DNA of 37,625 nucleotides from contig NZ_LMDG01000004.1 of the NCBI RefSeq assembly GCF_001426265.1, forward strand, positions 109,324 through 146,948. Reading direction: 5' to 3'. The notes below the pieces were generated by a model. The model did not search any database. It had not been told where the DNA came from and worked only from the letters and a program-made list of their open reading frames with translations. Below are positions 1-37,625 of the stretch, piece by piece. Positions within the stretch are counted from its first letter, which is position 1. Each line of letters starts with the position of its first letter. The position numbers and the translations under genes are program-made. The stretch is from Rhizobium sp. Root1220. GTDB taxonomy: Bacteria > Pseudomonadota > Alphaproteobacteria > Rhizobiales > Rhizobiaceae.

Positions 1-70
1 GTCCCCGGCCTTTGCGACTGCCATCGAGGCCGCAATGGAGCGGCCCGAAACAGCGAAAAGGAATACGACA

Positions 71-325
71 ATGGCTACCATCGGCACCTTCACCTCTAAC
101 CGCGTCGAAAACCCCTCCGACAAGGGCCCGCACTTCCGGATCTACGCAGCCGGAGCCGTCGAACTCGGCGCCGCCTGGCAGAAGCACTCGGAGCAGACGG
201 GCCGCGACTACCTCTCGGTCAAGCTCGATGACCCGAGCTTCCCCGCCCCCATCTACGCAACGCTGACGGAAGTCGAAGGCGAAAAGGAACTCCAGCTGAT
301 CTGGTCCCGCCCGAACCGAGACTGA
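71..325 (+). CDS. DUF736 family protein
   Basis: An 84-aa protein beginning MATIGTFT and containing the stretch [18 protein letters not shown], which I recognise as the DUF736 family, small proteins of unknown function common on alphaproteobacterial plasmids and conjugative elements near tra genes. The ATG at 71 is preferred over an upstream ATG at 35 because family members start at this MATIG motif. Two hairpins follow directly, so it looks monocistronic. It resembles no enzyme and shows no signal peptide or membrane segment. Confident in the family, ignorant of the function. Confidence 0.88.
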
Positions 326-333
326 GGAACCAA

Positions 334-355
334 GCCCCGCCCGAAAGGGCGGGGC
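334..355. other. Strong GC-rich hairpin after the DUF736 gene
   Basis: Perfect 9-bp stem GCCCCGCCC/GGGCGGGGC with a GAAA tetraloop, starting 8 nt after the stop codon. No T-run follows, so it is more likely an mRNA 3'-end stabiliser than a complete intrinsic terminator. Confidence 0.6.
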
Positions 356-376
356 CATATGATCCCCGAAAAACCT

Positions 377-414
377 AAAGCCGGATCAGGCTTCCAGCCT
401 GGCCCGGCTTTTTT
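377..414 (+). terminator. Rho-independent terminator
   Basis: A long stem (AAAGCCGG..CAGGC pairing with GCCTG..CCGGCTTT, one mismatch and one wobble) with loop TTCCA, followed by a run of T ending at 414. It would end the DUF736 transcript. The rest of the 326-641 gap shows no credible gene. Confidence 0.8.
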
Positions 415-641
415 GGTGGCACACGAGAGGGAGGGATAGCTGCTCAGAAACCGGGAGTGTGCCGCTCGCGCATGCCGGCCTCAAGGATGGGCGGTTCCCC
501 CAATTTTCTCCGGCCGCCGATGGCGCCCTCCGCAAATCGGCTCCCCCACTCCCCGGCCCTGCCGGTCGCTTGCGCGATCCCTGACCCCGCCATCCCCTCC
601 CGGCCGCTGTCGTCGTCTTTCACACTCAAGGAGCTCAGACG

Positions 642-809
642 ATGACCTACAACATTGAAATCCAGATCGAGGAACTGCGGGCCGAACTTCGTAACGCGTG
701 CGACGCCGGCGAGCGTCGCCAGATCCAGGCCGAACTGGAAGTCGCCCGGGCGGAGCTTGCGGCCGTCGCCTTGCGGAACGAGATCGTTGATCGGGAGCCT
801 CCTTACTGA
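642..809 (+). CDS. Small charged helical protein, 55 aa
   Basis: ATG at 642 follows a good Shine-Dalgarno AAGGAG at 628-633. The product MTYNIEIQIEELRAELRNAC... is rich in Glu, Arg, Leu and Ala with heptad-like spacing (IEELRAEL, RQIQAELEVARAEL), so it probably forms a short amphipathic helix or coiled coil. There is no membrane segment and no recognised domain. It lies between the DUF736 gene and another small gene in the same direction, a typical arrangement of small accessory genes beside plasmid transfer regions. Function unknown; coding status rests on the ribosome site and coiled-coil character. Confidence 0.6.
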   Translation: MTYNIEIQIEELRAELRNACDAGERRQIQAELEVARAELAAVALRNEIVDREPPY

Positions 810-1066
810 GGAGCAATCGATAGCGCGGCGCCATTGTCGACTGTCGCGGTGCTCCTGTGATCCCATTCATCGACATCAGGGATGGTGCGTCTCGAGCGTC
901 GTGCCGCAACCTGATGCCGTCAGAATTTTCCTTAGCCTTCGGCTTCCTCGCCAGCCAAAATTCAGCCGTCCTCAGGCCTCCGCTTCGCTGCGGTCGTTTC
1001 GATGCAGCACTCCTTCCCGATCAGCATCTCATCCCCGCGATGAAACGCAATCACAGGAGAACCATC

Positions 1067-1240
1067 ATGCAACAGGTCGCAAAATACCTCACCGCCACCG
1101 GCCGCCGCCTGCGCACTCTCGGCAAGGTCATCGGTCACTTCTTGCGCAAAGGAAAGCTCCGTCTGAAGGTCGCGATCAAGATCCCCTTCTTCGTCGACAT
1201 CGAGGTCAACCTCGAGACCGACTGGAACCGGCGCCCGTAA
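1067..1240 (+). CDS. Small basic protein, 57 aa, unknown function
   Basis: ATG at 1067 is preceded by AGGAG at 1055-1059, which is why it is chosen over the ATG at 1040. The product starts MQQVAKYLTATGRRLRTLG, has a very basic N-terminal half (GRRLR, RKGKLRLK) and ends with an alternating hydrophobic/acidic segment (IPFFVDIEVNLETDW). No signal peptide, membrane helix or known domain is recognised. The basic half could bind nucleic acid, but that is only a guess. A perfect hairpin follows 22 nt after the stop. Confidence 0.55.
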   Translation: MQQVAKYLTATGRRLRTLGKVIGHFLRKGKLRLKVAIKIPFFVDIEVNLETDWNRRP

Positions 1241-1261
1241 GGCGCCCGGAAAAGTGGAGCT

Positions 1262-1279
1262 GGCCCGCTCCAGCGGGCC
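1262..1279. terminator. Hairpin between convergent genes
   Basis: Perfect inverted repeat GGCCCGCT-CC-AGCGGGCC between the stop codons of the plus-strand gene ending at 1240 and the minus-strand nuclease gene ending at 1286. Its position fits a bidirectional terminator, but neither side has a T-run. Confidence 0.45.
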
Positions 1280-1285
1280 GGTTCC

Positions 1286-1765
1286 TCAGCACCAGGGTTC
1301 GCGCCGGCCCGACCAGGTCCGCGCCAGACCCTCGGAGACCAGCCGATCGCCGAGGCTTCTTCCGTCTCGGACGAGTACCCGGAGCTTGCGGCCGTAACGA
1401 TCCGTATCACGGCCTGGCCAAGCCTGGAGTTGGAATGGCCCCTCATTGACGAGCTCGATCAGCCGCTCTGTTGCCTTGTTGCCAAGTGCCAGTTCCGACC
1501 CGCATTTCGGCGTGCTGATCTCGGGGGCATCGATATCAGCAACCCTCACCTTCTGACCGTTGATCCAAAGCGTATCACCATCGACAACGCAGTTGTAACG
1601 AGCCCCAGATGCACATTTGGGATAGCTCAAGGTTTGTGCGGATTGCGCGGCTTCACCGTACGAAACAGGGGAGATGGCCCCTAGCAGAACAGCGGCGGAT
1701 ATGACGCCTGTCAGAATTGATTTCAGCGGATTGCTCCAAGCTCGATGCGGGTAGATGGAGCGCAT
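1286..1765 (-). CDS. Thermonuclease (SNase) family protein, secreted
   Basis: A 159-aa staphylococcal-nuclease-like protein. Residues ~13-40 form a signal peptide (NPLKSILTGVISAAVLLGAISPVSYGEA), so the product should act in the periplasm or outside. The nuclease core shows the family hallmarks VVDGDTLWINGQKVRVADIDAPE (catalytic Asp/Arg/Glu region), then GRDTDRYGRKLRVLV and a C-terminal LVSEGLARTW. The fold hydrolyses DNA or RNA phosphodiesters in a Ca2+-dependent way. It is last in a minus-strand run after traCDG; its start overlaps the WGR gene by 43 nt, implying co-transcription and translational coupling. A nuclease travelling with conjugation genes is known on other plasmids, but its role here is inference. 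Confidence 0.88.
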   Translation of the reverse strand: MRSIYPHRAWSNPLKSILTGVISAAVLLGAISPVSYGEAAQSAQTLSYPKCASGARYNCVVDGDTLWINGQKVRVADIDAPEISTPKCGSELALGNKATERLIELVNEGPFQLQAWPGRDTDRYGRKLRVLVRDGRSLGDRLVSEGLARTWSGRREPWC

Positions 1766-2031
1766 CTATCGGATTCGCCTGAGATCGCGGGCCTCGTTCG
1801 GTAGCCTCGCGCCCTCTTCTGTCGGGTCAGTTCAAGGAAGAGGGATACCGCATCTTTCTCCCGATCGAAGTGGTGGATCAATGTCTGGCCCTTGCTGCCG
1901 ATCCGTCCCCATCGTCGCGTCAGGCAAAGTTCACCAAACAGATTGCTGTCGATCGACATCGCATAGTAGCGAGCCATATTCTTGGCGCGGTCAGTGCGTT
2001 CGACGTAGAGCTGGTAGGGCTGAGCGATCAT
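1723..2031 (-). CDS. WGR domain protein
   Basis: A 102-aa protein starting MIAQPYQLYVERTDRAKNMA. The motif LTRRWGRIGSKGQ, followed by HHFDREKDAVSLFLEL and KRARGY, is a WGR domain filling nearly the whole chain. WGR domains bind DNA ends in PARPs and occur alone in many bacterial proteins, usually on plasmids or next to nucleases. The ATG at 2031 is chosen because the domain begins right there; a much longer reading from 2235 adds only low-complexity Arg-rich sequence. It sits between the 76-aa gene and the thermonuclease and overlaps the latter. A role in DNA-end binding during transfer is plausible but inferred. Confidence 0.85.
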   Translation of the reverse strand: MIAQPYQLYVERTDRAKNMARYYAMSIDSNLFGELCLTRRWGRIGSKGQTLIHHFDREKDAVSLFLELTRQKRARGYRTRPAISGESDRCAPSTRIELGAIR

Positions 2032-2207
2032 GACTGAGAATCGCGCGTGCGAAGTCCTCGGTCCAACGACAAATATGAATCGGTTTGGCGTGATCGATTC
2101 AATCTGGTGAAGCGTTCGAAATGTCAGGTCTTGGGCGATCCGCCTTCGGCGTACGGCTCTATTCGCCACGGCGAACGAAGCCCGCAAACGGTCTCCGCCC
2201 ATTCGGG

Positions 2208-2438
2208 TCACGATCCTCTCGCTGCGCGGAGGCATTGATCAGTATCCGAGATAGCCCAGGATATCCGCGCGCCATAATATTCCCCCTCCTCGTCGGCATG
2301 CGCGATGACCTCGCCGGTAGCTTCGTCAAACAATGCCCTGTCATCTTCACGGACGGTGGCCGTGACTTTGTGGATCCGGCATACCTCGATCGCGTCTTCA
2401 GTTGTAACCTGCGCCTCACACGCTTCCCAATATCGCAT
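2208..2438 (-). CDS. Small acidic protein downstream of traG, 76 aa
   Basis: ATG at 2438 sits 7 nt after a strong GGGAGGA ribosome site, while earlier in-frame starts run into traG; this decides the start. The protein (MRYWEACEAQVTTEDAIEVC...) is acidic, with a central ALFDEATGEVIAHADEEGEYYGARISWAI stretch that looks like a small beta-rich fold. I recognise no family. The start lies 20 nt downstream of the traG stop on the same strand, so it probably belongs to the traCDG transcript and may have an accessory transfer or establishment role. Confidence 0.65.
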   Translation of the reverse strand: MRYWEACEAQVTTEDAIEVCRIHKVTATVREDDRALFDEATGEVIAHADEEGEYYGARISWAISDTDQCLRAARGS

Positions 2439-2457
2439 TTGATCGATCCTCCCGCTT

Positions 2458-4407
2458 CTAGTTCGGTTCAGGCGAAGCCGGAACTTCAGCACCCTCACCA
2501 CGCTGTTGAAACCTGTTTTGCCCGACGCAAGAGGTCATATCCGGCCGACGAAACCAGATCGCGCGGCCGCATCGCAATGGCGCATTGCCCGCCGTGAAGA
2601 CGATCTGCTCGTCGGCGCGCATGCGCAGGACTTCATGCGGCTGGATGAGCTGCCTCGAGGCAAGCTGTTTCGAACGTGTCCGAGACGATCCGCGCGATTG
2701 AAAACTGCGGCTGACCTGGTCGATTTCGACCGTCGTCGTGCCGCATCGACGCGAGATATAGTCGGCGGTTTCCGGGTCGTTGATGGCGGCAAAAGAGATC
2801 CAGCTGGCGCTCTCGAACCATTTGCTGGACGCATCACGTCCGCCATAGGTTTCCCGCAGCTGGCCGATTGACTGGTAGATCATCGTCAGCGTGATGCCAT
2901 ATTTTCGTCCGGCATCACGCGCCGTCTCCAGCACCCGCATGTAGCCAAGTCTTGCGACCTCGTCGAGGAGAAACAGTGCACGGCCTTTGATCGCTCCATC
3001 CCGATTGTAGATTGCGTTGAGGAAGGAGCCGATGATGACGCGCGCGAGGCCGGAATGCGTCTCCAATGTCTTGAGGTCGATGTTGATGAAGACGTCGGTC
3101 TCGCCGTCGGCCAGCGCTTCGGTGGAGAAGCTCGAGCCCGACACCAGGGCGCCGTAGTTCGCATAGCTTAGCCAATGCGTTTCCTTGATCGCATTGGCGT
3201 AGACGCCGGAGAATGTCTCCGGCGTCATGTTGACGAAGGCGGCGACATTCTCCTTCACGAAGGCGGACGCGGAGTTGTCGTAGATCTCCTGCAGGCGCGC
3301 GCGAAGCTTTGGCTCTGGCTCCGACAGGTTCGCGCGAACCTGCCTTAAAGTCTGGTGTTTAGCGTCCGTGTGGCCGGAGAGGCAAACGTCGGCGATCATC
3401 GCGGTCAGTAGCTGTAGACCGGATGAACGAAAAAAGTCATCGCGGACGCCGGTCGCACGACCGCTATCGCTCATGATCCATGATGCGACGGCCGCGATGT
3501 CCTCTTCTTTGGTGGCGCCATGACGACCGATCCAGTCGAGGGCGTTGAAGCCAGAACCAGCGTTCTTCGGGTCGAGGACGATGACGTGCCGGCGCGCTTT
3601 GCGCCGGTGCTCCACCACCATCGGCGCCACCTCATTGGACGGATCAAGCACGATGAGCGAGCCGCCCCATTTGAGAGCGGTCGGGACTGTCACCGACGTC
3701 GTCTTGAAACCACCCGAACCGGCGAAGACGATCCCGTGCGACGAGCCGAACGAGCCGTCGAAACACAAGAGCGGCGCGGAGCCACCCTTGCCCCAGGTCG
3801 TCGGCTCGCCCGGTCGAAACGACGTCGCCGCCGGATCGTCCCGGTCGACACGATAACGCTCGCCGATGACGATACCGCCCGTACGGGCAAAGAGCTTCTC
3901 CGCCTCCTGCATCGTCATCCAGTCTGCCTCGCCGTGCAAGGCGCGCTTGCCACGAATGCGTCGCGGCTCGCTTCGTGTAAACGCGGCATTGCCCATTCTC
4001 GCAACACGCAGCGCGAAGAGTGTCACGAGCAGTGCTGCGCCCGCTCCTGCGATGGTCGAAGGATCGGCATAGGACAGAAGCGTCCTTCCCGCGGGGACCT
4101 GCCCGGCAAACGCCAGCAGGCGCGATCCCTCCCTGATCGCTGCGACGACGATCACGCCGAGGCCGCCTGCTGAGACGCTCCAACCGGCCGCCTTGACGTT
4201 GATCGACCCCCTCGTTCCGAACAGAAACATCATCCCGCAGGCGCCAGCGAGCGCATAGGGCAATGCCAGCCCAATCCGCCCGAGCATCAGCTTTGCCTGC
4301 TCGGTCGTTCCGAACGCGGCGAGCCACCGTTCGATGCCGGGGAAGATCAAACAAACGGCGATCATGGCAACGGCCAAAATGGCAACAAGGATCTTCCTAG
4401 GCGTCAT
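2458..4407 (-). CDS. traG: TraG, type IV secretion coupling protein (VirD4 family)
   Basis: A 649-aa coupling ATPase that docks the TraA relaxosome to the Trb channel at the inner membrane. The N-terminus carries several membrane helices within residues ~1-135 ([37 protein letters not shown], others). Walker [10 protein letters not shown] lies at ~230-238 and Walker [12 protein letters not shown] with Asp-Glu at ~482-483; [18 protein letters not shown] is the usual VirD4 motif after it. The ATG at 4407 overlaps the end of traD by 11 nt and gives the family N-terminus [11 protein letters not shown]; an in-frame GTG at 4434 is a less likely start. Length matches Ti-type TraG. Confidence 0.96.
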
Positions 4408-4609
4408 CGGCAAATGCCCTCGCTCCGAGTTCACTCAGGCGGGTTCGCTCCGCCTCGTCAGACTTCATCCGAGCGCTGGCATCGATTAGAAGCCCGAGCA
4501 GCAGCGCACGTTTCTCGTAGCGCAAGCCCGCCTTGACGATCAGGCCGCCGAGCTCGATCTTCTCCCGCGCGTCCTTCTTGCGGGCTTCAGTCGCTGTCAT
4601 CTTTTGCAT
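4397..4609 (-). CDS. traD: TraD, relaxosome accessory protein
   Basis: A 70-aa protein ([20 protein letters not shown]...) with the [21 protein letters not shown] core characteristic of the Ti/Sym-plasmid TraD family, ending FADDA. TraD works with TraC and TraA at oriT. It lies 4 nt after traC and overlaps traG by 11 nt, so the three genes are one operon reading away from oriT. The start could be the ATG at 4609 (used here) or 4600. Size matches the family (about 71 aa). Confidence 0.93.
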
Positions 4610-4613
4610 CCGC

Positions 4614-4886
4614 TCAAGTCTCCGCAGATTGGCCCGCAGCCTCGCCAGCGCCGTTCGGCGGCGTGGTGGCAGGCTTGCGTCCCTGGGCGAGTTTCGTTCC
4701 TGCGCGAAACCGGCCGGCGACCTCCTCGAATGCCGATAGAAGATTAGCCTCTTCGATCTCGATCTCCCCGATCCCCGCACGTAACGCAATGCGCCCGATG
4801 CGCTCGGCATCACGGGTTTCTGCCTGCTTGAGTTGCTCCTGCAAGCGAGCAATCTCTTCGCGGATTTTGGCGGTTGGCTTCTTCAT
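4614..4886 (-). CDS. traC: TraC, relaxosome accessory protein
   Basis: A 90-aa protein starting [21 protein letters not shown], with an N-terminal coiled coil then [22 protein letters not shown] and a Pro/Gly/Ala-rich tail, the pattern of rhizobial TraC. It assists the TraA relaxase in recognising oriT. The ATG at 4886 has AGGAAG about 8 nt upstream and gives the family length. It is the first gene of traCDG, divergent from traA; the tra-box-like palindrome at 4956-4973 is placed to control it. Confidence 0.93.
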
Positions 4887-4955
4887 GGGCGTCGCTTCCT
4901 CGTGGCTTTCAGTCCGATGAAACCGAACCTTGCCCCGAATTTTCTCCCGATGGGA

Positions 4956-4973
4956 AGGTGCAACGTTGCACCT
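4956..4973. promoter_or_regulatory. tra-box-like 18-bp palindrome (putative TraR site I)
   Basis: AGGTGCAACGTTGCACCT is a perfect 18-bp dyad with the GTGCA-N8-TGCAC spacing of the Ti tra box (consensus recalled as ATGTGCAGATCTGCACAT). Its centre lies 79 nt upstream of the traC ATG; a site at -42 relative to transcription would leave a leader of about 36 nt. It is 187 nt upstream of traA, with oriT between. It shares GTGCAA and TTGCACCT with the palindrome at 26720-26737. Confidence 0.82.
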
Positions 4974-5025
4974 CGCCAAAGCGCCAGCTTTCGGCGAATG
5001 ATCCCGCCGTTCCGAAGGAGCGGAT

Positions 5026-5060
5026 CCGAAGGGCGCAATTATACGTCGCTGGCGCGACGC
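5026..5060. other. oriT core with predicted nick region
   Basis: On the minus strand the stretch contains ATAATTGCGCCCTTCGG, matching the Ti/RSF1010-type nick-region core (TGCGCCCT). Next to it on the plus strand is the inverted repeat CGTCGC (5044-5049) / GCGACG (5054-5059) with a TGGC spacer. This lies between divergent traC and traA, the known place of oriT in Ti plasmids. The exact nick position is not proven; it is expected next to the TTGCGCCC motif. TraA with TraC and TraD would act here. Confidence 0.88.
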
Positions 5061-5151
5061 TTTGTTTTTTGGCCCTGCCAATGGCCTGAGACGGCCTTCC
5101 GCTCCCGACGAACAGTTTGATTTCGTTCGATCTTAGGAGCTCGTACTCGTC

Positions 5152-8100
5152 GTGGCGGTCCCGCATTTCTCAGTCAGCATCGTTGCCCGCGGCTCCGGCC
5201 GCAGCGCCGTGCTGTCGGCGGCCTACCGGCATTGCGCCAAGATGGAGTTCGAGCGGGAAGCCAGGACGATCGACTACAGCCGCAAGCAAGGGCTGCTGCA
5301 TGAGGAGATCGTCATTCCCGAGGACGCACCGGAATGGCTGCGGGAGATGATTGCCGATTGCTCGGTCTCCAGCGCCTCGGAAGCCTTCTGGAACAAGGTC
5401 GAGGCCTTTGAGAAACGGAGCGATGCGCAGCTCGCCAAGGATGTGACCATTGCCCTGCCGATCGAGCTGACCGCCGATCAGAATATCGCGATGGTTCGCG
5501 ATTTTATCGAGCAGCACATCACCGCCAAAGGCATCGTCGCCGATTGGGTGTTTCACGATGCTCCCGGCAATCCGCATATCCACCTGATGACCACTTTGCG
5601 GCCGCTGACCGAGGACGGGTTCGGCGCCAAGAAGGTCGCGGTCTTGGGCGCTGACGGCAATCCTGTTCGTAACGATGCGGGCAAGATCGTCTACGAGCTT
5701 TGGGCCGGCGGAGCCGAGAACTTCAACGCGTTCCGCGACGGATGGTTTACGATCCAGAACCAGCATCTGGCGCTGGCGGGTCTCGATATCCGTGTGGATG
5801 GCCGCTCCTTCGAGAAGCAAGGGATCGAGTTGACACCGACAATTCATCTCGGCGTCGGGACGAAGGCGATCGAACGGAAAGGCGACGCTGCGGAGGAGAA
5901 GGTCTCACTCGAGCGGCTGGAGCTGCAGGAAGAACGCCGCGCCGAGAATGCACGGCGTATCCAGCGCAATCCGGAGATCGTGCTGGACCTCATCACCCGC
6001 GAAAAGAGCGTCTTCGAGGAACGCGATATCGCCAAGGTCCTCTACCGCTATATCGACGATGCTGCGCTCTTCCAGAACCTGATGGCGCGGATCCTGCAGA
6101 GCCCGCAGACGCTGCGGCTTGACCGTGAGCGCATGGATTTCGCCACCGGCGTCAGGGCAGCGGCAAAATACACGACGCGGGAGCTGATCCGCCTTGAAGC
6201 GCAGATGGCCAATCAGGCGATCTGGTTGTCGCAGCGATCCTCTCACGCCGTCAAGTCGGCGGCCCTGAATGGTGTCTTCTCTCATCATGACCGCCTGTCG
6301 GACGAGCAGAAGAATGCGATCGATCATGTCACTGGTCCGGAGCGGATCGCCGCCGTGATCGGGCGCGCCGGCGCTGGCAAGACGACGATGATGAAGGCGG
6401 CGCGCGAAGCCTGGGAGACGGCCGGCTATAGGGTGGTCGGCGGCGCGCTTGCGAGCAAGGCTGCAGAAGGACTTGAGAAGGAAGCCGGTATCGCCTCCCG
6501 TACGCTATCGGCCTGGGAGCTCCGATGGGATCAGCAGCGAGACCGACTTGATGACAAGACCGTCTTCGTCCTCGACGAGGCCGGCATGGTCTCGTCCCGG
6601 CAGATGGCACGCTTTGTCGAAGCGGTCACGGCATCAGGTGCGAAGCTCGTCCTGGTCGGCGATCCCGAGCAGCTTCAGCCGATCGAAGCTGGTGCTGCCT
6701 TCCGCGCCATTTCCGAGCGGATCGGCTATGCAGAACTCGGGACGATCTACCGCCAGCGCGAACAATGGATGCGCGATGCTTCCCTTGATCTCGCGCGTGG
6801 GAACGTCTCGGCTGCACTCGACGCTTACGTACAGCGGGATATGGTGCGGACCGGTTGGACAAGGGGCGATGCGATCACGTCCTTGATCGCCGATTGGGAC
6901 CGCGAATACGATCCGGCCAAGGTGACCCTGATCTTGGCCCATCGCCGTGTCGATGTGCGGCTATTGAACGAGATGGCGCGCGGCAAGCTGTTAGAACGAG
7001 GTGTGATCGAGGCCGGTCATGCGTTCAAGACGGAAGACGGGACGAGGCATTTTGCGGCTGGCGATCAGATCGTCTTCCTGAAGAATGAGGGATCACTCGG
7101 CGTCAAGAACGGCATGCTGGCGCGGGTCATCGAGGCGCAGCCTAGGCGCATCGTGGCCGAGACCGGCACCGGCGAAGGCCGGCGTCAGGTCGTAGTCGAA
7201 CAACGTTTTTACACCAATGTCGATCACGGCTATGCCACCACGGTCCACAAGAGCCAGGGTGCCACCGTCGACCGCGTCAAGGTGCTGGCGTCGAGCACGC
7301 TGGACCGGCATCTCTCCTATGTCGCCATGACCCGTCACCGCGAGACGGCGGAGCTCTATGTCGGGCTGGAAGAGTTCGCGCAACGGCGCGGCGGCGTGCT
7401 GATCGCCCATGGCGAAGCGCCCTACGAACACAAGCCCGGCATCCGAGACAGCTACTACGTGACGCTTGGCTATGCCGATGGCCAGGAGCGCACCGTCTGG
7501 GGCGTCGATCTCGCGCGGGCGATGGATGAATCGAAAGCCGAGATCGGTGATCGCATTGGCTTGAAACACGTCGGATCGCAGCGCGTCACGCTTCCCGACG
7601 GCAAGGAGGTCGATCGGAATTCCTGGAAGGTCGTGCCGATCGAGGAGTTGGCGATGGCTCGGCTCCATGAGCGGCTTTCGCGTTCCGGATCGAAGGAGAC
7701 GACGCTCGATTACCAGGACGCCTCGCACTATCGCGCGGCGCTGCGATTTGCCGAGGCACGTGGCCTCCATCTCATAAACGTCGCCCGCACGATCGCGCAC
7801 GATCAGATCCAATGGACCGTCCGCCAATCGTCAAAACTCGCCGAGCTGGGCGCACGCCTTGCCGCCATTGCGACAAGGCTCGGCCTTGGCGGAACGAAGT
7901 CGACCGCATCGACAACATCTGCAATCAAGGAGGTAAAACCCATGGTCTCAGGTACGACGACCTTCCCCAGATCGATCGCTCAGGCGGTCGAAGACAGGCT
8001 CTCGGCCGACCCCGGCCTGAAGGACCGCTGGCAGGAGGTTTCCGCTCGCTTCCATTACGTCTTTGCGGATCCGCAGGCAGCCTTCAAGGCGGTCAATGTC

Positions 8101-8733
8101 GACGCCATGCTGACGAATGAGACGGTAGCAGCAACGACGCTTATGCGGATTGCGGAGCGGCCGGAAAGCTTCGGCGCGCTGAAGGGCAAGACCGGTCTGT
8201 TTGCCGGCAGCACCGAGAAGCAGGCGCGCGATACAGCAATCCTCAACGCGCCAGCCCTTGCCCGCGATCTGCAGGGCTTCATCGCGCAACGCGCGGAGGC
8301 TACCAGCCGCTATGAGGACGAGGAGCGCGCGGTCCGCACCAAGCTCTCGCTCGACATCCCTGCCCTCTCCGCATCGGCAAAGCAGGTGCTCGAGCGCGTG
8401 CGCGATGCGATCGATCGAAACGATATCCCTGCCGGTCTCGAGTTTGCCCTCGCGGACAAGATGGTGAAGGCCGAGCTCGAAGGTTTCGCCAAGACTGTGT
8501 CGGAGCGCTTCGGAGAGAGAACCTTCCTGACACTCGCGGCAAAGACTGCGGACGGCAAGGCGTTCGAGGTAGCATCCGCGGGTATGCAGCCGGCCCAGAA
8601 GAACGAACTACGTTCCGCCTGGGACACGATCCGCACCGTTCAGCAACTGGCTGCGCATGAACGGACAGCGGTGGCGCTCAAGCAGGCGGAAACCATGCGC
8701 CAAACCCAGACGAAAGGGTTGTCGCTGAAATGA
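5152..8733 (+). CDS. traA: TraA, conjugative relaxase-helicase (MobQ type)
   Basis: An 1193-aa relaxase that nicks oriT and unwinds the transferred strand. N-terminal MobA/MobL relaxase: MAVPHFSVSIVARGSGRSAV..AAYR with candidate catalytic Tyr25, and the histidine motif NPHIHLMTT at ~140-148. A RecD/TrwC-like helicase follows: Walker A GRAGAGKTT at ~404, Walker B VFVLDEAGM at ~472, VGDPEQLQPI, and the late motifs TTVHKSQGATVD and YVAMTRHR. The C-terminal ~250 residues (from ~930) have the position and character of the BID-like secretion domain known in rhizobial TraA, ending in a polar tail. Start is GTG at 5152 with AGGAG at 5135-5139. It overlaps traF by four bases (ATGA). It is somewhat longer than Ti TraA (about 1100 aa). 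Confidence 0.96.
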   Translation: MAVPHFSVSIVARGSGRSAVLSAAYRHCAKMEFEREARTIDYSRKQGLLHEEIVIPEDAPEWLREMIADCSVSSASEAFWNKVEAFEKRSDAQLAKDVTIALPIELTADQNIAMVRDFIEQHITAKGIVADWVFHDAPGNPHIHLMTTLRPLTEDGFGAKKVAVLGADGNPVRNDAGKIVYELWAGGAENFNAFRDGWFTIQNQHLALAGLDIRVDGRSFEKQGIELTPTIHLGVGTKAIERKGDAAEEKVSLERLELQEERRAENARRIQRNPEIVLDLITREKSVFEERDIAKVLYRYIDDAALFQNLMARILQSPQTLRLDRERMDFATGVRAAAKYTTRELIRLEAQMANQAIWLSQRSSHAVKSAALNGVFSHHDRLSDEQKNAIDHVTGPERIAAVIGRAGAGKTTMMKAAREAWETAGYRVVGGALASKAAEGLEKEAGIASRTLSAWELRWDQQRDRLDDKTVFVLDEAGMVSSRQMARFVEAVTASGAKLVLVGDPEQLQPIEAGAAFRAISERIGYAELGTIYRQREQWMRDASLDLARGNVSAALDAYVQRDMVRTGWTRGDAITSLIADWDREYDPAKVTLILAHRRVDVRLLNEMARGKLLERGVIEAGHAFKTEDGTRHFAAGDQIVFLKNEGSLGVKNGMLARVIEAQPRRIVAETGTGEGRRQVVVEQRFYTNVDHGYATTVHKSQGATVDRVKVLASSTLDRHLSYVAMTRHRETAELYVGLEEFAQRRGGVLIAHGEAPYEHKPGIRDSYYVTLGYADGQERTVWGVDLARAMDESKAEIGDRIGLKHVGSQRVTLPDGKEVDRNSWKVVPIEELAMARLHERLSRSGSKETTLDYQDASHYRAALRFAEARGLHLINVARTIAHDQIQWTVRQSSKLAELGARLAAIATRLGLGGTKSTASTTSAIKEVKPMVSGTTTFPRSIAQAVEDRLSADPGLKDRWQEVSARFHYVFADPQAAFKAVNVDAMLTNETVAATTLMRIAERPESFGALKGKTGLFAGSTEKQARDTAILNAPALARDLQGFIAQRAEATSRYEDEERAVRTKLSLDIPALSASAKQVLERVRDAIDRNDIPAGLEFALADKMVKAELEGFAKTVSERFGERTFLTLAAKTADGKAFEVASAGMQPAQKNELRSAWDTIRTVQQLAAHERTAVALKQAETMRQTQTKGLSLK

Positions 8734-9296
8734 CCCCTCGCGAAAAACCCACTCCTGCGAAAGTGCGCCAGAGGCGCCCTGCCCTCGCTCTGATCGCTGC
8801 CTCATGCGGTACTGCCCTAGCGGTGATCATCGGCGGGGTCGTCGGCGGCCTGCGGATCAACACCACGCCCAGCGAGCCGCTCGGTCTATGGCGTATCGCA
8901 CGGCTCGATCGCCCGGTTCACGTAGGCGACATGGTGTTCGTTTGCCCGCCTGTGACCGAAACTGTCTCGGAGGGTTTCGCGCGAGGCTACCTTCGCGCGG
9001 GCTTGTGCCCGGGTGGTTTTGGTCCGCTCATTAAAACGGTTGCGGCGGTCGGCGGTCAGCGCATTGATGTCACCGGCGACGTCACGATCGATGGGCGGCC
9101 GATCGAAAGCTCGAACCCCGTGTCTCGGGACGGCCAAGGACGACCTCTGCGCCCGTATGCGGGAGGGACGGTTCCGGCCGGCTTCCTGTTCCTGCACTCA
9201 CCGTTTCCCGGGTCCTGGGACTCGCGATACTTTGGGCCGGTCCCCGCGTCTGGTGTCCTTGGTTTTGCAATGCAGGTACTGACCTATGCGCCCTGA
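8730..9296 (+). CDS. traF: TraF, signal-peptidase-like pilin maturation protease
   Basis: A 188-aa S26-type serine protease. Basic N-terminus then one membrane helix (~18-41, ALALIAASCGTALAVIIGGVVGG), the nucleophile motif TPSEPLGLW with Ser48, and the general-base motif LIKTVAAVGG with Lys102, giving the Ser/Lys dyad of TraF/LepB proteins. In conjugation TraF matures the TrbC pilin to its cyclic form. ATGA overlap with traA and an 11-nt overlap with traB show the traAFB operon. Confidence 0.95.
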   Translation: MTPREKPTPAKVRQRRPALALIAASCGTALAVIIGGVVGGLRINTTPSEPLGLWRIARLDRPVHVGDMVFVCPPVTETVSEGFARGYLRAGLCPGGFGPLIKTVAAVGGQRIDVTGDVTIDGRPIESSNPVSRDGQGRPLRPYAGGTVPAGFLFLHSPFPGSWDSRYFGPVPASGVLGFAMQVLTYAP

Positions 9297-10452
9297 TTGG
9301 ATTCAACCACTTGCCCTCGCGCTGGCTTCTGCCACGGTTGGGTGTATCGCCTGGACCGGACACGCATTGGCGCTTCCCGCAGCAATCGCTTTTCCGGCGC
9401 TTTGGTCACTGGCACGCAGCCGTCGCACTGCAAGTATGGCTGCTGCTGCCTATTTTCTGGCGGCGTCGCGTGGTCTTCCGCAAGGCGTGGTGGCCTTCTA
9501 TCAATCGGACATCTGGCCGGGACTAATGCTGTGGCTTGTCGCCTCAAGCGGCTTCGTTATGGTTCACGGCGCCCTGTGGTCGCGCCATTACGGCGCCTGG
9601 AAAGCCCTGCGATACACGATTGCGATGGTCCTGATGGCGCTGCCACCGTTCGGCATTGTCGGCTGGGCCCATCCGGTCACTGCGGCAGGCATTCTTTTTC
9701 CAGGGTGGGGATGGTCAGGGCTTGCGGCAGTGACAGCCGGTCTCGCGATCATGACAACGCAATATAGACCGGCTGCAGCCATCACCCTCGTAGGTTTCTG
9801 GCTCTGGTCCGCCGCATTCTGGACCACTCCCGACATAGGGCGTGGGTGGCAGGGCGTCGACCTGCAGCTCGGAAATAGTCTGGGCCGCGATACCAGTCTT
9901 GCTCGCCATAGTGACCTTGTTGCAACGTTGCGCCTACAGCGCCGGCCCGACACCGCCTACATGCTCTTGCCTGAAAGTGCTCTCGGGTTTTGGACGCCCT
10001 CGGTGGAGCGTTCGTGGCGGCAGCAGCTCGCCGGTGGCGATCTGAGCGTCATCGCCGGCGCAGCTGTAGTCGATGCGGAGGGATACGATAATGTCCTGGT
10101 CCGAGTCTCGGCCACCGAAAGTGAGATCCTCTATCGGGAACGCATGCCGGTGCCTGGCTCGATGTGGCAACCCTGGCTGCCGCTGATTGGAAAGAGCGGC
10201 GGAGCCAGAGCACACTTTTTCTCGAATCCGGCCGTGTCTGTCGGCGGCCGGCGCGTGGCTCCGCTCATCTGCTATGAGCAGCTGATCATCTGGCCCGTCC
10301 TGCAGTCGATGCTTCATGACCCTGATCTCATCATCGCCGTCGGAAACGACTGGTGGACCGAGGGGACATCCATCGTCGCGATTCAGCGCGCCAGCACGCA
10401 AGCCTGGGCTCGGCTGTTCGGCAAACCTCTCGTGATGTCCTTCAACACCTGA
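9286..10452 (+). CDS. traB: TraB, nitrilase-fold membrane protein
   Basis: A 388-aa protein with several hydrophobic segments in residues ~5-180, then a carbon-nitrogen hydrolase (Lnt-like) domain. LLPESALGFW carries the expected Glu (E230) and APLICYEQL the expected Cys (C329). The third nitrilase residue, normally Lys in a Y-x-K-x-x-L-V-P-F-G-E motif, is not evident: the aligned stretch is YRERMPVPGSMW, so amidase chemistry is uncertain. TraB is needed for efficient Ti-type conjugation; its substrate is unknown. It overlaps traF by 11 nt; traH follows after 14 nt. Confidence 0.94.
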   Translation: MRPDWIQPLALALASATVGCIAWTGHALALPAAIAFPALWSLARSRRTASMAAAAYFLAASRGLPQGVVAFYQSDIWPGLMLWLVASSGFVMVHGALWSRHYGAWKALRYTIAMVLMALPPFGIVGWAHPVTAAGILFPGWGWSGLAAVTAGLAIMTTQYRPAAAITLVGFWLWSAAFWTTPDIGRGWQGVDLQLGNSLGRDTSLARHSDLVATLRLQRRPDTAYMLLPESALGFWTPSVERSWRQQLAGGDLSVIAGAAVVDAEGYDNVLVRVSATESEILYRERMPVPGSMWQPWLPLIGKSGGARAHFFSNPAVSVGGRRVAPLICYEQLIIWPVLQSMLHDPDLIIAVGNDWWTEGTSIVAIQRASTQAWARLFGKPLVMSFNT

Positions 10453-10466
10453 TCTGGAGAAAGACC

Positions 10467-11084
10467 ATGGACGCTGCCCTTATCGCGAAATGCGCCGACC
10501 CAAGCCTTCCCCCTGCTATCGTCGAGCAGTTCATTTCGGCAGTCGGTTCCGACGATCCACTGGCCGTAACCGTGAAGGCGGATGGTCGGCTGGTTCTCAT
10601 CCCCAAGCCTCGCTCTCCCGACGAGGCAATGGCTGTGATCAAGGACTATGTCGGTCATGCCATCGTTCGCGTCGGCATCACACAGTTTCCCGCAGACGTT
10701 CGCGTTGGCGACCCGTCACAGCTTCAGCCAGACATGTTCGACGCATGCGCGAACTTGCGAACAGGTACAGGCATATTTGCAAAGGTCGCCCGCATCGTCA
10801 CCAAATGGTACGGCCGTCCCACGAACAGCGAGCTCCTTCCGCAGTTGTTCGATGATACGGTCTACGCTTGGAAGACAGGAACCTTCGAGGGCGACAACGT
10901 GTTCCGAGCCAACGATCCCGGTGGTCCGACCTTCATGAATAAAAGCTCAGAAAAGCCGGCTGACGATGGTGAACCCGCGGCGCCTCCTCCCGAAAGTGAA
11001 AATAGCACACAGTCAGCCGAGCCGAGTAGTGCCAACGTGGGAGGAATGAGGATCGACCTTTCCCGGATAGGCGGGGGTAGATAA
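10467..11084 (+). CDS. traH: TraH, conjugal transfer protein
   Basis: A 205-aa protein starting MDAALIAKCADPSLPPAIVEQFI, the length and start expected for TraH, last gene of the Ti traAFBH operon. The first ~150 residues look folded (alpha/beta) and the last ~50 are Pro/Glu/Ser-rich and probably disordered, ending MRIDLSRIGGGR. No signal peptide. ATG at 10467 is chosen because GGAGA lies at 10456-10460, 14 nt after the traB stop. Its molecular role is not known to me; the assignment rests on position, length and sequence character. Confidence 0.9.
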   Translation: MDAALIAKCADPSLPPAIVEQFISAVGSDDPLAVTVKADGRLVLIPKPRSPDEAMAVIKDYVGHAIVRVGITQFPADVRVGDPSQLQPDMFDACANLRTGTGIFAKVARIVTKWYGRPTNSELLPQLFDDTVYAWKTGTFEGDNVFRANDPGGPTFMNKSSEKPADDGEPAAPPPESENSTQSAEPSSANVGGMRIDLSRIGGGR

Positions 11085-11144
11085 GTCTGATTTGGGCGGC
11101 AAAAACATAGCTTTCCCGATTTCTGCCGGGTAAGCTCAGTGCCA

Positions 11145-11951
11145 ATGACCACACCTCCCGAATATCACCTGTTTATCGACGACACCGGCAGCCGAGATCC
11201 CGACCATGAGCTTCCTCAACAGCGAAAGGACGGCATGGATTGCTTCGGCTTGGGTGGGTTCCTGATCAAGCAAGAAGATATCGGTGAACTGAAGGTGCGA
11301 CACACCGAATTCTGCGCTCAGCATGGGATCGACTACCCCCTGCACTCGCACAAAATTCGTGGCGGTCGCGGAGATTTTGGTTGGCTAAGGAATCCTGAGA
11401 AGGCGCGGCTCTTCTTTCCGGAACTCGACGCATTTATACTCTCCCTGCCCGTGATTGGGATTGCAGCCGTCATCGATCGACCGGGGTATGTCTTGCGGTA
11501 TCGCGAGAAATATCAGGAACGACTGTGGCTGATGTGTAAAACCGCCTACTCGATCCTCATTGAGCGGGCGGCAAAGTTCGCCGATAGTCAGGGCCGGACC
11601 CTTCGGGTTTTCTTCGAGGCGAGCGGCAAACACGAAGACCGGGATCTGATGACCTATGCCAAGGCGCTCAAGGCCGACGGAATGCCATTCGCGGGCGACG
11701 GCGCAAATGCCTATGGCTCGCTTCCTCCAGAGGAATTCCGGCGGATCGTCAGAGGTGAACCCAAGCGCCGGACCAAGGAGGCGGCGATGATGCAGGTCGC
11801 TGACCTGATGCTCTATCCGATGGCCAAGGGTGGATATGATCCCACCTACAAGCCCTATGTCGATCTCATCAGGTCGGGCAAACTGATCGACTCGCTGGTT
11901 CCCGAACAGGACCGGTCGAGCCTCGGAATCAAATACAGCTGCTTCAAATGA
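11145..11951 (+). CDS. DUF3800 domain protein
   Basis: A 268-aa protein with the N-terminal acidic motif YHLFIDDTG, a central VFFEASGKHEDRDLMTYA, and a C-terminal MMQVADLMLYPMAKGGYD, the layout of DUF3800 proteins, which are predicted metal-dependent RNase H-fold nucleases with conserved early and late acidic residues. A GTG at 11139 is an alternative start. It follows traH after 60 nt on the same strand and is followed by a terminator hairpin at 11955-11972, so it may be the last gene of the traAFBH transcript. DUF3800 genes are often found in mobile and defence-related regions; its role here is unknown. Confidence 0.85.
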   Translation: MTTPPEYHLFIDDTGSRDPDHELPQQRKDGMDCFGLGGFLIKQEDIGELKVRHTEFCAQHGIDYPLHSHKIRGGRGDFGWLRNPEKARLFFPELDAFILSLPVIGIAAVIDRPGYVLRYREKYQERLWLMCKTAYSILIERAAKFADSQGRTLRVFFEASGKHEDRDLMTYAKALKADGMPFAGDGANAYGSLPPEEFRRIVRGEPKRRTKEAAMMQVADLMLYPMAKGGYDPTYKPYVDLIRSGKLIDSLVPEQDRSSLGIKYSCFK

Positions 11952-11972
11952 AAAAAGGTCCTTGCGGACCTT
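11951..11972 (-). terminator. Bidirectional terminator between DUF3800 and rcgR-like genes
   Basis: Stem AAGGTCC/GGACCTT with a four-base loop. On the minus strand it is followed by six or more T, a good intrinsic terminator for the minus-strand hydrolase/membrane-protein operon; on the plus strand only TTAATT follows. Between it and 12124 no gene is visible. Confidence 0.75.
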
Positions 11973-12123
11973 AATTCGTTTCGGCCAGCGCCTAGCGCTG
12001 ACCCCGGAGCGTTGCTCTACTGGAAAAGTAGTGCACGTAAAACTGTTTTGCAAGTTTGATTTGGGCCAGTCGCCAGATTGGGTGCGGAAACGCTCTGAAG
12101 CGCTCGCAGGGCGTTCGGTCCTA

Positions 12124-13119
12124 TCAATAGAGAAACCGTTTCAAACTCAGGCCCGCATGCAGGATGTACGGCAGCCGTCCAAGGGAATAGTGGCCACAAT
12201 TCAGCTTCAAGATCTGTGGTCGGCCACCGTCGTTCTTCAAGCTGGACAACAGGCTCTCCGAGATCGCTGGCATCACAACCTTGTCTCTTCTGGCCAAGAC
12301 CATCTGGATATCGAGCTCCGCCCGCGCCAAACGACGCGTGTAGTTTTCGAGATTGAGTGGACCCCATGCTCTCCTGAGATCTGCCAGCTCGATCTCATGC
12401 TCCAGGCTGTTGCGGATAGTTCGTGTGGCGCGACCCGTCCAAACCATATCCGCAAGGCTCCCCCCTGGTAGAAACAGCGAAGCCTTCGAAACGCTCAGAT
12501 CATGGGCGGCAATCAATCCTGCGACCCAAGATCCAAGGCTCATGCCCAGGACGGAGATTTCTTGGTAGCCTTCACCCTTCAGCCAGCCGATGAGTTTTTT
12601 TCCATCACACACTGCCTGCTTCACCGCTTGGATCGTACGACCAAGATTGGCGCTCAACATGTAATCCGCGTGCAATGAGCCGGGACGGCTACGCTCGAGG
12701 TGATAAGGCATCGCGATCTCGACGACCGTGATCCCGCGCCGTGACATAAAGCCGGCAATTTGCGCGTTTCGAGCCCGTGCATTCCAATGGTGAAAAATCA
12801 CGAGTGCCTTGCGGAGGGATCCACTTCTGGTGATCTTCGCCCAGACGATATTATTCTCAGCGACATCGGTGGATATATCCGAGCGGAATTTAATCCAATC
12901 CTCGTTCACCTCGAACCGTTGATTGCCGCGATTTGGCTCATCAAAAAACCCAGGGTCAACCGACGCTTCATCCGCGCGGACACAAAATTCGGAAATGCTC
13001 TCGATCTTCTCACCGGGAAAGGCACGGTCGGCATCCAGAATGAAACGCGTCGCCTCCTTGCCGTCTTCACCGCGTCGCGCCCGCTGTTCATCCCACTGAT
13101 CAAGCCACCTAAGATACAA
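12124..13119 (-). CDS. rcgR: Alpha/beta hydrolase, RcgR-like (putative conjugation inhibitor)
   Basis: A 331-aa alpha/beta hydrolase. ALVIFHHWNARARNAQIAGF gives the beta-strand/oxyanion region, LGMSLGSWVAG the nucleophile elbow with Ser194, ARRDKVVMP the acid Asp279 and LNCGHYSLG the His310, so the catalytic triad is intact. No signal peptide, so it is likely cytoplasmic. The start appears to be TTG at 13119 (a stop lies just upstream in frame), overlapping the membrane-protein gene by 11 nt. From memory, rcgR encodes a hydrolase-like inhibitor of conjugation next to rcgA on rhizobial plasmids, and has been suggested to be a lactone hydrolase. The symbol is given by context and fold, without alignment; a generic esterase is the alternative. 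Confidence 0.62.
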   Translation of the reverse strand: MYLRWLDQWDEQRARRGEDGKEATRFILDADRAFPGEKIESISEFCVRADEASVDPGFFDEPNRGNQRFEVNEDWIKFRSDISTDVAENNIVWAKITRSGSLRKALVIFHHWNARARNAQIAGFMSRRGITVVEIAMPYHLERSRPGSLHADYMLSANLGRTIQAVKQAVCDGKKLIGWLKGEGYQEISVLGMSLGSWVAGLIAAHDLSVSKASLFLPGGSLADMVWTGRATRTIRNSLEHEIELADLRRAWGPLNLENYTRRLARAELDIQMVLARRDKVVMPAISESLLSSLKNDGGRPQILKLNCGHYSLGRLPYILHAGLSLKRFLY

Positions 13120-14734
13120 TTTGCTTGGTTCCTACTTCACTGGATCGCCCTCTACCTAGGCCAGGTTCAATCAGGCTGAACACCGCGACGACCACAGCGA
13201 TAGCCAAAAGGATTGAGAATCCCACGAACGCGTCGATCAGCAGGTATGCGGCAAACAGCAATGTCACGACCGCCGCCATCGTCCACAGCGGTTTATGCAA
13301 TCGCCCACCGATAGCGCGGATCGAGATTGAACCGTAGACAAAAACGACGATGGTCGAAAGGGCGACAAGCAGGCTGCTGTAGTGGGTGGGCATGCGATAG
13401 TGGAACCCATTGCTCGCAGCATCGCGGCCAGCCAGCACTGAAGTGAAATCCCCGGCCAGCCAGTCGAGGATGTTTCTGGCGTTCGATGTCAGATAGGAAC
13501 TCTGAGCCTTCATGCACAACGCGACGAGAAGACCGAGGATTGTGCAGCGGAATAAACCGCGCATTAGTCTCAGGCACAGCTTGTACACTTCGCCTCGGGA
13601 CCTAGTTTGATGATGGGCCGCCGCGTCCAGGCCAATTTTCCTGAAGTCGTGGATCATCGTGTACAGCAGAATGAGCCCGGCGAAAAATAGATAGAAGCAC
13701 AGGCACATGTAGAGGTAAGCGAGCGCAGTGAACACGATCGCCGCCGGGACCGAAATGACCTCCGGCCGCACAATTGCCAGCGTACCCCAGCTTGTAGCGT
13801 AGTCGGCTCCGCCTTTTAGTAACGGGATTAGGCAAACGCCAATCCATTGGAAAACACCGGCGAACAACACGCAGATCAGGAAAACTGCCCAGTAGGACAA
13901 GGAGGAAGCCTGCACCTGGCTAGCCCATCCATCGTCGCGGGTGCTCGTGTGGCTCCACGTCCACAGCTTCAGGCGTGCCTCTCCTGTCCAAAAGGCGAGC
14001 AGTTCGGCTACAAGTGCGAAAAACAGTGGCAAGAGCACCATGAAAAGGATGGTCCAATTCGGAGCCCAAAGAAATCCAACCTCTTTCGCGACATTGTCCG
14101 CGCGCAGGTAAATGGCGCTGTGGATCCCAACCATATAGGAAAGGAAGCCGAGAGCGGAGGCGCCGGCAAACACAGCCGCGGGCAAGTTCAGCGGAGAGCC
14201 GCCGCTAAAAAACGCCTCCGATCTTCTCGCTAGACTGAGGCGCGGTACGTTCCGAACGTCACCGGGTTCTGGTTCTGTATGGGGCGTGGGCTCGACCGAT
14301 GACAAGGTCTCATGGTCAACTTGGGGGTCAGGTGATGGATCTGGACGTTCTGGCGCATGGCCATCTATCTTTTTCGCCTCCCGTCTCTTGGCCTGCAGTC
14401 GTGCCTGGGCCGCACTTAGCTCCACCTGCCAAGCCGCCGTTGATTCCGGATCATCACATCCAAAAACCCTCGCAAGCCAGCGGATATTCGCCGAGCTAAC
14501 TCCCCTGTCGTTTTCCTGAAACCAAAGCTGAACAGTCCTCAGATCAACCCCAACGCGGTTCGAATCTATCTGTGAGATCGCGTCGGCAAGCAGCTCTGGC
14601 GTCCAAGGGCCGGCTGGAAACCCGTCTTCACCGATTGCTCTGCCTGCGCCCGCCGCAGCCAGTTTCTTGAATAATTCCTTCCAGTCACTACCGTCATTGG
14701 GTGGAGGCAGAAATAATTTCCCGTTCTGAAACAA
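13109..14734 (-). CDS. rcgA: Multi-pass membrane protein with DNA-binding-like N-terminus, RcgA-like
   Basis: A 541-aa protein in two parts. Residues ~15-125 are soluble and look helical, with a possible HTH-like segment (VGVDLRTVQLWFQENDRGVSSANIRWLARVFG), followed by a Pro/Glu-rich linker (~126-165). Residues ~184-525 hold about eight or nine membrane helices, for example 226-249, 279-305, 328-360, 397-412, 452-471 and 483-522. The start seems to be TTG at 14734. It is divergent from traR (268-bp gap) and overlaps the hydrolase. Position among conjugation genes, hydrolase partner and membrane nature fit RcgA, reported as essential for transfer of certain rhizobial plasmids. This is inference from memory and context, not alignment. 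Confidence 0.6.
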   Translation of the reverse strand: MFQNGKLFLPPPNDGSDWKELFKKLAAAGAGRAIGEDGFPAGPWTPELLADAISQIDSNRVGVDLRTVQLWFQENDRGVSSANIRWLARVFGCDDPESTAAWQVELSAAQARLQAKRREAKKIDGHAPERPDPSPDPQVDHETLSSVEPTPHTEPEPGDVRNVPRLSLARRSEAFFSGGSPLNLPAAVFAGASALGFLSYMVGIHSAIYLRADNVAKEVGFLWAPNWTILFMVLLPLFFALVAELLAFWTGEARLKLWTWSHTSTRDDGWASQVQASSLSYWAVFLICVLFAGVFQWIGVCLIPLLKGGADYATSWGTLAIVRPEVISVPAAIVFTALAYLYMCLCFYLFFAGLILLYTMIHDFRKIGLDAAAHHQTRSRGEVYKLCLRLMRGLFRCTILGLLVALCMKAQSSYLTSNARNILDWLAGDFTSVLAGRDAASNGFHYRMPTHYSSLLVALSTIVVFVYGSISIRAIGGRLHKPLWTMAAVVTLLFAAYLLIDAFVGFSILLAIAVVVAVFSLIEPGLGRGRSSEVGTKQIVS

Positions 14735-15002
14735 TCGATTACCAGTTCTGATTTCGTTTCGTTTCGCGGCACTTCATATTACATCGTGCCAAATCACTCA
14801 ATCACCCTTTATCGAATTCAGGTTGGATATATTTCGCATAAACGCATAGCGCGTGGTCGACATGCGCAAACAAATGAATCAACCCCAGGACGAGTTGGCG
14901 TGTGTCGTCAACGTTAGTCCAAGGGGGCAAGAGCGTCCAGGTCTGCCGATGTTGCCATGATGCACGGTACCGGGGAACCAGCACTGAATGGAGGGGATTT
15001 AC

Positions 15003-15707
15003 ATGAACCAACTCGTCGCAGGGCTTTTGGAGATCGGTGCTGTCGCACATGATGATGCAACGCTGAAGACCGCATTGGCCGATCTGGCAAAACGGTTCGA
15101 GTTTACGGGTTACGACTACGCCAAGCTGCTCCCAGGCGACTTTTCCGTGATATCAAACCTATCGCCTGATTGGCTGAAACGCAGCAGGAAATTCGACGTG
15201 GAGCGCCGCCATCCAATCATGAAGCGAGCCCAACAAATCCGTCGCGTCTTTGTATGGTCTGCTAAGGAAGAACAGGGGACGATTCCGGAGGAAAACAAAA
15301 TCTTCTATGAAACGGCATCGCAATTCGGGATCCGGTCAGGCATCACCTTTCCCATCGCAATTTCTAACGGCGGAATTTCAGTGCTCAGCTTCGTCTCGCC
15401 GAAAGAGGTCCTGCGAGGTTGGGAGGAAGTCGATCCAATCGCCGCATCGTCTGCGGTTGGTCAGCTGCACGCCCGCATTGAACAGATAAATGTAATGCCA
15501 TCGATCCAGCAACCGTTCTATCTCTCGCCGAAGGAGGCGACGTACGCTCGGTGGCTTGCTCTTGGCAAAACGGTAGAAGACACAGCCAAGATTGAGGACG
15601 TCAAATACAACACCGTCCGAATTGCGCTCGCGGACGCCAGGCGCCGCTATGACCTTTGTAACAACACGCAGCTTGTGGCTCTGGCAATCCGACGGGGCAT
15701 GATCTGA
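15003..15707 (+). CDS. traR: TraR, LuxR-type conjugation regulator with altered AHL pocket
   Basis: A 234-aa protein, exactly the length of Ti TraR and collinear with it. N-terminal autoinducer domain (FTGYDYAKL, ASQFGIRSGITFPIAISNGG) and C-terminal LuxR HTH (LSPKEATYARWLALGKTVEDTAKIEDVKYNTVRIALADARRR, ALAIRRGMI) closely resemble TraR. Of the pocket residues, Trp57, Pro71, Trp85 and Gly113 are kept, but position 53 is Leu, 61 is Ser and 70 is His in place of the invariant Asp. ATG at 15003 has GGAGGGGA just upstream. Its stop abuts the traM stop. It should activate the promoters at 4956-4973 and 26720-26737; whether it needs an AHL is open. No AHL synthase gene is seen. Confidence 0.93.
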   Translation: MNQLVAGLLEIGAVAHDDATLKTALADLAKRFEFTGYDYAKLLPGDFSVISNLSPDWLKRSRKFDVERRHPIMKRAQQIRRVFVWSAKEEQGTIPEENKIFYETASQFGIRSGITFPIAISNGGISVLSFVSPKEVLRGWEEVDPIAASSAVGQLHARIEQINVMPSIQQPFYLSPKEATYARWLALGKTVEDTAKIEDVKYNTVRIALADARRRYDLCNNTQLVALAIRRGMI

Positions 15708-16007
15708 TCAGACTTCCGGCGTCCGCCCCAGAATGTTGACAAGCGTTGTGAGTGCGCACATCTGCGCGTGCATTTCGATTGTCGCTTCCAGATATGCTAC
15801 ATGCGCATCGCTTGGGTGTTTATCGACCAGCAGACCGTCAGGGTGGGCGATTCGAAACAGCCTTTCTGCACGGTCGACCAGGGTTCGGTGTTTCTTGATC
15901 GCATCGACCGTCAGGCCTTCGATCACTTGCTCGGGCTCGTTCGAGAGCAATCCCACAATCGGCCGTAAGTCGATGTCCGACGTCATGTCATTTCTCTCGT
16001 GATCCAT
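15708..16007 (-). CDS. traM: TraM, TraR antiactivator
   Basis: A 99-aa protein with LRPIVGLLSNEPEQVIEGLTVDAIKKHRTLVDRAERLF and the C-terminal hallmark YLEATIEMHAQMCALTTLVNILGRTPEV, which matches the TraM family of Ti and rhizobial plasmids. TraM binds TraR and blocks DNA binding, setting a threshold for transfer. It is convergent with traR, and the two stop codons meet inside a TCTGATCAGA palindrome. The start may be the ATG at 16007, which gives the family length, or at 15986, which has a GAGAGA site. The same traR-traM adjacency occurs on Ti plasmids. Confidence 0.92.
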   Translation of the reverse strand: MDHERNDMTSDIDLRPIVGLLSNEPEQVIEGLTVDAIKKHRTLVDRAERLFRIAHPDGLLVDKHPSDAHVAYLEATIEMHAQMCALTTLVNILGRTPEV

Positions 16008-16178
16008 AATTTCTTAGCCCCTCGCATGACCTGCGCCAACCGGATCGCTCATGTGAGAATCGAGCAACATGTCGCGTACTGTCTTGGAAGGCATTTTAGC
16101 GATTGGCCGGTAACACTTCCACTGCAGTTTTGCAGCTTGCAGGACCAGGCGTTCCCAGTCGACGCGGGAGCCGGTGCC

Positions 16179-16391
16179 CTACGGGACAGCTCGTTTGCTG
16201 AACGCTATTGCGATTGCCTGCTCTTGCTGCTCAGAAGTGAGATGCACCTCGTTGATCTCTGTGTCAGGACCGACAACCTCAAAGTCGGTGGGCGTTCGGT
16301 CTTCAAACATCCGGTAAACGTTCATTGCTGCCTCTACTGGACTGTCGGCTTCGACGAGCAAGCTGTGTGAGGTCACTTTGTAAAACGGCAT
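16179..16391 (-). CDS. Small hypothetical protein, 70 aa
   Basis: ATG at 16391 has a purine-rich GGGGGAAG site upstream and gives MPFYKVTSHSLLVEADSPVEAAMNVYRMFEDRTP..., which looks like a small alpha/beta domain with strand YKVTSHSLLVEA, helix EAAMNVYRMF, strand DFEVV, then helix EQQEQAIAIAFS. No known family, signal peptide or membrane segment. It lies between traM and the end of the trb operon on the same strand as both. Probably real on the basis of start context and fold-like character; function unknown. Confidence 0.55.
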   Translation of the reverse strand: MPFYKVTSHSLLVEADSPVEAAMNVYRMFEDRTPTDFEVVGPDTEINEVHLTSEQQEQAIAIAFSKRAVP

Positions 16392-16491
16392 GCTCTTCCC
16401 CCGGCTCTTTGCCGATACGGCTAGCATCCGGGGAGGCCGCATGGAACGGCCACCATCTTGAAGTAACCTCGGCCGCCTCCCAAATGACCAG

Positions 16492-16749
16492 ATGGCAAAC
16501 ACGGATCGGCACCATGAGAGCGGAAGCTACATCTATCACGAAGGCTTCGCTGAAAGCTCTGCTGCGATTGCCAGGTTTCGGCACCAAAGATGTCTGGGTC
16601 GAGTCTGGCTCATTGGTGACCGTCGGGTCGCAACCCGCACTATCGAAATGCTCGAGCAGAAAGGCCTTGTGCGAGAGGTCGCGTTCAACGGGAACCCGGC
16701 TTTGATCTTGACCGACGAAGCCAAGAACTTCCTCGCTGGAAAGCACTAG
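16492..16749 (+). CDS. Possible small winged-helix-like protein, 85 aa
   Basis: The C-terminal half, VATRTIEMLEQKGLVREVAFNGNPALILTDEAKNFL, reads like the end of a winged-helix DNA-binding domain (recognition helix, wing, final helix). The N-terminal half (MANTDRHHESGSYIYHEGF...) shows no matching first helices. There is no clear ribosome site before the ATG, and open frames on both strands overlap it. It may be a truncated or degraded transcription regulator, or a chance reading. It is the only plus-strand candidate between traM and trbI. Confidence 0.35.
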   Translation: MANTDRHHESGSYIYHEGFAESSAAIARFRHQRCLGRVWLIGDRRVATRTIEMLEQKGLVREVAFNGNPALILTDEAKNFLAGKH

Positions 16750-16785
16750 CGGAACATGGAAGCTGCCAGCGAACGCCTGATCGGA

Positions 16786-17055
16786 TCAGCGACGCACTAA
16801 TGGCTTTCCAAAGAAGCGGTCGCGCTCTTCCATGACTTCGTGCCCCGCAGCATAGTGGTGCGCAATCGCCTCGCGAATGTCCGTGAATGCCTTCACGGTC
16901 CGCTTTGAGATGTAGTCGCCGTCGGCATCGACGTTTGACTGCAGTGCATTCGCACAGTCGGTGGCAAGCTTATCAACCTCAGGCGCGATAGCGTAGAGCT
17001 GTTGCATCACACGGTCGAGATCGACCTTCGCGCGCTCTGACATTCTATCGACCAT
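16786..17055 (-). CDS. Small helical protein downstream of trbI, 89 aa
   Basis: ATG at 17055 follows an AAGGAG site with 6-nt spacing, which decides the start over a TTG at 17061. The product (MVDRMSERAKVDLDRVMQQLYAIAPEVDKLATDCANAL...) is almost entirely helical, without membrane or signal segments, and ends FFGKPLVRR. It starts 43 nt after the trbI stop on the same strand, so it may be the last gene of the trb transcript. Function unknown; no family recognised. Confidence 0.62.
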   Translation of the reverse strand: MVDRMSERAKVDLDRVMQQLYAIAPEVDKLATDCANALQSNVDADGDYISKRTVKAFTDIREAIAHHYAAGHEVMEERDRFFGKPLVRR

Positions 17056-17097
17056 CGACAACTCCTTGTCCTTATGAGCCCGGCAGCGTGTCAGACT

Positions 17098-18396
17098 TTA
17101 ACCCCGGTAGTTTCCTGGGAAAATAATGTCTTGATCAACGAGCACATTGAACCTGTATCCTGGCCTGATCTTGATCGTTGGCTGGACATTGAGGTTTTTG
17201 GAGATTGTCTGTTCCGCAACCCTTCCAAAAGTCTCGGCAAAATTCCGACGTGCCGCGTCTGAGGCTGTGTCCTGCGTTGCAAGAGTCGAGCTCTCAGGCA
17301 TCGACATGTCAATCCCCGTCCCGATCAGCGCGACCAGCGCGGCCGACCCGAACGTCCGGATGTAGTGGTTATCGACCCTGTCGTTGAAACCGCCGTTGCC
17401 CTCCGAGTCTGTCCCAGCCATGCCGCCGATCTGAAGGGTCGAGCCATTTGGGAAGATGATGTCGGTCCAGACGACGAGAACGCGGTTCTGCCCGAATGAC
17501 ACCTTGCTGTCGTATCGGCCAAGAAGCTTTGTGCCTTGTGGCACGAGTGTGTAGTGGCCGGTCGCGCTGTCATAAACGTTCTGGCTGATCTGGGCCGTGA
17601 TACGGCCCGGCAAGTCGGAGTTGATGCCGGTGATTAGCGTCGCGGGTATCACCGATCCACGTTTGAGCTCGTAGGGTGATTGCTGTGGCACGACCTGATT
17701 GGGCAAATAGCCGAGATCCTTGATATCGGCGTTGAAGAAATCTTCCTTGGACGTTTGTCCATTCTGGTCGACCTGACCCGCAGCGCCCGCTCTCAACGCT
17801 TCGGTATAGAGATCTTGCGCGCCGCTCGACGCGGTGTTCGATTGACGCGCTCCGGCAGACTGAGCGACCGGCGAGTGTGCCGAGACATCTGACATGTCGA
17901 CCTTCAGCGGCGAATCGAGAGCCGCCCCCCTCGCCTGCAGGCTTGCCATGCGCTGGCGTTGCTGTTCGCGGAAGATCTGTTCTCGTTGTTCGCGAAGCAT
18001 TCTGGCATTCCACTCCTCGTCCGATTCCATGCGAGACCTACTGGGCTGCCGTGGTTCAACCTTTGGTTCTGCCTCGACGTGACGAGCGGCTTCCTGCTGC
18101 TGCGTAACAGGAGTTGGTTGGAACACCGGCTGCTGTTCCTCCCGGTCACCGATAATGCCATCCTTGACACCCCGCTTAAGCTGATCGGCGAAGGTCGAAG
18201 CCGGCGTGCCGGAACCGCCATCATTCGGGTCGTGCTGACCAAATCTGAGCCCACGCGAGGAAAGGCCGTAGACCAGAACGGCGAGGAACAGAACGAGGAT
18301 ACCGATACCGACGAACAGAGGCACGCGATTGAGGCGCTTCATCCCTTTGTCGTCAGCCGATTGATTTGACGTTCCCAGTTGCAGCGATTGGACCAT
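17098..18396 (-). CDS. trbI: TrbI, VirB10-like channel protein
   Basis: A 432-aa protein with a short cytoplasmic N-terminus, one membrane helix (~25-45, VPLFVGIGILVLFLAVLVYGL), a long Pro/Gln/Arg-rich periplasmic linker and a C-terminal VirB10/TrbI domain (ELKRGSVIPATLITGINSDLPGRITAQISQNVYD, then LVPQGTKLLGRYDSKVSFGQNRVLVVWTDIIFPNG), ending VLVDQDIIFPGNYRG. It spans the envelope and links the inner-membrane ATPases to the outer-membrane core of the mating channel. Last of the eleven trb genes; GGAGA precedes the ATG. Confidence 0.95.
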   Translation of the reverse strand: MVQSLQLGTSNQSADDKGMKRLNRVPLFVGIGILVLFLAVLVYGLSSRGLRFGQHDPNDGGSGTPASTFADQLKRGVKDGIIGDREEQQPVFQPTPVTQQQEAARHVEAEPKVEPRQPSRSRMESDEEWNARMLREQREQIFREQQRQRMASLQARGAALDSPLKVDMSDVSAHSPVAQSAGARQSNTASSGAQDLYTEALRAGAAGQVDQNGQTSKEDFFNADIKDLGYLPNQVVPQQSPYELKRGSVIPATLITGINSDLPGRITAQISQNVYDSATGHYTLVPQGTKLLGRYDSKVSFGQNRVLVVWTDIIFPNGSTLQIGGMAGTDSEGNGGFNDRVDNHYIRTFGSAALVALIGTGIDMSMPESSTLATQDTASDAARRNFAETFGRVAEQTISKNLNVQPTIKIRPGYRFNVLVDQDIIFPGNYRG

Positions 18397-18411
18397 GATC
18401 GTCTCCGTCTG

Positions 18412-18858
18412 TCAGTTTCGCTTCATGAGGGAAAGTGGGCTTGCCGGCGTCGCCACACCATTGCTGACCGAATACGCCCGGCCGAGCGACATGGTGTCCG
18501 TGGACAGGCGCGCGAGCACCTGCCCGTCTACGGCAGCAATTGAATAGGCCAGCTCTACCGGCCTGGTTGAATCCCTCGCGCCGGCGCTCTTGTCATCGGT
18601 AACGACTGCAAAGCCCCAACCCTTCAATGCCGCCTCGAGCGCGACGGAGAATTCAGACATGTCCTTGTGCATTTTGATGGGAGTGGTCGTTGATCCGGCT
18701 TGCTCGGCGAACCGTCCTGCCATGTCGCCGGCGATAGCGCCCGCTGCGGGCCCGGTGATTTCAGCGGGTGCAGTAGTTGTGGAGAGCCCGTCGGTTGCCG
18801 TCTGGCATCCAGTTAGGCCGAGAGCGATTGCAATCGGAATGAGGCGATGAAGCTGCAT
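18412..18858 (-). CDS. trbH: TrbH, lipoprotein of the mating channel
   Basis: A 148-aa protein with a lipoprotein signal MQLHRLIPIAIALGLTGCQ (lipobox LTGC, Cys18), then a small periplasmic domain. Size, lipobox and position between trbG and trbI match TrbH of Ti-type trb operons. It takes the place of a VirB7-like lipoprotein in stabilising the outer-membrane core, an inference from position. It follows trbG by 3 nt and precedes trbI by 15 nt. Confidence 0.9.
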   Translation of the reverse strand: MQLHRLIPIAIALGLTGCQTATDGLSTTTAPAEITGPAAGAIAGDMAGRFAEQAGSTTTPIKMHKDMSEFSVALEAALKGWGFAVVTDDKSAGARDSTRPVELAYSIAAVDGQVLARLSTDTMSLGRAYSVSNGVATPASPLSLMKRN

Positions 18859-18861
18859 GAA

Positions 18862-19692
18862 TTATTCTCCCCGCCGGATCGTGATCTTCTGCTGTTTCCA
18901 GCCGACCCCGGAAATCAGGATGGCCTTGTCGATATTGTAGTCGACGATCATCATGTCGTTCTTCATGCGGTAATTGACGATGCGGTTCTGGCCGCCCGAG
19001 ACAACGAACAGGACCGGCGCATCTTGACCGGAGATTGCGCGGGGGAACTGGATGTAGGTCTTCTGCCCATCGGAATAGACTCGCTTGGGGCGCCATGGAG
19101 CGCTTCCGCTCAAGGCGTAGGAGAAGGCAAGCTGTTCGGGAGCGACACCGCCCTCCGGCCCAGTCATGGCCTGGATGCGGGCATTGATGTCGGAGAGCTT
19201 CGTGGCGGCATCTTCGGGATATTCGAACCCGACGCGGGCCATGTATTGCGAGGGGTGCGATTTCAGCTGGATATGATACGTGCGACGTGAGGTCGTCACC
19301 ACCATGGACGTGACGAGCGCTGGCTCGGACGGCTTGACGATCAGGTGGATCGCCTGACCACCGGCGGCGCCAGAGGTTGCCGGTTCGACCTTCCACCGAA
19401 CAGTATCGCCGACCAGCACGTCGCGGACGATTTCCCCACCCTGCAGCTCGATATCGCAGACCTGTAAGGGTGAGCAGACGACTGACGGTTGCGTTTCACC
19501 GAAGAGGAAAATCACCTTACCGTCCGGCCCACGTGTCACCAGCCCGGCCTGGCCTCGCCATTTGCCGGAGAGGTTCGTCCCCTTTGCCTCGTTGCCCGTC
19601 AGGCTCTGCGCGATCGCAGTGGATGAGACCTCGGGCGATACGGCAAGCGCCAGCATGCAGAGAAGCGCGACGCGTTTATGTTTGATCCTCAT
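18862..19692 (-). CDS. trbG: TrbG, VirB9-like outer-membrane core protein
   Basis: A 276-aa secreted protein starting [29 protein letters not shown], a cleavable signal peptide. The rest is a VirB9/TrbG/CagX domain with [33 protein letters not shown] and the C-terminal [28 protein letters not shown], ending [12 protein letters not shown]. It forms the periplasmic and outer-membrane ring with TrbH and TrbI. The ATG at 19692 gives a proper signal peptide; a TTG at 19710 would add six residues. Confidence 0.95.
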
Positions 19693-19706
19693 TGCAGATC
19701 CTGCCC

Positions 19707-20369
19707 TCAAAGTTGCGCGGTCCAGTCGAAATCGGTCACATAGACGCCGATCGGATTGAGCCGGATTGTTGCTTCGTCTTGTAGTGAGGTGATCGACACG
19801 GTCGCGATCCCTCGGAAGCGCCGGGTTGCCACCTCCTTGCCTTTCCGGTCGCGCTCGTACTCGGTCCAGTCGATCTGATAGGTCTGGTTCGAAAGCGCGA
19901 CGATGTTGTTCACCTCGATCGCCACTGTCGCGTTGAGCGCCTTTTCGAACGGCGAGTTGCCGCGAAACCAGGCGTTGACCTTTTGCGTCGAGGCATCGCT
20001 CGTCCGCAGCAGGGCATAGGTGCGGTCGATGTATTGCTTCTGGACCACAGCATCCGGTGTGATCGAACGAAAGCTGGTCACGAAATTCCCAAGGGTCGCG
20101 CGAACCACCCGCGTATCCGCATATTCGATCTGCTGCGGGAAGCCGCCGGAAACCGTGTTCCCGAGCTTATCGACCTCGACGATGTAAGGGACGAGTTTAA
20201 CCTGCGTGCTGAGGTAAAGCGCGTAGCCGAAGCCGATAACGGCCATTCCCAGGCTCAGGATGCCAACGGCCCGCCAGGCGGAGGCCGCCTTGACGTAGGA
20301 GCCGTAACGTTCTGACCATTCCTGCCGTGCGGCAAGATACGGGTTCTCAGGTGCGGGATGCCCTGCCAT
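19707..20369 (-). CDS. trbF: TrbF, VirB8-like assembly factor
   Basis: A 220-aa bitopic inner-membrane protein starting [18 protein letters not shown], which I recognise as the TrbF start. One membrane helix lies at ~32-54 ([22 protein letters not shown]), followed by the periplasmic VirB8-type domain ([43 protein letters not shown]). It is the assembly platform of the mating pore. It lies between trbL and trbG as in Ti plasmids. Confidence 0.96.
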
Positions 20370-20390
20370 GTGTGTGATCCTGTCCGTGAA

Positions 20391-21572
20391 TTATGGTTTG
20401 TCCGGTCTTTCCGGAGGAGGTGGCGGAGCCGAAGGATTGCCCCTTGCCTGATCGAGTTTCGCGTTGGCCAGGCCAAGAAGCGAGCCGGCATAGGCACCGG
20501 GCGATCCGATCGCCTTCTCCTTGGCGGCGGATCCGGCAGCCATGGCACCGGAGCTGAAACTTGCGCCCATACCTTTGAGCACCGAGCCAGCGGCCGAGGA
20601 TCCACCGGCCCGCGCTGCCTGCGCGGCCGCAAAACCAGCGCCAACCGCGCCGGCGCCAAGAAATGCGCCGCCCGCCGCGAAGGACGCAGCCTGCCCGCCG
20701 TGGCGGATTGTCTCCATGCCGCCGGAGACCGAAGCCCCCTGCACGACGCCCTGGATGATGTTCGGGACATACATCGCGATGATGAAGACGACGACGGAAA
20801 TCCCTGCGATCGCGAGCGTGGTGATGAATTGGTCGTTTTCGGCTGTCGGCGCCTGCGCGAGGCCAAGCAGGACGTTGGAGCCGATCTTGGCGATCATGAC
20901 CAAGGCCATCAGCTTCATCCCCACTCCAAAAGCGTACACGAGATAGCGGATCGCAAAGTCTTTGGTGAAAGATGAGCCACCGAGCCCCAGCATGATCATG
21001 CCTGCCAGCAAGCCGACATACATTTCGACCATGACCGAGACGAAGATTGCCGCCACCAGCGAGAAGCAGATGACGACGATGCCCATGGCAAGTACTGCGG
21101 CGATCGCCAGGGCATTGTCCTCAAAGACGCCGAACTTCGCCTGTTCTGAAATCTGAGACGCGACGCGTATGCCCGCGTCGAAGACTTCGGCCGGAGATGC
21201 AGAGCCACCGCCAGCGCCGATCTGAAACAGGCTGTCGACGACGGCCCTGGCGAAGGACGGCCCCTGCGTTAAAACGAAAGCGAAGAAGCCGATGAACATG
21301 ATGCGCCGGACAAGCTCGGCAAACCAGCTGTCCAGCGATGCAGCCTGGATCGCGAGCCATACCGCTGCAATACCGACCTCGATGCCTGCGAGGACCCAGA
21401 ACAGCGATTTCGCCGCATCCATAACGGTGGTTTCCCACCCTTTCGCGGCCGTCGAGACCTGATTTTCCAACTCCGTCAGAACTTGGCCTTGTTGGGCAAG
21501 AACCGGCCCCGCCAAAGCAAGGAAGGCGATACCCGCAACCAGGATGGTGCTTCTGCGACCGCGCTTCACCAT
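20391..21572 (-). CDS. trbL: TrbL, polytopic inner-membrane channel protein (VirB6-like)
   Basis: A 393-aa protein with an N-terminal signal sequence (STILVAGIAFLALAGPVLAQ), about five or six membrane helices in residues ~60-265, then a Gly/Ala-rich region (FAAGGAFLGAGAVGAGFAAA) and a Pro-rich end. That is the TrbL/VirB6 pattern; the protein forms the inner-membrane part of the substrate path. The ATG overlaps the end of trbK by 7 nt, and trbF follows after 21 nt. Confidence 0.94.
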   Translation of the reverse strand: MVKRGRRSTILVAGIAFLALAGPVLAQQGQVLTELENQVSTAAKGWETTVMDAAKSLFWVLAGIEVGIAAVWLAIQAASLDSWFAELVRRIMFIGFFAFVLTQGPSFARAVVDSLFQIGAGGGSASPAEVFDAGIRVASQISEQAKFGVFEDNALAIAAVLAMGIVVICFSLVAAIFVSVMVEMYVGLLAGMIMLGLGGSSFTKDFAIRYLVYAFGVGMKLMALVMIAKIGSNVLLGLAQAPTAENDQFITTLAIAGISVVVFIIAMYVPNIIQGVVQGASVSGGMETIRHGGQAASFAAGGAFLGAGAVGAGFAAAQAARAGGSSAAGSVLKGMGASFSSGAMAAGSAAKEKAIGSPGAYAGSLLGLANAKLDQARGNPSAPPPPPERPDKP

Positions 21573-21769
21573 CTCGGGCGCATCTCCTGACCCTTTTCGA
21601 TCGGCGGCGGCGCCTTGCCCGTACCAGAGACGTTCTCGCGTGTTGCTCGTTGCTCTTCACTCATCTGCGGCGCGGCGGAGCTCTCTCCACGGATCAGAAC
21701 GACTGTGGTGAACGCAGCAATCCCTGCGATCACAACACACACAGAGGCAATCAATACGGGGCGGGTCAC
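21566..21769 (-). CDS. trbK: TrbK, entry-exclusion protein
   Basis: A 67-aa protein starting at a GTG (21769) that overlaps the trbJ stop codon (GTGA). MTRPVLIASVCVVIAGIAAFTTVVLI is a membrane or lipoprotein-like N-terminus, though no clean lipobox is seen; a short polar tail ends EKGQEMRPRW. Position between trbJ and trbL and size match TrbK, which blocks entry of the same plasmid type into a cell already carrying it. The GTG start is chosen because it alone gives a compact membrane-anchored protein coupled to trbJ. Confidence 0.85.
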   Translation of the reverse strand: MTRPVLIASVCVVIAGIAAFTTVVLIRGESSAAPQMSEEQRATRENVSGTGKAPPPIEKGQEMRPRW

Positions 21770-22575
21770 CAGCGGGGCTCCATTTTCTGTCCGGAGGGAA
21801 TGGATTGGACGTCGGCATTGAAGAATTTCTCGCGACGCGCCTGTGCGAGATCCTTGTCCGTCTGTTCGCTTTGCAGCCAGGTCCCCATCATCGTGGTCTG
21901 CTGCGAGACAATTCCGCGGAGCTTCTGCATCTGGGCGACCTGCTGAGCCGCGATCTGGTGGCCGACCTGAAGCGCCTTCATCTGGCCGTCCGCCGATTGC
22001 GACATTGATCGCAGCTGGCCCATCGTGTCCTCTTCGCTGTCGAACTGATCGGCGGTGAGGCTTGCTGCCTTGAGCGTGCTGGAAATCGTGTCGCGGTTCG
22101 TATTCGACCACGTCTGATAGGTGGACGAAAAGCCCTCGGCATTCGGAAGGCTTGTCTTCAGGTCTGAGTAGCTTTTGAAGCGTTGCTTCAGAAGATCGTC
22201 AGCGTTGCCCATGGAAAAGGCGATGCCCTGACCCTGATTGACGATACCGCGCAGCTGGTTCAGATCGCCTTCGACCTGGCCCCAGATATGATTCGGAAGC
22301 TGTGCCGTATTCTGCAGCATGTTCTGGTAGATGTTGAGCTGGTTCTGGATCTGCTCGGCAAGCTGCGTGATTTGCTTGATCTGGTTGTTGATCTGCTCGG
22401 TCGACTGACCAACAAGATGGATGAGCTCACCATTGTTGAGCATCTGCGTCATCTCGGTCGCGCCGGTGACCGCCCCTCCTGCGTAGGAGACAGTGGACGT
22501 CGCGGTCAGCCCGGCGGCGACCAACCCGGTCATCAAAGACTTACCGAGTTTCAAGAACTGGATTGCTTTACTCAT
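21766..22575 (-). CDS. trbJ: TrbJ, VirB5-like pilus-associated protein
   Basis: A 269-aa exported protein: signal peptide MSKAIQFLKLGKSLMTGLVAAGLTATSTVSYA, then a long Gln/Asn-rich helical region (STEQINNQIKQITQLAEQIQ..LNIYQNMLQN) typical of TrbJ/VirB5 proteins, which sit at the pilus tip and help recipient contact. Its start overlaps the trbE stop by 8 nt. The coiled helical character and place between trbE and trbK make the call firm. Confidence 0.94.
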   Translation of the reverse strand: MSKAIQFLKLGKSLMTGLVAAGLTATSTVSYAGGAVTGATEMTQMLNNGELIHLVGQSTEQINNQIKQITQLAEQIQNQLNIYQNMLQNTAQLPNHIWGQVEGDLNQLRGIVNQGQGIAFSMGNADDLLKQRFKSYSDLKTSLPNAEGFSSTYQTWSNTNRDTISSTLKAASLTADQFDSEEDTMGQLRSMSQSADGQMKALQVGHQIAAQQVAQMQKLRGIVSQQTTMMGTWLQSEQTDKDLAQARREKFFNADVQSIPSGQKMEPRW

Positions 22576-25003
22576 TGCGGTTGATCCCCCTTTCGATGAG
22601 CCACTGCCCCGGCCATTCGTGGCCGTGGGTCGATGAGAGCGCCCTGATGCGGGCTAGATCGGCCTTGCCAGAAGCGCCGACGAAGGAAAGCGTGACTGGG
22701 CCAAGCGCCATATCGAAAAGTCTGCGGCCGTCGGGCGAGGTGACGTAGTACTCGCGTTTGGGAATTGCATTTGCGACAATCTCGATCTGGCGTTTGTTGA
22801 AGCCAATCCGCTCGTAGAATTCGCGGGTGCCGGTTTCCCGGGCGGCACCATTCGGAAGGCAGATCTTGGTCGGGCAAGATTCCTTCAGCACGTCGATGAT
22901 GCCAGAGCGCTCAGCGTCGGATATGGACTGCGTGGCGAGGATGACGGCGCAATTTGCCTTGCGCAGCACCTTGAGCCATTCCCTGATCTTGTCGCGGAAA
23001 ACAAGATGGCCGAGCATCAGCCATGCCTCGTCCAGGACGATGAGGCTTGGCGAGCCATCGAGCCGCTTCTCAATCCGTCGGAAGAGATAGGTCAGGACGG
23101 GCACTAGATTGCGCTCGCCCATATTCATGAGCTGCTCGATTTCGAAGCACTGGAAGCGCCCAAGCGTGAGACCATCCTCTTCCGCATCGAGGAGCTGCCC
23201 CATCGGACCATCGACCGTGTAGTGATGGAGGGCATCCTTGATCTCGCGCATCTGGACGCCGCTGACGAAGTCAGACAGCGAACGGCCGGGCGCCGACGCC
23301 ATCAATCCAATCTGCCTCGAAATCGCGTTTCGATGGTCCGGCGCAACCGTCACGCCTTGGAGCGAAACGAGGGTCTCGATCCACTCAGACGCCCAGGCTC
23401 GGTCGGCCTCGGTCTCAAGTTCTGATAACGGGCAAAAGGCAAGATTGGTCCCCTCCCCGCTTTCACCACCGATCTCATAGTGGTCGCCGCCGACGCCGAG
23501 CGTCAGCGGCAGCATTGAATTGCCTTTGTCGAAGGCGAAAACCTGCGCATTTTCATACCTGCAGAACTGCGCGGCGATCAGTGCGAGGAGTGTCGACTTG
23601 CCGGAGCCGGTCGGCCCGAAAATCAGCGTATGGCCGACATCGTCGACGTGCAGGTTCAATCGGAAAGGGGTGGAGCCGGATGCGACCTGCATGAGCGGCG
23701 GTGCATCGGGTGGGTAGAAGGGGCATGGCGCGGACGGTTGACCTGACCAGACAGAGTTCAGCGGCACAAGATCGGCAAGATTGCGCGTATTGATGAGCGG
23801 TTCGCGGATGTTGCAGTACCAGTTGCCCGGCAGGCTGCCGAGAAAGGCATCGGTCGCGTTTAGTGTCTCGATACGGGCGCCGAAACCTTCGGATTGGATG
23901 AGGCGACGAACCGCCTCCGCCTTCTCCTGCAACGCTGAGCGGCTCTCGTCGAAGAGAATAATAACAGGGGTGTAGTAGCCGTAGGCCACCAGCTGCGAGG
24001 AGGCTTCAGCGATCGCATCCTCAGTCTCAGCGACCATGGCCATCGCATCCTGATCGACGGAGCGGGATTGGGTCTGGAACAGCTGGTCGAAGAACGGCCG
24101 CACCTTCTGCTGCCACTTCTTGCGGGTCCGCTCCAGGCGCTGCTTGGCCTCCTCCGCATCGAGGAAGATGAAACGCGACGACCAGCGATACGTCAGCGGC
24201 ATGAGGTTTAGGCTGTTCAAGATCCCCGGCCAACTCTCGGCCGGAAGCCCGTCGATCGCGATCACGCCGAGAATGCGGCCTTCGACCCGTGGCGTCAGTC
24301 CGTGTTCCAGCTCCGCCGTAGCCAACCAGTCGAGATACATCGGAATTTCTGGCAGGCGGACGGGATGGTTCTCGCCGGTGATGGCAAACCGAATGAACTG
24401 GAAGAGCTCGTCGTAGCGCGCGACGCGACTACCTTCGCGCTCGGAAACCTCTCGCGTCTGCATGCGCTGCACCGAGAGAACATTGCCGAGATATTGCTCA
24501 ATCTCCCGTATCGAGCGCCGGAACGCATCGAGGGCAGTATCGGCATATTTTGCGGAGCGACTTTCGGTGTCTGAGTAGATATAGCGGGTCAGGCTGGATC
24601 GGCGTCGTTCAGGCGGCCGATAAGTTAGGATGAGCGCGTGCCGGCTTTCGAAATGCCCGCGCTCCTGTTCAAAATGCCGCCGACGCTCGTCATCGATCAG
24701 TATCGTGACTGTATCGGGAAAATAGCTGCGTTCAGCAGACGGGTATTCCGTCGTCGGCACGCGCACGGCCTCGACCTGGATCATCCAGCCTGTACCCAGT
24801 CGCGAGAGGATCGCGTTGATCTGGCGGGAAAGCTCGTTGCGCTCGAAACCTGTAGCGCTATCGGAATCCGGACCAGCGAAATACCAGCCCGCCATTAGGC
24901 TACCGTCCTTCAGCAAAAGGATGCCGTTATCGACGAGGCCCGCATAGGGAACCAGGTCAGCGAATGATGGACCGGTCGATCGAAATGTGCGTAAGGCGAC
25001 CAT
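22568..25003 (-). CDS. trbE: TrbE, VirB4-family ATPase
   Basis: An 811-aa ATPase that powers pilus assembly and substrate transfer. Starts MVALRTFRSTGPSFADLVPYAG, as Ti TrbE does. Walker A FGPTGSGKSTLLALI lies at ~458-470 and Walker B SLIVLDEAWLML at ~653, followed by NCAVILATQSISDAERSG, a usual VirB4 motif. The ATG at 25003 has GAGGAG 7 nt upstream; the preceding TTG is not needed. It follows trbD by 10 nt and overlaps trbJ. Confidence 0.97.
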   Translation of the reverse strand: MVALRTFRSTGPSFADLVPYAGLVDNGILLLKDGSLMAGWYFAGPDSDSATGFERNELSRQINAILSRLGTGWMIQVEAVRVPTTEYPSAERSYFPDTVTILIDDERRRHFEQERGHFESRHALILTYRPPERRRSSLTRYIYSDTESRSAKYADTALDAFRRSIREIEQYLGNVLSVQRMQTREVSEREGSRVARYDELFQFIRFAITGENHPVRLPEIPMYLDWLATAELEHGLTPRVEGRILGVIAIDGLPAESWPGILNSLNLMPLTYRWSSRFIFLDAEEAKQRLERTRKKWQQKVRPFFDQLFQTQSRSVDQDAMAMVAETEDAIAEASSQLVAYGYYTPVIILFDESRSALQEKAEAVRRLIQSEGFGARIETLNATDAFLGSLPGNWYCNIREPLINTRNLADLVPLNSVWSGQPSAPCPFYPPDAPPLMQVASGSTPFRLNLHVDDVGHTLIFGPTGSGKSTLLALIAAQFCRYENAQVFAFDKGNSMLPLTLGVGGDHYEIGGESGEGTNLAFCPLSELETEADRAWASEWIETLVSLQGVTVAPDHRNAISRQIGLMASAPGRSLSDFVSGVQMREIKDALHHYTVDGPMGQLLDAEEDGLTLGRFQCFEIEQLMNMGERNLVPVLTYLFRRIEKRLDGSPSLIVLDEAWLMLGHLVFRDKIREWLKVLRKANCAVILATQSISDAERSGIIDVLKESCPTKICLPNGAARETGTREFYERIGFNKRQIEIVANAIPKREYYVTSPDGRRLFDMALGPVTLSFVGASGKADLARIRALSSTHGHEWPGQWLIERGINRNE

Positions 25004-25013
25004 CAACAGCTCC

Positions 25014-25313
25014 TCAGTATCGGCGCCAAGGCGCGGAGGTCGGAAGGTAATGCGCTTGATAGCGCATGTGGCGCGCGTAGACTTTGCGCATCATCGGGTC
25101 GGATTTCGCCATCATGCGCAGCGCGCCGACGACAACGATCCAGATTGCCATGCCGAACAGGGCCGAATAGACGGTCAGCACGACGAAGATCAGGATGATA
25201 GCCGCGAGCCCGGTGAGAAGCACGAGCTCTCGATCCGCCCCCATCAAGAGGTTGGGTCGCGACAATGCGCGATGGATCCGGTTGCGATGAAGGCCAGCGC
25301 CGGCGTCAGCCAT
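25014..25313 (-). CDS. trbD: TrbD, VirB3-like membrane protein
   Basis: A 99-aa protein with [21 protein letters not shown], then hydrophobic residues ~33-65 ([31 protein letters not shown]) and a tail [16 protein letters not shown], all typical of TrbD. It works with TrbE at the inner membrane. The start (25313) overlaps trbC by 8 nt. A longer in-frame reading to 25433 is a shadow of trbC. Confidence 0.95.
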
Positions 25314-25701
25314 GACGCCCCTCCCCTCCCCCGACGCGATTTCCATTCGGGACCGCGGTTTGTTCGGCGACAAACGAGCCGCCGATTGAAGCGCCGGTCG
25401 AGCCGAAGAGGCCGACGATCGTCGTCGCTCCAAGCAGGATCCCTGCGACCAGCACCACGTACACCAATCGGCGTGCGAAATCGTTGAGCTCGCCGCCGAA
25501 GATCAGCATGCCGCCGGCAATCGCGACGGCGGCGAGAGCAATATAGCCGGCGACCGGTCCAGTGATGGATTGCTGGATCTGCTCGAGCGGGCCCTCCCAC
25601 GGCAGGCTTCCGCCGCTTGAACCTGCAAGGGCTGGTCCAGCAAGCGAGGCGCAAAGCAATGCGCCAATAATTCCCAAACGGAGAGAGCGATTATGCTGCA
25701 T
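25306..25701 (-). CDS. trbC: TrbC, prepilin of the conjugative pilus (VirB2-like)
   Basis: A 131-aa prepilin: signal peptide up to [10 protein letters not shown], then a mature part with two hydrophobic helices ([23 protein letters not shown] and [22 protein letters not shown]) separated by ELNDFARR, the VirB2/TrbC signature. The Gly-rich C-terminus is probably removed when TraF cyclises the pilin. It overlaps trbB by 11 nt and trbD by 8 nt. Confidence 0.95.
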
Positions 25702-26656
25702 GACTGTCCTCGTCGATCTGCGGATAGTGTTCTGTCTGGTAGCGCGAGCCGTTGAACCCCTCGACGTGGAGGACCTCCCTCACCCGGCGTCCCCGCCCGG
25801 CGCGTTCGATCGAGATGACGAGATCAACCGCCTCGCCAATCACGGCTTGCATCGGCTGCTGGCTGGCCTCCGATGTCAGTTGCTCAAGGCGTCGAAGCGC
25901 CGACATGGCGGAGTTGGAATGGATGGTTGTGACGCCTCCGGGGTGTCCTGTGTTCCAGGCCTTCAGCAAGGTCAGTGCGGCGCCGTCACGAACCTCGCCA
26001 ACGATGATGCGGTCGGGACGCAGCCGCATCGTGCTCTTGAGAAGGCGGGCCATGTCGATCGCGTCGCTCGTGTGAAGGCAGACGGCGTTCTCCGCGGCGC
26101 ATTGGATTTCGGACGTGTCCTCGAGGATCACCATCCTGTCTTGCGGCACGGCCGAAACGATTTCGGCGATGACCGCGTTCGCGAGCGTCGTTTTGCCTGA
26201 GCCCGTCCCGCCGGCGATAACGATGTTCAATCGATCAGCAATGGCGCTGCGGATGATCGACGCCTGCGCTTCCGTCATGATCTTCGCGGTCACGTAGTCG
26301 TCGAGGGGAACAAGCCGAGACGCGCGCCGGCGGATCGTGAAGGTCGGCGAATTGACGACAGGAGGCAAAAGACCTTCGAAGCGGTGGCCACCGATCGGCA
26401 ATTCACCGGAGATGATTGGTCGTTCGCCATCGGCTTCGGACTGGAGAGCGTGCGCGACCGACCCAATAACGGTCTCAGCTGCGGTCGCCATCATTTCGCC
26501 GGCTGGCGCAACGCCGTGACCTAGGCGCTCGATGAAGAGCTTGCCGTCTGGATTGAGCATGATCTCGACGACTGTTGGGTCCTCAAGGGCAATGCAAAGG
26601 TGTTCGCCGAGGGCGTCCTGGAGTTTGCGGACAAGGCGGGAGTGCGACTGAAGCAT
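25691..26656 (-). CDS. trbB: TrbB, VirB11-like traffic ATPase
   Basis: A 321-aa hexameric ATPase of the VirB11 family. It contains [20 protein letters not shown], the Walker [15 protein letters not shown] at ~148-160, [38 protein letters not shown] (Walker B and His box) and ends [13 protein letters not shown] at 26656 starts [17 protein letters not shown] as in the family; an upstream reading adds non-homologous residues. First gene of the trb operon. In Ti plasmids traI precedes trbB, but here the space up to repA holds no AHL synthase. Confidence 0.96.
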
Positions 26657-26719
26657 GGGTGAGCTCGTCTCCTCGTTTGAGTTCAGGAGGAGACAGACCT
26701 CGGTGGCCACGCAAAGTCC

Positions 26720-26737
26720 ACGTGCAATATTGCACCT
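26720..26737. promoter_or_regulatory. tra-box-like palindrome (putative TraR site II)
   Basis: ACGTGCAATATTGCACCT is an 18-bp dyad, perfect except at the second position pair, and closely matches the palindrome at 4956-4973. Its centre is 72 nt upstream of the trbB ATG, fitting a -42 activator site with a leader of about 30 nt. It lies between divergent trbB and repA, where Ti plasmids place TraR boxes that drive both trb and repABC. The rest of the 368-bp gap (26657-27024) shows no gene; it must contain the repA promoter. Confidence 0.8.
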
Positions 26738-27024
26738 CGCGAGTCGCGGCCGATTCCGTCAGGCTCGCTTCGATTCGGTGACCTGGCGGCTCGTTCCGCT
26801 ATCGAAGCGGACTTTGAATCACAGGAAAGATTAACAGGGAGATTGAACCGTATGATCGGTAAATCGCTGGAATCTAAGCGCTAGTAGCGTTTGCGTCGGA
26901 AATGGCCGTTTTGCGTTAAGGCTTTGTTAACTTTAAAAATCTTGCAAAATGAGCTGGAATGAGTTGTCTTATCCACGGCAAAAAGATGTATTTACGAAAT
27001 TTACCGTGTGTACGAGAGGACGTT

Positions 27025-28221
27025 GTGGAGAATCCCGCTCAGCTTCAGAAAGCTATTCATAAACTGATTGCGGCCCACGCGCGAGATCTCTCGGGCGCGC
27101 TTCACGAGCACCGTGTGAAACTTTATCCGCCTGAGGCTCGAAAGACCCTTCGGTCATTTTCATCGATAGAGGCTGCAAAGCTCATTGGCGTGAACGATGG
27201 TTATCTTCGCCATCTTTCGATCGAGGGTAAAGGACCGCAGCCTGAGATAGGGAATAATAATCGCCGATCGTATTCGATCGAAACTATTCAGGCGCTCCGC
27301 GTGTATCTCGACGAGAATGGTAAAGGAGACCGTCGGTACTCACCACGCCGCAGCGGTCGCGAGCACCTGCAGGTGATCACAGCAGTGAATTTCAAGGGTG
27401 GCAGCGGCAAGACTACCACGGCTGCGCATCTGGCTCAGTATCTCGCGCTAAATGGATACAGGGTGCTTGCGATCGATCTTGATCCGCAGGCCAGTATGTC
27501 AGCCTTGCACGGGTTCCAGCCTGAATTTGACGTTGGCGACAACGAAACGCTCTATGGCGCTGTCCGTTACGACGAAGATCGGCGTCCCCTGAAGGACATC
27601 ATCAAGAAGACCTACTTTGCGAACCTTGATCTTGTACCGGGCAACCTTGAGCTTATGGAGTTCGAGCACGACACCGCCAAAGTGCTCGGCTCAAACGATC
27701 GCAAGAACATATTTTTCACGCGCATGGACGATGCGATTGCGTCCGTCGCGGACGAATATGACGTTGTCGTTGTCGACTGCCCTCCCCAGCTCGGCTTTCT
27801 GACCATTTCGGCACTATGCGCTGCGACCGCCGTTCTCGTTACCGTCCATCCTCAGATGCTCGATGTTATGTCGATGTGCCAGTTTCTCCTGATGACGTCT
27901 GAGCTCCTCAGTGTCGTTGCGGACGCCGGTGGCAGCATGAACTACGATTGGATGCGCTATCTGGTAACGCGCTACGAGCCAGGAGACGGACCGCAGAATC
28001 AAATGGTCTCGTTTATGCGAACTATGTTTGGTGACCACGTTCTGAACCACCCGATGCTCAAGAGCACAGCCATCTCAGACGCGGGGATCACCAAACAGAC
28101 ACTGTATGAGGTGAGCCGCGACCAGTTCACGCGAGCAACATATGACCGGGCCATGGAATCGCTCGACAACGTGAACAGCGAGATCGAACAGCTCATTCAA
28201 TCCTCGTGGGGTCGCAAATGA
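27025..28221 (+). CDS. repA: RepA, ParA-type partition ATPase and repABC repressor
   Basis: A 398-aa ParA-family protein. The N-terminal part (NPAQLQKAIHKLI, RSFSSIEAAKLIGVNDGYLRHLS) is a winged-helix DNA-binding region for autoregulation. The ATPase core has the deviant Walker A FKGGSGKTTTAAHLAQYLA at ~123-140, then AIDLDPQASMSALHG and VVVDCPPQLGFLTISAL. It segregates the plasmid with RepB and parS. Start is uncertain: GTG at 27025 after GAGAGGA is preferred; ATG at 26986 and 26959 would add 13 or 22 residues. Confidence 0.95.
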   Translation: MENPAQLQKAIHKLIAAHARDLSGALHEHRVKLYPPEARKTLRSFSSIEAAKLIGVNDGYLRHLSIEGKGPQPEIGNNNRRSYSIETIQALRVYLDENGKGDRRYSPRRSGREHLQVITAVNFKGGSGKTTTAAHLAQYLALNGYRVLAIDLDPQASMSALHGFQPEFDVGDNETLYGAVRYDEDRRPLKDIIKKTYFANLDLVPGNLELMEFEHDTAKVLGSNDRKNIFFTRMDDAIASVADEYDVVVVDCPPQLGFLTISALCAATAVLVTVHPQMLDVMSMCQFLLMTSELLSVVADAGGSMNYDWMRYLVTRYEPGDGPQNQMVSFMRTMFGDHVLNHPMLKSTAISDAGITKQTLYEVSRDQFTRATYDRAMESLDNVNSEIEQLIQSSWGRK

Positions 28222-28261
28222 TGTTCGCCAACATCCACGAAAAAGCGAGATTGAGAGGAAA

Positions 28262-28277
28262 GTTGCCAGCCGGAAAC
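28262..28277. promoter_or_regulatory. parS: parS-like centromere site between repA and repB
   Basis: GTTGCCAGCCGGAAAC fits the rhizobial repABC centromere pattern GTT-N4-GC-N4-AAC, with inner symmetry CC.GC.GG, and flanking AAA/TTT extends the dyad to 28259-28280. Read on the minus strand it is GTTTCCGGCTGGCAAC, which differs at one base from the site at 30755-30770. RepB is the expected binder. Confidence 0.82.
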
Positions 28278-28344
28278 TTTTCAAATCTCGCACCCTTTGT
28301 GACGGGGCGTTCGACTGAACACGGACACTGCAGGGGAAAATAAG

Positions 28345-29304
28345 ATGGCTAGAAAACATCTCCTTTCAGATTTAAAAGCCCCTACCTCATCGACTACAGA
28401 GTTCGGTGAAGCTAGGACGGCAGACGCCCCTACCCCGCAGTATACGCCACGAGGTGCGATTGGTGCAGTATCGCGCTCGATTGAAGCGTTAAAGTCGCAG
28501 GGACTGAGTGAACTCGATCCCGAACTGATAGATGCGCCGTCTGTTACCGACCGCCTCGATGAGGATGGAGACCAGTTCGAGGAGTTCGCTCGCAACATCC
28601 GCGAGAACGGCCAGCAGGTTCCAATTCTTGTCCGCCCTCACCCGACGGTCGAGGGAAGGTATCAGATAGCCTACGGTCGGAGACGATTGCGGGCGGTCAA
28701 GGCTGCCGGCATCAAGGTCAAAGCCGCTATCAGAAATCTGACAGATGACGAGCTTGTCCTGGCACAAGGTCAGGAAAACAACGCGCGTCAGGATCTATCA
28801 TTTATCGAGCGGGCGCTCTACGCAGCCCAGCTCGAAGCGAGTGGCTACCTGCGTCCCGTCATCATGGCAGCGCTCGCTGTGGACAAGAGCAATCTTTCGC
28901 GGTTGATTCAGGCTGCGACCCAACTGCCAGACGACATCATCCGCCTGATTGGTGCGGCACCAAAGACCGGCCGTGATCGCTGGTACGAGCTATCGTCGCG
29001 GTTGGCTACAGATGGTGCCACCGCGAAGGCGCGTGCTCTTCTTTCGACCGGTGAGCTAGTCTCCCTAGGGTCCGATGAGCGATTTGTCCGGGTATTCGAC
29101 GCGGTTGCTCCAAAGAAGTCTAAAAAGGAAAAAGTTCGGCCTAACGTCTGGCAAGCCGACGATGGGGTCAAGGCTGCGAGTTTCCGTGAGGATAAACGAA
29201 CACTGACATTGATGATCGACAAGAAGGCAGCACCGGAATTCGGCGAGTTCCTGATGTCGGCTCTTCCCGAGATCTACGCTTCGTTCAAAAAGTCGAAGCA
29301 ATAG
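28345..29304 (+). CDS. repB: RepB, ParB-type centromere-binding protein
   Basis: A 319-aa ParB-family protein. ENGQQVPILVRPHP, YQIAYGRRRLRAVKAAG (ParB/Srx motif, Arg-rich box at ~108-114) and ELVLAQGQENNARQDLSFIERA are the conserved N-terminal partition motifs. The central HTH is VIMAALAVDKSNLSRLIQAATQLP, and the C-terminus is the dimerisation part. It binds parS and recruits RepA. It starts 123 nt after repA in the same operon, the gap holding a parS-like site. Confidence 0.96.
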   Translation: MARKHLLSDLKAPTSSTTEFGEARTADAPTPQYTPRGAIGAVSRSIEALKSQGLSELDPELIDAPSVTDRLDEDGDQFEEFARNIRENGQQVPILVRPHPTVEGRYQIAYGRRRLRAVKAAGIKVKAAIRNLTDDELVLAQGQENNARQDLSFIERALYAAQLEASGYLRPVIMAALAVDKSNLSRLIQAATQLPDDIIRLIGAAPKTGRDRWYELSSRLATDGATAKARALLSTGELVSLGSDERFVRVFDAVAPKKSKKEKVRPNVWQADDGVKAASFREDKRTLTLMIDKKAAPEFGEFLMSALPEIYASFKKSKQ

Positions 29305-29340
29305 ATGAGCTGTAACGAAGAAAGGTGCCGATAGCGCAAA

Positions 29341-29388
29341 GAAAAAGCCCTCCGAAACGGTGTTCCAGAAGGCCTCTCTCAGTTTGGT
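29341..29388 (-). ncRNA. Counter-transcribed RNA (ctRNA, repABC incompatibility RNA)
   Basis: The repB-repC intergenic region encodes, on the minus strand, a short RNA ending in an intrinsic terminator (29342-29373). A promoter-like pair lies upstream on the same strand (-35 TTGACT at 29419-29424 or 29426-29431; weak -10 ATTCTC at 29395-29400), predicting a transcript of about 48 nt. Size, position and orientation match the antisense RNA that represses repC and sets copy number in repABC plasmids. Ends are predicted, not measured. Confidence 0.82.
29342..29373 (-). terminator. Terminator of the ctRNA
   Basis: Read on the minus strand: GCCTTCTGGAA - CACCG - TTTCGGAGGGC, an 11-bp stem with three G-U pairs, followed by TTTTTC. 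It is an intrinsic terminator and also the recognition loop expected of the ctRNA. Confidence 0.85.
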
Positions 29389-29394
29389 CGCTTA

Positions 29395-29431
29395 GAGAAT
29401 CGCATTTCCCGGAATCACAGTCAAGAGTCAA
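29395..29431 (-). promoter_or_regulatory. Predicted ctRNA promoter
   Basis: Minus strand: two overlapping -35-like TTGACT hexamers (29426-29431 and 29419-29424); the second is 18 nt from ATTCTC at 29395-29400. The -10 is weak, so the exact start of the RNA is uncertain. Confidence 0.5.
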
Positions 29432-29478
29432 CGCCACGCCGGCGTAGCCTTTTCTTTGCCTTGCGAAAGGTGAAGGAC

Positions 29479-30696
29479 ATGGAAACGGGTTACATCACGA
29501 CGCCATTTGGGCGGCGGCCGATGACGCTTGCCTTGGTGAAGCGTCAGGTTACGACTGAGCAAGCTCAAGCAGAAGGGTCCATTGATAAGTGGCGAGTGTT
29601 TCGCGACGTCAGCGACGCACGCTCGCGACTTGGCCTCCAAGATCGTGCGCTAGCTGTCTTGAATGCACTCTTAACATTTTCCCCAGGCCCCGAACTCAGC
29701 AATCAGGGGAACTTGGTTGTCTTCCCATCGAACGCTCAGCTATCAGCGCGCACAAATGGAATCGCCGGCACGACGCTGCGCAAGTGCCTCGGTTTGCTTG
29801 TGGAGGCTGGGGTGATTATTCGCAAAGACAGTCCCAACGGGAAACGCTACGCTCGGAAAAGCGGTGAAGGCAACATCGAGGATGCTTATGGCTTTAGTCT
29901 CGCGCCTCTTCTCGCACGAGCTGGCGAGTTTGCTGCACTCGCCCAAGAGGTAGCGGCTGAACAGCGTCGCTTCCGCATCACGAAGGACCGCCTCACGATC
30001 GTCCGGCGAGATGTCCGCAAGCTCATCACGGTGGGTATGGAAGAGAGCCTGATGGGCGATTGGGCTGCTGCGGAAGCATGCTTTGTTGAGATTGTCGGAA
30101 GGTTCTCGCGACGCCCCACTATCCAGGATCTGACAGCCAGCCTCGACGAGATGACCCTGCTGCACGAAGAAGTCTCCAGGATGTTGGAAACGCAGGAAGA
30201 AACCACAAAAAACGATGGCAATGCCACCGCATACGGATGCCACATACAGAATTCAAACACCGAATCCAGCTATGAACTTGAACCTCGCTTCGAAAAGAAG
30301 CAGGGCGAAAAGTCCGAGACAAACAGCCGGACAGAGCGGATGGGAGGAACGGAGACATTTGCGTTGCCGATGGTACTGCGTGCATGCCCCGAGATTCTGC
30401 CCTTCGGTCCGAAGGGATCAATCAGTAGCTGGCGCGATATGATGTCGGCCGCAGTGACTATTCGCTCCATGCTCGGTGTCAGTCCGTCAGCGTACGAGGA
30501 CGCCTGCGAAGTGATGGGGCAGGCCGGCGCGGCGATAGCGATAGCTTGCATCTACGAGCGTGGCGGGCACATTAACTCGGCGGGGGGGTATCTTCGAGAT
30601 CTGACAGGGAAAGCGCGGCGAGGGGAGTTCTCACTTGGGCCGATGCTGTTCGCACTACTGCGAGCAAACGGAGTGAGTTCCAAAATCACAGCATGA
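29479..30696 (+). CDS. repC: RepC, replication initiator
   Basis: A 405-aa replication initiator starting METGYITTPFGRRPMTLALVKRQ, the standard RepC start, so the ATG at 29479 (site GAAGGA) is used rather than TTG 29461 or GTG 29470. It contains LSARTNGIAGTTLRKCLGLLVEAGVI (winged-helix DNA-binding part) and ends with AIACIYERGGHINSAGGYLRDLTGKARRGEFSLGPML, the conserved RepC C-terminus. In repABC plasmids oriV lies inside repC in an AT-richer stretch; the least GC-rich part here is around 30200-30300. Translation is held down by the ctRNA overlapping the leader. Confidence 0.97.
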   Translation: METGYITTPFGRRPMTLALVKRQVTTEQAQAEGSIDKWRVFRDVSDARSRLGLQDRALAVLNALLTFSPGPELSNQGNLVVFPSNAQLSARTNGIAGTTLRKCLGLLVEAGVIIRKDSPNGKRYARKSGEGNIEDAYGFSLAPLLARAGEFAALAQEVAAEQRRFRITKDRLTIVRRDVRKLITVGMEESLMGDWAAAEACFVEIVGRFSRRPTIQDLTASLDEMTLLHEEVSRMLETQEETTKNDGNATAYGCHIQNSNTESSYELEPRFEKKQGEKSETNSRTERMGGTETFALPMVLRACPEILPFGPKGSISSWRDMMSAAVTIRSMLGVSPSAYEDACEVMGQAGAAIAIACIYERGGHINSAGGYLRDLTGKARRGEFSLGPMLFALLRANGVSSKITA

Positions 30697-30754
30697 CACT
30701 CGGGACACCCATAGCTATCTGGTTGCGTTTAATATTTTCGCTCCGGTTTGAGAA

Positions 30755-30770
30755 GTTTCCGGCTGACAAC
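30755..30770. promoter_or_regulatory. parS: Second parS-like centromere site after repC
   Basis: GTTTCCGGCTGACAAC follows GTT-N4-GC-N4-AAC and matches 15 of 16 bases of the reverse complement of the site at 28262-28277; flanking AA/TT extends it to 30753-30772. Centromeres downstream of repC are known in repABC plasmids. In the 30697-31039 gap I see nothing else that I can support. Confidence 0.8.
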
Positions 30771-31039
30771 TTTTGAAGACCGAGAAGGGCCACCTAGGCA
30801 AGGTAAAGCGTTAGCAAGCAGAGGCGCCGGCGAGAAGGTCACTGAAAACCGGTGGGGATAGGTCGGATTGAGTCGGATCTGTTAGTCGCATTTTTATCGA
30901 CGGCTGCAATAGTGTCGTTGGCATTTAACTGTAAGAATGCGCCCGTTCCGGCAGCTTATGGCACTTAATTTGAGATTCGCCGGTTCGATTTTTCGCGCTT
31001 GATGCTCTCCGATTCGGAAGTGCCGCGCTATCTTGTTGA

Positions 31040-31216
31040 AATTATTGGATGCGGAGTCTTGCGATTAAATGCAAAACGACATGGCGGGTGCAGATATCGG
31101 CCAGTATCGGCGCGTGTCATTGCCCGTCCGGCTTTGATCCATCCGAGCGCCTGAAAGCCGCGGACGAAAATCTCTACCGGGCCAAAACACTCGGCAGAAA
31201 CAAGGTGGTCGCATAG
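31040..31216 (+). pseudogene. Remnant of a diguanylate cyclase (GGDEF domain C-terminus)
   Basis: The frame ending at the TAG 31214-31216 reads VQISASIGACHCPSGFDPSERL and then KAADENLYRAKTLGRNKVVA, which is the end of a GGDEF domain (usual form: SIG...ADxALYxAKxxGRNxV). The GG(D/E)EF active-site motif and everything before it are missing; a stop lies at 31037-31039 and no GGDEF-like sequence is seen before it. Only about 55 codons remain, so it is a gene relic, likely left by a rearrangement next to the replicon. It cannot make c-di-GMP. Confidence 0.6.
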
Positions 31217-31303
31217 GCACTCCGCGACGGCTTTATCCCTGACAAGGGTAGGCTGGCTTCTCGGCGTCGGCGCCTGAGCGAGCGCCGAGAAGCCGCTCAT
31301 ATA

Positions 31304-32092
31304 TTATACGGTCTTGATCGTACCGCCATCGATGACGAACTCGGCGCCGTGGATCGCAGCAGCACGGTCGGAGGCGAGGTAGGCGATAAGGTCAGCCACC
31401 TCTTCAGGCTCAGCTCCGCGCCCGATCGAGATCCCGCCCAAGACATCGAGTACGAACTGGCGCGCGTCTTCGATCGTGCCACCGTTGGCCTTCCGCAGCA
31501 TTTCGAGAAAGTCTCCAGCGGCCCCAGTCATGATCCAGCCGGGCGAGACGGAGTTGACCCGTACGCCCTTGGGGCCGAGCTCTTTCGAAATTGACTTGCT
31601 GTAGGTTCTCAGCGCGGCCTTTGCCGAGGCATAGCCTGTCGTAGATTCTGGCAGCGGCAGAACGGATTGAATTGAGGTGACATGGACCACAGTGCCCTTG
31701 CCCCGTTCAAGCATCTGCGGGATCATCAGGCGATCGAGCCGGACGGTCGCCAGCAGGTTCAGGTTTAGCTCGTCGAGCCAGTGATCGTCCGTCAGCGCAG
31801 CGAAGCCACCTGCCGGCGAAGCCGAGCCGCCGATAACATGGGCAAGGATATCGATGCCACCCAGCCGCTCGAGTGCGGCCTTGGCTAGGGCCTCGCTGCC
31901 CTCCGTAGTGGTCAGGTCCGCCTGGACATATTCAACGCCCTCGATGGCATCCTTGATCGTGCGGGCGGCCGTGACAACGCGGGCTCCACCGGCAAGGAAA
32001 CGCTTGACGGTGGCGCGGCCGAGGCCCTTGGTGCCGCCGCTGACAAGCACGCGCTTGCTAGCGAACTCGTTGGGATCTGCCTGAATGCTCAT
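31304..32092 (-). CDS. Short-chain dehydrogenase/reductase (SDR)
   Basis: A 262-aa classical SDR. Cofactor motif VLVSGGTKGLG at ~16-25 (an SGGTKGLG variant of TGxxxGxG), HVIGG in the place of NNAG, Ser140, Tyr154 and Lys158 (YASAK) as the catalytic residues, and a C-terminal HGAEFVIDGGTIKTV, the usual end of FabG-like SDRs. It should be an NAD(P)H-dependent oxidoreductase of unknown substrate. Its start overlaps the SnoaL-like gene by ATGA, so the two are co-transcribed, divergent from the LysR gene. Confidence 0.92.
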   Translation of the reverse strand: MSIQADPNEFASKRVLVSGGTKGLGRATVKRFLAGGARVVTAARTIKDAIEGVEYVQADLTTTEGSEALAKAALERLGGIDILAHVIGGSASPAGGFAALTDDHWLDELNLNLLATVRLDRLMIPQMLERGKGTVVHVTSIQSVLPLPESTTGYASAKAALRTYSKSISKELGPKGVRVNSVSPGWIMTGAAGDFLEMLRKANGGTIEDARQFVLDVLGGISIGRGAEPEEVADLIAYLASDRAAAIHGAEFVIDGGTIKTV

Positions 32093-32418
32093 ATCGTGGT
32101 CTCCAGAACTTTGATGGCGTCGTTCGCCAGCATGAAACGATAGGTGAAGCGCAACGGGCTGCCGGGGAAATCACCATGAGCGGGACCCTCGAGCACGACA
32201 TTGCCTTCTTCTTCCCGAACAGTGTCGGGCTCAAAGATCGCCTTCACCGCGATTGCTTCGTCCCTGAGTAGCTTGCGGATTTCAGCCAGTCCCTCGTAAC
32301 GCTTGCCGTTGTCGATAAAGACGGCATCATCCGTGAAGTGTTTCATCATGCCCTCAAGATCGAGATTGGCATTTGCCGCGATATATTCGGCAATCGGCTT
32401 GGGTAGGGTCAGTGACAT
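32089..32418 (-). CDS. SnoaL/NTF2-like protein
   Basis: A 109-aa single-domain protein of the NTF2-like superfamily: [51 protein letters not shown] is the typical helix, the FTDDAVF strand, then the loop with G..EIR. It may act as a small isomerase, hydrolase or carrier, often paired with an SDR as here. The ATG at 32418 has AAGG 8 nt upstream; ATG at 32424 would add two residues. First gene of the SDR pair, divergent from the LysR gene and probably its target. Confidence 0.85.
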
Positions 32419-32449
32419 GTTCATCGCCTTGATGTGATGAAGCCAATTT

Positions 32450-32477
32450 AGCGATGGACTTTTCGCCTGATAAGCGA
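32450..32477. promoter_or_regulatory. Possible LysR operator repeats
   Basis: Between the SnoaL-like and LysR genes three alternating elements occur: GCGA (32451-32454), TCGC (32463-32466) and GCGA (32474-32477), with spacers of 8 and 7 nt. Interrupted dyads of this sort are usual for LysR binding, although the T-N11-A form is not exact. Low confidence. Confidence 0.3.
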
Positions 32478-32513
32478 GACAAACCGCCATGGGGTATTAC
32501 GATAATCGGGACA

Positions 32514-33425
32514 ATGACGCGCCATTCGCTGATCGAACTTGAGGCGGTTCTCGCCATCGTTCGGTGCGGCTCGTTTCGGGCGGCGGCGCTCGAACTGGGC
32601 ATGTCGACCACGGCCATCAGCAACGCGGTGGGCAAGCTCGAACGGGAGCTTGACGTGCGATTATTCAATCGCACCACGCGCAGCGTCTCGCTCACCTATG
32701 CGGGGCGGATCTTCGTCGCCCAGATCAAGCCGGCGCTCGATAGCATCCAAAAAGCGATGAACACGGCGCGCTCCCAGCAGGAGACGCCGTCCGGCATCTT
32801 GCGCATCAATGCCTTCGCGACGGCTGCGCGCGAGATCATGGCGCCGCTGGTCCTCACCTATCTGAAGCTCTATCCGCAGGTTCATATCGACATCGTTACC
32901 GAGGGACGGCTTGTCGACGTCGTGGCGGCGGGTTTCGATCTGGGGTTACGCAGCGCGGACCTGGTGCCCAGCGACGCAATCGCCATACCTCTGGGTCAGA
33001 TGCGACGCATGGCGGTTGCCGCATCGCCCGCCTTTTTCAAAAACAGGGCAATCCCCCAAGTACCGCAGGATCTGCTCTCTTACCCCTGCGTTCGCGTGCG
33101 GCTTCCCGATGGCACATTGTTTCGATGGCGGTTCGGGAAGGGCGGCGAAGAACTGCAGCTCGACGTCGAGGGGCCGATCACTCTTGACGAAGCATCCCTG
33201 GCGCGGATCGCGGTGACGAACGGCGTGGGGATCGGCTACTTCATGGAGACCGACGTCCGCGACGACATCGCGGCGGGCCGGCTCGCGCGCATTCTTGAAG
33301 ACTGGACTCCGCCGCTCCTGCCGCTGTGCCTCTATTATTATAATCGGCGCAATTCCTCCGCGGCCTTTCAGGCCTTTATCGCGCTTGCGCGCGACTACGC
33401 GGCCGGACGGCTTGCGCTGGATTAA
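32514..33425 (+). CDS. LysR-family transcriptional regulator
   Basis: A 303-aa LysR regulator. N-terminal winged HTH at residues ~5-65: [54 protein letters not shown]; then an effector-binding domain ([35 protein letters not shown], ending [10 protein letters not shown]). The ATG at 32514 places the HTH at the family's usual distance; the reading from 32454 adds 20 atypical residues. Divergent from the SnoaL/SDR pair; its stop overlaps the stop of the second SDR gene. It likely regulates one or both; effector unknown. Confidence 0.93.
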
Positions 33426-34228
33426 GCCTGCTGCGCGTCAGAAGCCTGATCCGCCAGCGGCTCCGCCTGCGACCATTGTGTCGCGACGATGCGTTTACCG
33501 GTGACATCATCTGCATCCGACGACACGAGCCAAAGCAATGGCGGGACGATGATCTGGGGATCGAGCAGCTTGGACCGCGTTTCGGCAGAGACGCTATCGG
33601 GGATCATTCCGGTTAAAGTCGCTCCCCCCGGCAGAAGAGCATTTACCGTGACGCCGGTGCCAATAAGGTCTTGTGCCCAGATGGTTGTCTCTGACTCTAA
33701 AGCCGCTTTCGACGGGCCGTAAGGAGAAAATCCCTGGCGCTGCATGGTTTCGGAGTTCATCGAGATGTTGACGATCCTGCCCCAGCCAGCCTTCAGCATC
33801 AAAGGCACGGCGGCTTTGGCCATCAGAAAAGGACCGTTCACGTTGGTGTCGATCACCATCTTCCATAGCGATGGCGACACCTCCCAAAAGCGCGTCGGCT
33901 GGGTCAAGAACTGTTCGCTGACATACTTCATGCCCCGGCCGGCGTTATTGACGACGACATCAACGCCGCCGAAGCGACGGACGGCCGTATCGACCACCCG
34001 GTCGCAGTCATCCTCGCTTGTAACATCGGCGATGACGGGAAGGACACGCGCTTCGCCGTACAAGTCGCTGGCTTCGGCGGCCAGACTATCGATCTCCGCT
34101 CGTTCTCTCGCAGCGGTAGCGATGACATTGAACCCCGCACCGGCAAGGCCGAGAGCCATCGCTCTTCCGAGACCTCTGCCGCCCCCGGTGACGATGGTTA
34201 CGCGATTGTGGGATTTCACCGAGTTCAT
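33422..34228 (-). CDS. Short-chain dehydrogenase/reductase (SDR), second copy
   Basis: A 268-aa SDR with [11 protein letters not shown] at ~13-23, [10 protein letters not shown] (NNAG 94-97), Ser156, and Tyr170/Lys174 in [11 protein letters not shown]; all catalytic residues are present. ATG at 34228 follows AAAGGA by 9 nt, chosen over a start at 34255. Substrate unknown; it differs clearly from the SDR at 31304-32092 and is not a tandem duplicate. Its last codon overlaps that of the convergent LysR gene. It is divergent from the DUF1330 gene. Confidence 0.92.
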
Positions 34229-34479
34229 CGTATCGATCCTTTCGAGAGAACACACTGGCGGTCGGAAAACTTGGTTTTCTCAGTCATCTCGATCAACGCG
34301 CACTCGCCGCAGTTGTTTCCGGCATAGATCAAGGGCTTTCGCCAAACAAGTGCGTTACTTGGCGCCGGTATCGCAGTTGGACCCTCGGCGACCGGCTTCT
34401 CCCGCATCCGGCTTATCTCTCGTGGATTGCTACTGAAAAGATTTCGGTTTTAGATCGAGCTGAAGCTGAGGAGAAGAAA

Positions 34480-34770
34480 ATGTCTAAGGCGTACTGGGTC
34501 GCTACATACCGTTCAGTCACCAATCCTGACGCCTTGGCCGCATATGCCAAGCTGAGTGGCCCTGCGATCATGGCGGCCGGCGGCCGGATATTGGCGCGCG
34601 GGTTGCCTGCACTTGTTTATGAAGAGGGGCTGCAACAGCGAACAGTTCTGATCGAGTTTGACAGTGTGGAGCATGCCCAAGCAGCTCATGACAGCCCCGC
34701 CTACCAGGAGGCCATGGCTTTGCTATCTGGCGGCGTAGAGAGGGACATCCGAATTGTGGAGGGGCTGTGA
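34480..34770 (+). CDS. DUF1330 family protein
   Basis: A 96-aa protein starting MSKAYWVATYRSVTNPDALAAYAKLSGPAI, with AAGGRILARGLPALVYEEG and RTVLIEFDSVEHAQAAHDSPAYQEAMALL, the DUF1330 pattern (dimeric alpha/beta-barrel, ferredoxin-like). GAGGAGAA is 7-10 nt before the ATG. Family members often accompany oxidoreductases, as here. No catalytic function is established for them. A stem-loop follows before the convergent recombinase gene. Confidence 0.9.
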   Translation: MSKAYWVATYRSVTNPDALAAYAKLSGPAIMAAGGRILARGLPALVYEEGLQQRTVLIEFDSVEHAQAAHDSPAYQEAMALLSGGVERDIRIVEGL

Positions 34771-34782
34771 CCGTACTTCTCG

Positions 34783-34812
34783 GAGCCCGGCCAGGTCTAT
34801 ATCATCGGGCTC
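34783..34812. terminator. Stem-loop between DUF1330 and recombinase genes
   Basis: GAGCCCG (34783-34789) pairs with CGGGCTC (34806-34812) over a 16-nt loop between two convergent genes. It is a plausible weak bidirectional terminator; no long T-run follows. Confidence 0.4.
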
Positions 34813-34821
34813 TCCTGTTCT

Positions 34822-36018
34822 TCAAAGCAGCCGGGCGGCCCGTCCACTGCGCCTCGTAGCGCTGTTGTAGTAGCTGGAAGCCTGCTGGACCGATCTGTGT
34901 CGAGACTGCTCCATGGCCTCGGGAAGGGGGATGCCACGATTGGCTGCTTCCGTCAGGTATCCGGATCGCAGGCCGTGCGCCGAAAACTCCCCACTGTTCA
35001 ACCCGGCCATCTCCGCCCGCTGCTTGAGGATCGCATTGACCGACTGGGGATCGAGCGCCCGGCGGGAGACGGTGCCCCAGCGTCCGATCCCCCTGAACAC
35101 ACTGCCCTTGTCGATCTTCGCCGCCGCCAACCAGGCGTTCAGGGATTCGACAGGTCGGCCGGTCAAATAAACGACCTCGTCCTCTTCGCCTGGTGTCGTC
35201 TTGGTGCGACCGAGATGAATGGCCAAAGAGGGGAGGGGAGAGCCATCCGGCACCTCGAGCGGTGGCTCGACCGTCAGCTGTTCGCAGCGTAGCCCGGCAA
35301 CCTCGCTACGCCGACGGCCACCGGAGGCAAAGGCGACCATCAGAATTGCCCGGTCCCTGATATCGCGCAAACTATCTGTCGCGCAGGTCGCCAGTAATTT
35401 TGCCAGAACGTCTGATGTCACTGCCTTTGCGCTCTTGCGACGGCGTTGTCTCGGGACGGCGCGCACGGCGAGACGAATGGCGGATTTGAGGGCAGGGGAG
35501 GCGAACACGCCGTCGAGCCCGCGCCACTTGGTCAGGGTCGACCAGCTGGCCAGCCGCCGGCGCACCGTATCCGGTGCGTGCGGGCCGGTAGATTTCAGAA
35601 ACTTTTGGGCGCGCAAATTGTCGGCGACTCCATCAGGCATGCCGTGATCGGGGTCGCCTGCACGCTTCTCTGGATCCCAGAGGTGGTGGGCGACGAACTT
35701 GAGTAGCAGTGCTTCCGGCGCCGGCCAGGGCAGTGACCGGCCCGTGGCCGCCAACCCCCAGGCTTCGAGGTAGGCGAGATCAGATGTCAGCGCCCGCAAC
35801 GTGTTGTCGCCCATGCCGCGTTCGACAAGATGCTTCAGGGTCTCCACGTCCTGGTCGGTGAGCAGCTCGGCGAGCTCGTCGCGGCGCTCCATCGGCAAGA
35901 CGGCGGCGATGGTGTCGAGTTCTTCCGATCGGCGTTCGACGGCGGATTTCGATGTGGACGGCGTCAAAGGAAGCTCCGAAACAGGGTTCTGTCCGGCGAT
36001 GCAGCCGTCCCCTGGCAT
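34822..36018 (-). CDS. Tyrosine-type site-specific recombinase/integrase
   Basis: A 398-aa recombinase. The N-terminal core-binding part (TLRALTSDLAYLEAWGLAATGRSLPWPAP) precedes a catalytic domain with Arg in FASGGRRRSEVAGL (~R236), the HGLRSGYLTEAA box (H348, R351), His in SRHRSVQQASSYY (~H374) and a nucleophile Tyr at 383 or 384; all catalytic residues appear present. It ends ATRRSGRAARLL. ATG at 36018 is used, with no clear ribosome site; TTG at 36048 is possible. A 33-bp inverted repeat begins 31 bp upstream. Such enzymes are common on alphaproteobacterial plasmids, where they may resolve multimers or integrate elements; which applies here is unknown. Confidence 0.9.
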   Translation of the reverse strand: MPGDGCIAGQNPVSELPLTPSTSKSAVERRSEELDTIAAVLPMERRDELAELLTDQDVETLKHLVERGMGDNTLRALTSDLAYLEAWGLAATGRSLPWPAPEALLLKFVAHHLWDPEKRAGDPDHGMPDGVADNLRAQKFLKSTGPHAPDTVRRRLASWSTLTKWRGLDGVFASPALKSAIRLAVRAVPRQRRRKSAKAVTSDVLAKLLATCATDSLRDIRDRAILMVAFASGGRRRSEVAGLRCEQLTVEPPLEVPDGSPLPSLAIHLGRTKTTPGEEDEVVYLTGRPVESLNAWLAAAKIDKGSVFRGIGRWGTVSRRALDPQSVNAILKQRAEMAGLNSGEFSAHGLRSGYLTEAANRGIPLPEAMEQSRHRSVQQASSYYNSATRRSGRAARLL

Positions 36019-36048
36019 TGTTTTTTCTGATTTGCGCGACAAAATCAA

Positions 36049-36081
36049 TAACCATCGATAAGCGATACTTATCGATGGTTA
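36049..36081. repeat. 33-bp perfect inverted repeat upstream of the recombinase gene
   Basis: Arms TAACCATCGATAAG (36049-36062) and CTTATCGATGGTTA (36068-36081) are perfect reverse complements around CGATA. The geometry (two inverted arms, short spacer) is that of a tyrosine-recombinase core site, and the location just upstream of the recombinase gene suggests either its crossover site or an autoregulatory operator. The arms are AT-rich compared with the surroundings. Confidence 0.75.
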
Positions 36082-36246
36082 GAGCTGCTGCCCGACATCG
36101 TCAGCGACAGCGGAAGCAATGATCCATCTCGCTTCTGGTTAGCGGCATATTTACCATAGATTCATCACCTTACTTCCCGTTCAAGTTGCCCCCGCGGAAG
36201 CTGCGGAAGGCGGAAGCTGGCAGCGGATTGATCGAACGATCCCATT

Positions 36247-36799
36247 TTGCCGATGCCCGCGCCTTGCTATGGCTCGATAGCGAGCTCGCTCATCTCGAGC
36301 ACGGTGCTGCGCGACGCTGGCCACGACATCCGCACGCTGACTCATGAGGTCAACCGAATCCATGCAGTCATGACCGAAGCGGTCAATGAAAGCTGGTTTC
36401 ATGAACCGGGGTTGCTGCTCGGTGAATGGCAGCCCGAGCAGCTCGCCAAGGCCATCCAGGACATTGAGGCAGACAAAAAAGAACCGACCCCCGGCCGGAT
36501 CGTTGCGGCCCTGAACCTTCAGCTTCTGGACCGCGATGTTCGGAAAGGACTATGAAACGTTGTGGCAGACGACGCTGCACAAGATCGGCCGCAAGCCAGA
36601 CGGAAAGGGGCTGCGAAGAAAGGATTTCTCCGGCCCGCTGGCGCAAATCCGCAGCCTGCGCAATCGCATTGCCCATCACGAGCCTATCATCATGTGGAAC
36701 CTGCCGAAGCGCTACGAAAGCATGGTGGAAATGACCGGCTGGCTGTCCCCGGCCGCCGCGGCCTGGTGCCAGGCACACTGCCGGTTCCAAAAGGTCTAA
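36247..36799 (+). pseudogene. Frameshifted Abi/HEPN-like gene
   Basis: Two overlapping plus-strand frames together make one protein. The first ends ...WFHEPGLLLGEW...PTPGRIVAALN and goes out of frame; the second supplies FSFWTAMFGKDYETLWQTTL, then PLAQIRSLRNRIAHHEPI and GWLSPAAAAWCQ. Joining them at about 36519-36523 needs one base removed after the AAC codon. RNRIAHHEP is the R-x4-6-H motif of HEPN/Abi-like proteins, which in active form are usually RNases in phage defence or toxin systems. The first ~40 residues also seem out of frame, so a second lesion upstream is likely. Non-functional as it stands, unless frameshifting or a sequencing error is involved. Confidence 0.72.
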
Positions 36800-37372
36800 T
36801 CGCGAAGACGGCAGCAGCTAGTCCAAGGAAGGTCAGGAATCCGTCGAGGGTCATTTGAGGGTGCTACCGAAAGAATCAAGTTTCTGAGAATATTGAAATA
36901 CCAGCAAGTATTACGTGTGTATCTCGTCATTAGCGCCGAAAACAGCCAGTCCGCTCACGGCCCAAAATCAGCTATTACCTGTAGGCAAAGCTGATATCCG
37001 TTACAAATTTCAGATAGATAGCTCTTATATCAAAAGGGCCGACGGTTCGAACCCCATCAAGGCAAAGGTGGCTCCGGCTATGGCAGTTTTGCGCCCGCAT
37101 TCCAGTCATAGACACCGTGTTTGCCCGTACCTAAATGCAGACATGGCTTTACATCCCGGTGCTTGCTGCTTCCGCTCGCACGAGTAATCGCTCCGCTAGA
37201 CGGTGGGGGAAGGCATCCCGCGGCAATTGACGGTGCGAGATGGCTGTTATTCCCCCTATGAGCACAAACGCTACCCTCACGGGTGACGACGGCGGCAGTG
37301 AAGTTGCCAGCGCAGCGTTTGTATGGCACCTCGTTTACATGCCAAATTTGCGAACGACATAAGGATGCGACC
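36800..37372. other. Gene-poor stretch
   Basis: No supported gene in 573 bp. On the minus strand from 36854 a reading MTLDGFLTFLGLAAAVFAI resembles the start of a small membrane protein but loses sense at about 36797, where the Abi-like relic begins, so it may be a truncated gene end. A GGTTCGAACCC motif near 37044 recalls a tRNA T-arm but no tRNA can be folded around it. Confidence 0.4.
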
Positions 37373-37625
37373 GTGGGAGACGAAGTTTGGGGGACGTTAG
37401 TCAAAGAATTCTCTGATGTTCCAGACGCGTCGGCCATAACTCGCATCGCTGTGCGCCTTGTGATCGCGGCGGTACTCGGTGGGGTTCTCGGGTTCGAACG
37501 CGAGAGCAAGGGCAGAAGTGCTGGCTTGCGGACTCACATGTTGGTTGCCGTGGGTGCTGCACTTTTCGTTTTAGGTCCACTGCAGAGCGGCATGCAGATC
37601 GGCGATCTGTCACGGGTACTGCAGG
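37373..37625 (+). CDS. MgtC/SapB-family membrane protein, 5' part (runs off the window)
   Basis: GTG at 37373 with AAGGA at 37361-37365 opens a frame that continues past the end. The product begins MGDEVWGTLVKEFSDVPDAS, then AITRIAVRLVIAAVLGGVLGFERE and SKGRSAGLRTHMLVAVGAAL, the hallmark of the MgtC/SapB N-terminal membrane domain (first helix, GxERE, R.AGLRTHMLV). MgtC-like proteins are inner-membrane proteins linked to survival at low Mg2+ and regulation of ATP synthase, but many distant homologues have unknown roles. Only 84 codons are seen. Confidence 0.85.
   Translation, partial: MGDEVWGTLVKEFSDVPDASAITRIAVRLVIAAVLGGVLGFERESKGRSAGLRTHMLVAVGAALFVLGPLQSGMQIGDLSRVLQ

Follow-up and report, generated by a model that had tools for sequence, protein, structure and literature searches.

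Organization of the transfer region

The window, by which we mean the whole stretch of 37,625 nucleotides from Rhizobium sp. Root1220 that was analysed, is a segment of a repABC plasmid whose transfer genes follow a Ti-like order, namely traG-D-C, traA-F-B-H, rcgR, rcgA, traR, traM, trbI to trbB and repABC, with repA at position 26959, beyond trbB (Table 1). The names of the tra and trb genes were assigned from the order of the ORFs in comparison with the annotated plasmid pRL8 and locus L055, and those confirmed by Pfam are TraH, TraR and TraM only. Because rcgA, rcgR and traM stand beside traR, we assign the window to the rhizobial plasmid group I-C. The traR ORF is intact, is preceded by GGAGGGG, and encodes a protein with the layout typical of the LuxR family, i.e. 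an autoinducer-binding domain and a C-terminal HTH region, the latter recognized in residues 170–234 by a structure match to GerE-type domains (in the Pfam search PF00196 stayed below the reporting level at a cut-off of 1e-3). TraR is the textbook example of a LuxR protein whose folding depends on its ligand, a requirement that Zhu and Winans are said to have described in 2001. The list of fold matches to the window protein also contains the LuxR-type domain of VqsR, a protein that is not known to bind AHLs. The traM gene, convergent to traR, was detected by Pfam, and the combination of the TraR fold with a traM gene is as in the systems of Ti-type TraR.

Table 1. Coordinates of traR and of the other features located in the window
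Feature	Coordinates	Strand	Basis
traG, coupling protein, Dtr region	2458..4434	-	ORF; position in comparison with pRL8
Predicted tra box AGGTGCAACGTTGCACCT, perfect palindrome, gap between traC and traA	4956..4973		Pattern match
traA, relaxase, Dtr region	5152..8733	+	ORF; position in comparison with pRL8
rcgR, published as alpha/beta hydrolase, overlaps rcgA	12124..13119	-	Homology to same-slot group I-C genes
rcgA, published as membrane protein, divergent from traR	13109..14734	-	82% identical to the same-slot pRL8 gene
Conserved 69-bp element, rcgA end of the rcgA-traR intergenic region	14735..14803		Identity across loci
traR, LuxR-type activator, 234 aa	15003..15707	+	PF03472, 57.9 bits
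traM, TraR antiactivator, convergent with traR	15708..16007	-	PF09228, 95.3 bits, E 3.3e-27
trbI, last gene of the Mpf operon	17098..18396	-	ORF; position in comparison with pRL8
trbB, first gene of the Mpf operon	25691..26710	-	ORF; position in comparison with pRL8 and L055
Predicted tra box ACGTGCAATATTGCACCT, upstream of trbB, slot of traI in Ti plasmids	26720..26737		Pattern match

Each of the Dtr and Mpf operons is preceded by a predicted tra box of 18 bp. The variant box was first noticed by eye and later recovered by a script, and with two mismatches allowed the pattern is expected to occur 0.01 times in the window. Seven group I-C plasmid loci span about 25 kb or more. In six of them both places have a single box, and the seventh (L051) has two boxes at the first place and a flank without annotated trb genes. 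The Ti tra box differs from these: its consensus has no match in the window within three mismatches, and a Ti-type tra box was ruled out at that level. In front of traR itself the best match found in the rcgA-traR intergenic region (nine loci) covers 9 of 14 positions; since this is no convincing tra box, positive autoregulation of traR is unsupported here.

A DUF3800 gene (11139–11951) lies between traH and rcgR. The same slot holds a DUF3800 gene, 88–97% identical, in 3 of 14 other group I-C loci (some of them too short to include the slot), and different hypothetical genes in several others. Beyond traG, two minus-strand ORFs (1286–2235) take the place that the thermonuclease and WGR genes have in pRL8, a correspondence by position only. 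In pLPU83a, thermonuclease and WGR genes were raised in an rcgR mutant (PMC13055273).

The autoinducer pocket of TraR

In the window protein we read Leu53, Trp57, Ser61, His70, Pro71, Trp85 and Gly113, which corresponds to the motif W-S-H-P-W-G, compared with the W-Y-D-P-W-G (W57, Y61, D70, P71, W85, G113) of AHL-responsive Ti-type TraR, plus the Leu at position 53. This second reading bears out the sequence-only reading of the locus, according to which W57, P71, W85 and G113 are retained and L53, S61 and H70 are changed. None of the alignment registers that we tried gives Tyr61 or Asp70, which rules out a shifted alignment as the origin of their absence. In fold, length, C-terminal DNA-binding half and possession of a TraM partner the protein resembles Ti TraR (1l3l, 1h0m), to which it is ~41% identical; unlike the window protein, Ti TraR keeps Y53, Y61 and D70 and has a cognate TraI.

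TraR sequences for a wider comparison were gathered from plasmid records, genomes and a protein search and thinned at 97% identity to 165; of the 201 rows that reached 200 aa, 36 were removed as near-copies. TraR was matched in 642 plasmid records, of which 20 were fetched, including 10 of the 17 at 60% identity or more; the genomes were searched with E-value cut-offs of 1e-25 (family level) and 1e-60 (genus level), and the protein search supplied the best 120 of 166 matches. One traR gene split by an insertion element (L056) was omitted. Asp70 is missing from 27 of the 165 proteins, being replaced by Asn in 17 and by His in 10. All 27, the window protein among them, have Leu53 and lack Tyr61, with Ser (23), Lys (2), Arg (1) or Cys (1) in its stead; P71, W85 and G113 are present in every one of them and W57 in 26. 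Each of the remaining 138 proteins has D70, Y61, P71, W85 and G113, and 136 also have W57. Identity to the window TraR is at least 62.7% for the D70-less proteins and at most 57.7% for those with D70. The pocket, which had at first been taken as peculiar to the window protein, is thus a trait common to a whole plasmid group, and plasmids of this kind can be spotted by the motif W (once R), then S/K/C/R, N/H, P, W, G.

The phylogenetic tree, which has long branches and SH-aLRT support only, comprises 159 rows and was built before the last genus-level loci were collected; 25 of 184 rows were left out (two short fragments and 23 rows more than 97% identical to another). Its 23 D70-less rows form one side of a single branch with support 100 and length 0.44. 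The sister group consists of eight rows with D70 and Y61 and with either Leu or Phe at position 53, the support being 82 for its own node and 96 for the node that joins it to the D70-less clade. Judging from this one quick tree, the loss of Tyr53 seems to have come first, followed on one branch by that of Asp70, Tyr61 and Gln58.

Distribution of AHL synthases

The host genome (5,746,584 bases in 37 contigs, 99.38% complete) contains no LuxI-type gene detectable with PF00765, whereas the same search was positive in 43 of 61 genomes, the window's genome being one of the 61. A traI elsewhere in the genome is thereby ruled out as far as LuxI-type synthases are concerned, and a LuxI-type synthase, which would be the cognate partner of an AHL-responsive TraR, is absent. 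The sequence-only reading had noted that no traI-like gene precedes trbB and had proposed a genome-wide search for LuxI homologues; the ORFs agree with the former, as no synthase gene lies in the 248-base gap that separates trbB from repA, and the latter returned no match. Apart from traR, three LuxR-type genes were found in the same LuxI-less genome, on contigs C36, C2 and C33 (L002–L004), with products 26–28% identical to TraR.

LuxI is absent throughout nine of the ten group I-C plasmid records fetched, all nine with an unsplit traR; the tenth, from Rhizobium sp. T1473, has LuxI and a split traR. We dropped the generalization that group I-C plasmids have no LuxI, since at three places (T1473, G467:C60 and G509:C44) a LuxI gene shares the contig with traR, at a great distance from it. 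In T1473 the traR gene is split by a transposase of the IS630 family (L056, 14611–16468), and rcgA, rcgR, traM and most trb genes are still present.

TraR was detected at E ≤1e-60 in 18 genomes of the genus, four of which (the window's, G548, G521 and G032) lack LuxI, and G032 has a TraR with D70, yet no LuxI in its genome. The D70 TraRs of pNCHU2750c, G118 and G032 have no synthase on their plasmid or in their genome, so that the D70-less clade is not alone in lacking one. At 44 other TraR places from the family-level search, LuxI is on the same contig in 31 cases (1.4 to 112 kb from traR), on another contig in 12, and missing from the genome in one. Genome G028 harbours both kinds of TraR (G028:C20 and G028:C23; L107 and L113), one of group I-C with N70 and rcgAR and one with D70 and a LuxI gene 2.4 kb off (start to start), and offers a natural internal control.

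The rcgA, rcgR and traM genes

The gene order of the window at rcgR, rcgA and traR matches the order published for group I-C (PMC9601222). The products of the two rcg genes are 69–86% identical to those of the same-slot genes of pRL8 and pSmeSM11b, and, in comparison with contig G467:C60, the identity is 83% for RcgA (over residues 1–353 only) and 84% for RcgR. In our first set of loci TraM adjoins traR in 14 group I-C loci besides the window's, and rcgA and rcgR accompany the group I-C traR at 10 of 10 plasmid loci (T1473 included; the rcgA match of L054 is in pieces) and at 4 of 4 genome loci. A second set, in which several places repeat the first, has TraM next to traR in 13 of 13 loci, rcgA in 12 and rcgR in 11, the two without rcgR being L103, at a contig end, and G509. 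The group I-C traR of G509 has neither rcgA nor rcgR alongside, and rcgR is absent from the entire G509 genome; the statement that rcgAR is always present in group I-C was dropped on this account.

At 16 D70 loci the sequence reaches 1.9 kb or more upstream (L006, L057–L065, L108–L113), and none of them shows an intact rcgA or rcgR. At one of them (L108, 4372–4843) a remnant of rcgR with stop codons, without any rcgA match, occupies the same slot beside a traR of the sister group that encodes D70 and F53. This single remnant suggests that rcgAR predates the loss of Asp70. An rcgR apparently split in two frames occurs at G507:C7:51752–52743, far from the D70 traR of that genome.

RcgR has a GMSLG elbow and a putative catalytic triad of S194, D279 and H310, which is invariant in all 17 aligned copies, including that of the window. 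Three of these copies come from loci whose visible 4-kb flanks contain no traR (L073–L075), and one rcgR locus among them is beside virB genes, as published for a second group of plasmids, without traR. The 69-bp element next to rcgA in the rcgA-traR spacer is 91–100% identical over 53–69 bp in 39 locus records, a number that includes the window's own record and many duplicates. Parts of it (GCACGAT and CGAAACGAAACGAAA) precede rcgA also in L073 and, in a more changed form, in L074, where no traR is found in the flanks seen, and for this reason the element may be an operator or leader of rcgAR.

Selection on traR and its neighbours

For traR, the median dN/dS of the N-terminal and C-terminal domains is 0.128 and 0.052 among 12 distinct group I-C genes, 0.124 and 0.040 among 13 Ti-like genes, and 0.085 and 0.026 in a second control group of eight D70 genes. 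After exclusion of saturated or near-identical pairs, the N-terminal values are based on 64 of 66 pairs in group I-C, 58 of 78 in the Ti-like set and 19 of 28 in the second control. Since the N-terminal value of group I-C is near that of the Ti-like genes, the ligand domain is retained as strictly as in that set and is not decaying, and the constraint on it may be somewhat weaker than in the second control. Of 20 pocket positions, 12 do not vary among the 12 group I-C copies, compared with 87 of 162 for the N-terminal domain; from invariance and dN/dS, neither a stronger conservation nor a stronger relaxation of the pocket relative to its domain is clear. Medians for the neighbouring genes are 0.151 for TraM (16 copies), 0.136 for RcgR and 0.142 for RcgA.

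Comparison with pLPU83a

The AHL-unresponsive TraR, group I-C and the RcgA/RcgR pair have already been published. Transfer of pLPU83a from Rhizobium favelukesii needs TraR yet ignores AHLs, RcgR lowers traR expression, and deletion of traM has no effect (PMC13055273); the plasmid is described as having no traI in its transfer region. Contig G467:C60 has 151,687 bp, the published size of pLPU83a (PMC9048898). The published traR deletion made use of EcoRV sites that delimit an internal fragment of 439 bp (PMC13055273), and this pair of sites is present in the traR of G467:C60. It occurs in 15 of 107 traR loci (duplicate fetches counted), all of them 77–80% identical to the window TraR; ten were typed at position 70 and have Asn, and the other five (L081, L082, L083, L085 and L093) are second fetches of typed places. 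The window traR has one of the two sites only. From the matching length and digest pattern we infer that G467:C60 is probably pLPU83a.

If this identification is correct, the TraR of pLPU83a is 78% identical to that of the window over 234 aa and belongs to the same D70-less set (its row is outside the 159-row tree). It shares L53 and the absence of Y61 and D70, and has rcgA, rcgR and traM alongside; its traR reads SNLHPERLKRRRKLDLDRRNPIMK, giving L53, R57, R61 and N70, as opposed to W57, S61 and H70 in the window protein. A second difference is a LuxI-type gene (G467:C60:50925–51449) about 90 kb from traR (L105), or nearer the other way if the contig is circular, whereas the window's genome has none. 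Judged by its TraR, its neighbouring genes and a traR without traI in the transfer region, the window plasmid is a new addition to group I-C. Our comparison would mean that in an essential TraR deafness to AHLs is accompanied by a dismantled AHL site. As for the pocket residues, no statement about them was found in the literature searched, i.e. the available portions of PMC9601222 and PMC13055273; the 2019 paper that defined the groups (10.1016/j.plasmid.2019.03.004) is outside that scope.

A TraR that probably works without AHL

The sequence-only reading proposed that TraR of the window is not an ordinary AHL receptor, and that it may answer another ligand, be independent of ligand, or depend on a pair like RcgA and RcgR. 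The first proposal gains support from the clade-wide loss of D70 and Y61 and from the AHL-deafness of pLPU83a, and the pair was rightly suspected, as both genes adjoin traR; what did not stand is the singularity of the pocket, and traM had been overlooked. Among the three options we favour the absence of a ligand together with control by RcgR. The window TraR, devoid of Asp70, Tyr61 and Tyr53, probably folds and activates transfer without AHL, under the control of RcgR and perhaps of TraM. Its N-terminal domain would fold round its own side chains and serve dimerisation, perhaps also contact with TraM; apo-TraR would dimerise without AHL, bind the two predicted tra boxes and turn on traA/traC and trb. 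The level of TraR would be set through RcgR-dependent repression of traR, perhaps with some trimming of TraR by TraM, and the decision to transfer would be made via the amount of TraR; repression and decision are published for pLPU83a and predicted here. Given the loss of three pocket residues and the absence of LuxI from the genome, the switch likely works without the usual signal.

The retention of W57, P71, W85 and G113 indicates a non-random change of the pocket, which would also suit a different ligand. We regard it as unlikely that the pocket has been retuned to some other small molecule of the cell, the recipient or the plant, with a ligand still needed and possibly destroyed or altered by RcgR. 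Such a retuning would agree with an N-terminal domain about as constrained as in Ti-like TraRs, with the persistence of these four residues in nearly all D70-less proteins and with the putative hydrolase triad in every aligned RcgR; in PMC9601222 it is proposed that RcgR hydrolyses a signal, and altered motifs are known from LuxR receptors of non-AHL signals (PMC4414361). However, W57 is also lost in the published working case, if G467:C60 is pLPU83a, and RcgR has the same triad at the three loci with no traR in their 4-kb flanks. PluR and PauR, LuxR-type receptors with an altered W-Y-D-P-W-G motif and without a cognate synthase (PMC4414361), keep the Tyr and the Asp and have the other four residues changed, which is the reverse of the D70-less clade. 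A signal swap in the narrower sense, in which the L53/L58/R62/N-or-H70 pocket binds a non-AHL molecule that is destroyed by the hydrolase RcgR, is less probable again; if true, donor plasmids would respond to a cue that is private or comes from the recipient, with RcgR as its quencher.

We find it improbable that TraR of the window is a solo receptor of relaxed specificity that answers the AHLs of other bacteria. The fold and most of the pocket are retained, and with three other LuxR-type genes the host may listen to others, but D70, Y61 and Y53 are jointly absent from the whole sampled group, and pLPU83a is published as having no AHL response (PMC13055273). Decay of traR with loss of function is very hard to believe, for in spite of the lost pocket residues and of the IS630-family element in the related T1473 gene, the median dN/dS is 0.05–0.13 by domain, the C-terminal domain and the tra boxes are retained, and TraR is essential in pLPU83a (PMC13055273).

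Loss of the pocket residues throughout the clade would explain, at the level of sequence, why pLPU83a needs its AHL-unresponsive TraR and yet ignores AHLs. The D70-less clade, which is under selection, would provide ready-made proteins for studying a receptor that has been freed from its signal.
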